Made by a program: the position numbers and the translations under genes. Shown here in pieces: positions 1 to 51,848 of a stretch of 51,848 nucleotides of DNA (its first letter is position 1; every line of letters starts with the position of its first letter). Source of the DNA: Myxococcota bacterium (GTDB taxonomy: Bacteria > Myxococcota_A > UBA9042 > DTJE01). The stretch is taken from the NCBI GenBank assembly GCA_017994695.1, contig JAGOKF010000019.1, forward strand, positions 1 through 51,848. Direction: 5' to 3'. Below the pieces are notes generated by a model. The model ran no database searches and was not told where the DNA came from. It saw nothing but the letters and a program-made list of their open reading frames with translations.

Positions 1-1781
1 AGGAGATCCCCTTCCTGCGGGAGGTCCTGGGGGTTCCCTTCACCAGCGCCCTGTTGAAGGGGCGGTCCAACTACCTCTGCCTCCAGCGCCTCGAGACCGC
101 CCGGGATCACCCCGACCTCTTCCAGGGGATCGAGGCCTCCCTGCGGCGGCGGATCCGGGCCTGGGCCGCGACGACCGAGACCGGGGACTTCGTGGAGTGG
201 ACCGACGAGCCCGAATCCCAGGGGGCCTTCTCCCGCCTGGCCTGCCATGCCGACGGGTGCCTGGGACGCCTCTGCGCCCACCACGGGCGTTGCTTCCTGT
301 ACCGGGCCCGGAACCGGGCCCTCCAGGCGGAGGTCGTGGTGACCAGCCACCACCTCTTCTTCGCCGACCTGACGCTGTCGGAAGGGGAGGAGGACGCGGG
401 GGTGCTGCTCCCCTCGGACGCCACGGTGATCCTGGACGAGGCCCACGGCATCGAGGAGGTGGCCACCGAGTACCTGGGCCGGACCGTGTCTTCCGGGACC
501 CTGGCGGACCTGGTCCGGGACGTCCAGGTCCTCGCGATGGCCGGCGATCCCGGCGAGGCCCACAGGGTGCTGGAGCCCGCCGAGCGCATCGGGGCCCTCT
601 TCGCCCGGCTGGTGGTCGGCCTGGCGCCCCGGGAGGGGCGGTTCCGGGTGGATGACCGCGCCGTCCCCGGGGAGGTGCTGGAGACCTGGCACCGCCTCGA
701 CGGCCTCCTGGAAATGCTGGGCTGCGAGGTCGAGGTCCTGGCCAGGTCCCTGGACCGTCCTTCGGGTGTCCCGTCCCGGGCGCTGGAGATCCGGATGGTG
801 CTGGACGAAGTGATGCAGGGGAGGTCCCCGGGCCAGGTGCGCATCGTGGAACGCCGCCAGGGGAAGACCGGGTCCCTGTCGGTGCTGCCGGTGGACGTCT
901 CGGAGCCGCTCCGGAACCGGGTCTTCCTGCAGGGAAGGCCGGTGATCCTGACCTCGGCGACGCTGACGGTCGGCAAGTCCACCGCCTTCGTCCGCCGGCG
1001 CCTGGGCATTCCCGAGGGGGCCATCGAGGAGGTGCTCGCCTCGCCCTTCGACTTCGCCTCCCAGGCCCTGTTCTACGTCCCTGCCGAGGGACCGGAGCCC
1101 TGGGACCCGGCCTACGGGGCCTTCTTCGACGACCAGGTGGAACGCCTGCTGGAGGCGACCGGGGGGCGGGCCTTCGTGCTCTTCACCAGCCACCAGGCGC
1201 TCCGGCGGTCCGTCGAGGCCCTGAAGGACCGGCTGCCCTGGCCGCTGCTGGTCCAGGGGCAGGCCCCCCGGGAGGAGTTGATCCGCCGCTTCCGGGCCGG
1301 CCGGGGCGCCTGCCTGTTCGCGACGGGCACCTTCTGGGAGGGCGTGGACGTCGCCGGGGAGGCCCTGTCGGCCGTGGTGATCGACCGGCTGCCCTTCGAC
1401 GTTCCCGAGGACCCCCTGCTGGCGGCCCGGGTCGAGGCGGTGCGCGACGAGGGGGGCAATCCCTTCCGGGACTACCAGTTGCCCCTGGCGGTGATCCGCC
1501 TGCGACAGGGCTTCGGGCGCCTGGTCCGCCGCCGGACCGACCGGGGCCTGGTGGCCGTGCTGGACGTCCGCCTGCGACGAAGGAACTACGGCCGGACCTT
1601 CCTCGACAGCCTTCCCCCGGCGCGGCTGGTGGGGGACCTGGACGAGGTGGCCGAGTGGTGCCGGAAGAATCTTTCACCCTCGGGTCGCAGGGAGGGGGCG
1701 GCCCCGGCGGGCCGGCATTCGCGAGGGACCGCGGGGGACCGGAGAGACCCGGAGAGGGAGATCACGGAACCAGGTAGGTGA
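1..1781 (+). CDS. dinG: DinG/XPD-type ATP-dependent DNA helicase (5' truncated)
   Basis: Superfamily 2 iron-sulfur helicase of the DinG/XPD type, which unwinds 5'-tailed DNA. The reading frame is open from the window edge (codons from position 3), so the N-terminus with Walker A lies outside; the TTG at 54 sits inside the conserved 'KGRSNYLC' block and is not the true start. Visible are a Cys at 78-80 and a Cys cluster at about 241-295 ('CHADGC', 'LC', 'GRC') that would bind the 4Fe-4S cluster, the DEAH box at 435-446 ('VILDEAHG'), motif III 'LTSATLT', and the C-terminal motifs 'GTFWEGVDV' and 'RLRQGFGRLVRRRTDRG' (Arg fingers). About 35 residues beyond the last helicase motif are Arg/Gly-rich and poorly conserved-looking. 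The 3' end overlaps the convergent minus-strand gene by 20 bases. The family is certain; DinG versus a YoaA-like paralogue is not. Confidence 0.93.
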   Translation, partial: EIPFLREVLGVPFTSALLKGRSNYLCLQRLETARDHPDLFQGIEASLRRRIRAWAATTETGDFVEWTDEPESQGAFSRLACHADGCLGRLCAHHGRCFLYRARNRALQAEVVVTSHHLFFADLTLSEGEEDAGVLLPSDATVILDEAHGIEEVATEYLGRTVSSGTLADLVRDVQVLAMAGDPGEAHRVLEPAERIGALFARLVVGLAPREGRFRVDDRAVPGEVLETWHRLDGLLEMLGCEVEVLARSLDRPSGVPSRALEIRMVLDEVMQGRSPGQVRIVERRQGKTGSLSVLPVDVSEPLRNRVFLQGRPVILTSATLTVGKSTAFVRRRLGIPEGAIEEVLASPFDFASQALFYVPAEGPEPWDPAYGAFFDDQVERLLEATGGRAFVLFTSHQALRRSVEALKDRLPWPLLVQGQAPREELIRRFRAGRGACLFATGTFWEGVDVAGEALSAVVIDRLPFDVPEDPLLAARVEAVRDEGGNPFRDYQLPLAVIRLRQGFGRLVRRRTDRGLVAVLDVRLRRRNYGRTFLDSLPPARLVGDLDEVAEWCRKNLSPSGRREGAAPAGRHSRGTAGDRRDPEREITEPGR

Positions 1782-2517
1782 CGCCGACCAGGGCGTTCAG
1801 CATCGCCCCGGTCCGGTTTCCGCCGGTCGTCCGGGTCTCGTCGCAGAGGGTCATCGTGGGTCCGAGCCTGCGGCAGGTGGGCTCCCGGGAGGCGAAGCGG
1901 AACTGGGGACCGATGTCCACGGCCCCGAAGAGGTGCAGGTCCTTCGTCAGGGCGTACTCGGCCCCCATGCTCACCAGCACCGGCAGGCGGACCTCCAGGC
2001 GGTAGCCGGACTTGAAGACCAGGGACAGGGGGACCCGGATCCCGAAGTCGATTTCCAGTCCCCGGGTCACCTCGTAGGACATCAGCACCTCGGGAAAGCC
2101 GATCTGCCAGCCGATCCGGGTCCCGTCGGGCCAGTATTCCACCGTCAGCGCCGGGTTGGCCTGCAGGGCCAGGTGGAAGGGGCCTCTGGCGACCAGGCTG
2201 TACTTGGCATAGGCCCCCAGGGCGTTGGCGAGGGTGGCCTTCTTGTCCAGCAGGTCGTTCCACCAGGTGAAGGTCAGGTACGGGGAGATCTCGACCCCCT
2301 GGGCGATCCCCAGGCGCCCGCCCAGTCGCAGCCCCGGCCAGCCCAGGGCCGCCTCCACGGCGTGCTGTCCGCCGGCCAGCGTCCGTCCCCCCTGGGCATA
2401 CCAGGTCCCCGACGGCGCCTCGGGGACCCCGGCCTCGGGCTTCGCCGAGGCGCCCAGGGGCGCCAGGGCCAGCAATCCCCAGAGGAACCCGATCCGAAGC
2501 CGTCGTTCCACAGACAT
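1762..2517 (-). CDS. Exported hypothetical protein, possible outer-membrane beta-barrel
   Basis: A 251-residue protein I cannot assign to a named family. The ATG at 2517 follows an AGGAGG-type ribosome site and opens a signal peptide (basic MSVERRLR, hydrophobic core, 'LGASA' cleavage-like site), so it is exported. The mature part has alternating polar and aromatic strands ('VEISPYLTFTWWND', 'LRLGGRLGIAQG', 'EYALTKDLHLFGAVDIG') and ends in 'VGVTYLVP', which suggests a small outer-membrane beta-barrel. Two Cys near the C-terminus ('TCRR', 'LCDE') could form a disulfide. It is 74 bases downstream of truD on the same strand and may belong to that transcript. The frame continues upstream to 3384, but that part is a shadow of truD. 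Confidence 0.8.
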   Translation of the reverse strand: MSVERRLRIGFLWGLLALAPLGASAKPEAGVPEAPSGTWYAQGGRTLAGGQHAVEAALGWPGLRLGGRLGIAQGVEISPYLTFTWWNDLLDKKATLANALGAYAKYSLVARGPFHLALQANPALTVEYWPDGTRIGWQIGFPEVLMSYEVTRGLEIDFGIRVPLSLVFKSGYRLEVRLPVLVSMGAEYALTKDLHLFGAVDIGPQFRFASREPTCRRLGPTMTLCDETRTTGGNRTGAMLNALVGVTYLVP

Positions 2518-2591
2518 CCTCCTCCTCCGTTCCACCCGGTCCGATTCTGGGGCCGTCGCGGGCCGAAGGGCAAACCGGCGATCGGGGTCTT

Positions 2592-3671
2592 CTATTCCTC
2601 GGAACCCGGTTCCAGGAACTCCCGCAGCAGCACCGTCGCGTAACTGCCGGAGGGCAGGTCGAACGTCAGCAGGATCCCGGCGGGATCCGCCTCCACCCCG
2701 ATCGACTCGGGGCGCACGAACAGGGGCCGCCGGGTCCCCTCCCCCAGGCGTGCGAAGGCCCGGAAGTCCCCGGCCTCGATGCCCGCCTGGACCAGCACCT
2801 GCCGCTCCAGGTCCCCGGCCTCCCCTTCGGCCTCCATCATCCTGTGGCCCCAGACCGGCCCCGTCAGCCGGACCTCTCCCGCCTCCAGGCGCGGCTGGTC
2901 GATTCCCGGTTCGCGGCTGTGGAACAGCCCGCCGGTCGGCACCTTCTGCAGCACGTCGCCCGGCAGCACGCGATGGGCCAGCCCCGCCTCGATCCGGTGG
3001 CCCAGGCAGCGGTTGAACAGGGCCGACTGCACGGCCGAGCAGGCCATCCGGAGTTCCAGCCCCCCGATGCGCCGTCCCCGGGATTCCCGCCCGCCAGGGG
3101 CCATCATGCGTTCGAGGCCCAGGCGGAGGGTGTCGCGGTCCCGGCCGAAACGCTGGGCGCCGAAGAAGTTGGGGAAGCCCGACCGGGCGATCCGGTCGGC
3201 GGTCTGCCGCAGGGCCGGGACCGCCGAGGCCTCGACGCCCCGGATGCGGATCCGGAAGCGGTTGCCTCGCAGGTGGCCCGTCCGGATCTTGTGGGGGTGG
3301 CGATCCACCCGGATCACCTGGATGCCCGGGATTTCCTGGATGCGTGCCAGCCGGTCCTCGCACCGGGCGGGGGCCGAGATCCACTGGCGGGTCACGGCCC
3401 GCCGGTCCTTGGTGCCGGCGTGGCCCAGGTCCCCCGGGGGGACCCCCAGGGCGGCCGCCACGCGGTGGATGAGGTCGCCCCCGGCCACGTCCCGCTTCTG
3501 GACCCAGAGGAACAGGTGGTCTCCCCTTCCCTCGGGCAGGTAGGCGGGGATCTCCTCCACCTCGAAATCCTCCGGTTCCTCCTTCAGGCGCCCTGGGAAC
3601 CGGGGCGCGTCAGGGCACGCCCGGGGCAGGCGCTCCAGGATCGTGGCTTCGTAGAGCGGCTCGACGTTCAT
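2592..3671 (-). CDS. truD: tRNA pseudouridine(13) synthase TruD
   Basis: Converts uridine 13 of tRNA to pseudouridine in the cytoplasm. The TruD catalytic motif 'HAGTKDRRAVTRQW' contains the catalytic Asp at about residue 89, and the family block 'NFFGAQRFGRD' follows. The 359-residue length is normal for TruD. The ATG at 3671 overlaps the stop of the upstream HAD phosphatase in an ATGA junction, indicating translational coupling; both follow a secreted HEAT-repeat gene joined the same way. No residue loss or frameshift is visible. Confidence 0.96.
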   Translation of the reverse strand: MNVEPLYEATILERLPRACPDAPRFPGRLKEEPEDFEVEEIPAYLPEGRGDHLFLWVQKRDVAGGDLIHRVAAALGVPPGDLGHAGTKDRRAVTRQWISAPARCEDRLARIQEIPGIQVIRVDRHPHKIRTGHLRGNRFRIRIRGVEASAVPALRQTADRIARSGFPNFFGAQRFGRDRDTLRLGLERMMAPGGRESRGRRIGGLELRMACSAVQSALFNRCLGHRIEAGLAHRVLPGDVLQKVPTGGLFHSREPGIDQPRLEAGEVRLTGPVWGHRMMEAEGEAGDLERQVLVQAGIEAGDFRAFARLGEGTRRPLFVRPESIGVEADPAGILLTFDLPSGSYATVLLREFLEPGSEE

Positions 3672-4435
3672 CGCGGATCCTCCGGGGGGACATCATCCGG
3701 TCCCAGCAGGCGGGAAAGGACCTCCGGGACGTTCTCGAAGGACGGGAACAGCAGGTCCGGACCCAGGGCCTCCAGGACCTCCAGGGAGTGGAATCCCGTC
3801 GCGACCAGCACGGACCGGAAGCCGTTGGATCTCGCCGCCTGGAAATCCCTGGGGCTGTCGCCGATCACGGTGACCTCGATCTCCCGGCCCGCGGTCTCCC
3901 GGGCCCGCCGGGCGGCGACGGCGGTCAGCGCGCTCCGGTCGTCGCTGTCGGACCCGTACCCGCCGAAGGAGAAGAAGCGGTTCAGGTCCCCCCGGTGCAG
4001 CTTGGCCCGGGCGCCGGGCTCCAGGTTGCCGGTGCAGAGCCCCAGGAGGCAGTCCGGACGCGAGGACAGGTCTTCCAGCACTGCCCGGATCCCCGGAAGC
4101 ACCCGGTACTGGGAGGCCGTCGCCACCAGGTCCGGCAGCAAATCCAGGTAGACCCGGAAGAAGCGTTCCCGCTCCCCGGGGGTGATCTCCCGTCCCAGGG
4201 CCTCCCGGAAGCCCCGGGCCAGGATGGCCCCGTCGGTGCAGCCGGCGAAGGAGAACCGGTCGAAGGCATGGGGCGCGTCGAAGACCCGCTCCCAGGTCCG
4301 GAGGAAGGCGTCCCGCCCGGCTCCTCCGGCCCGGATCAGCGTCCCGTCCACGTCGAAGAGGAAGACTCGGATCGGGCGTTCGATCGGGGAGGATCGGGAG
4401 GTCGTCCCTCCGGGGTCACCGGGAGAGGGGTTCAT
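3668..4435 (-). CDS. HAD-superfamily hydrolase, phosphoglycolate-phosphatase-like
   Basis: A 255-residue haloacid-dehalogenase phosphatase. Motif I 'FLFDVDGTLI' carries the nucleophile and acid/base Asp pair, motif II is in 'LGLCTGN', a Lys follows in 'ARAKLHRG', and motif III/IV is 'VIGDSPRDFQAA'. A helical cap lies between motifs I and II, as in phosphoglycolate phosphatase and beta-phosphoglucomutase relatives. The substrate cannot be read from sequence. The start ATG overlaps the stop of the HEAT-repeat gene (ATGA, 4432-4435), and its own stop overlaps the truD start, so it is the middle gene of a tightly coupled set. The roughly 20 residues before motif I are Pro/Ser-rich and could be partly a non-conserved extension. 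Confidence 0.9.
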   Translation of the reverse strand: MNPSPGDPGGTTSRSSPIERPIRVFLFDVDGTLIRAGGAGRDAFLRTWERVFDAPHAFDRFSFAGCTDGAILARGFREALGREITPGERERFFRVYLDLLPDLVATASQYRVLPGIRAVLEDLSSRPDCLLGLCTGNLEPGARAKLHRGDLNRFFSFGGYGSDSDDRSALTAVAARRARETAGREIEVTVIGDSPRDFQAARSNGFRSVLVATGFHSLEVLEALGPDLLFPSFENVPEVLSRLLGPDDVPPEDPR

Positions 4436-6306
4436 CGGCCGCGGGTCTTCTTCTGGGGGGCGGGGGCCTTCGGAGCCGGTCCCCGGGGGAAGGACAGCAG
4501 GGCGGCCGCCCCGACGACCCGGACGTGCTCCTCCAGGTCCAGCAGCGTCTTCCGGACCAGCGGGACGTCGTCGTTGGTCCCGCAGGCGCCGATGCCCTGG
4601 AGGGCCGCGACCCGGACCTCGGCCGCCGGGTCCTCCAGGCGCTGCCGGGCGAGGTCCAGTGCCCGTCCGCAGTCCCTCTGGACCAGGCGGGTCAGGGCCT
4701 GCTGTCGCGTTTCGGGGTAGGACGACTGGGCGACGGTCTCCCGCAGGAATTCCTCCTCCTGGGACGGAAGCAGGGCGACGGCCGCGATGGCCGCCTCCCG
4801 GGCCCATTCCCGGTCGCTCTGGACCGCCTTCTTCAGGAAGGGGATCGCGCCCTCCTTCAGTTCCCCCACCAGGGCCGCCAGGGTCTCGGGGTTCAGGCCG
4901 GGAATGGCCGTCGGGAAGATCTCGAGGGCCTGTTTCGGGTCCAGGGAGGCCAGGGTGACCATCACGGGCCCCCGGATCGTGGGGTCCCGGTCCTCCAGCA
5001 GGATGCGCAGCATCGGGATCGCCGAGTCGTGGCGGGCCTGGCAGATGGCCTGGGCCGCCAGTTTCCGCACCTCCAGGTCCCGGTCGTAGATCAGGTAGGA
5101 CGCCACGGGGATCACCGCCTTGTCCCGGATGCGGGCCAGGGCTCCCACCACCGCGATCCGGACGTCGCGATCGGCGTCCCGGACGGCCCGCTCCAGCGGT
5201 TCCACCGACTCGGCCTGTCCCAGGTCGCCCAGGGCCTCGGCGGCGAGCCGACGGACCGTGGCGCTTCCGTCCCAGAGCAACTGGTGGATCCGCGGGAGCC
5301 CCCGGGTGCCCCAGAGCCTTGCCGCGGCGCCCACGGCGGCGGTCCGCCGGGCGGGGATCGTCGAGGTGACGTCCTGCTCGACCCGCTGGCGCAACTCCTC
5401 GTCGCCCGCCGCCGCGAAGGCCCGGTACGCCAGGGGCAGCAGGGACTCGGGGATCTCGGCCGAGGCGATCTTCTTCAAGGCCGCCTGGATCGCCGGGGAG
5501 GGGGCGGCGGCCGCGGCCTTCAGGAACCGGGCCTTGGCGTCCTCGTCCCCCTCGGCCAGGGGGAGCATCGCCAGGGTGCCCTCGGGGTCGCCCTGGCGGG
5601 CCAGGACCTCCGCCGCGGCCATTTTCAGCCCGGGGTCCTTGCCCTTCAACAGCGGTTTCAGCAGGGCGCCCGAGACCGGGAGATCCCGCTGGCGGATCAC
5701 GTCGAGGGCGAAGGACAGCACCGCCGGGGACTTCTCCCGGAGCAGGGCCTCCGCCCATGGAGACTGGCGGGATGGGGGAATCGCCTGGAAGGCCTTCCGG
5801 GCCGCCTCGTCCTGGCGGGCCAGGGCCGGGACCCAGAGGGGCAGCGCCACCTCCATCCCGTGGTCCAGCAGGGCCTTCCAGAGGGCGTCCCGGTTGGGGT
5901 TCTGGGGGTCGGCGAGGGCCTCGGCCACCAGGGCCCGTCCGGGGGTTCCGGGGAAGGCCTCCAGCCACACCGGCAGGTCCTCGGCGACCGGGGCGCTCGG
6001 GTCCCGCAGGGCCTGGGCCGCCAGGGCCCGGGCCTCGGGGTCCCCCAGGGCCGCCAGGGCCACGATGGCCGACCGCCGGACGGTCCAGTGGGGATCCCGG
6101 AGGGACTCCCGGACGTAGGGCTTCACGTCCCGGCCGGGCAGCCTGGCCAGGGCCTCGGTGGCCCTGGCCCTGGCCAGCATGTCCCCGCTCCGGGTGCCCT
6201 TTTCCAGGACCGGGAAGGCCTCGGCGGCCAGGTCCTCTGCGGGTCCCGCCATCGCCGGCGCCAGCCCCCAAAGAAGCGCCGCCAGGAAGAACACCCCTCG
6301 CTTCAT
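4432..6306 (-). CDS. Secreted HEAT-repeat protein
   Basis: A 624-residue protein with a clear signal peptide (MKRGVFFLAALLWGLAPAMA) followed by tandem HEAT/PBS-lyase-like helical repeats along most of its length, for example 'VRRSAIVALAALGDPEA', 'VRRLAAEALGDLGQAES', 'VRIAVVGALARIRDKAV' and 'VRVAALQGIGACGTNDD'. Such alpha-solenoids are protein-interaction scaffolds; no catalytic motif is seen. Its location is likely periplasmic. The ATG at 6306 gives the signal peptide; the frame extends upstream to 7557 only as a shadow of the PP-loop gene. A weak promoter-like TTGACT (6366-6371) with a poor -10 at 6343-6348 lies upstream. The 3' end overlaps the HAD phosphatase start by ATGA, an odd pairing of an exported scaffold with cytoplasmic enzymes. 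Confidence 0.9.
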   Translation of the reverse strand: MKRGVFFLAALLWGLAPAMAGPAEDLAAEAFPVLEKGTRSGDMLARARATEALARLPGRDVKPYVRESLRDPHWTVRRSAIVALAALGDPEARALAAQALRDPSAPVAEDLPVWLEAFPGTPGRALVAEALADPQNPNRDALWKALLDHGMEVALPLWVPALARQDEAARKAFQAIPPSRQSPWAEALLREKSPAVLSFALDVIRQRDLPVSGALLKPLLKGKDPGLKMAAAEVLARQGDPEGTLAMLPLAEGDEDAKARFLKAAAAAPSPAIQAALKKIASAEIPESLLPLAYRAFAAAGDEELRQRVEQDVTSTIPARRTAAVGAAARLWGTRGLPRIHQLLWDGSATVRRLAAEALGDLGQAESVEPLERAVRDADRDVRIAVVGALARIRDKAVIPVASYLIYDRDLEVRKLAAQAICQARHDSAIPMLRILLEDRDPTIRGPVMVTLASLDPKQALEIFPTAIPGLNPETLAALVGELKEGAIPFLKKAVQSDREWAREAAIAAVALLPSQEEEFLRETVAQSSYPETRQQALTRLVQRDCGRALDLARQRLEDPAAEVRVAALQGIGACGTNDDVPLVRKTLLDLEEHVRVVGAAALLSFPRGPAPKAPAPQKKTRGR

Positions 6307-6497
6307 CGGCAACCTCCCGCTTCCGGCCGAACCCCTCGGGGATTCATGGCATTCCTCCGCATCGAAGTCAACCGGGAAAGCGCCCTCCGGGGCGTCGAAA
6401 TCACCGGAGCGGACGGGCCGGCCCCTCGGGGGGCGACGGCGAGAGACGGCGGCCCCGGGATGTCCGGGCAGGGAGGAGGAGCGGCAGGGCGCCCGGG

Positions 6498-7610
6498 CTA
6501 CCGGCCCAGGATCCAGTTCCGGTGGATTTCCGCGATCCGGTGCATCAGGCCCCGGTTGCACCGGTCCTGGTCCCGGTCCACGCCGGCGAGGATCTCGTCC
6601 ACGGACATGCCCGCGGCCTCGGCCACCTCCCGGATCGATACGGGGAACTCCGGCGGCTCCTGGCGGGAAAGTTGTTCGAGGGCCTCCTCCCGGGTGATCC
6701 GGCCGGCCCGGACCTGCTGGGACAGCATGGCCGTCGGGGCCCCGAAGCCGTACCGGCGATACCAGACCCACTCCATCGTCCGGGCCCCCAGGCAGTCCGA
6801 GTGGTTCCCGTCGAAGGTCGCCCCGAAGCGCAGCCCCAGGTTCCGGCGGATCCCGTCGTCGTCCCACTGGAAGAAGTCGGGGACGCAGACCACGTCCAGT
6901 CGGCCCCGGGCCCGATCCACCGCGTAGTCCAGCACCGGGTGATCCCCCCAGATCCCCCGGATGGCCGAAAGGTCCATCCCGTCTTCCACGACGTTCCGGA
7001 AATTCCAGGGGTCCTTGCCGACGGGCATCGTCGATTCGTTGCGCCGGGCCAGTCCCCAGAGGACCAGGCGGATCCCCTCCCGGCGGGCCATCCGGTGCAC
7101 GCCGAACACCACGGGGATGAAGCAGGCTCCGCAGGGCAGCTCGGTCTTCCGGAGGAAGTGCCGGAGCAGGTCCCGCTGTTCGGGGCGGTGATCGAACACG
7201 TGGGGAACCCCGAGGGCCCCGGTCACCCGGCGGATGTTCTCCAGCGCCCCGGGGGTCATCAGGCCGTTGTCGTAGGTGTAGGCCAGGCAATCCAGGTGCA
7301 GTTCCTCCCGGGCGATCCGCAGCACCTCCAGGCTGTCCTTTCCCCCGCTGACCGGCACGAGGGCGTCGTAGCGTCCCCTCCGGAGCCTTCGTCCCCGTTC
7401 CACGGCCCGGTCGAAGGCCTTCCGGGCCCGGGCCCGGACCTCGGGGTCCGCCAGCCAGGGCCCCCAGCGTCTCTCGAAGTGCCGACACTGCTGGCAGACG
7501 CCCTCCCGGTCGAACCGGATCCCGGGCCACGTTTCGGGGAGGATGCACCGGCTGCACCGGCGGAGCGGCGGACTGGACATCGATGGGCCATCCTTCATTT
7601 CCTGGACCAC
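6498..7610 (-). CDS. PP-loop ATPase, N-acetyl-sugar amidotransferase family (WbpG/LegP-like)
   Basis: An ATP-pyrophosphatase of the family that uses ammonia to aminate a sugar or similar acceptor through an adenylated intermediate. The N-terminus has a zinc-type CXXC pair (C19/C22 in 'RRCSRCILPETWPGI', C39/C42 in 'CQQC'), then the PP-loop SGGKDS at residues 88-93, and the conserved 'PCGACFIPV' segment. In known systems this enzyme works with HisH/HisF-like glutaminase partners for surface-sugar biosynthesis; none is encoded nearby, so ammonia may come from elsewhere. Starts are GTG 7610 (AGGA at 5-base spacing), ATG 7598 and ATG 7580 (AAGGA at 10-base spacing); a candidate promoter at 7615-7643 would favour 7580. 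Length (360-370 residues) is normal. Confidence 0.87.
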   Translation of the reverse strand: MVQEMKDGPSMSSPPLRRCSRCILPETWPGIRFDREGVCQQCRHFERRWGPWLADPEVRARARKAFDRAVERGRRLRRGRYDALVPVSGGKDSLEVLRIAREELHLDCLAYTYDNGLMTPGALENIRRVTGALGVPHVFDHRPEQRDLLRHFLRKTELPCGACFIPVVFGVHRMARREGIRLVLWGLARRNESTMPVGKDPWNFRNVVEDGMDLSAIRGIWGDHPVLDYAVDRARGRLDVVCVPDFFQWDDDGIRRNLGLRFGATFDGNHSDCLGARTMEWVWYRRYGFGAPTAMLSQQVRAGRITREEALEQLSRQEPPEFPVSIREVAEAAGMSVDEILAGVDRDQDRCNRGLMHRIAEIHRNWILGR

Positions 7611-7614
7611 ACGA

Positions 7615-7643
7615 ATCCTAGATCAGGAGATGGAGTGAATCAA
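7615..7643 (-). promoter_or_regulatory. Candidate sigma70 promoter for the PP-loop gene
   Basis: Minus-strand TTGATT (7638-7643), a 17-base spacer, then TAGGAT (7615-7620); four of six consensus matches in each box. Transcription would begin near 7608, inside the outermost GTG start, which favours translation from an inner ATG. Confidence 0.3.
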
Positions 7644-7675
7644 TCCTGTCCATCAGGTTTCGGAAGGCGCCGGTC

Positions 7676-8554
7676 CTACTGGCAGACCGACATTCCGACG
7701 CACTGCAGGTCCCCGGGACAGGAGGCCCCCCCGCCCATCATCCCGCACATCCAGATGCAGAAATTGTAGGGCAGACCGCCGGCCGAGACGCAGGTCCCCT
7801 TCCAGAGACCCTGCGGTCCTGCGCAGTCGCCGTCGGAAGAGCACTTCAGGGCGCAGTGGGCCCGGGTGTTCTGGCCCTCGACGCACTCCCCCGACAGGCA
7901 CTCGGCGCCGCCCTGGCAGGACTCCCCCGGGCCCTTCGTCGGGATGGTGGTCGAGGGCGGCAGGCACCACTGGGAGGCCACGCACTGCAACCAGTCCTCG
8001 CAGGTCGTGCTGCCCCCGGCATGGACGCCGCACAGGGACGTGCACCACCCCGACAGGGCCCCCGGCTCCTTGTGGCAGCCCTGGGGAATCGGCAGCGTCG
8101 AGGCAGGACACTCCGAGTCGTTGTTGCACTGCTTCGTGCAGAATCCGTAGGCGGCATCGGGATAGGGCATGTCGCAGACCAGCCCCTCGGGGCAGTGCCG
8201 GTCGTCGGTGCATCGACCGTAGGGCACCGCGTCGGTCGGGAAGCCGGGATCGGACCCGGGGTCGGCGCCGGCATCCCCGGGCAGTCCCGGGTCCGGGGTG
8301 CCCGGGTCGTCCGGGGTCAGGTCCGGGGTCCCGGGCCCGTCGGGTCCCGGATCCGGCGCCTCGGCATCGGGGATGGGGTCCGGTCCTGGGACATCGCGAG
8401 GAATCGACCCCTCCTCGTCGGTCCCCCGGTCCGAAAGGCCCGGATCGAGGGGCAGCAGGACGTCCCCCCCGGGTCCCTCCGGATCGCCGTCCGTCGAGCA
8501 TCCGGTCGCCAGGACCCCGAGGGCGATCAGCACGAAGACGTTTCGCCGGTTCAT
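7676..8554 (-). CDS. Cys-rich lipoprotein with DPG tether
   Basis: A 292-residue predicted lipoprotein: MNRRNVFVLIALGVLATGC gives a lipobox with Cys19. Residues about 20-110 form an Asp/Pro/Gly-rich linker ('DPGTPDPGLPGDAGADPG'), followed by a roughly 180-residue Cys-rich region with repeated units such as 'CTDDRHCPEGLVC', 'CTKQCNNDSECP' and 'CQGGAECLSGECV'. These resemble the disulfide-rich units of myxobacterial secreted proteins. No enzymatic motif is visible; a binding or structural surface role is inferred. The same kind of Cys module recurs in the large lipoprotein at 15564-17876. The gene lies 38 bases downstream of the CrtC-like lipoprotein and may be co-transcribed with it. Confidence 0.85.
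   Translation of the reverse strand: MNRRNVFVLIALGVLATGCSTDGDPEGPGGDVLLPLDPGLSDRGTDEEGSIPRDVPGPDPIPDAEAPDPGPDGPGTPDLTPDDPGTPDPGLPGDAGADPGSDPGFPTDAVPYGRCTDDRHCPEGLVCDMPYPDAAYGFCTKQCNNDSECPASTLPIPQGCHKEPGALSGWCTSLCGVHAGGSTTCEDWLQCVASQWCLPPSTTIPTKGPGESCQGGAECLSGECVEGQNTRAHCALKCSSDGDCAGPQGLWKGTCVSAGGLPYNFCIWMCGMMGGGASCPGDLQCVGMSVCQ
8230..8465 (-). repeat. Low-complexity DPG-coding linker of the Cys-rich lipoprotein
   Basis: Imperfect, short-period repetition of GGGTCCGG/GATCCCGGG-type units encodes alternating Asp-Pro-Gly in the mature N-terminus of the lipoprotein. It is coding low complexity, with no exact long repeat unit. Confidence 0.6.
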
Positions 8555-8592
8555 GGAGCCTTCCTCCCAAGTCGAGGTTTCTGTTCTGACCT

Positions 8593-9765
8593 CTAGGGTT
8601 TCCACTCCAGCAGGTCGATGATGGCCGCCGCCTGGCAGTAGGTGTCGTCGTCGATGGCCGACTGGACCAGGTGCTCCGCCACTCCCGGGAGGCCCTGCAC
8701 GGGGGCCTCCCCCGGCCATTCCAGGTCCACCGTCGAGGGGCCGGACACCTGGAAGGGCCAGTCCTCTCCCAGTCCTTCCCCGAAACGGACCCGGAGGCTG
8801 CCGGCGGACCCCAGGTCCAGCCGCAGGTCCCCGAAGAAGGCCAGCCCCAGGGCGCCGGTCCGGGGGGCCGAGGGAGAACACCCGGTGATCGGGAGCGCCT
8901 GGGCCGCCGATCCCGGGCGCACCCGGAACACCCACCCGTAGGGGGCGATGGCCGGGTCCGCCGGGGTGAGCCACAGGTGCAGGACCCGCCCGCCGTCGGG
9001 CAGAGGGGTGGTCCCGAAGTACCAGGATTCCAGCACGTCGCCCAGGAGCCCCCGGCCGAAGAGGTGGTCCACGTACCCGCCGCCCTCGAAGGTGCGGTCC
9101 GGCACGGCGACCGAACCGTCCCGGCGGACGACCCGGAAGGAGACCCGGGTCCGGGGAAGCCCCACGGGCATCTGCCAGTCGTGGTCCGTCCCCCGGGGAA
9201 TGGGGGCGTAGAGGCCTCCTCCGGCCACCGCGAAGCCCGGGGAGGCCGAATCCAGGTCCATCTCGCCCTGGAGGCGGGAGTCGTTCGTCATGTCGGGGGC
9301 GTCCAGGTGCACGTGGAAGCGGCCTCCGCCCTCGGAGGGGAACCACTGGAAGGTGCTGTCGCCGGCCCGTCCCCGGGGCTGGTCCGGCGGGAACTCGGCC
9401 GTGGCGCCCGGCCAGCGCCGCAGGTTCGTGAACACCTTGGTCCCGTCCACGGTCACGTTCAGCTGGAGCAGCCAGTGGTCCGCCGGGCGGGGCTTCGGGG
9501 CCCCGGCAGGGTCCGCCCGCCACTCCCGGACCGCGCGCCGGTAGGCGCAGTCGAAGAGGTTGGCCGGGAAGAAGATGGCCGACACGGACGTGCGGCCGTC
9601 ATCGGACTCCGCGTAGAAATTGAACCACTCGTAGGATCCCGGCTCGTCGGAGAGGCGGGAAGCCATCTCGTCCGGGCGCGTCTCCCGGAGGACGTCCGGA
9701 TCGCCCCCTCCGCAGGCCAGCAGGACTGCCGCCAGGACCCAGGATCCCCGACGTGTTCCGCCCAC
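8593..9765 (-). CDS. CrtC/AttH-like (hydroxyneurosporene synthase-type) lipoprotein
   Basis: A 390-residue protein resembling the lipocalin-like carotenoid 1,2-hydratase (CrtC)/AttH family. Supporting motifs are 'GGYVDHLFGRG', close to the family's GYxDHxxG signature, then 'LESWYFGTTPLPDGGR' and 'APYGWVFRVR'. The N-terminal half has 'WFNFYAESDDG' and 'FHVHLDAPDM', also typical. The chosen start is GTG 9765, which has GGAGGGG upstream and produces a short lipobox (VLAAVLLAC, Cys18) followed by GGGD; the longer frame to 9852 lacks these signals. CrtC proteins hydrate polyene end groups, but the substrate here is unknown, and a lipid-anchored extracytoplasmic copy is unusual. It is transcribed divergently from the lipoprotein and flavocytochrome genes at 9891-12606. 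Confidence 0.72.
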   Translation of the reverse strand: MGGTRRGSWVLAAVLLACGGGDPDVLRETRPDEMASRLSDEPGSYEWFNFYAESDDGRTSVSAIFFPANLFDCAYRRAVREWRADPAGAPKPRPADHWLLQLNVTVDGTKVFTNLRRWPGATAEFPPDQPRGRAGDSTFQWFPSEGGGRFHVHLDAPDMTNDSRLQGEMDLDSASPGFAVAGGGLYAPIPRGTDHDWQMPVGLPRTRVSFRVVRRDGSVAVPDRTFEGGGYVDHLFGRGLLGDVLESWYFGTTPLPDGGRVLHLWLTPADPAIAPYGWVFRVRPGSAAQALPITGCSPSAPRTGALGLAFFGDLRLDLGSAGSLRVRFGEGLGEDWPFQVSGPSTVDLEWPGEAPVQGLPGVAEHLVQSAIDDDTYCQAAAIIDLLEWKP

Positions 9766-9787
9766 CGTTCCCCTCCCTGCCGGACGG

Positions 9788-9870
9788 GATGTTGGCACAG
9801 GAGCATCCCCCTGACCAGAGGTGATTGACATACAATGCCACTTCGTGGGCAAATCGGCTCTGGCAACATC
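9788..9870. promoter_or_regulatory. Divergent intergenic region with a 13-bp inverted repeat
   Basis: Between the CrtC-like gene (minus) and the DPG lipoprotein gene (plus), 9788-9800 (GATGTTGGCACAG) and 9858-9870 (CTCTGGCAACATC) form an inverted repeat matching at 11 of 13 positions, 57 bases apart. The space between is locally AT-richer and holds TTGACATACAAT at about 9834-9845. It could be a pair of operator half-sites for a regulator of both directions. No regulator is encoded next to it. Confidence 0.3.
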
Positions 9871-9890
9871 CCCTGGCGCTGGAGGTGGAG

Positions 9891-10670
9891 ATGAACCTTG
9901 GCGGAAATCCTGGACGGGCGTTCCTGGCGATCCTGCTGGCGATGGCCTCCTGCGGAGGGGATGACGGGGGTGGCGGGAAGGACTCCGGGAGCGGGCGGGA
10001 CCTGGCTTCGGACCCGTCGCCGGCCGATCCGGGGGCCCCGGACCCCGGCTTCCCGGACACGGTCGGGGCCGATTCGGGCCCGGTGGACCCGGGCGCTCCG
10101 CCTCTGGATCCCGGGTTCGATCCGGGCCCGGCCGACCTGGCTTCCCCCGATCCGGGATTCGACCCGGGCCAGGGGGATCCGGGGGTGGATCCGGGAGTGA
10201 CCTCCGACGTTCCCGAGGAGTCCTGGCCTCCCTCGGAGCCCTGGTGGGGCACGAAGGAGTGCCGGCTGCCTCCCTGCGATCCCGAGGCGACCCCGGGAAT
10301 CGACCTGTCAGGGCTCTGGACCCAGACCCTGACCGCGGTCCGCCACGACTGCAATCCCCTGGTGGAGACCCTGAAGCCCGAGATCAAACCCGGGACCGTC
10401 ACCACGAACAGGGACCAGACCTTCACCGTCCAGGGCACCTGCACGTACTCCGGCCCCGGGGGAACGGTGACCGGCGTGCTGAAGGGCGACACGATGATCA
10501 ACTGCATCCTGATGCCCCCCGAGCAGGGCGTCACGGCGATGCCCACCGGATGGATCACCTTCGACGGCGGGACCGGAGCGGGGAAGTCCACCGTGCATCT
10601 GTATGGAATCCCGATGCTGAAGCCGACGGACTGCAGCATCGAGTACGACGTGGCCTACGTTCGGCAGTAG
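9891..10670 (+). CDS. DPG-tethered lipoprotein of unknown function
   Basis: A 259-residue predicted lipoprotein. The ATG at 9891 follows GGAGGTGGAG and starts a signal peptide ending in the lipobox LLAMASC (Cys21), then GGDDGGGG. Residues about 40-105 are an Asp/Pro/Gly tether with repeats such as 'DPGAPDPGFPD' and 'DPGFDPGQGDPG'. The C-terminal roughly 150 residues look like one beta-rich domain ('TFTVQGTCTYSGPGGTVTG', 'GWITFDGGTGAGKSTVHLYG'); the 'GAGKST' string is not in a P-loop context and is not read as a nucleotide site. Four Cys may form disulfides. It precedes the tetrahaem flavoprotein by 16 bases on the same strand, suggesting an operon and a shared envelope job. Confidence 0.85.
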   Translation: MNLGGNPGRAFLAILLAMASCGGDDGGGGKDSGSGRDLASDPSPADPGAPDPGFPDTVGADSGPVDPGAPPLDPGFDPGPADLASPDPGFDPGQGDPGVDPGVTSDVPEESWPPSEPWWGTKECRLPPCDPEATPGIDLSGLWTQTLTAVRHDCNPLVETLKPEIKPGTVTTNRDQTFTVQGTCTYSGPGGTVTGVLKGDTMINCILMPPEQGVTAMPTGWITFDGGTGAGKSTVHLYGIPMLKPTDCSIEYDVAYVRQ

Positions 10671-10686
10671 CCCAGGGGAGGTTCCC

Positions 10687-12606
10687 ATGCGCAACGGGAT
10701 CGCGGTGTTTCTGGTCGGGTGCGTGCTGATCGCGGGGGCCTGCGAATCCGGGTCCTCCTCCGGGGGGTGGAACGCCATCACGTCGGCGACGCCGGGGGTG
10801 TCCTCGGCGATGCTCACCGACGCCCACCCGGGCTGGAAGATGTCCGAGTGCTCCTCGTGCCACGGAGTGGACCACGACAGCGGGTACGATGCCGCCACCT
10901 GCACCGGGTGCCACGGGCGGAACGGGGCGCCGGTCCGGGACCCGGACTCCCACGGCCCCGGGGCTGCCTGCGCCTCCTGCCACGGCACGAAGCACGCCGG
11001 CCAGGGGTTCGCGGCCCCCGACGACTGCGTCACGTGCCATGTCTGGAAGGCCGGCACCACCTGCGGGACCACCGAGGACTACGACGTCGTGGTCGTGGGC
11101 GCCGGCGGCGGCGGGCTGGCCGCGGCGGCGGCCCTGGCCCGGGCCGGGAAGCGCGTGGCCCTGCTCGAGAAGAACGATCGGGTGGGCGGGGCCATGGTCA
11201 ACTTCCGGCGGGGGGACTACCGGTTCGAGGCCTCCCTCCACGCCTTCGACGGCCTCGTGGAGGGGAAGGGCCTCAACGTGGAGATCTTCAAGGCCCTGGG
11301 CATCTGGGGCAGGGTCCAGGTCCTCCGGCCGGACCCCATGTATCGCATCGTCTACCCGGACTTCACCTGGGACATCCCGGCGGACGTGGATGCCTACGAG
11401 GCGTTCCTGAAGCAGAAGTTCCCCGAGTCGGCGGACGGCATCGCGGCTCTCTTCGCCGAGTGCAAGGACGTGAACCGGATCCTGGTGGCCTTCCTGGCCT
11501 CCCAGTCCACCGGGGGCACCCCCGCCGGTGTCACGACCGAGGATCTGCTGAAACTGCAGAAGTACATGGACGCGACCCTCTCGGAGGTCCTGGCGGAGTA
11601 CTTCACCGACCCGAAACTGATTGCGGTGTGGACGCAGCTGGCGGGCTTCGCCGGGACCTCGCCGGACAAGGTCTCGGCCATCTTCTTCCTGGCGATGTGG
11701 AACTCCTACCACCTGGGCGGCTACCACTACTTCACCGGGGGATCCCAGGCGGTCTCGGACGCCCTGGCGGCCGTGGTCCGGGAGAACGGCGGGCTGGTCC
11801 GGACCAACAGCCTGGTCACGCGCATCGTCGTGGAAGGCGGCCGGGCCACCCAGGTCCGCACCGCCGACGGGGCGTGCTTCAACGCCGACTACGTCGTCTC
11901 CAACGCCAATGCCCCGGACACCGTGAACCGGCTGGTGGGGCGCGAGCACTTCCCGGCGGACTGGCTCGCGCGGCTCGACGCCATGACCATCGGCCTGTCG
12001 GCCTTCGTGGTGAACCTGGGGGTGGACCACGACTACCGGGACCTCTTCGGGGCCTCCCACGAGATCATGATCAACGACTCCTACGACACGAACCAGCCCT
12101 TCGAGGCCCTGGCGGCCTGCGATCCCGAGCGGACGGCCTTCGCCATCGCCAACTACACCGTGCTGGACCCCACCGATGCGCCGCCCGGCAAGAACGTCAT
12201 CGAGATCACGACCCAGTTCGCCTACGAGTGCAACGATGCCTGGAAGTTCGACCGCTCCCACGAGGAGTACCGGAAGTACAAGGACCAACTGGCCCGGGTG
12301 ATGATCCGCCGGGCCGAGAACATCCTGCCGGGGCTGTCGAAGCACATCGAGGTGATGGAGGTCGCGACCCCGAGGACCATCGAGGGATTCACGGCGAATC
12401 CGAAGGGGACGATCTTCGGCTGGGACAACACGCCCCAGCAGTCCACCCAGAACCGGCTCCAATCCCAGACGCCGGTTCCGAACCTCTACCTGGCAGGGGC
12501 CTGGACCTTCCCGGGCGGCGGCCAGTCCGCGGTGCTGATCGGCGGGGCGATGGCCGCCCAGGCCATCCTGGCGGACATGGCGAAGGCCGCCGCTGCCGGA
12601 CCGTAG
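10687..12606 (+). CDS. Tetrahaem cytochrome c-CrtI/retinol-saturase-like flavoprotein fusion (lipoprotein)
   Basis: A 639-residue predicted lipoprotein (lipobox VLIAGAC, Cys19). Residues 45-120 carry four CXXCH haem c motifs (55-59, 72-76, 95-99, 114-118). The segment contains exactly four other His (47, 63, 89, 103), enough for bis-His ligation of all four haems. From residue 132 a Rossmann FAD site follows (VVVVGAGGGG, then LLEKNDRVGG), and the rest matches the CrtI/CrtISO/retinol-saturase flavoprotein fold: 'GGYHYFTGGSQAVSDALA', 'DYVVSNANAPDTV' and the C-terminal FAD motif 'NLYLAGAWTFPGGGQSA'. Electrons could pass between an external redox partner, the haems and a flavin acting on a C=C-containing lipid or polyene; the substrate is unknown. 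Classical fumarate-reductase flavocytochromes pair haems with a different flavin family. SD GGGGAGG; likely operonic with the preceding lipoprotein. Confidence 0.88.
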   Translation: MRNGIAVFLVGCVLIAGACESGSSSGGWNAITSATPGVSSAMLTDAHPGWKMSECSSCHGVDHDSGYDAATCTGCHGRNGAPVRDPDSHGPGAACASCHGTKHAGQGFAAPDDCVTCHVWKAGTTCGTTEDYDVVVVGAGGGGLAAAAALARAGKRVALLEKNDRVGGAMVNFRRGDYRFEASLHAFDGLVEGKGLNVEIFKALGIWGRVQVLRPDPMYRIVYPDFTWDIPADVDAYEAFLKQKFPESADGIAALFAECKDVNRILVAFLASQSTGGTPAGVTTEDLLKLQKYMDATLSEVLAEYFTDPKLIAVWTQLAGFAGTSPDKVSAIFFLAMWNSYHLGGYHYFTGGSQAVSDALAAVVRENGGLVRTNSLVTRIVVEGGRATQVRTADGACFNADYVVSNANAPDTVNRLVGREHFPADWLARLDAMTIGLSAFVVNLGVDHDYRDLFGASHEIMINDSYDTNQPFEALAACDPERTAFAIANYTVLDPTDAPPGKNVIEITTQFAYECNDAWKFDRSHEEYRKYKDQLARVMIRRAENILPGLSKHIEVMEVATPRTIEGFTANPKGTIFGWDNTPQQSTQNRLQSQTPVPNLYLAGAWTFPGGGQSAVLIGGAMAAQAILADMAKAAAAGP

Positions 12607-12621
12607 GGACTGCCCCAGGGG

Positions 12622-12637
12622 CTCCCCGTCAGGGGAG
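12622..12637. terminator. Short hairpin between convergent genes
   Basis: CTCCCC-GTCA-GGGGAG forms a perfect 6-bp stem between the flavocytochrome gene (ends 12606) and the convergent permease (stop at 12629). There is no U-tract on either strand, so a bidirectional terminator role is only suggested. Confidence 0.25.
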
Positions 12638-13927
12638 GAAGGCGAACAGCGCCAGGGAGAACGCGAACAGCATCCACATGCCGGGCCGGATCTCCCGGCC
12701 CCGACCGGCGACCAGCCGGCACAGGGGGTCCAGCACGAACCCCGCGGCCATGCCCACGCCCAGATTGTAGGTGAAGGACATCAGGCCCACGACCGCCAGG
12801 GCCGGCAGCGCCTCCTCCAGGCGCTGGAAGGGGATGCGGGCCAGGGAGGAGGTCATCGCCAGGCCGACCAGCACCAGCACCGGCCCGTAGGCCGCCGGAG
12901 GGACCGCCGTGAACAGGGGGGCGAGGAAGAGCGCCAGCAGGAACAGCATCCCCGTGACCACCGACGCCAGGCCCGTCCGGGCTCCGGCCTCGACCCCGGC
13001 GGCGCTCTCGATGTAGGCCCCGGCCGTGGTGGTGCCCAGGCTGGCGGCCACCACGGTCGAGAGGGCATCCACCAGCATCGGGCGCTCGATGCCGGGGAGG
13101 TTCCCCCGGTCGTCCAGCAGACCGGCCCGGTCCGCGACCCCCAGGAGGGTCCCGAGGGTGTCCACGAAGTCCATCACGAACATCACCAGCAGCACGTTCA
13201 GGAAGCCCACGGACAGGGCCCCCCGGAAGTCCATCTGGAGCAGGATCGGGGCCGGCGAGGGCGGCAGGTCCAGCAGCCGCTCCGGAAGGGGGGACACGCC
13301 CAGGGCCATCGAGGCCCCGGTCCCCAGCAGAATCGCCCAGAGGAGCGCCCCGGGAACCTTGCGGATCTGCAGGGCCCCCATCGCCAGAAAGGTCCCGATG
13401 CCCACCAGCACCTCCGGCCGGGACAGGTCTCCCAGGCGCACGGGGGCTCCCGGGGCGCCCAGGGCGACGACCCCCATCTCGTTCAGGCCGATGAATGCCA
13501 GGAAGAGGCCGATCCCGGCCGTGAAGGCCGCCTTCAGGGAGGCGGGGATGGCCTCGGCCATCGCCTTCCGGAGTCCGCTGACCGTCAGCAGCGTGAACAG
13601 CACGCCCCCCAGGAAGACCCCCGCCAGGGCCGTCTGCCAGGAGAATCCCAGGACCTTCACCACGGTGAAGGCCACGAAGGCGTTCTCGCCCATGTAGGGC
13701 GCGATGGCGAAGGGACGGTTGGCGAAGAGGCCCATCGCGAGGGTGCCGATGGCCGCGGTGATCACCGTGGCGGTCATCGACGCGTCCCGAGGGATGCCGG
13801 CGCCTTCCAGGATGGCGGGGTTCACGACCACGATGTAGGCCATCGTCAAAAAGGTGGTGATGCCTCCGACCACCTCCCGGGAAACGGTGGAACCGGCGGC
13901 GCGAATGCCGAACCATCGATCCATCAT
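12629..13927 (-). CDS. NCS2-family purine permease (AzgA/hypoxanthine-guanine type)
   Basis: A 432-residue polytopic inner-membrane transporter for purine bases, probably proton-coupled, with more than ten hydrophobic segments. The N-terminal signature 'VVGGITTFLTMAYIVVVNP' and the downstream 'FAIAPYMGENAF' are diagnostic of the AzgA branch, as is 'FVMDFVDTLGTLLGVADRAG' in the middle. The ATG at 13927 follows GGGGGGT at a usable distance; the 27 upstream in-frame codons are not conserved-looking. Adenine versus guanine/hypoxanthine preference cannot be decided. It converges with the flavocytochrome gene and is divergent from the secreted protein at 14075. Confidence 0.92.
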   Translation of the reverse strand: MMDRWFGIRAAGSTVSREVVGGITTFLTMAYIVVVNPAILEGAGIPRDASMTATVITAAIGTLAMGLFANRPFAIAPYMGENAFVAFTVVKVLGFSWQTALAGVFLGGVLFTLLTVSGLRKAMAEAIPASLKAAFTAGIGLFLAFIGLNEMGVVALGAPGAPVRLGDLSRPEVLVGIGTFLAMGALQIRKVPGALLWAILLGTGASMALGVSPLPERLLDLPPSPAPILLQMDFRGALSVGFLNVLLVMFVMDFVDTLGTLLGVADRAGLLDDRGNLPGIERPMLVDALSTVVAASLGTTTAGAYIESAAGVEAGARTGLASVVTGMLFLLALFLAPLFTAVPPAAYGPVLVLVGLAMTSSLARIPFQRLEEALPALAVVGLMSFTYNLGVGMAAGFVLDPLCRLVAGRGREIRPGMWMLFAFSLALFAFLP

Positions 13928-13984
13928 TCCGCGACCCCCCGTTTTCGGAGAGACCGAGGATAGCATGGGGGCCTCGGAGGGGAG

Positions 13985-14014
13985 TTGCACCGCCCGGTCG
14001 AAAGGCAATATGAT
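13985..14014 (+). promoter_or_regulatory. Candidate sigma70 promoter for the 14075-15528 pair
   Basis: TTGCAC (13985-13990), an 18-base spacer and TATGAT (14009-14014, five of six to consensus) lie about 60 bases ahead of the start at 14075, in the divergent gap with the purine permease. Confidence 0.4.
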
Positions 14015-14074
14015 TCCTGTGGGTTGTCAGACAGAGTGGCCTGGTCGGACCCGACGGGTTCGGGGAGGGAAGCC

Positions 14075-14872
14075 ATGGAACGGCGAGTCCTGTGCGTTGC
14101 AACGGGGATCCTGGTGCTGCTGCCGGCCGTCGCCTGGAGCCGGCCTCCCGTGCATCCGGCCTCCTGGGATCCTTCCTGGAGGGACCTGGCCTTCGGGTCG
14201 CCCCGGGAGGACGTCCTCCGGGTGCTGGAGCAGCGGATCCGCGACCGCTACGGCGACCTGGCCCGGAAGACGCTGGACATCCGGGAAAAGGACCGCCTGT
14301 CCCGGGAGATGCGGAAGGAGATCGAGGAGGTCCGGGCCTCCCGCGTGGTCTTTCCCGAGGGCCAGTCCACCTGGAGCGTGTCGATCCTGAGGGACGACTA
14401 CGAGCCGGGGCAGGAGATGATCCTGGTCCGGGAGGGGGCCGCCCGCTACTACCTGCTGTTCCACGAGGGGGCGCTGTACAAGTGGATCGTGACCCCCGCC
14501 GATCCCTCCCGGGAGGCGGCGATGGCCGCCCTGGAGCAGGTGTTCGGGCCGCCGACGGAGGTCGAGAAGTCGCGCGACGGGGAATCCGTCGTGATGGCGA
14601 GGTGGACCGACGCCGGATCCCTGTGCGCGAGCCTCCAGGACTTCTCCCGGGAGTTCCAGACCGTGCTGGTGCGGTTCGCCCAGAAGGACCTCGAGGAGCG
14701 GTTTCGGGCAGCCCGGAAGGCCCGCCAGGGCACGACGCTGAATCCGCTCATCGACGCGGCCAAGGAGACCCCGCAGGTCCAGGAGCCGGATCCCGTCGAC
14801 GAACTGATCGGCCGCCAGGGACCCGTCCCCCCGGTCCGGGACCGGCCGGCCAAGAAGAAGAAAGGGAAGTGA
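14075..14872 (+). CDS. Secreted protein of unknown function
   Basis: A 265-residue protein with a signal peptide (MERRVLCVATGILVLLPAVAWS) and no recognised domain. The body is mixed alpha/beta with a charged helical stretch ('DIREKDRLSREMRKEIEEV') and a segment like a stored-parameter or gradient check ('YLLFHEGALYKWIVTPAD'). The C-terminus is Pro- and Lys-rich, ending in AKKKKGK. The ATG at 14075 follows GGGGAGGGA; the upstream frame to 13985 lacks an SD and signal character. Its stop overlaps the start of the next gene by one base (TGATG), so the two are translationally coupled. Confidence 0.82.
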   Translation: MERRVLCVATGILVLLPAVAWSRPPVHPASWDPSWRDLAFGSPREDVLRVLEQRIRDRYGDLARKTLDIREKDRLSREMRKEIEEVRASRVVFPEGQSTWSVSILRDDYEPGQEMILVREGAARYYLLFHEGALYKWIVTPADPSREAAMAALEQVFGPPTEVEKSRDGESVVMARWTDAGSLCASLQDFSREFQTVLVRFAQKDLEERFRAARKARQGTTLNPLIDAAKETPQVQEPDPVDELIGRQGPVPPVRDRPAKKKKGK

Positions 14873-15528
14873 TGCTGAAGGTCCATCGCGTGCTGCTGGG
14901 TCCCTTCGAGACCAACGGGCTGATCCTGGAGGACGGCGAGACCGGCGAGGCGCTGCTGGTGGACGGGGGCATGGACCCCGACGCCATGGAGTCCCGGGTC
15001 CGGGCCCTCCAGGTCCGACCGGTCCTGCTGGTGCACACCCATGCCCACGTGGATCACTGCATGGCCTCGCCGGAACTGGCCCGGCGCCTGGGAATCCCCA
15101 CGGCCCTGCACCCGGCGGACCTGCCCCTGTGGCGCAACGTGCCCGCCCAGGTCCGGGCGCTCCTCGGACCCGACATGGTCCGGTCCCTGGGGCTGTCCGG
15201 GGAGGCCCCCGATCCGGATCGCCTGGTCCAGGAAGGGGACCGCCTGGCCTTCGGCCGCCTGGAGGCCGAGGTGATCCACCTGCCCGGCCACTCGCCCGGA
15301 GGGATCGGCCTGCGGATCCACGATGGACCCGGGGTGCTGGTTTCCGGCGACACGCTCTTCCGGGACGGGGTCGGGCGGACCGATCTCTGGGGGGGGGACT
15401 GGGACACCCTGGTGGCCACGCTCCGCCAGAAGGTCTTCGTCCTGCCCCCCGACACGGTCGTCTGGCCGGGACACGGGGCCTCGACCACCGTGGGCCGGGA
15501 ACAGGCGGGATTCCTTCAGGGACTGTAG
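14872..15528 (+). CDS. MBL-fold metallohydrolase, glyoxalase II-like
   Basis: A 218-residue metallo-beta-lactamase-fold hydrolase. The metal motif H-T-H-A-H-V-D-H is at residues 55-62 (H57, H59, D61, H62), with further ligands expected in 'HLPGHSPGGIG', 'VLVSGDTLFRDGVGRTDL' and 'VVWPGHGASTTVG'. This pattern matches the YcbL/GloB branch that hydrolyses thioesters such as S-lactoylglutathione, though it lacks the long GloB C-terminal domain, so YcbL-type activity is more likely. It starts at the ATG overlapping the previous stop. No signal peptide, so cytoplasmic, unlike its coupled neighbour. Confidence 0.9.
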   Translation: MLKVHRVLLGPFETNGLILEDGETGEALLVDGGMDPDAMESRVRALQVRPVLLVHTHAHVDHCMASPELARRLGIPTALHPADLPLWRNVPAQVRALLGPDMVRSLGLSGEAPDPDRLVQEGDRLAFGRLEAEVIHLPGHSPGGIGLRIHDGPGVLVSGDTLFRDGVGRTDLWGGDWDTLVATLRQKVFVLPPDTVVWPGHGASTTVGREQAGFLQGL

Positions 15529-15563
15529 GGACTCGGGAAAGGCCTGGGATTCCTCGGCGGGGG

Positions 15564-17876
15564 CTACGGCAGGCAGGTCGGCACGGCGCCGAAGATCTTC
15601 CCCGAGGACCCGTCGCTGCCCTTGTTCGCCAGGCCGTCCCCTCCATCGCCGCCGGCGCCGGGGAAGCCGTTGACCTGGTAGTCGTTCCGGGAGCAGGTCG
15701 GGCTGGAGGACCCTCCCAGGATGTAGAGGGGATAGGTCAGTCCGCCGGCCCCGCCTCCGCCGGCCCCGCCCCGGCCGCCATCGCCGCCCTTGCCGCCGTT
15801 GCCACCGGCCCCCCCGTCGTCGTCCACCGGGCTGCCACCTGCTCCCGCCTGGCCTCCCTTGCCGCCTTCGCCCCCGGCGCCGCCGTAACCGCCGTTGCCG
15901 CCGTTCTGGGACGCCAGGACGTTGCGCTCGATGACCGGGCTGGCCTCCAGTACGAAGAGTCCGAAGGAACTGCCTCCGCCGCTGCCGCCCTTGCCCCCCA
16001 GGCCGCCGCAGCCGCCGCCTCCGCCGCCGCCCCCGGAGGCGCCGGCGCTCTTGCACAGGAAGATGCCGAAGGAGCAGCCGCTGTCGCCTCCGCCGCCTCC
16101 GCCGCCTCCGCCGCCGCGGCCGTGCTCGCCGTCCCCGCCGTCCTGGCCGTTGGCCGGGACCCAGAGGCTTGACGGGTTCAGGCCTCCTCCGGGGGCTCCG
16201 CCGGCACCTCGGGACCCGCTGCTCCCAGACCTTCCGGGCTGCCCGTCGCCGCCCCGGGACTGGGGCCCGCCGGCCGATCCCGCGGCGCCGCCGTTCACCT
16301 GCCCCGCGACCCCGGCCTCGCCGCTCTGGGTGGACTTGCCTCCCCGGCCGCCCTTGCCGCCGTTCTGGCCGCAGGGGCTCGTGCCCCCGTTCCCCGGGAG
16401 GGCGTTGGCGTTGTAGTCCGCGACGTTGCACAGGAAGGAGCAGTTCTCGTACTCGAACGAATTGGCCCCCGCTCCTCCGTTGGTTCCGTTGAGGCCATAG
16501 GTGCCGTCCCGTCCGCCCCGGCCGTCGGCCCCGTTGCCGCCCTCGATGGAGTTGTTGCGGATGCGCAGCCCGCCGGAGCAGTGATAGACGTACATCCCGT
16601 AGGAGGACGACCCGGACTGGGACGCGCTGGCGGCCTTCACGTAGAAGCCGTCGAAGTCCGTGGCCGCGATGATGTTCACCGCCACGACGGCCCGGACCGC
16701 CGAGGGCTCGGCCCCGTCCCAGTAGATCTGGGCCTTGTTCCGCTCGATGTTCCTCTGCCACTGGTTGGCGGCGTCATAGCCGCCGTACAGGTTCACTCCC
16801 TCGGCGAGGATCACCTGCTCTCGGTACTGTCCCCGGCTCACGAAGACGTCCCGTCGATCCTCCCGGGAGGCCGCGAAGGCGATGGCGGCGGTGATGGTCT
16901 TGAAGGGGTGGGCCCGGTCCCCCAGGAAGTTGTCCTGGTCGTCGCCGGTGGCCGAGTCCACGAAGACCCCCTTGGAGGCCACCCCGTCCATCCCGTCGCA
17001 GTTGGCGTCGTAGCAGTGGTCCTCCTGGCAGGCGGCGGCCACGTCGTCGGGGTCCGGGCGGTCGTCGCTGCTCCGGAACGTGCACCGGTACTCGCACCCG
17101 TCGTCGGGGCGCCCGTTCAGGTCGATGTAGCCCTCCAGGCAGCCCGCCAGCACGCACTCGCCCCCATCACAGAAGGGAACCCCGTTGGGGAAGTCGCAAC
17201 GGGTCTCGCAGGTGCCGCAGTGGTTCACGTCGCTCTGGTAGTCCACGTCCGGGGGGCAGTCGCAGTGCCCGCTTCGCGGCACGCACTGCTTCGCGGTGAC
17301 CGTCCCGGCAGCGTTCTGCACCTCCTTGCACTCGTAGTCGCCGGGGCATGGCCGGGAGTCGTCGCATCCCTGGAGGCAGTACTGCTTCGATTCGAACCGC
17401 ACGCAGAGGGTGTCCAGCCCGCAGACGCCGTCGTCCAGGCAGGGCTTGTGGCAGAGGGGATCCTGGTACGGCATGCAGACGCTGATGGGCTCCCCGCCGA
17501 TGTAGGTCTGCTGGCAGACCCAGCCCTCGGGGCAGTTCTCGACGCAGGTCTGGGAGCAGGTGCGGGAGTTGTCCGGATTCAGCACGCAGAAGCCGCTCTG
17601 GCAGTCGGTCATCTGGGCGCAGGGGCAGCCGAAGGGACGGGGGAAATCGCTGCACGGGTCCCCCGTCTCCTGGCCGAAGTCCCAGGGCGGGACCCAGGTG
17701 TCCCGGCCCGGGTCTCCTCCCGGGTCCCCGGGGCCTTCGTCCACCGGTCCGGGGTCGGGGATCGCCGCGTCGGGACAGGCGGGGCCGATGCACGCCGGGG
17801 TGTCCGGATTCCCGGACCCTCCTCCGCAGGCCACGGCCCAGGTCAGGGCCAACGACAGCAACCAGGCGCGGCGCAT
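15564..17876 (-). CDS. Gly-rich beta-helix lipoprotein with Cys-rich N-terminal modules
   Basis: A 770-residue predicted surface lipoprotein. Order: signal peptide with lipobox (ALTWAVAC, Cys17, then GGG); a short DPG tether; Cys-rich units (about 75-270, for example 'CAQMTDCQSGFC', 'NHCGTCETRCDFPNG'); a DUF1565/right-handed beta-helix start ('PFKTITAAIAFAASRED' and 'EGVNLYGGYD', about 310-370); beta-helix rungs ('GMYVYHCSGGLRIRNNSI'); then roughly 300 residues of GGXGGX repeats interrupted by rung-like strands ('SFGIFLCKSA', 'SFGLFVLEASPVIERN', 'TYPLYILGG'). The Gly runs appear to be loops of a regular solenoid. The ATG at 17876 follows GGAGGAGGGGG. Function unknown; adhesion or surface-layer roles are guesses. 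It is encoded divergently from trmB. Confidence 0.88.
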   Translation of the reverse strand: MRRAWLLSLALTWAVACGGGSGNPDTPACIGPACPDAAIPDPGPVDEGPGDPGGDPGRDTWVPPWDFGQETGDPCSDFPRPFGCPCAQMTDCQSGFCVLNPDNSRTCSQTCVENCPEGWVCQQTYIGGEPISVCMPYQDPLCHKPCLDDGVCGLDTLCVRFESKQYCLQGCDDSRPCPGDYECKEVQNAAGTVTAKQCVPRSGHCDCPPDVDYQSDVNHCGTCETRCDFPNGVPFCDGGECVLAGCLEGYIDLNGRPDDGCEYRCTFRSSDDRPDPDDVAAACQEDHCYDANCDGMDGVASKGVFVDSATGDDQDNFLGDRAHPFKTITAAIAFAASREDRRDVFVSRGQYREQVILAEGVNLYGGYDAANQWQRNIERNKAQIYWDGAEPSAVRAVVAVNIIAATDFDGFYVKAASASQSGSSSYGMYVYHCSGGLRIRNNSIEGGNGADGRGGRDGTYGLNGTNGGAGANSFEYENCSFLCNVADYNANALPGNGGTSPCGQNGGKGGRGGKSTQSGEAGVAGQVNGGAAGSAGGPQSRGGDGQPGRSGSSGSRGAGGAPGGGLNPSSLWVPANGQDGGDGEHGRGGGGGGGGGGDSGCSFGIFLCKSAGASGGGGGGGGCGGLGGKGGSGGGSSFGLFVLEASPVIERNVLASQNGGNGGYGGAGGEGGKGGQAGAGGSPVDDDGGAGGNGGKGGDGGRGGAGGGGAGGLTYPLYILGGSSSPTCSRNDYQVNGFPGAGGDGGDGLANKGSDGSSGKIFGAVPTCLP
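15640..16550 (-). repeat. GGX-coding low-complexity tract
   Basis: On the plus strand this reads as CCGCC/GCCGCC-rich sequence; on the coding strand it encodes dense Gly-Gly-X units. The longest pure Gly runs are near 16020-16120. Units are imperfect and broken by beta-strand-like sequence, so it is a protein-level repeat and a likely site of slippage or assembly error. Confidence 0.75.
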
Positions 17877-17904
17877 GGGGACCCCCTCCTCCGACTGCCG
17901 CCAT

Positions 17905-17933
17905 AGTCTATCGGAATCGCCGGGGCTTGGAAA
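17905..17933 (-). promoter_or_regulatory. Candidate promoter for the Gly-rich lipoprotein
   Basis: Minus-strand TTTCCA (17928-17933), a 17-base spacer and TAGACT (17905-17910), about 30 bases before the start codon; four of six consensus matches in each box. The same TAGACT box occurs ahead of the carbamoyltransferase operon. Confidence 0.35.
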
Positions 17934-17994
17934 CGGACCGCGCGCCCTTCCCGGAAGCCGCGGGTCCTGGTACAACTCCCCCGGGGAGGTTCTC

Positions 17995-18732
17995 ATGCCG
18001 GGAGCCGGGGGCCGGGATCGCCGCAATGAACCCTACGCGGAACGCTTCCTGAAGCCGTTCCGGGAATACGACGAGGACCCCGGGGAGGACCTCATCGGGG
18101 GCCGGGCCCGCCTGGAACTGTCCCGTCCTTCCCGGATCCCCGCCCATCCCCGACTCCTGATCCCCGGCGACCCCGCCTCCCGGGAGTCCTTCGACCGGGC
18201 TCTCCGGGATGCGCCGACGGTTCCCCTGGCCGTCGAGGTGGGGTCGGGCATGGGGCGCTTCCTCCGGGGCATCGCCCGGGAACGTCCCGGGACCCTGCTG
18301 CTGGGATGCGAGACGCGCCTGGGCTTCTGCCTGAAGGGGCTGCAGAAGGCCGACCGGCTGGGGATGGACCGCCTGTTCATGGCCTGGGGGGACGCCCGGG
18401 CCACCCTCCCGCTGCTGGTGCCCCCCGGGCGGGCCGCGGAGGCCTGGCTGCTCTATCCCGATCCCTGGTGGAAGCGCCGCCATGCCCACCGGCGCCACGG
18501 GTCCCGGATGGCCGAGGCGCTGGCCCGCGTGCTGCGGCCGGGGGGGACGCTGGTGCTGAAGTCCGACGTCCCCTCCTATCTCCAGAACATGGCCCGGACC
18601 TTCCTGGCCACGGGCCTCTTCCGCAGGGATCCGGGTCCCGGTCCCGGCGGCTTCCTGCCGCCCACGGACCGGGAACTCCGGCTGCGTCATGACCAAATTT
18701 CCTCCTTTACTTTCCGGCTGCTCCGAACATAG
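17995..18732 (+). CDS. trmB: tRNA (guanine-N7-)-methyltransferase TrmB
   Basis: A 245-residue SAM-dependent enzyme that makes m7G46 in tRNA. The SAM site EVGSGMG is at 81-87 and the family signature 'YPDPWWKRRHAHRR' at about 154-167 (canonical form PDPW.KKRH..RR). The C-terminal 'LVLKSDVPSYLQNMA' matches the last conserved block. The ATG at 17995 follows GGGGAGGTTCTC; the frame extends to 17560 but that portion is antisense to the Gly-rich lipoprotein. An N-terminal extension of about 40 charged residues before the core is longer than usual. Confidence 0.94.
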   Translation: MPGAGGRDRRNEPYAERFLKPFREYDEDPGEDLIGGRARLELSRPSRIPAHPRLLIPGDPASRESFDRALRDAPTVPLAVEVGSGMGRFLRGIARERPGTLLLGCETRLGFCLKGLQKADRLGMDRLFMAWGDARATLPLLVPPGRAAEAWLLYPDPWWKRRHAHRRHGSRMAEALARVLRPGGTLVLKSDVPSYLQNMARTFLATGLFRRDPGPGPGGFLPPTDRELRLRHDQISSFTFRLLRT

Positions 18733-18798
18733 CATCGCCGTCAGGACGATCTTGGCGCGCCGCGTCAGCCACGCGGCCCAGGCAGAAAGGAGGTCTGC

Positions 18799-20838
18799 AT
18801 GTCCATCCTGTATCCGGTCCTGACGACGCTGATGCTGGTCGTGGCCCTGGCCTTCTTCGCCGCCATCATGAAGGTGAAGATCCAGGTGCTCCTGAAGGCC
18901 CGGCCCGAGGTCCGCTGGGACCGGATCGGCGAGCGCATCGGGACGATGCTGCGGGTGGCCTTCTTCCAGAAGAAACTCTTCAAGGAGCCGGCCCCGGGCC
19001 TGATGCACGCGCTGATCTTCTGGGGATTCCTGGTGCTGCTGGTCCGGTCCATCTCGCTGATCGGCCGCGGCTATGCGGGTCCGGATTCGAACTGGACGCT
19101 GTTCTGGTGGTCCCGGGGCCTCGAGGGGGTGTACACCTTCCTGAAGGACTGGACCGAACTGGTCGTGCTGGCGATGGTGACCTGGGCCTGGGGCCGGAGG
19201 TGGATCCAGAGGCCCAAGCGGCTCACGATCAGTTTCAGCGGCTACCTGGTCCTGGGCCTGATCGGCGGGCTGATGATTACGGACTTCCTCTACGACGGGG
19301 CCCGGTTCGCCTGGGCCGGCCTGGCGGACGCCTCCGGGACCGCGATGACCGGCGCGCTGAAGGAGGCCCTGGCCCACGAGCGGACGATGGCCCCGGTCAG
19401 CGCCTTCGTGGGATCCTGGTTCGACTCGTCGTCGGCGGGATTCCTGGACGCCTTCCAGACCGTGATGCTGTTCCTCCACCTGGGCATCCTGCTGTTCTTC
19501 CTGAACGAACTGCCCCGGTCGAAGCACTTCCACGTGATCACCTCGATCCCGAACACCTTCTTCGCGAAACTGGACGCCCCGGGCGCCCTGGCGCCGATCC
19601 GGGACATCGAGAACCAGGAGACCTTCGGGGTCCACGAGCCCCGGGAACTGACCTGGAAGCAGATCTTCGACGGCTACTCGTGCACCGAGTGCGGCCGGTG
19701 CACCGTGACGTGCCCCACCGTGACCACGGGGAAGACCCTGAGCCCGAAGATGCTGATCTGCGACATGCGGGACTACATCAAGGCCCACGAGGCCGAGATT
19801 CTCGCCGGCAAGGACACGGCCGAGTCGGGCACCACGCTGATCGACGCCGTGAAGCGGGAGGCCATCTGGGCCTGCACCACCTGCCGGTCCTGCGAGGAGA
19901 ACTGCCCCCTGCTGATCACCCATACCGACAAGATCGTGGACTACCGGCGAAGGCTGACCCTGATGGACGGCGACATGGCTCCCGAGGTCGCCACCACGAT
20001 GAAGAACCTCGAGAACAAATCGAATCCCTGGGGCCTGCCGATGGGCGAGCGGGGCCTCTGGATGGTCGAGGAACTGGGCGTGCCCCTGATCAGCGAGAAG
20101 GGCGAGACGGACGTGCTGTTCTACCTGGGATGCTCCGGGGCCTTCGACGACCGGAACAAGAAGGTCGTCGCGGCGGTGGCCCGGCTGCTCCAGAAGGCCG
20201 GGGTGGACTTCGCGATCCTCGGGCCCGAGGAGGGATGCTGCGGCGACTCGGCCCGGCGCCTGGGCAACGAGTACCTGTTCCAGATGCAGGCCCAGCAGAA
20301 CATCGAGGTGTTCAAGCAGTACAAGTTCCGGCGGATCCTGACCACCTGCCCCCACGGCTACAACACGATCCGCCACGAGTACCCCCAGTTCGGCGGGGAA
20401 TGGCCCGTGGTGCACCACACCGAGCTGCTGGCCGAGTTGATCCGGGAGGGACGACTGTCGATCCCGGCCGGGGGCGAGTCCCTCCGGGTCGTCTTTCACG
20501 ACTCCTGCTACCTGGGGCGCTACAACGGGATCTACGATCAGCCCCGGGAGGTGCTCCGGGCCCTGCCGGGGATCACGCTGGGCGAGATCGAGAAGAGCCG
20601 CGAGAACGGCATGTGCTGCGGCGCGGGCGGCGGCATGATGTGGAAGGAGGAGCACGAGGGCGACCGCATCAACCGGACCCGGGTGAAGCAGCTCCAGGGG
20701 GCGAATCCCGAGGTGATCGTGTCGGCCTGTCCCTTCTGTCTGGTGATGAACAAGGACGGCGTGGCGGAACTGGACCTGGCCGATTCCCTGCGGACCAAGG
20801 ACGTCGCCGAGATCCTGGCCGAGCGGGTCCTGTCGTGA
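18799..20838 (+). CDS. Membrane-bound iron-sulfur oxidoreductase, ETF:menaquinone oxidoreductase-like
   Basis: A 679-residue fusion of a membrane anchor and an HdrD/GlpC-like electron-transfer part. Residues 1-235 contain about five transmembrane helices, resembling the NarI/HdrE haem b-type quinone module. Two 4Fe-4S ferredoxin motifs follow (C295, C298, C301, C305 in 'CTECGRCTVTCP'; C359, C362, C365, C369 in 'CTTCRSCEENCP'), then two CCG-type cysteine domains ('YLGCSGAF...EEGCCGD' and 'HDSCYLGR...NGMCCGAGGG'). This architecture matches the EMO family, which passes electrons from ETF/acyl-CoA dehydrogenases to menaquinone. EtfA/EtfB are not in the window. Start ATG 18799 with AAAGGAGG at ideal spacing. 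Role in fatty-acid or aromatic oxidation is inferred from family. Confidence 0.88.
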   Translation: MSILYPVLTTLMLVVALAFFAAIMKVKIQVLLKARPEVRWDRIGERIGTMLRVAFFQKKLFKEPAPGLMHALIFWGFLVLLVRSISLIGRGYAGPDSNWTLFWWSRGLEGVYTFLKDWTELVVLAMVTWAWGRRWIQRPKRLTISFSGYLVLGLIGGLMITDFLYDGARFAWAGLADASGTAMTGALKEALAHERTMAPVSAFVGSWFDSSSAGFLDAFQTVMLFLHLGILLFFLNELPRSKHFHVITSIPNTFFAKLDAPGALAPIRDIENQETFGVHEPRELTWKQIFDGYSCTECGRCTVTCPTVTTGKTLSPKMLICDMRDYIKAHEAEILAGKDTAESGTTLIDAVKREAIWACTTCRSCEENCPLLITHTDKIVDYRRRLTLMDGDMAPEVATTMKNLENKSNPWGLPMGERGLWMVEELGVPLISEKGETDVLFYLGCSGAFDDRNKKVVAAVARLLQKAGVDFAILGPEEGCCGDSARRLGNEYLFQMQAQQNIEVFKQYKFRRILTTCPHGYNTIRHEYPQFGGEWPVVHHTELLAELIREGRLSIPAGGESLRVVFHDSCYLGRYNGIYDQPREVLRALPGITLGEIEKSRENGMCCGAGGGMMWKEEHEGDRINRTRVKQLQGANPEVIVSACPFCLVMNKDGVAELDLADSLRTKDVAEILAERVLS

Positions 20839-20880
20839 CCCGGTGACCGCCCCAGGGCCTTCCCGCCGGTCCCTTTCCGG

Positions 20881-21414
20881 TCAACCCAGTCGCGGCCGGA
20901 ACGACGCCAGGAACGCCGGCAGCGTCCGCAGGCGGAAATGCGTGACGCCCCGGCTCAGCAGCCGGCCCGACCCGGCGTCGGTCAGGGTCCCGAAGCAGGT
21001 GGTGTGGGAAACCGGGAGATTGTGGGGCAGGACGTTGACCTTCTGGCCCACGTAGTGGAACTCCCGGTCCCCGCAGGCAAAGGTGAAATCGTAGACCAGC
21101 CGCCGGTCCACCAGGTACCGCAGGTCCAGGGTGCCCCGGCAGGGGGCCTCGGCGCACAGTCCCCCGGCCCGGACCACGCCCTCGAGCGGCACCACCAGGT
21201 GGGGGCGCCCCTGGTCCCACCGGAGGCACTCCCGGAAGTCCCGGACCCCCCAGGCGACCTGGAACGAGAAGGGCAGGCGCCCGGCGGGACCCTCGCCGGG
21301 GAGGAACTCGTGCCATCCCGTCATCTCCTCGTCCATCCGGAATCCCAGGTGGGGGAACCTCCGGGGGGAGGGATCGGGCGCGGGATCCGGGGTCTTCGTG
21401 CTGCGATTGGTCAT
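20881..21414 (-). CDS. Small protein resembling the accessory domain of cholesterol-oxidase-type GMC oxidoreductases
   Basis: A 177-residue protein without signal peptide. The pattern 'FRMDEEMTGW', 'FSFQVAWGVRDFREC', 'YDFTFACGDREFHYVGQK' and 'HTTCFGTLTD' resembles the beta-rich domain that accompanies GMC/cholesterol-oxidase-like enzymes and some hydrolases acting on steroids or lipids; I recognise it only by pattern. No catalytic residues can be named. Its ATG overlaps the stop of the SDR gene (ATGA at 21411-21414) with GGGAGGTGCC upstream, so the two are translated together and may act on the same hydrophobic substrate. Confidence 0.7.
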   Translation of the reverse strand: MTNRSTKTPDPAPDPSPRRFPHLGFRMDEEMTGWHEFLPGEGPAGRLPFSFQVAWGVRDFRECLRWDQGRPHLVVPLEGVVRAGGLCAEAPCRGTLDLRYLVDRRLVYDFTFACGDREFHYVGQKVNVLPHNLPVSHTTCFGTLTDAGSGRLLSRGVTHFRLRTLPAFLASFRPRLG

Positions 21415-22274
21415 GGGGCACCTCCCGGGTTCGCCGACGGGATCTCGGGCTGTCCGACCAGCAGCCGGGTCAGCACCGCCGTGGAGAGGTTCGCGACGGG
21501 TGGCACCAGTCGCTGGTAGAAGCCCATCTGGTTCAGAGGATGCATCCACTCGACCCGGGTGCCTTTCCGGGCCGCCTCGAAGATTCGCCGGGCCGCCGAT
21601 TCGGGGGACACGGAGTAGAGCGGCAGCAGTTTCATCGACCACCGGGACCAGGCCGTCCGGCCCGGGTCCACGTCCCGGTAGAAGCCCGTCCGGACCAGGA
21701 AGGGGTAGGCGGTGACGATGCGGACCCCCCGCGGAGCGACCTCGAAGGCCAGCATCTCGGACCAGATGCCCAGGGCCGCCTTCACGGCGGCGTAGGCGCC
21801 CCAGCCCGGGAGTCGGAAGAAGGCCTGCCCCGAGGAGACGTTCACGATGGTGCCCCGGGAGCGTTCCAGCATGCCCGGCAGGAAGGTCTCCACGTGGTGG
21901 ATCGCCCCGAAGAGGTTCACCTCCACCAGGCGGCGCCAGACCTCCGTCGAGGTGGCGGCCAGCGGCCCCGAGTGGCCGATCCCCGCGTTGTTGACCAGGA
22001 CGTCCAGGGGGCCTCCCTGGTCCTCCACCCAGGACCGGCACTCGGCCACGGCCTTCCGGTCGGTGACGTCCACGGTCCGGGCGAAGACCGGCACCCCGAG
22101 GGCCCTCGTTTCCTCGGCCGTCTGTTCCAGGCCGCCGGCGTCCCGATCCGTCAGGAACAGCACGCAGCGGGCTTTCGCAAATTCCCGGGCGAGGCATCGC
22201 CCGATGCCCCCGCCCGCCCCGGTCACCAGCACCCGGGCTTCGGGCCGGACGTCGGTGGTGTTGCGGCGCGTCAT
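21411..22274 (-). CDS. Short-chain dehydrogenase/reductase (SDR)
   Basis: A 287-residue classical SDR oxidoreductase. It shows the TGAGGGIG nucleotide motif near the N-terminus, 'DVLVNNAG', the catalytic Ser region 'IVNVSSGQAFFRL', and the YxxxK pair in 'GAYAAVKAAL'; the Asp in 'LTDRD' after the first fold suggests NAD(H) preference. The 60-residue C-terminal extension with hydrophobic helices ('FYQRLVPPVANLSTAVLTRL') resembles membrane-associated SDRs acting on lipids or steroids. Start ATG 22274 has GGAG upstream and lies about 20 bases below a good promoter. It is coupled to the downstream 177-residue partner. Confidence 0.9.
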   Translation of the reverse strand: MTRRNTTDVRPEARVLVTGAGGGIGRCLAREFAKARCVLFLTDRDAGGLEQTAEETRALGVPVFARTVDVTDRKAVAECRSWVEDQGGPLDVLVNNAGIGHSGPLAATSTEVWRRLVEVNLFGAIHHVETFLPGMLERSRGTIVNVSSGQAFFRLPGWGAYAAVKAALGIWSEMLAFEVAPRGVRIVTAYPFLVRTGFYRDVDPGRTAWSRWSMKLLPLYSVSPESAARRIFEAARKGTRVEWMHPLNQMGFYQRLVPPVANLSTAVLTRLLVGQPEIPSANPGGAP

Positions 22275-22301
22275 CAGCAACTCCAAGGCAATGACATCAC
22301 G

Positions 22302-22330
22302 AATGTATATGAAACGGACGGACAAGTCAA
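22302..22330 (-). promoter_or_regulatory. Sigma70-type promoter of the SDR operon
   Basis: Minus-strand TTGACT (22325-22330), an exact 17-base spacer, and TACATT (22302-22307), in one of the few AT-rich patches of the window. Predicted transcription start near 22295 gives a short leader of about 20 bases carrying GGAG. Confidence 0.6.
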
Positions 22331-22389
22331 TCTGGAAGACCATGGCTGGGCCGAACCTTCCGAACCGGTCCGGGGATCTCGCGGCGGGC

Positions 22390-22418
22390 TTGACAACGCG
22401 GGATCCGGTTGCCATGTG
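22390..22418 (+). promoter_or_regulatory. Candidate promoter for the 22503 lipoprotein
   Basis: A perfect -35 TTGACA (22390-22395) with a 17-base spacer to a weak -10 CATGTG (22413-22418), divergent from the SDR promoter. Confidence 0.35.
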
Positions 22419-22502
22419 TCCGCCACCGTCCCGTGAGATGAGGACCCTGCCCGGTCGGGCACCGTTCCGGGGACGGGGGCAGTCGTTGCAACAGGAGGTA
22501 CC

Positions 22503-23213
22503 ATGAACGTTCGGAAGACCTGGTGGATCGTCCCGGCGCTGGCCCTGGTCGCCTGCGGGTCCAGCAAGAGCCTCAAGGAATTCACTCCCTCCGCCCAGGA
22601 GAAGGAGTCCGCAAAGGCCGTCGTCACCAGCTCGCTGAAACTCCAGGAAGTGAAGACCAATGCCGGATCGGACAACCCCATCTCGGGGCTGACGGAGATC
22701 CAGTCCAACGCCATGCAGCTGATCTCGGCCCAGCAGTCCCGGAACGCCGGGGGCGGGGGACTCGGCCTGGGGCTCCAGGAGGCGATCTCCTCGGCGCTGC
22801 AGCAGGACTGCGTGACCCAGAGCGGCAACCGGACCACCTACGACTGCACCTCGGCCTCCCAGACCGTGAAGGGGTACATCGAGGTTTCCGGGGACACCCT
22901 GAAGGTGGACCTGACCATCACCCAGACCGGCGGGTATGAACTGGTGTACACGGGGGCGGTGACCGTGACGGACACTCTGGTGGACGGCACCCTGTCCTTC
23001 GACTACAAGGCGTCGGGCGTCACCTACTCGGTGGACGTGACCTATGCCCAGGTGACCCTCCAGGGCAACTGCCCGGTGGGCGGCGTCCTGACGGTCGACT
23101 CCTCCTACGACGTCGCCGGTCTTCCCAGCGGGTACGGAACCGGCAGCCTGGATGCGACCGTCGAGATCACCTTCGGGCCGAACTGCGGCGACATGGTCGC
23201 GAAGGGCGCCTGA
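22503..23213 (+). CDS. Lipoprotein of unknown function
   Basis: A 236-residue predicted lipoprotein: MNVRKTWWIVPALALVAC has a lipobox with Cys18, preceded by a near-perfect AGGAGGTACC ribosome site. After a short helical segment ('KEFTPSAQEKESAKAVV') the C-terminal half is beta-rich with repeating Thr/Val strands ('LKVDLTITQTGGYELVYTGA', 'GTLSFDYKASGVTYSVDVTY'). It lacks the DPG tether of its relatives in the window. Four Cys in the mature part could form two disulfides. I do not recognise the family. Confidence 0.85.
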   Translation: MNVRKTWWIVPALALVACGSSKSLKEFTPSAQEKESAKAVVTSSLKLQEVKTNAGSDNPISGLTEIQSNAMQLISAQQSRNAGGGGLGLGLQEAISSALQQDCVTQSGNRTTYDCTSASQTVKGYIEVSGDTLKVDLTITQTGGYELVYTGAVTVTDTLVDGTLSFDYKASGVTYSVDVTYAQVTLQGNCPVGGVLTVDSSYDVAGLPSGYGTGSLDATVEITFGPNCGDMVAKGA

Positions 23214-23387
23214 TCCGTGGCCGAGCCCTCCGCCTGTCCCGCGGCACCCTCCAGGAATCCCGTCCATCCGTTCACCTGGGCAGGGGTCCCGGAGTCCCGG
23301 CGCGGAATCCACGACCCGAGGTCCAACCGGACGAAATCGGACGGGTGGTCCGCCTCGCCACCGGGAATCCCCGCCAGGCCGGTCGTG

Positions 23388-23415
23388 TTGACAGTCTGTG
23401 CCACTTCCACATAAT
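23388..23415 (+). promoter_or_regulatory. Sigma70 promoter for lysC-lysA
   Basis: TTGACA (23388-23393, perfect), a 16-base spacer and CATAAT (23410-23415, five of six), about 33 bases ahead of the lysC start. No attenuator-like leader or lysine-riboswitch fold fits in the short transcript leader. The remaining 23214-23387 shows no gene I would support. Confidence 0.6.
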
Positions 23416-23447
23416 CGGCCGCCGAAGCCCTCGGGGGAGGCGGGCCG

Positions 23448-24761
23448 ATGCGCATGGTGGTGAAGTTCGGCGGGTCCTCGCTGAAGAACCTCGCCAGGAT
23501 GCGACTGGCGGCCCGGAACCTGGCGGCCCTGCGGGCTGCGGGCCACGAGGTGCTGGCGGTGGTGTCGGCCATGGGGGATTCCACGAACCGGCTGGTCCGG
23601 ATGGGCCGCCGGGTCCATCCCGAAGGCCCCGTGGACCAGCACTACCTGCGCCTGCTGGCCACCGGCGAGAACACCTCGGCCCAGGTGCTGGCGATGGCCC
23701 TGGCCGCCGAGGGGTGCCGGGCCCAGGCCATTTCCTTCGATCACCCGGACTTCCCGCTGGTGGCGGCCCCGGGCCAGGCCGAGTCCCAGGTCCTGTCCTC
23801 CGGGAAGGTGAACGACCTGGTGGAGGTGCGGCTGGACGAGGAGGCCTGCGAGGACCGGTTCGCCCGCCTGGTGGAACCCTTGCTGCAGGCCCGGGTGATT
23901 CCCGTGCTGCCGGGCTTCTTCGTCCGGGACGGCGACTTCCACCTAGTGACCCTGGGCCGGGGCGGCAGCGACGTGTCGGCCTTCCTGGCGGGGCGCTTCG
24001 CCCGGGCCGACGAGGTGGTCATCGTCACCGACGTGGAGGGGGTGCTGACGGCCGATCCCCGCCTGGTCCGGGACGCCTCAGTGGTGGCCGAGATGGACGC
24101 CGCCCTGATGTCCGCCGTGGCCCAGCGGGGGGCCCAGGTGCTGCACCCGAACGCGCTGCGCTACAAGCCCGAGTCGACCGCCGCCCGGGTGGTCCACTTC
24201 CGTGCCCTGGGGCGAATGGCCGAGGGGACCCGCATCGTCGGCGCGGCCCGGACCCTGCTGGCCCTCCACCCGTCCCCCCTGACCCTGGTCCTGCTGTTCG
24301 GAGAGGGCATCTCCCGGCGCCTGGGTCTGCTGGCCCGCCTGGGGGAGTTCGCCGCGAAGCGGGGGGTGGCGATTCACGCCTCCACCTCGTCGGACAGCAT
24401 CGTGGGGATCTACGTCGAGCAGGACCACGGCGGCGGGATCGCCGAGGACCTCCACCGGGAGTTCGTGGGGCCCGGGAGGGATTTCCAGGAGATGGTCGTC
24501 ACCCGGGACGTCGCCGAGGTGCGGCTGTCCAATCCGGCCTTCATCAGCACCCACGGGGTGATCCGGGTCATCGCCGACACCCTCTACCAGGGCGGCCTGA
24601 ACATCGTCGAGATCGTGACGAGCCACGCGGACATCCACGTGTACTGCCAGTGGAACCAGGCGGAGACGGTCCGTCGCCTGCTGTCGGATCGACTGGGCAT
24701 CGAGGCGCGAAACGGACACCGGAACGGGGCGGCGCCCCGGCGGCCGTCGGGGAGGGAATGA
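23448..24761 (+). CDS. lysC: Aspartate kinase
   Basis: A 437-residue enzyme that phosphorylates aspartate, the first step toward lysine, threonine, methionine and diaminopimelate. The kinase signature 'VVKFGGSSL' (K6) opens the protein; 'LGRGGSDVSAFLAGRFARA' and 'VVIVTDVEGVLTADPRLV' are the ATP/aspartate-site blocks. The C-terminal roughly 150 residues form the ACT regulatory region ('AIHASTSSDSIVGIYVEQ', 'GLNIVEIVTSHADIHVYC'), so feedback inhibition by lysine or threonine is likely. GGGGAGG upstream supports ATG 23448; a second ATG lies two codons in. lysA follows after 4 bases. The last 15 residues are Arg/Gly/Pro-rich and variable. Confidence 0.95.
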   Translation: MRMVVKFGGSSLKNLARMRLAARNLAALRAAGHEVLAVVSAMGDSTNRLVRMGRRVHPEGPVDQHYLRLLATGENTSAQVLAMALAAEGCRAQAISFDHPDFPLVAAPGQAESQVLSSGKVNDLVEVRLDEEACEDRFARLVEPLLQARVIPVLPGFFVRDGDFHLVTLGRGGSDVSAFLAGRFARADEVVIVTDVEGVLTADPRLVRDASVVAEMDAALMSAVAQRGAQVLHPNALRYKPESTAARVVHFRALGRMAEGTRIVGAARTLLALHPSPLTLVLLFGEGISRRLGLLARLGEFAAKRGVAIHASTSSDSIVGIYVEQDHGGGIAEDLHREFVGPGRDFQEMVVTRDVAEVRLSNPAFISTHGVIRVIADTLYQGGLNIVEIVTSHADIHVYCQWNQAETVRRLLSDRLGIEARNGHRNGAAPRRPSGRE

Positions 24762-24765
24762 GGGA

Positions 24766-26010
24766 ATGGACTGCTTCCACCGGAAGGACGGACACCTGTG
24801 GTGCGAGGAGGTGCGGGTCACGGACCTGGCCGACCGTTTCGGGACCCCGCTCTACGTCTATTCGAAGCGGACCTTCGTCGAGCATTTCCGGAAGATCGAC
24901 GGCGCCTTCTCCGACGTGCCGCACCTGGTGTGCTACTCGGTGAAGGCGAACGGGAACCTGGGGATCCTCCGGGAACTGGGCCGCCTGGGGTCCGGCGCCG
25001 ACATCGTGTCGGGGGGCGAACTGGTGAAGGCCCGGAGGGCAGGCATCCCGGCCCATCGCATCGTCTATTCGGGCGTCGGCAAGACCCTCGAGGAACTGGC
25101 CCTGGCGGTCCGGGAGGGCATCCGGTGCGTCAACGTGGAGAACGTCGAGGAACTGAGGGTGCTGGACGAGGTCGCCCGGTCCCTCGGACGCCGGCAGGCG
25201 GTGGCCTTCCGAGTGAATCCGGACGTGGATGCCCATACCCACGCCCACCTGACGACCGGGCGCCGGGAGAACAAGTTCGGCATTCCCCTGGAGGAGGTCG
25301 GCCGGGCGGCGGAGATCGCCGCGGGACTGGAGGGCATCGAGGTGGCGGGCCTGGACATGCACATCGGGAGCCAGATCCTGACGCCGGAACCCTATCGCAA
25401 GGCCCTTCAGCAGGCTCGGCAGGTGGTGACCTTCCTGAGGGGCCGGGGCTTTTCCATCGGACACCTGGACATCGGCGGCGGCCTGGCCGTGCGCTATGAC
25501 ACCGAGCGGCCCATGACGGCCGACGAGTTCCACGAGGCCATCATCCACCTGGTGAAGGACCTGTCGGTCGAGTTGATCCTGGAGCCCGGGCGCTTCATCA
25601 TCGGTCCCGCCGGGGTCCTGGTCGGCGAGGTGATCTTCGTGAAGGAGGCGGGCGGAAGGCGGTTCGTGGTGCTCGACGCGGGCATGAACGACCTGATCCG
25701 GCCGGTCCTCTACGGGGCGCACCACCGCCTGGAGCCGGTGGTGGACCGCCCCGGGGACCCGGTGCGGTCGGACGTGGTGGGGCCGATCTGCGAGTCGGGG
25801 GACTTCCTGGGAAAGGACCGCCTGCTGCCCCCGCTGGTCCGGGGCGACCGGGTCGCGGCCTTCACGGCCGGGGCGTACGGATTCGCGATGTCCAGCCAGT
25901 ACAACCAGCGTCCCCGGGCCGCCGAGGTGCTGGTCGACGGCGCCGAGGCGACCCTGGTCCGGCGCCGGGAGACCTGGGAGGACCTGCTGGCGGCCGAGAT
26001 CGATCCCTGA
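24766..26010 (+). CDS. lysA: Diaminopimelate decarboxylase
   Basis: A 414-residue PLP enzyme of the alanine-racemase fold that decarboxylates meso-diaminopimelate to lysine. The PLP Lys is K60 in 'VCYSVKANGN'; other family motifs are 'GLDMHIGSQI', 'LDIGGGLAV', 'LILEPGRFI' and the catalytic 'GPICESGDF', with 'GAYGFAMSSQYNQRPRAAEV' at the end. It begins 4 bases after lysC with GAGGGA as ribosome site, so the pair is one operon coupling the first and last steps of lysine synthesis. Length is standard. Confidence 0.96.
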   Translation: MDCFHRKDGHLWCEEVRVTDLADRFGTPLYVYSKRTFVEHFRKIDGAFSDVPHLVCYSVKANGNLGILRELGRLGSGADIVSGGELVKARRAGIPAHRIVYSGVGKTLEELALAVREGIRCVNVENVEELRVLDEVARSLGRRQAVAFRVNPDVDAHTHAHLTTGRRENKFGIPLEEVGRAAEIAAGLEGIEVAGLDMHIGSQILTPEPYRKALQQARQVVTFLRGRGFSIGHLDIGGGLAVRYDTERPMTADEFHEAIIHLVKDLSVELILEPGRFIIGPAGVLVGEVIFVKEAGGRRFVVLDAGMNDLIRPVLYGAHHRLEPVVDRPGDPVRSDVVGPICESGDFLGKDRLLPPLVRGDRVAAFTAGAYGFAMSSQYNQRPRAAEVLVDGAEATLVRRRETWEDLLAAEIDP

Positions 26011-26141
26011 TGGCCCCGGATGCCCTGTTTCCCCGGCGGGTGCCTGGAATCGCCGGGACGCATCCACTGGATTCTGCCGGGACATCGGTGGCACAGGGTG
26101 TCATTTCCGGCGCTGCGGTCGGCCGGTCGAGAGGAGGCGAG

Positions 26142-27485
26142 ATGAAGGGATGGATCCGGTGGCTTCCGGTGCTGCTGCTGGCCTGGGCCGGCTGTGGAAC
26201 CGAGGACGGGGGATCGGGCGGTCGCCGGGGATTCCGGGTGGGCTACGCCGAGGCGGACATCACTCCGCCGGTGGGCACCCTGATGGGAGCCTACGGGCTG
26301 CCGGGAATCCACCGGGCCATGACGGGCGTCCACGATCCCCTGATGGCCCAGGCCGCCCTGTTGGCCAACGACGCCGGGGAGGCCTTCCTGATCCTGACCC
26401 TGGACGTGGCGGGATACCTGTGGGACTTCGGCGACTGGGGACCGGGGATCAAGGTCCTGCGGCAGTCCATCGCCCGGGCGCTTGAACCGGGGGTCTTGCT
26501 GGCCCCGGAGCACGTGATGGTCACCAGCAGCCACAGCCACGCGGCGACGGACCTGACGGGCTTCTACCAGGACATCGGCCAGGGTCCGGACCCCGCGCTG
26601 CTTCAGGAAATGCAGCGGACCCTGACGGCCCTGGCCGTCGCGGCGGCGGCCGATCTCCGGGACGCGAGCCTGCGGTTCGGCACCACCGATCTGCCCGGCT
26701 ACACGGCGAGGGACCAGGACTGCTCGCCAGTGCTGGACGAGTCGGTGGCCATCCTCCAGGCGGTGGATGCCGATGGGAAGGTGATCGTGACGCTGGCCAA
26801 CTACGCCAAGCACCCCACCATCGCCCCCGAGTCCAACCGCCTGGCCTCGGCGGACTTCGTCTGGGGATACCGGGACGAGATGCGGAAGGCCACCGGGGCG
26901 CCGGCGATGTTCCTCCAGGGCTTCGAGGCGGCGGTGCACGGGAAGTACAGTTTCCACGACGGCGAGGACGTCTGGGACCGGGTGCACGAGGTGGGGGCGG
27001 CCCTGGCCCGGGCGGTGATCGATGCGATGCCAACGATGGTCCCGGCGGAATCCTTCGGGATCGAGCACCGGGCGGCCACCTATTCCTGCACGGGCGACGA
27101 TTCGTTCCTGGTGGACTCGATCCTCTACCTGGACATGCCGAAACGCTACCTGACGCTGAACGACGACGGGTCCGTCACATTGCAGGAGATCGAGGTGTCG
27201 TGGCACCGCCTGGGCCCGGCGGAGTTCGTGGCCTTCCCGGGGGAGCCGTCCCCGGAATACGGGCTGATGGCGAAGGCGCGCATGGCCAGCCCGTTCCGGT
27301 TCGCGGTGGCCCTGGCCAACGACCAGACGGGCTACATCGTGGAGCCCGGGTCCGTGGCGAAGGATACCACCGGTCGCCTCGCGGGCTACGAGTTGCGCAT
27401 GGGAATCGGCGCCCAGGCGGGCCCGGCGGCCTGGGACGTTCTGGAGAGCCTGGGATGGTTCGCCCCCGGGGAGCCGGCGCCCTGA
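26142..27485 (+). CDS. Neutral/alkaline-ceramidase-like lipoprotein
   Basis: A 447-residue predicted lipoprotein (VLLLAWAGC, Cys18; GAGGAGG ribosome site). The mature protein matches the neutral/alkaline non-lysosomal ceramidase N-terminal family: 'VGYAEADITPPVGTLMG' at the start, 'VHDPLMAQAALL', 'VMVTSSHSHAATD' (zinc-site His cluster) and 'FVAFPGEPSPEYGLMAK'. Such enzymes release fatty acid from sphingolipids, but many bacterial members are uncharacterised and could act on other amides or esters. It lacks the immunoglobulin-like C-terminal domain of secreted ceramidases. A diverged relative is at 32534-34123. The gap 26011-26141 holds no gene or strong promoter. Confidence 0.82.
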   Translation: MKGWIRWLPVLLLAWAGCGTEDGGSGGRRGFRVGYAEADITPPVGTLMGAYGLPGIHRAMTGVHDPLMAQAALLANDAGEAFLILTLDVAGYLWDFGDWGPGIKVLRQSIARALEPGVLLAPEHVMVTSSHSHAATDLTGFYQDIGQGPDPALLQEMQRTLTALAVAAAADLRDASLRFGTTDLPGYTARDQDCSPVLDESVAILQAVDADGKVIVTLANYAKHPTIAPESNRLASADFVWGYRDEMRKATGAPAMFLQGFEAAVHGKYSFHDGEDVWDRVHEVGAALARAVIDAMPTMVPAESFGIEHRAATYSCTGDDSFLVDSILYLDMPKRYLTLNDDGSVTLQEIEVSWHRLGPAEFVAFPGEPSPEYGLMAKARMASPFRFAVALANDQTGYIVEPGSVAKDTTGRLAGYELRMGIGAQAGPAAWDVLESLGWFAPGEPAP

Positions 27486-27558
27486 CAAGGTCCTGGCCGG
27501 GTGTCGACGGCTCCGCCCCGTGGAATGCTTCGGGCCGGGATCGGCGGGAGGTGACGAA

Positions 27559-29991
27559 ATGCGCGGGTGGATCCTGGCGGCGCTGCTGGGCGTGCTGGCC
27601 TGCGGAGGAGGAGGGACGCCCCGATCCGACGACCTGCCGGGGACCGGGGACGAAGGACCGGCGGATCCGGCCCGGCCGGACCCGGGGCCGTCGGACCTCG
27701 GGGATCGGGAGGAGGGCCGGGAGGCCGGGGAGGTCCCGCCGGAGGATCTTCCCCCGGAGGTCCCGCCGGACTCCGATGTCGAGGCGGACGCAGGCCCGGG
27801 GGACGAAGGCGACCCGGATGCCGTGCCGCCCCCGACCGGGCCCCTGCGGGTGATCACCTTCAACCTCCGGACGGCATTCGGCGATTTCGACGAGAACGCC
27901 TGGGACCAGCGGAAGGCCCGGGTGGCGGACCTGGTGGCGAGGCACCGGCCGGACCTCCTGGGCACCCAGGAGGGCTGGGTCTTCCAGGTGGAGGACCTCC
28001 AGGCCGCCGTGCCGGGCTACGAGCGGGCCGGGATCTCCCGGACGGGGGGCGACCTCGAGGAGACCTGCTCGGTCCTCTGGCGGGCGGACCGGTTCGAGGC
28101 GGAGGACTCGGGGACCTTCTGGCTGGGGCCTGACCCTTCGGACCCGGCGACGGTCTTCGGGCCCGGGCAGGCCTATCCCCGGATCGCCACCTGGGTGCGC
28201 CTGCGTCCCCGGGACGGGTCGCCCCCGTTCCTGTTCCTGAACACGCACCTGGACATCTCGGCCCAGGACGCCGTCCGGGAGAAGTCGGCGGCCCTGCTGG
28301 CCCGGATGGCCATCGAGATCGGCGGGGGCCTTCCGGTCGTGCTGACGGGGGACTTCAACACCGGGCCCCGGACCCTTCCCTGGGAGATCCTGACCGGAGC
28401 CGCCGCCTGGGAGGGCACCCGGGGGGACTTCACCGACTCGTGGGTGGAACTGGGGCTTCCCGAGGCGGGGACCTTCCACGGCTTCCGGGGGACCTCCACC
28501 GGGGCGCGGATCGACTGGGTGATGCACCGGGGGGGCTTCCGGGCGACCGAGGCCCGCATCCTGGCGGAAGCCGCTCCCGACGGCCTCTGGCCCTCGGATC
28601 ATTTCCCGGTCCTGGCGGTGCTGGAACGGGCCGATCCGCCTCCCCCGTCCTGGTGGGCCGGTCTCGGTCCGAGGGGCCGCCCCCTGCAGGAGATGCTGGG
28701 GGTGTCATCCCACATGGCCCAGGGGCCATGGCCGGACGCCGAGCGGGACTTCGAACTGGCCCGGTACGCCGCCCTGGGCGGGGTCCGGGTGCGCAACGAC
28801 TTCCTCTGGCAGTGGATCGAGCCCCGGCCCGGGGAGTTCGACTTCACGGCGGTGGAGGCGGGGGTGGACGGGGTCCTGGCATCGGGGGGCCGGGTGACCG
28901 CGATCCTGGACTACGGGGTCGGGTGGGCGATGCCCGACGGGAACCCCGGGTCCATCGACCCGGAGGCGTTCGGGACCTACGCCGGGGCCCTGGCCGGTCA
29001 TTTCTGTGGCCGCATCGGGGACTTCGAGGTCTGGAACGAGCCCAACCTGGACCTCTTCTGGCCCCCGGTTCCCGATCCGGCGCGCTACGGGGCGCTGCTC
29101 CGGGCGGCCCACCGGGCCGTGAAGGCCGCCTGCCCCGGGGCCCGGGTGCTGGTGGGGGGCATGGCCCCGGTGGACATGATGCTGGAGTGGCCATTCCTGC
29201 GGGAACTGGGGCAGGCCTGGCCGGACCTCTGCGATCACTTCGACGTGCTGGCGATCCACCCCTACACGGTGGACCAGGGGGCGTCGCCGGAGATGGACGT
29301 GCGCCTGGAAGGGGGAGGCTACCTGTTCCCGGGACAGGCGGCGATGACCGCGATGGCCCGGGACCGCTTGGCCGAATGGGGTTGTCCAGACCGGCCGATC
29401 CAGTTCACCGAGATGGGCTGGCCGTCCTACACCGTGTCGGAGGAGGACCAGGGACGGTGGCTGGCCCGGAGTTTTTTGCTGGCCGCCCGGGACGGAGTCG
29501 AGGGGTGGTTCTGGTACACCTTCTGGGACGGGGAGCCCACTACGACGGGACCCCGGCCCCACGAGAACTACTTCGGCCTCTTCGGCTGGCCCTTCGATCC
29601 CGTGGATCCCCGGCGTCCCAAGCCGTCCTGGCGGGCCTTCGAGGCGCTGGCCACGGTGCTGGGGGAGGCCCGATTCGCCCGGGACGCCTCGGCGATGCTG
29701 GGGCTGCCCGACGACGTGTCGGCCCTGGCGTTCCTCCGGGAGGACGGGGGCCTGCTGCTGGCCGCCTGGGACGGCCGGGACATGCCAGACGTCGGCCCCG
29801 ACGGCGTCGGTCCCGGCGGGCCCGGGACCACCCACGAACTGGCGCTGTCCCTCCCCCCCGGCACCCGGACGGTGCGCCTCTGGAGGCTGGACGGAACACC
29901 GCCCGAGGACCGGGACCCATCGGGGAGCCTGACCCTGCGGCTGGAGCCGACCGTGCAGGTGGTGGAGGTTCCCGGGGGATCGGCGCGGTGA
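27559..29991 (+). CDS. EEP nuclease/phosphatase-glycoside hydrolase (clan GH-A) fusion lipoprotein
   Basis: An 810-residue lipoprotein (LLGVLAC, Cys15, then GGGG) with an acidic Pro/Asp/Gly tether to about residue 93. Residues 96-358 form an endonuclease/exonuclease/phosphatase domain with all signature elements: 'VITFNLR', 'LGTQEGW', 'LNTHLDI', 'LTGDFNTG', 'RIDWVM' and 'SDHFPVLAVL'. Residues 370 to about 690 form a TIM-barrel glycosidase with the GH-A acid/base in 'FEVWNEPN' (E494) and a likely nucleophile in 'IQFTEMGWP' (E618); 'LWQWIEPRPGEFDF' is the typical start of a GH5/GH39-like barrel. The last roughly 100 residues look like a beta-sandwich. Both enzymes appear intact. GGGAGGTGACGAA precedes the ATG; it lies 73 bases after the ceramidase-like gene. 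Confidence 0.88.
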   Translation: MRGWILAALLGVLACGGGGTPRSDDLPGTGDEGPADPARPDPGPSDLGDREEGREAGEVPPEDLPPEVPPDSDVEADAGPGDEGDPDAVPPPTGPLRVITFNLRTAFGDFDENAWDQRKARVADLVARHRPDLLGTQEGWVFQVEDLQAAVPGYERAGISRTGGDLEETCSVLWRADRFEAEDSGTFWLGPDPSDPATVFGPGQAYPRIATWVRLRPRDGSPPFLFLNTHLDISAQDAVREKSAALLARMAIEIGGGLPVVLTGDFNTGPRTLPWEILTGAAAWEGTRGDFTDSWVELGLPEAGTFHGFRGTSTGARIDWVMHRGGFRATEARILAEAAPDGLWPSDHFPVLAVLERADPPPPSWWAGLGPRGRPLQEMLGVSSHMAQGPWPDAERDFELARYAALGGVRVRNDFLWQWIEPRPGEFDFTAVEAGVDGVLASGGRVTAILDYGVGWAMPDGNPGSIDPEAFGTYAGALAGHFCGRIGDFEVWNEPNLDLFWPPVPDPARYGALLRAAHRAVKAACPGARVLVGGMAPVDMMLEWPFLRELGQAWPDLCDHFDVLAIHPYTVDQGASPEMDVRLEGGGYLFPGQAAMTAMARDRLAEWGCPDRPIQFTEMGWPSYTVSEEDQGRWLARSFLLAARDGVEGWFWYTFWDGEPTTTGPRPHENYFGLFGWPFDPVDPRRPKPSWRAFEALATVLGEARFARDASAMLGLPDDVSALAFLREDGGLLLAAWDGRDMPDVGPDGVGPGGPGTTHELALSLPPGTRTVRLWRLDGTPPEDRDPSGSLTLRLEPTVQVVEVPGGSAR

Positions 29992-29992
29992 C

Positions 29993-30021
29993 CCGGGGAT
30001 TCCGCCGATGGCGGTTCCCGG
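29993..30021. terminator. Imperfect hairpin between convergent genes
   Basis: CCGGG-GATT-CCGCC / GGCGG-TT-CCCGG with a three-base loop sits directly after the fusion-hydrolase stop and before the convergent aminotransferase end. A second inverted repeat (TCCCGGACCCGGGA) follows. No U-tract is present, so termination is plausible rather than shown. Confidence 0.3.
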
Positions 30022-30052
30022 ACCCGGGATCGGACCGCGGTTCCGGCAGGGT

Positions 30053-31261
30053 TCAGAGCCCCTCGGCCAGGAAGCCCGTCAGGACGTCGGCCAGCCGCCG
30101 GTACTGGGTCGGGTGGTTGTAGATCTGGGCGGACACCCGCAGCAGCCGCCTTGGGGGATGCGGCCAGGCCATCACCGGGACCTCGATCCGTGCCCGTTCC
30201 TGGAGGGCCTCCTGGAGGGGGTCCAGGCCCAGGGGAGGTCGCCCCTCCCGTCCCGCCGGCCGATCGGGCAGCGGCACCGACGCCAGCGACCCGATCATGG
30301 AGTCCGGGGCCGGGGCGGAGACCCCCAGGGCGGCGCACAGCAGGTCCCGGGCCCGGATCGCCAGGGTCCGGTTGCGTTCCATCAGGGCCGGCCAGCCCCC
30401 CGGGAACAGCGAGCCCAGGAAGTCGATGGCCGCGGGAACCGACAGCCAGGCCGTCGGGTCGCCGGTCCCCACCCAGTCGAACTCCATCAGGAACCGCGAC
30501 CGATCGGTGCGCCGGGAGGTCGCCCCATGGCTGACCACCACCGGGCGAACGGCGTCCCTGCGGTCCGGGCGCACCCACAGGAAGCCGGCTCCTTTCGGCG
30601 AACAGAGCCACTTGTGACAGTTCCCCGTGTAGCAGGCGGCTCCCAGGGACCGAAGATCCAGGGGCACCATGCCCGGGGCGTGGGCCCCGTCCACCAGCAC
30701 GTCGATGTCCCGGGCCTGCAGTTCCTTCACGATGTCCGCGATGGGAAGCACGAGCCCGGTGGGGCTGGTCACGTGGTCCACCAGGGCCAGCCGCGTGTCG
30801 GGGGTCGCCGCTTCCAGCAGCGCCTCCACGACCTCTCGGGGATCGGACAGGGGGAACGGGATCCGGGCCACGATCACCCGCGCCCCCGTGCGGGCGGCGA
30901 CGTCCTCGAGGGCGTTGCGGCAGGCGCCGTAGGCGTGGTCGGTGACCAGCAGGGCCTGGCCGGGTCGCGGGGACAGGGACCGCAACACCGCGTTGACCGC
31001 CGTCGTCGCGTTGGGCACGAAGGCGAGTCCCTCGGGGTCCGCTCCGACGAAGGCCGCCAGGGCTCGCCGGGCCTCGTCCAGCATCCCTTCGTAGTCGTTG
31101 TCCAGGAACCGGACCGGCTGCCGCTCCAGCCGGCGACGCAAAGAGGCCTGGACCTCCAGCACCGGCCCGGGGCAGGCCCCGAAGGACCCGTGGTTCAGGT
31201 AGTCCCACGCCGGGTCCAGCAGGAACGGTCCGGGCACCGAACGAAGGTCGTGGTCGGACAT
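30053..31261 (-). CDS. Class V PLP aminotransferase, isopenicillin-N-epimerase-like
   Basis: A 402-residue PLP enzyme of the cysteine-desulfurase/CefD group. Motifs: 'YLNHGSFGACPGPV' (CefD-like N-terminus), 'FVPNATTAVNAVLRSL', 'VDGAHAPGMVPLDL' (PLP Asp) and the PLP Lys K217 in 'GNCHKWLCSPKGAGFLWV'. The 'NHGSFG' start and 'CHKW' context fit the epimerase/hercynylcysteine-lyase-like subgroup better than NifS/SufS; the reaction cannot be assigned. ATG 31261 has GGGGAGGGCCCG upstream; the longer frame to 31354 runs into the tRNA and is rejected. It lies downstream of tRNA-Leu. Confidence 0.87.
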   Translation of the reverse strand: MSDHDLRSVPGPFLLDPAWDYLNHGSFGACPGPVLEVQASLRRRLERQPVRFLDNDYEGMLDEARRALAAFVGADPEGLAFVPNATTAVNAVLRSLSPRPGQALLVTDHAYGACRNALEDVAARTGARVIVARIPFPLSDPREVVEALLEAATPDTRLALVDHVTSPTGLVLPIADIVKELQARDIDVLVDGAHAPGMVPLDLRSLGAACYTGNCHKWLCSPKGAGFLWVRPDRRDAVRPVVVSHGATSRRTDRSRFLMEFDWVGTGDPTAWLSVPAAIDFLGSLFPGGWPALMERNRTLAIRARDLLCAALGVSAPAPDSMIGSLASVPLPDRPAGREGRPPLGLDPLQEALQERARIEVPVMAWPHPPRRLLRVSAQIYNHPTQYRRLADVLTGFLAEGL

Positions 31262-31327
31262 CGGGCCCTCCCCGAACGGAGCCAGGCGACCCCCGCATCG
31301 GATTTCCGGAGGCCCGCCGGAAGCCGG

Positions 31328-31410
31328 TGCCGGGGGCGGGGCTCGAACCCGCACGTCCTTCGGGACAGGGGATTTTAAGTCCCCCGCGTCTGCCGTTTCG
31401 CCACCCCGGC
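31328..31410 (-). tRNA. tRNA-Leu (anticodon UAA)
   Basis: On the minus strand the acceptor stem GCCGGGG pairs with CCCCGGC and the discriminator is A. The D-arm TGGCGAAACGGCAGACGC is typical of leucine tRNAs. The anticodon stem is GGGGA/TCCCC with loop CTTAAAA, giving anticodon TAA. A long variable arm GTCC-CGAA-GGAC marks a class II tRNA, and the T-arm is GCGGG-TTCGAGC-CCCGC. The CCA end is not encoded. It lies 17 bases after the SGNH-like gene. Confidence 0.96.
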
Positions 31411-31427
31411 GGCAGGGGGATTATGCC

Positions 31428-32465
31428 TCAGGGGCCTTCCCCCGGGGAGTCCAGCAGGAAGCCCCCGAGGGGGCCGTCCAGCAGGAAGGAGGCGAGGCGG
31501 GCGCTGGCGTCCTGGGTGGGATGGTCCAGGTCGGGGCCGAAGTCCTCGTCGGTCAGGGGATGGTCCAGGGAGAGGTCCAGCCACGGGATGCCCCGGGGAG
31601 CCAGCCGGGACTCGAGCCAGCGGGCGAAGCGGCCCAGGGTGCCTTCCCGGGCGGCCGGGGTGATGCTTCCCTTCATCCGCGGGTAGAGCAGCACCCGGAC
31701 CTCCAGGCCCCGTCGCTGCCAGTCGTCCAGCAGGGCCTCCAGAGCGGCGGCGTCCTCGGGGTTCACGAGCCGGTCCCCGCCCCGCTCGATGTAGCCCTGG
31801 AACCAGGACACCCGATCGGCGCGGCGGGACTCCGACCGGGCCTCCGGGTCCCGGCTCACGAGGGCCTTCAGGGCCTCCCGGAGGTCGGGTCGGCCCCGCC
31901 AGGCCCAGAGGGGGCTCCGGCGGAGCGCCCGGTACAGACGCCGGGCCAGGTAGTGGCGGTTGTATTCCGTCAGACCCTCCCGGGCCGCGTCTTCCAGGAA
32001 GTCCTCTGCCTGCCACGCCCGGGCCGGGAGGTTCACCACCGGGTCGTCGTCGGGACCCAGGCGGCGGAAGTCCCACCACTGGGTCACCAGCAGCACCTTC
32101 CGGGGGAGGTGCCGGCCCGGAGGATGGGATCCGTCCAGCCACGGGACGATCCGGTGCCGGTGCAGGAACTCGTAGGACGCCGCGTGACCCCAGTCCATCG
32201 GCAGCGGTACGACCCGGACCCGGCCGCCGGTGCGTTCCTCGACCTGTCGGCGGACCTCGAAGAAGGATCGGAGGTGGCTCGACCCGTAGATCAGGACATC
32301 GGCTCCCCCCTCGTCCAGCAGCGCCAGCCCGTCGTCCAGTTCCGGGGGGTTGGGAGGGGGAAGCCAGGCCGCCAGCAGGCGGTCGATGGCCACGACGGTC
32401 ACCAGGGCGGACCCGGCCACCCACGCCAGGGAGGACCAGGGAATGCGGGACGCCGAGGAGTTCAT
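31428..32465 (-). CDS. Membrane-anchored SGNH-hydrolase-like protein
   Basis: A 345-residue protein with one N-terminal transmembrane helix (about 12-34) and an extracytoplasmic domain. 'DVLIYGSSHLRSFFE' looks like an SGNH block I (GxS with a second Ser), and near the C-terminus 'DLDHPTQDASARLASFL' fits block V (DxxH). Related single-pass proteins (DltD/AlgX/DUF1574-type) take part in O-acylation of surface glycans, but no MBOAT partner is present here. Ribosome site AGGTC is weak. The internal helical region is Arg-rich. Family assignment is tentative. Confidence 0.72.
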   Translation of the reverse strand: MNSSASRIPWSSLAWVAGSALVTVVAIDRLLAAWLPPPNPPELDDGLALLDEGGADVLIYGSSHLRSFFEVRRQVEERTGGRVRVVPLPMDWGHAASYEFLHRHRIVPWLDGSHPPGRHLPRKVLLVTQWWDFRRLGPDDDPVVNLPARAWQAEDFLEDAAREGLTEYNRHYLARRLYRALRRSPLWAWRGRPDLREALKALVSRDPEARSESRRADRVSWFQGYIERGGDRLVNPEDAAALEALLDDWQRRGLEVRVLLYPRMKGSITPAAREGTLGRFARWLESRLAPRGIPWLDLSLDHPLTDEDFGPDLDHPTQDASARLASFLLDGPLGGFLLDSPGEGP

Positions 32466-32533
32466 CGGATCGACAGACCTGGGCCCGCTCCAGTGTCGGC
32501 CCGGGAGGCGGGCCTGTCAAAGAAACGACCGGG

Positions 32534-34123
32534 TCAGTCGGTGGGGGGGAGGTCCAGGGCCTGTCGGAGGGCCGTTTCGAAGGCGGGATAGACCTCCTTC
32601 CCGGGGGAGAGGCTCTGGTGGTAGGACAGGTTGATGTCCTGCCACTGCTCCAGGTTCAGCAGGTAGCCCATCCAGTCCTGGGCCAGGCCCAGCGTGACGG
32701 GGGTGGGGAGTCCGGCCTCGGTGGCGATGTCCTTCGCCATGCGGGCGAAGACCGGGAAGGACTCCCCGGGCGTCGAGACGAAGGTCAGGCTCCCGACCCG
32801 GGCCACCGAGAAGATCGACCGCATCTTCGCGTTCGGGTCGTTGACGTCCACCCAGTCGTAGGGCAGGGGGCCGAACTCGGCCAGCATCATCAGGACCTCG
32901 TTGTCCGGGTGGAAGAAGAAGGAGGAGTGCCGGAATTCGATGCCGGTCTCCTCCAGGGGAGTCGGGTCCTCCAGGGCGTCGATGGCCGCCTGGGCGACGG
33001 CGTATCCGGTGCAGGTGACCTTCATGTAGTCCGCCGGGTTCATGTCGGTCTTCGTGCGGTCCCCCTCGGGGAAGGCCTCCTCGTCCAGGCCGCAGGTCGC
33101 GGGGCGTTCTGGATAGACCGACCCGATGGGTCCCTGGAGGAAGACGTGGACCCCGCCGAACACGTCCTGCATCTTCTTCCGCAGCGTTCCGACGTAGTCC
33201 GCCGAGGTGGCGTGCATCTTGTCGCCGTAGGTCGTCGGGTGGCCGGGCCAGCGGATCAACGTGAAGATGGTCGTGTCGTCGGGCTTCTTGCCGCGGATCA
33301 CGAAGAGGTCCTGGTCGTCGGCGAAGGCGTCCTCGTCGCTGTTCCGGTAGGTGCCCTGGCCCCACTCCAGCCGGGCGTCCTGGAGGTTCGCGAAGGCGTC
33401 CCGGGCCGCCTTCACGACGCCATCCTCCAGGACCTTCGTGTAGGTCTCGTCCCGGCCGGCCCCGCCCATGGGACCCCAGAGGCCGATCGTGTCGCAGGAG
33501 GAGTGGGCGTGGCTCGCGCTGATGATGGCCCGCTCGCCGGGGAAATAGACCCCGAAGTCCTCGTAGAGCCGCATCTGGATGGCCTGGTGCATCGACTCGA
33601 TGTCCTTCCGGATCAGGCCGATGGTGTCCACCCCGATCAGGATCACCGCCTCCCCGGTGGCGGTGTCGGCGATGGCCACGGCCGAGGCCAGCAGGGGGTC
33701 GTGGACCCCGTCGCTCTTGCGGCAGAGGGTGTCGTCGCCCAGGCAGAACCCGAAGCCGCCCAGGTAGCAGGGAGTGCGGGGGGAGACGTCGCCCTGCCCG
33801 GCACCCGCGGCGAAGGGGGTCGTGAAGGTCTTGTCCGTGGGGAGTTTCGGGAGGGTGTCCCAGGGGATCTCCGGTCCCTCGTCCGTGGCCGCGTCAGGGC
33901 TGCCCGGGTCCCCCGGCGGCGCGTCCGGAGGCGGAGCGACTTCCTGGTTCCCGGGGTCGGTCGTCGCGTCGGACCCGGGCACGTCGGTGGCGGGGAGGTC
34001 CGGGCCTTCGGAGAGGTCCCTGGACAGGTCCCCAGAACTGTCCGTGCCTCCACCGGAACCGCCGCACGCGGTCATCCACAGGACGGTCGTCAAAACCCAT
34101 GCGATCGAGAGAGAGCGTCTCAT
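32534..34123 (-). CDS. Diverged ceramidase-like lipoprotein
   Basis: A 529-residue lipoprotein (VLTTVLWMTAC, Cys20, then GGSGGG) with an Asp/Pro/Ser-rich tether to about residue 100. The catalytic part shares the pattern of the lipoprotein at 26142: 'AGAGQGDVSPRTPCYLGG', 'GVHDPLLASAVAI', 'AIISASHAHSSCDTIG' (metal-site His cluster), 'RWPGHPTTYGDK' and 'FVSTPGESFPVFARMAKD'. Insertions with extra Cys ('CYLGGFGFCLGDDTLC') are absent from the other copy. ATG 34123 has GAGG at five bases; the frame to 34282 lacks a signal sequence. The upstream gap 34124-34337 shows no additional gene. Confidence 0.82.
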   Translation of the reverse strand: MRRSLSIAWVLTTVLWMTACGGSGGGTDSSGDLSRDLSEGPDLPATDVPGSDATTDPGNQEVAPPPDAPPGDPGSPDAATDEGPEIPWDTLPKLPTDKTFTTPFAAGAGQGDVSPRTPCYLGGFGFCLGDDTLCRKSDGVHDPLLASAVAIADTATGEAVILIGVDTIGLIRKDIESMHQAIQMRLYEDFGVYFPGERAIISASHAHSSCDTIGLWGPMGGAGRDETYTKVLEDGVVKAARDAFANLQDARLEWGQGTYRNSDEDAFADDQDLFVIRGKKPDDTTIFTLIRWPGHPTTYGDKMHATSADYVGTLRKKMQDVFGGVHVFLQGPIGSVYPERPATCGLDEEAFPEGDRTKTDMNPADYMKVTCTGYAVAQAAIDALEDPTPLEETGIEFRHSSFFFHPDNEVLMMLAEFGPLPYDWVDVNDPNAKMRSIFSVARVGSLTFVSTPGESFPVFARMAKDIATEAGLPTPVTLGLAQDWMGYLLNLEQWQDINLSYHQSLSPGKEVYPAFETALRQALDLPPTD

Positions 34124-34337
34124 CCATGCCTCGCTGCTGCGAACAAGGGTCACCCCGGGAATCCGGGCCCGCGGAGAACCATAAGGCTTCTTTCCTCGAA
34201 GTGCCACCGGTTTGTGCAGGGAAACCGCAGTTGACCGGACTTCCAAGGACCGGCGGGTGATCGGACTGGCAGTCTGTGCCACGGTCCCGGAAACCGGCGA
34301 GTGGTGCCTCCATCGGGTCCCGGGTTCCGCTGGGGCG

Positions 34338-35633
34338 TCAGGGACTCAGGGCGCGCAGGCGGGCCTCGGTGACGTCGGAGACCCGCAGCCCCACGTTGGA
34401 CTCGCTGAGGCGGGGCAGGAAGACCGTCGCCCGATCTCGCCGGAGATCCAGCGCGATGGCCAGCGACAGGGGCGGCGGCACCCGCCGGGGGTCCGGCGAG
34501 TCGTTCCAGGCGTGGAGCACGACCTTCCACAGGCGGCCCTTGCGGTCCCAGGCGACCTTCAGGGGCACCAGGAAGGACTCCGCGTCGACGTAGAGGACCA
34601 CCCGCCCGTAGGGGTGCGGGGAGAGGGCCGTGTCCATCTTCGGTCGCCCCTCCAGCACGTAGACCGGTCGCGGCTCCCAGAGGATCCGCGGATTGAACGG
34701 CCCGGGACCCTCCCCCTGGAGCACCTGCCGGACCTTCGGGCCGAGGGGCACCCCGGCGTGCATCGGGGCCAGGATCGTGGCCCGGCCGACCAGGGTCCAG
34801 TCGTACCACTCCGGGTGGCCCGAGTATCCCCGGATGTCCTCCCAGAGCATGTCGCTCTGGTTCCAGGTGACCCCCGGAGTTCCCGACAGCATCTTCAGGT
34901 CCCTTCGCATCGACGGCAAAAACGCGAATCCCACCTGGTCCAGGGGGCGCTCGTAGCGGGTCAGCAGCGCCGCGACCTGCCGGCGATCCTCGGGGCGCCG
35001 GGCCACGGCGATGGAGGCGTACTGGATGTCGTCCCGGGCCAGCACGCCCAGGTCCGGCAGGGGCGGCAGGTCGGTCCGGTGCATCACCCGGTGGATCGCC
35101 TCCCAGACCCATTCCTCGCTGCGCCAGATCCCGCTGCGGGCCCGGATCCACAGGGCCTCGAACCACAGGCGGGCGTCGTCCCCCTGCCAGGCGTAGGCGG
35201 CGTTGTAGGCCACCTGTAGCCCGTCCCGGGGAGCGGGGAACGGCAGGCCCGCCTGGTAGCCCTGGACGGCCTTGGTGCGGTAGTCCTTCGGACCCGTCTG
35301 CCGGACCTGCACCCGGGAGGCTCCCTCTCGGGTGGCCCGGACGTAGCCCTCGGAGGGGTGCATCGGGCGGTAGGGCGCGAGGTTCAGCGCCAGGCCCAGG
35401 CGATCGATCCACTGGTCCAGCCCGGCGGGGATCATCGCCCTGGCCAGGCTCCGGTTCGAGGCGTCCAGGACCTGTCCCGGGCCGATCCCGTCGGGCCAGG
35501 GGTCCGGGGAGAAGCCCACCTGCCGGGCCCAGTTCTCGACGGTCAGGTCCTCGAAGGATGCCTCCTGGGGCCTTGCGGTCGCGGGGACCAGCATCAGGAG
35601 CAGCAGCCTCAGCAATCCGTTCCGGGTCCTCAT
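34338..35633 (-). CDS. DUF1329 family exported protein
   Basis: A 431-residue secreted protein (signal peptide MRTRNGLLRLLLLMLVPATA) matching the DUF1329 family: an N-terminal 'NWARQVGFSPDPWPDGIGPG', middle 'YRTKAVQGYQAGLPFPAP' and 'LWIRARSGIWRSEEWVWEAI', and a C-terminal outer-membrane-lipoprotein-sorting (LolA-like) fold ('GRVVLYVDAESFLVPLKVAW'). In other bacteria DUF1329 is encoded beside DUF1302 and lipid-export components, exactly as here; a periplasmic lipid-carrier role is inferred. The start ATG 35633 follows GGGAGGCGATTCC and lies 28 bases after the DUF1302 stop. Confidence 0.88.
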   Translation of the reverse strand: MRTRNGLLRLLLLMLVPATARPQEASFEDLTVENWARQVGFSPDPWPDGIGPGQVLDASNRSLARAMIPAGLDQWIDRLGLALNLAPYRPMHPSEGYVRATREGASRVQVRQTGPKDYRTKAVQGYQAGLPFPAPRDGLQVAYNAAYAWQGDDARLWFEALWIRARSGIWRSEEWVWEAIHRVMHRTDLPPLPDLGVLARDDIQYASIAVARRPEDRRQVAALLTRYERPLDQVGFAFLPSMRRDLKMLSGTPGVTWNQSDMLWEDIRGYSGHPEWYDWTLVGRATILAPMHAGVPLGPKVRQVLQGEGPGPFNPRILWEPRPVYVLEGRPKMDTALSPHPYGRVVLYVDAESFLVPLKVAWDRKGRLWKVVLHAWNDSPDPRRVPPPLSLAIALDLRRDRATVFLPRLSESNVGLRVSDVTEARLRALSP

Positions 35634-35661
35634 CGGAATCGCCTCCCGCGGCATCGGGCCG

Positions 35662-37428
35662 CTAGAACTGGTACCGGAAGGTGAAGTTGACCTCATCCCG
35701 GTCCCGGAAGAACCCCAGGCCGTCGTAGGGGTCGTCCCCGAAGAAATGGTGGTAGGCCACCTGGGCCCGCATCGAGTCCCCGAGGCGGAATCCCAGGGCC
35801 ACGCTGGCGAAGCCGCTGCCGTGGCGGGACGACTGGCGCTTCAGCGTCCACTTCTCGATCTCGCCCATCCGCTCGACGTTCCAGGTGGTGGTCTTCGGGA
35901 TGAAGCCCGCGGCCACCCGGGGGGTGAAGATGCCCTGGAAGAAGGTGCTGGTCAGGGCCCCGACGATCTGGAACTGGTGCTTCGACACCACGGTGGAGTC
36001 GTACCCCGGCACGTCCACCACGGCCCCGTCCCGGTCCAGGTCGTCCAGGGAGGGGATCACCTGGTGGCGGAACTGCAGCACCAGCAGGAAGGGCTCCTCC
36101 CGGTTCACCGGGCGGATCCAGAAGGGTTGCTGGAGGGTGACCTGGTAGTTGAAGACCAGCAGTTTCCGGGCCTGGAAGGGCACCTTCTCGAACCAGTCGC
36201 CGTCCCGCTGGATCACCTCGGGGTCCTTCTGGGCCGCCGCAGACCATCGGGCGAAGGTCCGGGAGGGCTCCAGGGCGGCCTCCAGTTTCAGCATCGTGCC
36301 CAGGGGGAAGGGGACCTGCCCCTCCAGCGACAGCCCGATCACGTGCTGGCGGGGGAAGCCCAGCACGACCTCGTAGGTCCCCCGGGTCACCTGGATGTCC
36401 TGGGAGGCCTCGTCCCAGGTCCCGGGGCGCAGCGTGTACTGGGGGATCGGGGGAGTCCACTGGTGGCCCCACCAGTACATCAGCGAGTAGCCCAGGTGGG
36501 GACCCGCCTGGCCCTTCCACCGGAACCCCACGCGGCTGTCCTTCCCGAACTCGTGGGGGACATCGAGGGTCTTGCTGTAGATCTTCTTGGGTCCGATGGA
36601 GTCGTTCAACTGCTTCGGGGGCGTCGGAAGCCCGAAGGCGCCCACGAAGGTCAGGGGGACCGACACGGTGTCCTCGCCCCGCTCGAACAGGGGCAGCATC
36701 GGGACCCAGACCACGTCGAGCCCCCCCCGGAGCGCCGGGATGTCGGCCATCACCCGGACCATCCACAGAGGCATCCGCTGGTCCTCGAAGGACTCGAACA
36801 TCCCGAAGTGCCAGGTGGCGTCCACGGGGTTCACGACGTCCATCAGGCGGTTGCTCCCCGCCTCCCCCCAGGCCACCAGCTGCTTCCCCAGGCGGAGGTC
36901 CAGCCAGGGGGTGGCCCGGAAGTTCACGAAGAACTCCCGGAGGCTGGTCTCGTTGTAGTAGCGGTCCCGGACCCACTCCCGGCGCCGCTTCGCGTTCTTC
37001 GTCCCGGCGTATCCCCCCTCGGGGACCTGGGCGTCGTCGTCGGCGCTGGTGGCCAGGGATCGGGCCACCCGGAGGGTCAGGTGGGTCCAGACCCGGGGCG
37101 TCGGGCGCCAGTCGGCCGTCGCCTGGAAGGTGAAGCGGCTCATCGAGAGCTTCCCGAACATCCCGCCGTGATTGGTGGGGTTGCCGTCCTTGTCGAAGGC
37201 GGCCTGGTCCCGGGCCACGAAGACTCCCGTCTGGTTCTGGAGGAAGGCGGTCACCCGCCAGGAGGGCTCCTGGTCCGTCGCCAGCGGCGTGGCCAGGCCG
37301 GCCTCCGGGGAGGCCGCGGGAGGCGGCGGGAGGGGAGGCGAAGCCTCCTGGGACAGGGCCGGGTGGCTCCCGATGAGCATCCCGAACACCAGGGACCAGC
37401 AGGTGCCATTCCAAGCACGGTCGCGCAT
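35662..37428 (-). CDS. DUF1302 family outer-membrane protein
   Basis: A 588-residue exported protein (signal peptide ending near 'SHPALSQ') and a Pro-rich linker, then a beta-barrel-like body. 'DLRLGKQLVAWGEAGSNRLMDVVNP' is the hallmark DUF1302 segment. The protein has alternating aromatic strands throughout and terminates in 'VNFTFRYQF', the C-terminal Phe expected for BAM-inserted outer-membrane barrels. It is paired with DUF1329 (28-base gap) and preceded by a lipoprotein (51-base gap), forming a probable three-gene operon from the promoter at 38468-38497. Hydrophobic-compound or lipid transport is the family-based guess. Confidence 0.9.
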   Translation of the reverse strand: MRDRAWNGTCWSLVFGMLIGSHPALSQEASPPLPPPPAASPEAGLATPLATDQEPSWRVTAFLQNQTGVFVARDQAAFDKDGNPTNHGGMFGKLSMSRFTFQATADWRPTPRVWTHLTLRVARSLATSADDDAQVPEGGYAGTKNAKRRREWVRDRYYNETSLREFFVNFRATPWLDLRLGKQLVAWGEAGSNRLMDVVNPVDATWHFGMFESFEDQRMPLWMVRVMADIPALRGGLDVVWVPMLPLFERGEDTVSVPLTFVGAFGLPTPPKQLNDSIGPKKIYSKTLDVPHEFGKDSRVGFRWKGQAGPHLGYSLMYWWGHQWTPPIPQYTLRPGTWDEASQDIQVTRGTYEVVLGFPRQHVIGLSLEGQVPFPLGTMLKLEAALEPSRTFARWSAAAQKDPEVIQRDGDWFEKVPFQARKLLVFNYQVTLQQPFWIRPVNREEPFLLVLQFRHQVIPSLDDLDRDGAVVDVPGYDSTVVSKHQFQIVGALTSTFFQGIFTPRVAAGFIPKTTTWNVERMGEIEKWTLKRQSSRHGSGFASVALGFRLGDSMRAQVAYHHFFGDDPYDGLGFFRDRDEVNFTFRYQF

Positions 37429-37479
37429 GAGGGACCTCGCGGTGGAGTCGTCGGAGTCTCCCGGTCCGGGGACCGGCCG

Positions 37480-38424
37480 TCAGTAGGGGTTGGCCTCGTC
37501 CACGACGCACTCGGGCTTGTTCTGCGGCGTGGGATTCCGGTCCGGGTGCGCTGGGTCCGAGAGGTAGATGTTCGAGATGGCGATGCTGTCCTGGTACGCG
37601 AAGAGCGTGACCTCGGGCGGGTCCGGGTCCTGGGCGGTGGGAGGCCGGATGTGGGCCTTGAAGGGGACCCCGTCCACCTGCACCTCCAGGCGGTACTGCT
37701 GGCCCGGGGTGAGGTTCGCGATGATGTAGCGGCTGGTTCCCTCCTTGCCGGTGGTGGTGAAGGGGGCCTTCGAGGGGGCGCCGGGGAGGTCGTTGTTGGG
37801 GTCGAAGTACCGGACCTCGCCCACCGGATCGCCCCCCTCCACGGGGACCGCCCGGACGGTGGCGCATCCCACGAACTCCTCCTCGCGGGTCGCGGGATTG
37901 GTCCAGTACATCGTGCCGGCCAGGATGCCCTTGGCCCGATCCACGGTGATGCCGGCGGTCTTCGGCGCGGTGGTATAGGTGATCGTGTCCACGGCGTAGA
38001 TGCGCTTGCCCTGGGAGTCCGACGGGATGTTGAACTGGTAGGTCGTCTGGAACTTCATCGGGATGCCCGACGTCACCTCCTCCTGGCCGGTGGAACGGAA
38101 GCCCACCAGGATGCCCGGGGGCAGGGTCAGCTGGAAGACGCCGTCGTCCCCGGACTTCAGGGGGGCGATCCCCGCGACCGGCTCCCCGGTGTCGTTGTCC
38201 AGCACCGTGATGTCCACCCCCTTGCGGCCCTTCTTGGCCTTGAAGTCCACCAACTGCCCGATGAAGGTCGTCGCGGTGGCGTCCTGGCCCGACGCGGTGT
38301 CCTGCCCCGTCGAAGTGTCCTGGGCCGTGGTGGCGTCCGTGCCGGATCCGGAGTCGTTGCAGGCCGCCAGGCCGAGGAGTCCCGCGGCCAGGACCAGGGA
38401 TGCCGGGATTCGAAAGGTCTTCAT
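37480..38424 (-). CDS. Lipoprotein with QDT-repeat tether, first gene of the DUF1302/1329 run
   Basis: A 314-residue lipoprotein (LAAGLLGLAAC, Cys22). Its tether uses Ser/Thr-Gly-Gln-Asp-Thr repeats ('AQDTSTGQDTASGQDATA'), unlike the DPG type. The mature part has two or three beta-sandwich-like, carboxypeptidase-regulatory-like units ('DFKAKKGRKGVDITVLDND', 'TGEPVAGIAPLKSGDDGVFQ', 'SRYIIANLTPGQQYRLEVQV'). No enzyme motif. AGGAGTGGCAAG precedes ATG 38424; the upstream 16 codons to 38472 are outside the signal peptide. Confidence 0.85.
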   Translation of the reverse strand: MKTFRIPASLVLAAGLLGLAACNDSGSGTDATTAQDTSTGQDTASGQDATATTFIGQLVDFKAKKGRKGVDITVLDNDTGEPVAGIAPLKSGDDGVFQLTLPPGILVGFRSTGQEEVTSGIPMKFQTTYQFNIPSDSQGKRIYAVDTITYTTAPKTAGITVDRAKGILAGTMYWTNPATREEEFVGCATVRAVPVEGGDPVGEVRYFDPNNDLPGAPSKAPFTTTGKEGTSRYIIANLTPGQQYRLEVQVDGVPFKAHIRPPTAQDPDPPEVTLFAYQDSIAISNIYLSDPAHPDRNPTPQNKPECVVDEANPY

Positions 38425-38467
38425 CTTGCCACTCCTGCGAAATGTCTTGGAATCCGGGACCGGTACA

Positions 38468-38497
38468 ATCATCCATGCCTTTCCCGATCGCCGTCAA
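38468..38497 (-). promoter_or_regulatory. Candidate sigma70 promoter for the lipoprotein-DUF1302-DUF1329 operon
   Basis: Minus-strand TTGACG (38492-38497), an 18-base spacer and GATGAT (38468-38473); five and four of six consensus matches. Predicted start near 38461, about 37 bases ahead of the ATG. Confidence 0.45.
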
Positions 38498-38577
38498 GCC
38501 CCACCGGAAGGCCCCGGGACGGCGGGCCCGCCGGGGAAGGACGGGGGGAGGAACGGATTGACGGGTCCGGGATCGGG

Positions 38578-39336
38578 ATGCATGCTGGGCCGGATTCGTT
38601 CCGGGGGGGTCGGGGCTTGTCCCGGGTGGCGAAGACGGTCCATCTGGAGGTGCGGTTCCTGGGACTCGTGTCCTACCGGGAGGGGCTGGAGGCGCAGCGA
38701 ACGGCCCGGGAGGAGGTGGCGTCCGGGGCCCTCCAGGGCATCCTGCTGGCCCTGCGCCATCCTCCGGTGATCACCCTCGGACGGCGGACCGACCCCCGGG
38801 AGGTGCACCGGACGCCGGAGGACCTGGCCCGCCAGGGGATCGACCTGGTGCCTGCGGATCGGGGAGGCGGCGCCACCTGGCACTACCCGGAGCAGGCGGT
38901 GGTCTACCCGGTGCTGGACCTCCAGGCTCTCCGCCTGTCGGTCCCCGGGCTGCTGCAGTGCATCGGGGATGCGGTCCTCGAACTTCTGTCCCGGATGGGC
39001 GTCGAGGCGACCTGGGATCCAGACCGGCCCGGGGCCTGGGTGGACGGGGCCAAGATCGCGTCGGTGGGGCTTCACCTGCACCGGGGCATCACCACGCACG
39101 GCGTCGCGGTGAACCTGGGGAGGGACCTCCGGGGATTCGGGTGGGTGGACCCCTGCAAGATGGCCGGCCTCGCGGTCACCTGCGTCGAGGACCGGACGGG
39201 ACGGTGTCCCGATCCAGACCAGGTGTCCCGTGACCTCGCCCTGGACCTCGCCCGGAGGCTCCGGACCCCGGGACGTCTTGACCCCGGAACCGCCGCCGGC
39301 CAAGATCACCCGGCCCGGGGGAGGGGATCGCCGTGA
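38578..39336 (+). CDS. lipB: Octanoyltransferase LipB
   Basis: Transfers octanoate from acyl carrier protein to lipoyl domains of 2-oxoacid dehydrogenases and the glycine cleavage system. Family blocks: 'PPVITLGRRTDPREV', 'DRGGGATWHYPEQAVVYPV', 'GAWVDGAKIASVGLHLHRG' with the catalytic Lys, 'ITTHGVAVNLGRDL' and 'VDPCKMAGLAVTCVED' with the catalytic Cys (usual PCGI replaced by PCKM). Possible starts are ATG 38578, TTG 38617 and GTG 38626; the first conserved segment ('LEVRFLGLVSYREG') begins just after 38626, so the true protein may be 236 rather than 252 residues. The stop overlaps the next gene by GTGA. The C-terminal 25 residues are not conserved-looking. Confidence 0.92.
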   Translation: MHAGPDSFRGGRGLSRVAKTVHLEVRFLGLVSYREGLEAQRTAREEVASGALQGILLALRHPPVITLGRRTDPREVHRTPEDLARQGIDLVPADRGGGATWHYPEQAVVYPVLDLQALRLSVPGLLQCIGDAVLELLSRMGVEATWDPDRPGAWVDGAKIASVGLHLHRGITTHGVAVNLGRDLRGFGWVDPCKMAGLAVTCVEDRTGRCPDPDQVSRDLALDLARRLRTPGRLDPGTAAGQDHPARGRGSP

Positions 39337-40235
39337 CGATCCGTGCGGAAGAGGCCCTGGATCGGTACTTGCACCGGAAGAACGGGATGGATTACGGACC
39401 GTTCACGATCCGGGAGATGGAGCACCTGATCGAGTCGGGGGAACTGACCGCCGACTCGGAGATCCGGAAGCGGCGGGAACGGGAGTGGCACCGCCTCGGG
39501 GACGTCCCCCACTTTCGGGACTACCTGGAGGAGAAGACCCGCCGGGAAATGGAAGCGGCGCGGCAGCGGGAACTCCAGGCGGACCAGAGCCTGCTCCGGC
39601 GCCGAAGCCGCCGCGCGTCCACGCTGCCCTGGTGGATCGCCGGCGGCGTGGCGCTGGCTGGCGTGGCCACGGGCGTCCTGCTGGTCCGGGAACCGCCCCA
39701 GGCCCTGGCGGGATATCCGCTGCGGTTCTACCGGGAGTTCCCCCTGGACCCGATCACTCCCCTCCGGGCGATGGAGATGGCGCCCGTCAAGGTCGCCCGG
39801 GTGGATCCGCCCCCCCGGGCTCCGGCGGCCGGGAAGCGGCGCCCGAGGCCGGCGGCCGGGGTCGGCACCGGACCCGGGGGCGCCCAGTTGCTGGGCGTCG
39901 AACTGGAACTGTCCTATGAGAACGCGGACGGTTCGGCCGTGACGAGGCCCCTGAGCGCCGAGGATCTCCAGGGGATCCAGCGGCAGGTTTCGGGGCGCCT
40001 GGTCCGGTGCTTCAAGGCCGAGGCGATCCGGAATGCCGAGTTCCAGGGGGGATCGGTCTTCGTGTACATCGCTCCGAGCGGGCGGACCCAGGTGTCGAAG
40101 GTGGACACGAGACCCCCGGCCTCGGGGGAACTGATCTCCTGCATCCGGGGGTCCACGGCCGGGGTCTCCGTGGCTCCTTTCGCGGGCGGGGCCCAGGTGA
40201 TGGAGATCCCCCTGCGGGTGGCCGGCGCGGAGTGA
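39333..40235 (+). CDS. GYF-domain/AgmX-PglI C-terminal domain membrane protein
   Basis: A 300-residue bitopic protein. Residues about 15-65 are a GYF_2-type domain ('DYGPFTIREMEHLIESGEL', 'EWHRLGDVPHFRDY'), then a charged helix, one transmembrane helix at about 98-117 ('WWIAGGVALAGVATGVLLV'), a Pro-rich linker, and an extracytoplasmic TonB/AgmX-PglI-like C-terminal domain ('GRLVRCFKAEAIRNAEF', 'SVFVYIAPSGRTQVSKV', 'SCIRGSTAGVSVAPF') with two conserved-spacing Cys. AgmX-type proteins belong to myxobacterial envelope/motility machinery; a cytoplasm-to-periplasm linker role is inferred. The GTG start at 39333 overlaps the lipB stop, so it is translationally coupled to lipB. Confidence 0.85.
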   Translation: MTIRAEEALDRYLHRKNGMDYGPFTIREMEHLIESGELTADSEIRKRREREWHRLGDVPHFRDYLEEKTRREMEAARQRELQADQSLLRRRSRRASTLPWWIAGGVALAGVATGVLLVREPPQALAGYPLRFYREFPLDPITPLRAMEMAPVKVARVDPPPRAPAAGKRRPRPAAGVGTGPGGAQLLGVELELSYENADGSAVTRPLSAEDLQGIQRQVSGRLVRCFKAEAIRNAEFQGGSVFVYIAPSGRTQVSKVDTRPPASGELISCIRGSTAGVSVAPFAGGAQVMEIPLRVAGAE

Positions 40236-40292
40236 TCCGCCCGGGACGGTCCCAGGAAACCAAGACAGCCGGGCAGGGCAGGCGCGGGCGGG

Positions 40293-42128
<1,836 letters not shown>

Positions 42129-42215
42129 GTTCCTCCTGATCGCGCCCGCCCCCCTGCAGACTCCCGACCGACCCCTGCGGGCTCTACCCCTTCGCCCCAT
42201 GCGAACGGGTGGCGG

Positions 42216-42245
42216 ATATTACGGGCAGTCGGGCGGGGATGTCAA
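42216..42245 (-). promoter_or_regulatory. rpsA promoter
   Basis: Minus-strand TTGACA (42240-42245, perfect), an 18-base spacer and TAATAT (42216-42221). The -35 lies in the last codons of the upstream flavoprotein gene. The leader 42129-42209 is G-rich before the AGGAGG ribosome site. Confidence 0.55.
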
Positions 42246-43693
42246 CGGTTTCTGGAGGGTTCCAGGAACCTCCGGGCCGCGGTCATCCCCGAGTCCAGGC
42301 ACTGGTCCATGTTCAGGTAGTCGAAGCGGCCCTGGCGGCCCGCGGTGGCCAGGCCCTCCAGGGAATCCAGGTGGGCCAGCACGACCTGCCGGTCCTCCCG
42401 GAAGCCGCGGTACCAGCCGGGATAGGCCCGGGGCAGAAGGGATACCCAGGCGCCCCGGAGCAGGGGACGGAGGGGGACCCCTCGGACCCGCTCGAGGCCG
42501 GCGATGACTTCCCGGACCAGCCGGGAGGGGGCGCCGGGTCCTTCGGGGTCCACGGTGGTCTCGCCGGCCTCGGCGGCGGCATCCCAGGCCGCCTCGCCGG
42601 GGTCCGCGGTGATCTCGGCGCAGGCGACGGTCCGCCCGGGACCGTAGAGATCCGGGAGCAGGGCCCCGTATTCCGAGACCCGGTTGAACGGCAGGTCCCC
42701 GTCCTGGAAATAGGTCCAGTGGGACGGGAGCAGGGGCGGACGGTCCAGGGCCAGGTGGACCAGCACCAGGTCCCGGTGCCGGAGGCGGGCTGCCGCCTGC
42801 CGCACGGGGACGGGCGGGGGATCGGACAGCAGGGCGCACAGGTCCTGGAGGGGCAGGGTGGCGATCACCCGGGGCTCCCGGACCTCCTCGATCGATCCGT
42901 CGGGGTGGACCAGCCGTGCGGAGATCAACCGTCCGTGGTGGACCTCCAGGCCTGCCAGTCGGCTGCCCCCCTCGAACCGGGTGCGGTCGCCGCAGGCCCG
43001 GATCAGCGCCCGGAACAGGGTGTCGATCCCGTCGGGCCCGGTCACCTGAAGGCGGTGGAAGGGGGAATGGGGGTGGTCGATCGTGTCGGGGCGGTACCAG
43101 GGCATCAGGTTGCGGACCAGGTGGCGCCCTTTCGGCAAGGGCACCCTCCGCCGGGCCCACTCGCCGTCCAGGTCGGCCGGGTCGATGCCCGTCACCTTGC
43201 GGGTGTAGTCCCGGAAGAACAGCCGGTAGAGCACGTCGCCCACGGCATCCCGGACCACGGTCTCGAAGGTGTCCGGGGCCGGCCGGTGGAGGGCCTCCCG
43301 GGCCTGGGCCCGGAGGCGCCAGAGGACCGCCGAGGAGGCGATCATGGCGGCTCTCCGGGGACCCAGGGCCCGGATCACCTCGCCTTTCCGCAGGGGATAC
43401 CGGAGGAAGCGCCCCAGGAAATGGACGTGGGAGACGGGATGGACCCGCACGGCCCGGTCCCCCATCAGGGCCGTCACCTCGTCCACCAGGGGGCGCAGGC
43501 GATCCTCGGAGGCGTGGAGGAGGTGGACTCCCGGGCGCAGGGGCCAGCCGTCCCGGACGAAGCCGGCGGCCATCCCCCCGGGGACCGGGCTCGGGTCGAT
43601 GATCCGGCTCGGGATGCCCTGCCGGGCCAGGGCCCAGGCGGCCCCCTGTCCCGTCAGGCCCCCTCCGATCACCAGCACGGGGTCATCGGCCAA
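42242..43693 (-). CDS. FAD-dependent UDP-galactopyranose-mutase/protoporphyrinogen-oxidase-like protein
   Basis: A 483-residue flavoprotein with N-terminal GxGxxG ('VLVIGGGLTGQGAAWALAR'), 'VPGGMAAGFVRDGWPLRPG', the mutase-like 'HFLGRFLRYPLRKGEVI' and 'FFRDYTRKVTGIDPADLD', and an FAD-binding C-terminus ('ATAGRQGRFDYLNMDQCL'). These resemble UDP-galactopyranose mutase relatives found in glycan clusters, which may convert pyranose to furanose sugars or perform another flavin reaction. The start is TTG 43693, preferred because GGGAGGTCCTCG is ideally spaced and the GTG at 43678 has no SD; it overlaps the aminotransferase stop by 11 bases. Last gene of the 48.0-42.2 kb operon. Confidence 0.83.
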   Translation of the reverse strand: MADDPVLVIGGGLTGQGAAWALARQGIPSRIIDPSPVPGGMAAGFVRDGWPLRPGVHLLHASEDRLRPLVDEVTALMGDRAVRVHPVSHVHFLGRFLRYPLRKGEVIRALGPRRAAMIASSAVLWRLRAQAREALHRPAPDTFETVVRDAVGDVLYRLFFRDYTRKVTGIDPADLDGEWARRRVPLPKGRHLVRNLMPWYRPDTIDHPHSPFHRLQVTGPDGIDTLFRALIRACGDRTRFEGGSRLAGLEVHHGRLISARLVHPDGSIEEVREPRVIATLPLQDLCALLSDPPPVPVRQAAARLRHRDLVLVHLALDRPPLLPSHWTYFQDGDLPFNRVSEYGALLPDLYGPGRTVACAEITADPGEAAWDAAAEAGETTVDPEGPGAPSRLVREVIAGLERVRGVPLRPLLRGAWVSLLPRAYPGWYRGFREDRQVVLAHLDSLEGLATAGRQGRFDYLNMDQCLDSGMTAARRFLEPSRNR

Positions 43694-44861
43694 CGAGGAC
43701 CTCCCAAAGGGCCTCCGCGACCCGGTCCTGCTGGGCGTGGGTCAGGCGGGGATAGAGGGGCAGGGTCACCGTCGAGGCCCCGAGGCCCTCGGCCCGGGGA
43801 AGGGCCCCCTCGGGCAGGCCCAGGCGCCGGCGCCACCAGGACAGGAGGTGGACGGGGCGGAAGTTCACCGCGACGCCGATGCCCCGGGCCTGGAGTCCCT
43901 CCAGCACCTCGTCCCGGCGGTCCGGCGGGACCTGGATCGTGTAGAGGTGCCGGGCGTGGACCACGCCGGGTTGGATCGGGGGAATCCGGACCCCCGGGAT
44001 CCCCCGGAGCAGCCGGTCGTAGCGCCGGGCCAGTCGCTCCCGGCGGCGCCAGAGGGCCTCGAGGCGCTGCAACTGGGGGCGGAGCAGGGCGGCCTGGAGG
44101 TCGTTGAGGTTCGCCTTGTATCCCAGTTCCAGCATGTCCCAGTGGCGGTAGGCCTGGCCGTGGCGCGTGGCGGCGTCCCGGTCGATCCCGTGCAGGCGCA
44201 GGCGCCGGAGGCGGTCCGCCAGGACCGGGTCCCGGCAGGCGATGGCGCCGCCCTCGCCGCAGGAGAGATTCTTCGTGGCATAGAACGAGAAACAGGCGGT
44301 GTCCCCCAGGGTCCCCGGGCGGGCGCCGTCCCGGGATCCCTCGACGCAGTGGGCCGCGTCCTCGATCAGCCGCAGGCCATGACGGTCCGCCAGGGTCCGG
44401 AAGGCCCCCATGTCGGCCATCTGGCCGTAGAGATGCACCGGCAGCACGGCCCGGGTGCGGGGCGTCAGGGCGGCCTCCACCGCCGCGGGGTCCAGCAGCC
44501 CGGTGCCCTCCTCCACGTCGGCGAAGACGCAGGTGGCCCCGGTCCGGACGATGGCGTTGGCCGTCGAGACGAAGGTGATCGGCGAGGTGACGACCTCGTC
44601 CCCGGGGCCGATTCCAAGGGACACCAGCGACAGGAACAGGGCCTCGGTGCACGAGGAGACCCCCACGGCGGCCGGGACGCCCAGGAAGGCCGCGAACTCC
44701 CGCTCGAAGGCGGCGGTCTCGGGTCCGGTGGTCAGGAACAGGCCCCGGAGGACCCTGTCGATGGACCGGCGCTCCCGGGGGCCCAGGGAGTGGAGGTAGA
44801 AGGGGACGGGGGCCGGCGTCGTCGCGCCGGGGAGGGGATCGGGGACCTTCCTGCCTGCCAT
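43683..44861 (-). CDS. DegT/DnrJ/EryC1-family aminotransferase
   Basis: A 392-residue PLP enzyme that aminates nucleotide-linked ketosugars or related ketones. PLP Lys is K197 in 'FSFYATKNLSCGEGGAI'; other motifs are 'VSSCTEALFLSLVSLG', 'TSPITFVSTANAI', 'HLYGQMADM' and 'IEDAAHCVEG'. The 'YKANLNDLQAALLRPQL' block is typical of the sugar aminotransferases. ATG 44861 follows GAGGCGATC and lies 7 bases after the radical SAM stop. Sugar identity unknown; the neighbours suggest a carbamoylated aminosugar or polyol. Confidence 0.93.
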   Translation of the reverse strand: MAGRKVPDPLPGATTPAPVPFYLHSLGPRERRSIDRVLRGLFLTTGPETAAFEREFAAFLGVPAAVGVSSCTEALFLSLVSLGIGPGDEVVTSPITFVSTANAIVRTGATCVFADVEEGTGLLDPAAVEAALTPRTRAVLPVHLYGQMADMGAFRTLADRHGLRLIEDAAHCVEGSRDGARPGTLGDTACFSFYATKNLSCGEGGAIACRDPVLADRLRRLRLHGIDRDAATRHGQAYRHWDMLELGYKANLNDLQAALLRPQLQRLEALWRRRERLARRYDRLLRGIPGVRIPPIQPGVVHARHLYTIQVPPDRRDEVLEGLQARGIGVAVNFRPVHLLSWWRRRLGLPEGALPRAEGLGASTVTLPLYPRLTHAQQDRVAEALWEVLVGR

Positions 44862-44868
44862 GATCGCC

Positions 44869-46296
44869 TCAGCGCTTCATCGCGTAGTTGCGCACCATGT
44901 CGATCACGGTCCGGGCCCGCCCCTCGAGCATGGCCGGGTCCCGGAGCCGCCGCATCTCCCGCAGGACCCGGCGGGGGTTCGTGTAGAACGACAGGTAGGC
45001 CCGGTGAACCACCCGGTTCACCTGTTCCCGGGTGACGCCCGGCGCGAGGAAACGCCGGGTGACGCCCTGGAAGAAGTCGCTCCATCGGACCTCCCCGGAC
45101 CGGACTGCCTCGGCGATGCGCCATTCCTCGAAGAGGCGGCTGCCCGGGAGGGGGGTGGGGGTGTAGAAGTGGGCGTAGTCGGGATGCACCTCGTCGAGGA
45201 AGCGCAGCGTCTCCTCCATCGTGTCGGGGGTCTCCCCGGGCAGGCCGAAGACCCAGTAGGTCAAGGAGGGGATGCCCGCCTCCCGGCACCAGGCCAGGGT
45301 CTGGCGGGCGCGGTCCGCGGTGGTGCCCTTCCGGGAGGCCCGGAGCACCGCATCGGACCCCGACTCGACGCCGAAGGCCAGGAGTCGGCAGCCGGATCCC
45401 TTCATCGCCCGGAGGACTTCCCGGTCCACGGTGTCCACCCGGCTGTTCGAGAACCAGGAGATCCCCGGGGCCTTGCGCCGCAGGGCCTCCATCAGCGAAA
45501 GCGTCCATTCCCGGTCCCGGGAGAAGACGTCCGACTGGAGGAAGAAGTCCCCGACGCCCCGGGACCGACGCAGGAAGGCCACCTCGTCGGCGATGGCCTC
45601 GGGGGATCTGGCCCGCCAGGCGGCGCCGTGGAAGGCGTGGGTGGTGCAGAAGACGCACTGGAACGGGCAGCCCCGGGAGGTCTTCACCAGGGCGAAGGGG
45701 CGGCGGGTGTCCGCCGCCCGGTGGGTCCCGGTGCGCATCGCCTCGTGATCCGGGAGGGGCAGGGCGTCCAGGTCCGGGGCGAAGGGGCGGTCCGGGGCAT
45801 GGCCCGGAAGTCCCCCGGCCGACCAGGACACGCCGGGAACGTCCTCGAAGGACCGGGCGCCGGACCGCACGGCCATCGCCCACTGGAGGCCCGTGACCTC
45901 CGGCTCCCGCCGCAGCGCCACGGTCCGGTCCGGCCCCAGGTAGTCCTCCGGGCGGACGGTCGCGTGGGTTCCCCAGAAGGCCACCCAGGTCGCGGGAAGG
46001 GCTTCCCGGATGCGCCGGGCGGCCTCCAGGTCGTCCTCCAGGGAGGCGGTGATCCCCAGCAGGAAGACCAGGTCCGGGGCCTCCCGGAGGACCCGGGCGA
46101 TCATCTCCTCGAAGGACAGCCGTTCCTGGTTGGCGTCCAGCAGGCGGACGTCGAATCCCTCCCGGACCAGCAGGGTGGCCAGGATGCCGTGCTCGATGTT
46201 GGGCCAGAGCCCCACCAGCACCCGCCCCTGGCAGCGGCCGATGCGCAGGGAGGGGGTCCCGTCCCGGAGCACGGGGTTCAGCAGCAGCGCCTTCAT
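44869..46296 (-). CDS. B12-binding-type radical SAM enzyme
   Basis: A 475-residue protein with an N-terminal cobalamin-binding-like Rossmann part ('IEHGILATLLVREGFDVRLLDANQ' region shows the VxxLLxxxGxDVxLxD pattern but no clear DxHxxG) and a radical SAM core with C210-x3-C214-x2-C217 in 'GCPFQCVFC'. 'FGVESGSDAVLRASRKG' and 'GLPGETPDTMEETLRFLDEV' are standard B12-rSAM blocks. Possible reactions are methylation or ring rearrangement; not decidable. Its ATG overlaps the carbamoyltransferase stop (ATGA, 46293-46296), so translation is coupled. Confidence 0.88.
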   Translation of the reverse strand: MKALLLNPVLRDGTPSLRIGRCQGRVLVGLWPNIEHGILATLLVREGFDVRLLDANQERLSFEEMIARVLREAPDLVFLLGITASLEDDLEAARRIREALPATWVAFWGTHATVRPEDYLGPDRTVALRREPEVTGLQWAMAVRSGARSFEDVPGVSWSAGGLPGHAPDRPFAPDLDALPLPDHEAMRTGTHRAADTRRPFALVKTSRGCPFQCVFCTTHAFHGAAWRARSPEAIADEVAFLRRSRGVGDFFLQSDVFSRDREWTLSLMEALRRKAPGISWFSNSRVDTVDREVLRAMKGSGCRLLAFGVESGSDAVLRASRKGTTADRARQTLAWCREAGIPSLTYWVFGLPGETPDTMEETLRFLDEVHPDYAHFYTPTPLPGSRLFEEWRIAEAVRSGEVRWSDFFQGVTRRFLAPGVTREQVNRVVHRAYLSFYTNPRRVLREMRRLRDPAMLEGRARTVIDMVRNYAMKR

Positions 46297-48026
46297 CGGG
46301 GCCCCCGGGGGCCGAAGTCGGCCTTCCGCACCCGGACCGGTCCCAGGACCAGGCTCTCGAGGCCGCATTCCAGGAAGCATCCCGCAGCGTCGTCGGGGCT
46401 GCACACGATGGGCATCCCGGCGACGTTGAAGGAGGTGTTCAGCAGCAGGGGCACCCCGGTCCGGGCCTCGAAGGCCCGGATCACCGAGGCGGTCCAGGGA
46501 TCGACCCGATCGTCCACCGTGTGGACCCGGACCGTGCCGTCGGCGTGGAGCAGGCCGGAGATCCGGTCCGCCCAGGCCGCCCGGACCGGTCGCACCTTCT
46601 CCATCACGTCCGACCGGAACCCCTCGGGGGCATCGAAGACCTCGTGGACGCGGTGGGCCAGCACCGAGGCGGCGTAGGGGCGGAACCACTCCCGGCGCTT
46701 GACCTGCCGGTTCACCCGGTCCCGGACGTCCGGGATCCGGGGGTCCGCGAAGATGCTCCGGTGGCCCAGGGCCCTCTGGCCGAACTCCATGGGGCCCTGG
46801 GCGGCGCCGACGATCTCCCCGGCGGCGCAGAGGGCCGCGACCTCCTCGGACGGGTCCGCCACCTCGTCGAAGGGGAGTCCCCGGCGCCGGAGGGCCTGCC
46901 GGGCCTCCTCCCCGTCGATCCCCGGACCCAGGAAGGAGTGGTGCAGGGCCTCCCGGGGAAGTTCCGTGCCCTGGAGGGCCGCGTAGAGGGCCGCCCCGAT
47001 GGAGGTCCCGGAGTCGTCGGGCCAGGCCGGGATGTGGATGTCCTGGAAGGGCGCCCCGGGGTGTTCCAGACGCCCGTTGGCGAGGCTGTTCATGAAGCAG
47101 CCGCCTGCCAGGGCGACCCGGCTCTCCCCGGTGACCCGGCGGGCGTAGCGGAGCACCTCGCCGACGATCTCCTCGAAGGCCCGCTGCATCGCCCAGGCCA
47201 GGGCGAAGTGATCCGGGCCCAGGTCGTCCTGGCGATGCCGGGGCCGCATTCCCACGACCTCGGCCAGGGGACCGAAGTTCCGGGACCGGTGGAACAGGTA
47301 GTGGTCGAAGCGGGCCAGGTCCATCCGGAAGTCCAGGCGATCCCCGCCGCCGTCCACCCGGTAGAGGGTCCGTACCCGGTCCAGCAGCGACCGGCCCCGG
47401 TCCGGGTCCCCGTAGGCCCCCAGGGCCATCACCTTGTACTCCTCCGAGTCCTGGGTGAAGCCCAGGAACTCCGTGAAGTAGGAGTAGAAGGCCCCCAGCG
47501 AGTGGGGGAACAGGACGCGGTCCAGCACCTCGATGCGGTTGCCGGCGAAGCGCCCGACGGCCAGGGAGTCCTCCTCGCCGAAGGCGTCGATGGTGACAAC
47601 CGCGCCGTGATCGAAGGGGCTGGTGAAGGCCGCCGAGGCCGCGTGGGCCAGGTGGTGGTCCACGTAGATCACCCGCCTTCCGAAGACCCGCTGTTCCGAG
47701 GTCTCCTCGGGAGTCCAGCCGAAGACCCCGGCGAGGGAGTTGGGAACGTAGGCGTAGTAGAGGCCCCGGAGGCGGTTCGATTCCCGGAGGAGGCCCAGGT
47801 CCCGGGTCAGGTTCCGGGACGGGTTCCACCCGATCGCCACGGCATCCAGGTCCGCCGGTTCCCAACCGGCCTCCCGGATCGCCCAGCGGGCGGCCCGGGC
47901 GGGGAAGTTCCGGTCTCTCTTGAGACGGGAAAACCGCTCCTCGGGGGCCGCGGCGACGACCCGGCCGTCCTGCACCACGGCCGCCGAGGAGATGTACCCG
48001 CTGACGTTCAGCCCCAGGACGCGCAC
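46293..48026 (-). CDS. Carbamoyltransferase, NodU/CmcH family
   Basis: A 577-residue O-carbamoyltransferase that uses carbamoyl phosphate and ATP. The N-terminal 'VLGLNVSGYISSAAVVQDG' resembles the GISAFYHDSAA start; the Fe-binding 'VDHHLAHAASAAF' (H124, H125, H128) and 'VVTIDAFGEEDS' follow. The C-terminal YrdC-like-derived core shows 'AGGCFMNSLANG', 'DDSGTSIGAAL', 'GPMEFGQRALGHRSI' and 'REWFRPYAASVL'. Substrates in the family include nodulation sugars, antibiotics and aminoglycosides. GTG 48026 has GGGGAGGAAACCG. First gene of the four-gene operon. Confidence 0.95.
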   Translation of the reverse strand: MRVLGLNVSGYISSAAVVQDGRVVAAAPEERFSRLKRDRNFPARAARWAIREAGWEPADLDAVAIGWNPSRNLTRDLGLLRESNRLRGLYYAYVPNSLAGVFGWTPEETSEQRVFGRRVIYVDHHLAHAASAAFTSPFDHGAVVTIDAFGEEDSLAVGRFAGNRIEVLDRVLFPHSLGAFYSYFTEFLGFTQDSEEYKVMALGAYGDPDRGRSLLDRVRTLYRVDGGGDRLDFRMDLARFDHYLFHRSRNFGPLAEVVGMRPRHRQDDLGPDHFALAWAMQRAFEEIVGEVLRYARRVTGESRVALAGGCFMNSLANGRLEHPGAPFQDIHIPAWPDDSGTSIGAALYAALQGTELPREALHHSFLGPGIDGEEARQALRRRGLPFDEVADPSEEVAALCAAGEIVGAAQGPMEFGQRALGHRSIFADPRIPDVRDRVNRQVKRREWFRPYAASVLAHRVHEVFDAPEGFRSDVMEKVRPVRAAWADRISGLLHADGTVRVHTVDDRVDPWTASVIRAFEARTGVPLLLNTSFNVAGMPIVCSPDDAAGCFLECGLESLVLGPVRVRKADFGPRGPR

Positions 48027-48053
48027 CGGTTTCCTCCCCGCCCGAACCGTCCA

Positions 48054-48082
48054 AGTCTAGCGGGGAGCGGTCCCTCGAACAA
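48054..48082 (-). promoter_or_regulatory. Candidate promoter of the carbamoyltransferase operon
   Basis: Minus-strand TTGTTC (48077-48082), a 17-base spacer and TAGACT (48054-48059), about 28 bases before the GTG start. Box quality is three and four of six. Confidence 0.38.
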
Positions 48083-48116
48083 GGACGGCCCCTGGACGTG
48101 CCCGATTGCAGAGGTC

Positions 48117-49772
48117 TCAGCGGTTCGACCCGCGGCGGGACCGCAGGCCTCCGAGAGCCGCGACCAGGAAGAACAGGGGAGGCAGCATTCCATGACCTGA
48201 CGGGAAAAGTCCCTGGCATCCGCCCTTCCTGCCGGGGGGCCGGGGATTCTCGAGGTCTCCCGCCTGGGGGGCGTCGGTTTGGGGGAGGAGGGCATCGGCG
48301 GCCGGAACGTCCCGATCCTGCGGGGGGCTCCGGTCGTCTCCCGGGGTCTCCTCCGGAGCCTGCGACCCGGGGTCGGCGGGCGAAGGGCCGGGGTCCACGG
48401 CGGGTTCCGGGCCGTCGGCCTCGTCGGGTTCCAGGGAATCGGGTGCGGGCTCGGCGGCCTCAGGCGGGAGATCGGGATGGGGCGGCTCGACGCAGGGATC
48501 CTGGCCACCGGGCCAGGCCTTCCGGTAGGAGAAGACCTCGATGTCGAAGGAATTGGACGGGGACTGCCCCAGCAGTTGCTGGGCGGTCGAGCGCGCCCGG
48601 AACGTCAACTCGTCTCGAGCGATCTCGATGGACAGGAAGTGGTGATTTCCCGAGCACTTCTCGCTGCCCCGAGCCGAACCGCAGAAGAGGGAGACCGCGA
48701 TGTTGTAGGCCAGGGCGCCGGCCCCCCCCGTGACGACGTAGAAGGTTCCGTGCGCCGGATCGCCGACCGGAAGCCCCTCCGGTCCGCCGGTGCTCCGGAG
48801 GGGCTGGAAGCGCTCGTAGAAATGGTTGTGGCCGGAAAACACGAAATCCACGTGGTGACGGTCGATCACGGGGCCCAGGTGGGGATTCTGCCCCTGCTCC
48901 CCCGGCGGGTGGGAGATGTCCAGCAGGCCCAACAGGCTGGACGATGTGTGGATCGGATGGTGGAAGAACACGAATCTCCACATCCGGGGATGTTCCGACA
49001 GGACCTTGTCCAGCCAGGCCGCCTGCGCCGCGAAGTCTCGGAACGTCTGGGTGGACAGGGAAACGAAGATCGCGTTGCCGGTGGTGAAGAAGTAGTAGTC
49101 CTCGGTGCCGGTGACCTCGTTGCGGGGCAGGTGGAAGAGACGATTGTAGTGGGCTCCATCTCCGTCCTCGGGACCGTCGTCGTGGTTGCCGAGGGTCGGC
49201 AGGTGCGGGGCCACGGCCAGGGTCTGGTCCGAGGCCTCCAGCCAGTTGGCCCACTGCTTCGGATCCTTCCCGTCCCGCACGATGTCGCCGGTGTTCAGCA
49301 GGAAGCGCGGATGGCTGGTCAGGGCCTCGGAAACGATTGGAAACCATCGGGGAGACGGACCCGAGTCGTCGTCGCTGCGGTTGTCGCCCAGCACCCCGAA
49401 GGAATAGGGCGTGCAGGGATCCTCCGGGGGGGTTCGGAACCGGAATTCCTGGCTGAACTCCCCGGGTCCCCCGACCCGGTAGCGGTACTCGGTGTCAGGT
49501 TCCAGACCCTGGAGAGTGGCCTCGTGGAGGACTCCCAGGGGCGACGGAAGCACCGTCGCGGATCCCAGAACCTCCCCCTCCCAGCCCCCGTCTCGGCCGA
49601 ACTGCACCATCGAAGGGTCCGAGGCGGAATCCGAATGCCAGGAGACGCCGACCGTGCGGGTCGCGTCGGGCTGGGGAAACGAAAGGTGGACCCAGCGGGG
49701 AGGGGAGGCCCTGGCTTCCCGGGCGAGGAACGCCGACACAAGGACCGCCGCGATTCCGGGACGGATGGTCAT
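48117..49772 (-). CDS. Purple-acid-phosphatase-like metallophosphoesterase with MYXO-CTERM-like tail
   Basis: A 551-residue exported metallophosphatase. Signal peptide to about residue 22 ('AFLAREARAS'), an N-terminal fibronectin-like domain ('VHLSFPQPDATRTVGVSWHS', 'LEPDTEYRYRVG'), then the calcineurin-like core: 'SFGVLGDNRSD', 'LNTGDIVRDG', 'TLGNHDDG', 'FFHHPIHTSS' and 'FSGHNHFYERF', all metal ligands present. A roughly 80-residue Pro/Asp/Glu linker leads to a C-terminal GGCQG, a hydrophobic segment ('MLPPLFFLVAALGGL') and RSRRGSNR, the tripartite pattern of myxobacterial MYXO-CTERM surface sorting. Start ATG 49772 follows GAGGGG. Confidence 0.87.
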   Translation of the reverse strand: MTIRPGIAAVLVSAFLAREARASPPRWVHLSFPQPDATRTVGVSWHSDSASDPSMVQFGRDGGWEGEVLGSATVLPSPLGVLHEATLQGLEPDTEYRYRVGGPGEFSQEFRFRTPPEDPCTPYSFGVLGDNRSDDDSGPSPRWFPIVSEALTSHPRFLLNTGDIVRDGKDPKQWANWLEASDQTLAVAPHLPTLGNHDDGPEDGDGAHYNRLFHLPRNEVTGTEDYYFFTTGNAIFVSLSTQTFRDFAAQAAWLDKVLSEHPRMWRFVFFHHPIHTSSSLLGLLDISHPPGEQGQNPHLGPVIDRHHVDFVFSGHNHFYERFQPLRSTGGPEGLPVGDPAHGTFYVVTGGAGALAYNIAVSLFCGSARGSEKCSGNHHFLSIEIARDELTFRARSTAQQLLGQSPSNSFDIEVFSYRKAWPGGQDPCVEPPHPDLPPEAAEPAPDSLEPDEADGPEPAVDPGPSPADPGSQAPEETPGDDRSPPQDRDVPAADALLPQTDAPQAGDLENPRPPGRKGGCQGLFPSGHGMLPPLFFLVAALGGLRSRRGSNR

Positions 49773-49798
49773 CGGGAATCCCCTCTCGGGCCGGATCG

Positions 49799-49826
49799 AC
49801 GATACGAAATCCCCCCGGCTTTGCAA
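49799..49826 (-). promoter_or_regulatory. Candidate promoter for the phosphatase gene
   Basis: Minus-strand TTGCAA (49821-49826), a 16-base spacer and TATCGT (49799-49804), about 27 bases ahead of the ATG; four of six matches in each box. The rest of the gap to 49990 shows no other gene. Confidence 0.35.
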
Positions 49827-49990
49827 CCGGTCCCCGGAAGGGGGGCTTGGCCCCCGGGGGAGGGTGGACCCGGGAGGCGCGAGGGCCTTGCCGGGATTCC
49901 ATGGACGGACAGGCGTCGGAGGCCGAGACGTCGGCCCGGCGTGCCGGTGCCGGGACCGGACGGTGGTAGCATTGGCCGGCAGGAGGCGGG

Positions 49991-51848
49991 ATGACCGGCC
50001 GGGCGACCACGCGGAGGAGTTGGCCGTTTCTTCTTCGGGGGCTGCTGGCCGCGGGCCTCCTGGCATCCCCGGCGACCCTGGTCGCGACCCCCCTCCCGGA
50101 TCCCTGCGACCTGTCGGGGCTGGTCCAGGACCTCCGGTACCTCGGGCTCCCGGCCGTTGCCGCGGTGTCCCAGGGGCCGGGGCAGGGAGCCGGCGTGATC
50201 CTGTGTTCCGGGGAAGGGCCGGCGCTGCTGCTGGGAGCGGGCATCCGGGCACCGGACGGGGCCCTGGTGACCCGGTCCCGGCTGTTGGAAGGGGAGGCGC
50301 CGGTCCGGTCCCTCTGGATGACGCTGCAGGACCAGGCCGTGGACGGCCTGGGGGTCTCCCCGTTCCGGGGCTGCCCCGCGCTTGCGTTGCAGGAACCACC
50401 GGAGGGGACCCTCGGTGCCGCGGTGGACCTCCTGGCCCGGGACCTGTCCCATCGGCCGGCCGCCGATGGCGAAAAGGCCCCTTTGGGGGTCGTCACCTCC
50501 CGGCTCCAGGCGGCGGTGGTGTCCCTGGTCCTCGCCGTGGTGATTGCCTACCTGGTTCTCTGCCTCTGGAGGGTCCTTCCGAGCGCCCGGGGTCTGCCGC
50601 GACGGGACCTGGCCATCCTGCTGGTCCTGCTGGCCCTGGCGGTGCTGGTCCGGGGCGGGATGGGGCCCCGGCTGCCGGTCGGGACCGCCAACTCGGACCT
50701 GTCCCACTTGCTGGACATCCACCTGTGGGACCTCTGGGGCTTCGGGGTCCACCAGGGGGTGACCTATCCCCCGGCCTGGCGCCTGGCGATCTGGATGGCC
50801 TTCCACCTGTTCGGGCCTTCCTGGGACCTGGCCGCCTGGATGACCACCGTCGCCGGTGCGCTGCTGGTCCTGCCCGTGACCGCCTGGGTCCGCCGGGCCA
50901 CCGGGTCCTGGATGGCCGGGGCCCTGGCGGGGCTGGCCGCGGCGGTGATGCCGGTCGGGGTCCGGTTCAGCAACGGGGTGGTGCTGGAGACCCCGGCGGG
51001 CCTGCTGCTGGCCGCCTGCTGCTGGCACTTCTGGTGCTGGCTGGAGGGGCGCAGGGCCCTGGACGGCCTGCTCTGGGCCCTGTCGCTGGTGCTGCTGGTG
51101 CAGACCCGCCTGGAGACGTTGGGGATCCTTCCGATGCTGCTGCTGGTGCAGGGCACGGTGGCGGCCTGGCGCCTCGGGGTGGCCGGCCTGCGGCGCCTGT
51201 GGCCCTGGGCGGCCGTCGGCCTGGCCCTGGGCCTGCCCTTCCTGGTGCAGGTGGCCCTGCTGCTGCTGACCCGGGAGCAGGTCCAGGGGGACAAGGCCTC
51301 GGGGATGCTGCTGCCCGTCCTGGTCTTCGGCGGGATCGGTCTTTCCTTGGCCGTCGCCCTTCGCCCGGCCCGGCAGGCACCCCTGGCCGGGGAACCCTGG
51401 GCCTCCTTCGCCCGGGTGCTGGCCGGGGCGCTGATGCTGCTGTTCGTGGTCGAGGCGGCCGTCCAGTGGCCGGGGAACCCCTGGATGCCCGAGGCGATCA
51501 CCCACCCGGACTACCCCTTCTACCGGTTCTACATCACCTGGCCCCACGGGACCTGGCCCGACGACCGGGTCTATCCCGGGTGGCTGGTCAACGCCGGGAC
51601 CTTTCCCCTGCCGTTTGTGGGCCTGTGGCTGCTGTCCCTCTGGCCCTGGAGGAAAACGCCCCGAGAGATCCGGGGCCTGTCGTGGCTGCTGGCGTTGCTG
51701 CCGTGGTTCGGACACTTCCTGACCCGCCACGTTGGGACGGGCATCGCCCCCTTCGAGTGCCTCCGGCACCACGTGGTCTTCCTGGGGCCGGTGGCCGCCT
51801 CGGTGGGCTTGGGGGCCTGGCAGGTCCTGAGAACCCTGGAACACAGGG
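49991..51848 (+). CDS. Polytopic membrane protein, GT-C glycosyltransferase-like (3' truncated)
   Basis: An open frame of 619 codons running off the window with no stop. ATG 49991 has a perfect AGGAGG seven bases upstream. An N-terminal hydrophobic segment ('FLLRGLLAAGLLASPATLVA') is followed by an extracytoplasmic region of about 135 residues, then from about residue 170 at least nine transmembrane helices. The loop 'SHLLDIHLWDLWGFGVHQG' followed by 'TYPPAWRLAIWMAFHLFG' resembles the first large loop of dolichyl-phosphate-mannose-type GT-C glycosyltransferases, and 'LLVQTRLETLGILPML' the following helices. No catalytic DxD is certain. It is divergent from the phosphatase gene. Assignment to GT-C is by topology and pattern only. 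Confidence 0.75.
   Translation, partial: MTGRATTRRSWPFLLRGLLAAGLLASPATLVATPLPDPCDLSGLVQDLRYLGLPAVAAVSQGPGQGAGVILCSGEGPALLLGAGIRAPDGALVTRSRLLEGEAPVRSLWMTLQDQAVDGLGVSPFRGCPALALQEPPEGTLGAAVDLLARDLSHRPAADGEKAPLGVVTSRLQAAVVSLVLAVVIAYLVLCLWRVLPSARGLPRRDLAILLVLLALAVLVRGGMGPRLPVGTANSDLSHLLDIHLWDLWGFGVHQGVTYPPAWRLAIWMAFHLFGPSWDLAAWMTTVAGALLVLPVTAWVRRATGSWMAGALAGLAAAVMPVGVRFSNGVVLETPAGLLLAACCWHFWCWLEGRRALDGLLWALSLVLLVQTRLETLGILPMLLLVQGTVAAWRLGVAGLRRLWPWAAVGLALGLPFLVQVALLLLTREQVQGDKASGMLLPVLVFGGIGLSLAVALRPARQAPLAGEPWASFARVLAGALMLLFVVEAAVQWPGNPWMPEAITHPDYPFYRFYITWPHGTWPDDRVYPGWLVNAGTFPLPFVGLWLLSLWPWRKTPREIRGLSWLLALLPWFGHFLTRHVGTGIAPFECLRHHVVFLGPVAASVGLGAWQVLRTLEHR

Follow-up and report, generated by a model that had tools for sequence, protein, structure and literature searches.

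A genus-specific four-gene operon that may tailor a carbamoylated amino sugar in a Myxococcota bacterium

A compact operon in a Myxococcota bacterium joins genes for a carbamoyltransferase, a cobalamin-binding radical SAM enzyme, a DegT-family aminotransferase and a mutase-like flavoenzyme. We read it as a genus-specific operon for the synthesis or tailoring of an amino sugar that bears a carbamoyl group and is destined for a surface glycan, with partner enzymes encoded elsewhere, and give this reading a probability of roughly 0.55. The enzyme families, the co-conservation of the genes and the active-site residues that they retain all argue for amino-sugar tailoring with carbamoylation. The enzyme families are known ones brought together in a new arrangement, and a search of the literature found no paper describing this four-gene combination.

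Operon architecture

The window, meaning the whole stretch of DNA analysed (51,848 nucleotides of contig JAGOKF010000019.1), belongs to a genome of 3.96 Mb in 158 contigs with a completeness of 96.7%. The operon lies on the reverse strand and begins with an O-carbamoyltransferase of the NodU/TobZ/GdmN type (CarbT; 46293..48026, 577 aa, GTG start), followed by a cobalamin-binding radical SAM enzyme of an uncharacterised HpnJ/BchE-like group (rSAM; 44869..46296, 475 aa), an ArnB-like DegT/DnrJ/EryC1/StrS aminotransferase (DegT; 43683..44861, 392 aa) and a FAD enzyme resembling UDP-galactopyranose mutase (UGM), here called the flavoprotein (42242..43693, 483 aa, TTG start). The TGA of CarbT shares bases with the ATG of rSAM (ATGA, 46296-46293), 7 bp separate the rSAM stop codon from the DegT ATG, and an 11-bp overlap joins the DegT stop codon with the flavoprotein TTG. 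Pfam assigns each of the four genes unambiguously to a family, and coordinates, strand, junctions and families all agree with the first-pass annotation of this DNA. Its remark that the set lacks a glycosyltransferase is true within the operon, where no dehydratase, SDR, glycosyltransferase or transporter is encoded.

Transcription as a single operon is plausible from the sequence. A candidate sigma-70-like promoter, TTGTTC-N17-TAGACT (48054..48082, reverse strand), lies 27 bp upstream of the CarbT start codon within a block conserved in both operon-bearing species, the hexamers being identical in the two. This element speaks for the single promoter originally proposed, but it is too weak for a consensus promoter scan, in which it fell below threshold and the sole element reported was the rpsA promoter (TTGACA/TAATAT at 42245).

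Conservation within one genus

The same four-gene order recurs in the one other genome of the genus that was compared (JAKPOP01; contig JAKPOP010000004.1, a 'Deltaproteobacteria' MAG), where it sits in a 13.4-kb stretch with 84% nucleotide identity to the window. The junction types are kept there as an ATGA, a short gap and a GTG flavoprotein start with a conserved overlap, and amino-acid identity is 84-89% over all four frames (CarbT 89%). Between the two species dN/dS is 0.163 for CarbT, 0.161 for rSAM, 0.175 for DegT and 0.254 for the flavoprotein, compared with 0.098 for rpsA. All four operon genes are under purifying selection, and their frames are conserved beyond chance.

None of 11 other family genomes carries the operon, and it is likewise missing from samples of the phylum that comprised 284-379 genomes. 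Scans covering between 53 and 284 genomes turned up no further genome with close homologues of the full set, and in a search of 379 phylum genomes all flavoprotein matches at E <= 1e-50 fell inside the genus. A CarbT search of genome contigs recovered the sister species and, beyond it, nothing but a distant Acidimicrobiia locus. When the rpsA region was compared across seven family genomes, lipB and/or a GYF-type gene adjoined rpsA in six, the upstream side of rpsA varied, and none of the seven carried the operon, as if the genus had gained it at a variable site. The search for the same gene order elsewhere that was suggested at the outset thus returned a second species, but linkage conserved within one genus only, and with the set in two genomes co-occurrence statistics are thin.

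Enzyme families and active sites

CarbT matches PF02543 and PF16861 (Carbam_trans_N and C) over its full length with 146 and 187 bits, above the gathering scores. It aligns end to end with solved structures of VtdB (258 bits; PDB 7xb6, listed as 'Carbamoyltransferase', which we take to be VtdB), GdmN (251 bits) and TobZ (236 bits), an alignment that takes in the HH..HA motif and the C-terminal NTSFN region. CarbT shares the two-domain architecture of the TobZ/GdmN/VtdB/NodU O-carbamoyltransferases, and the predicted carbamoylation is supported. As a candidate NodU it was rejected, scoring 124.6 bits against the NF041651 cut-off of 1000. The phylum is rich in such enzymes, with matches at 1e-60 in 175 of 284 genomes, so the presence of CarbT says little by itself.

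DegT combines a PF01041 match of 374 bits with a lysine, Lys197, that aligns with the catalytic Lys188 of ArnB, placing it among the ArnB-like, PLP-dependent nucleotide-sugar aminotransferases. ArnB is its nearest solved relative (257 bits), aligned over its length, and PDB 2oga ('Transaminase', presumably DesV) comes next with 243 bits; since these scores are close, amination could fall at either C4 or C3. ArnB proper was rejected (292 bits against the NF008658 cut-off of 631, with no arn genes alongside).

The close homologues of DegT (50-59% identity) form a clade of 12 entries that is sister to the window pair, with support of 98/96, and 99/97 for the joint clade. In eight genomes the sister-clade gene is adjoined by SDR and GT2 genes, with a formyltransferase in one of these by Pfam (G164) and an ATP-grasp/LAL_C2 ligase plus a methyltransferase in two others tested (G236 and G097). 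Elsewhere in the clade the neighbours are SDR and GT2 plus GNAT (G007), a GNAT-SDR-DegT arrangement (G016) or a divergent GT2 (G116), and in G020 the contig ends at the gene; the GNATs of G007 and G016 match WecD-type dTDP-4-amino-sugar acyltransferases below cut-off. We infer that enzymes of this clade make a sugar amine and that each lineage then caps it in its own way. The sister loci resemble the Ara4N pathway (ArnA-B-C-T) in that DegT is accompanied by an SDR and an ArnC/PgfS-like GT2, and at times by a formyltransferase, whereas the operon has no ArnA, ArnC or ArnT and carries the UGM-like, rSAM and CarbT genes instead. Amino-sugar chemistry, as first proposed, is consistent with the catalytic lysine, with this sister relationship to sugar-type SDR-DegT-GT2 loci rather than to primary metabolism, and with the UGM-like flavoprotein.

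Across the phylum the SDR-DegT-GT2 module recurs with varying extras (nine loci), and these modules would appear to make a family of polyprenyl-linked, capped amino sugars.

The flavoprotein, with Pfam NAD_binding_8/Amino_oxidase domains, matches UGM weakly in a single-sequence search, and a profile search finds Aspergillus fumigatus UGM (AfUGM) over the full length with 220 bits, while protoporphyrinogen oxidase scores 82. Its AlphaFold model (pLDDT 84.6, pTM 0.85) likewise has AfUGM as the best PDB match (TM 0.77, E 3e-27), followed by protoporphyrinogen oxidase at about 0.7. With residue roles taken from AfUGM (PMC3624792), the flavoprotein retains the flavin histidine, all five diphosphate contacts and the sugar-contact asparagine (N457); H63, Y104, F158, R182, Y317, R327, Y419, R447, Y453 and N457 are conserved in three alignment modes. 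It lacks Q107, N163, W167, Y334 and probably N207, whose column aligns unstably, and T and L stand at the W167 and Y334 positions in the operon pair alone. Because N207, Y334 and W167 are not kept and the T and L are specific to the operon pair, UDP-Galp itself is an unlikely substrate. The fold, the flavin histidine and the diphosphate-binding Arg/Tyr set thus place the protein among UGM-type flavoenzymes, in keeping with the mutase-like label of the first-pass annotation, but it is only ~18% identical to the eukaryotic type, belongs to an uncharacterised PRK07208-like group and differs in the substrate pocket (N207, W167, Y334, Q107), so that it was rejected as UDP-galactopyranose mutase proper. 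Sequence and model together point to flavin chemistry on a diphospho-sugar with an altered sugar pocket. The flavoprotein and DegT are not of the primary-metabolism type that would have spoken against a specialised pathway, and their linkage is conserved, though limited to the genus.

The UGM reaction uses the free O4 of its sugar. A C4-amino sugar has no free O4, and a single sugar can therefore not undergo the textbook reactions of both DegT and the UGM-like enzyme; either DegT aminates C3, each enzyme has a sugar substrate of its own or, more speculatively, nitrogen serves as the nucleophile.

The B12-binding and Radical_SAM domains of rSAM, with the motif CPFQCVFC (CxxxCxxC), establish it as a cobalamin radical SAM enzyme. 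Its top NCBIfam matches are HpnJ (191 bits, cut-off 578) and BchE (156 bits, cut-off 481), with which it shares both domains at about a third of the cut-offs. Since these scores are low and resemble those of unrelated B12-rSAMs in the phylum, they do not assign a reaction. HpnJ itself (TIGR03471) was rejected on this score and on the lack of a hopene cyclase match. The best PDB match is AprD4 of apramycin biosynthesis, and the nearest homologues are 31-37% identical with uncertain tree neighbours.

B12-rSAM genes of different subgroups are frequent neighbours, at distances up to about 5 kb, of UGM-like flavoproteins of the PRK07208 type (seven loci); such rSAM genes accompany UGM-like homologues in seven genomes, in one of which (G214) a carbamoyltransferase is also near. 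Co-localisation was not accepted as proof of shared function, the neighbouring rSAMs placed in the tree not being grouped with the operon rSAM.

Proposed pathway and alternatives

We infer the following order of steps, together with the substrates, the glycan destination and the product. Dehydratase/epimerase genes at other sites in the genome would supply a nucleotide keto-sugar, which DegT would transaminate. The N5 of reduced FAD in the UGM-like enzyme would attack C1 of a diphospho-sugar, either the same or a partner sugar, and alter its ring form (pyranose/furanose type); rSAM would then make a C-H-based change such as a methylation, deoxygenation or ring rearrangement; and CarbT would transfer a carbamoyl group from carbamoyl phosphate with ATP, as in NodU/TobZ-type enzymes. 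Glycosyltransferases encoded elsewhere would probably place the product on a surface glycan. Other contigs of the genome hold further nucleotide-sugar aminotransferases of the DegT type, SDRs and one ArnC/PgfS-like GT2, and thus precursors and transfer functions could come in trans. By analogy with the sister loci, the carbamoyl group may be this genus's amino-sugar cap, where relatives use a formyltransferase, acetyltransferase or amino-acid ligase. An improbable extension is that the UGM-like enzyme and then rSAM process the amino sugar from DegT, so that the carbamoylated product has a contracted ring and is an aminofuranose, a ring-nitrogen sugar (in which the 4-amino group would attack C1 in the UGM-type step) or an aminocyclopentitol; we know of no sugar of this kind in bacterial glycans.

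It is unlikely, but to be weighed, that the four translationally coupled enzymes belong to different pathways, or that only two or three cooperate while rSAM or CarbT works elsewhere. The O4 conflict, the restriction of the set to one genus and the different contexts in which the nearest relatives of each gene sit fit such a division, which is hard to square with three (near-)overlap junctions kept in both species and purifying selection on every gene. Marginally less likely still is a small diffusible metabolite, aminoglycoside- or aminocyclitol-like, in place of a glycan building block. The CarbT relatives TobZ, GdmN, VtdB and the novobiocin carbamoyltransferase act on secreted natural products, and both the AprD4 match and the genus-restricted distribution would suit this product; yet no scaffold synthase, regulator, exporter or resistance gene adjoins the operon, whose flanks are rpsA and a phosphatase gene, and the abundance of CarbT-type enzymes in the phylum also counts against it. 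The first-pass annotation had envisaged a carbamoylated amino sugar or cyclitol added to a known scaffold, or a secreted metabolite: the carbamoyl and amino-sugar parts stand, while the known scaffold, the cyclitol (for which there is the generic HpnJ-like match common to other B12-rSAMs) and secretion (the operon has no transporter) are conjectural.

A hopanoid or other lipid headgroup pathway is strongly disfavoured. HpnJ is the top NCBIfam match of rSAM, and carbamoyl, amino and cyclitol-ether hopanoids exist, carbamoyl and amino bacteriohopanepolyols among them (PMC12583986), but a search of the 96.7%-complete genome for the hopene cyclase family TIGR01507 found nothing; the hopanoid pathway was not found there, the HpnJ score is far below cut-off and equally high in unrelated rSAMs, and the flavoprotein is UGM-like, not HpnE-like. 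If the preferred amino-sugar reading is true, it adds a carbamoyl branch to a phylum-wide amino-sugar system with formyl-, acetyl- and amino-acid-ligase-type genes in other lineages, pairs a UGM-type flavoenzyme with a cobalamin rSAM on a probable sugar, and gives two enzymes of uncharacterised subgroups a testable substrate class.

Genomic surroundings

Downstream of the operon lies rpsA with its own promoter, TTGACA-18-TAATAT (42216-42245, reverse strand), which begins at the stop codon of the flavoprotein gene; most of it is kept in the sister species. Rfam finds no RNA family at 40000-51848, and PADLOC gives only weak fold-level matches. Directly upstream and co-directional with the operon is a gene for a purple acid phosphatase-like protein (48117-49718, reverse strand), whose C terminus, a cysteine followed by a hydrophobic Arg-rich tail, looks like a C-terminal sorting signal; no NCBIfam family naming such a signal matches it. 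Farther upstream, a divergent gene on the forward strand (49991-51848+) runs off the window and is complete as L139:2803-5235. It encodes an 811-aa polytopic membrane protein that matches no Pfam or NCBIfam family and, by eye only, resembles membrane glycosyltransferases.
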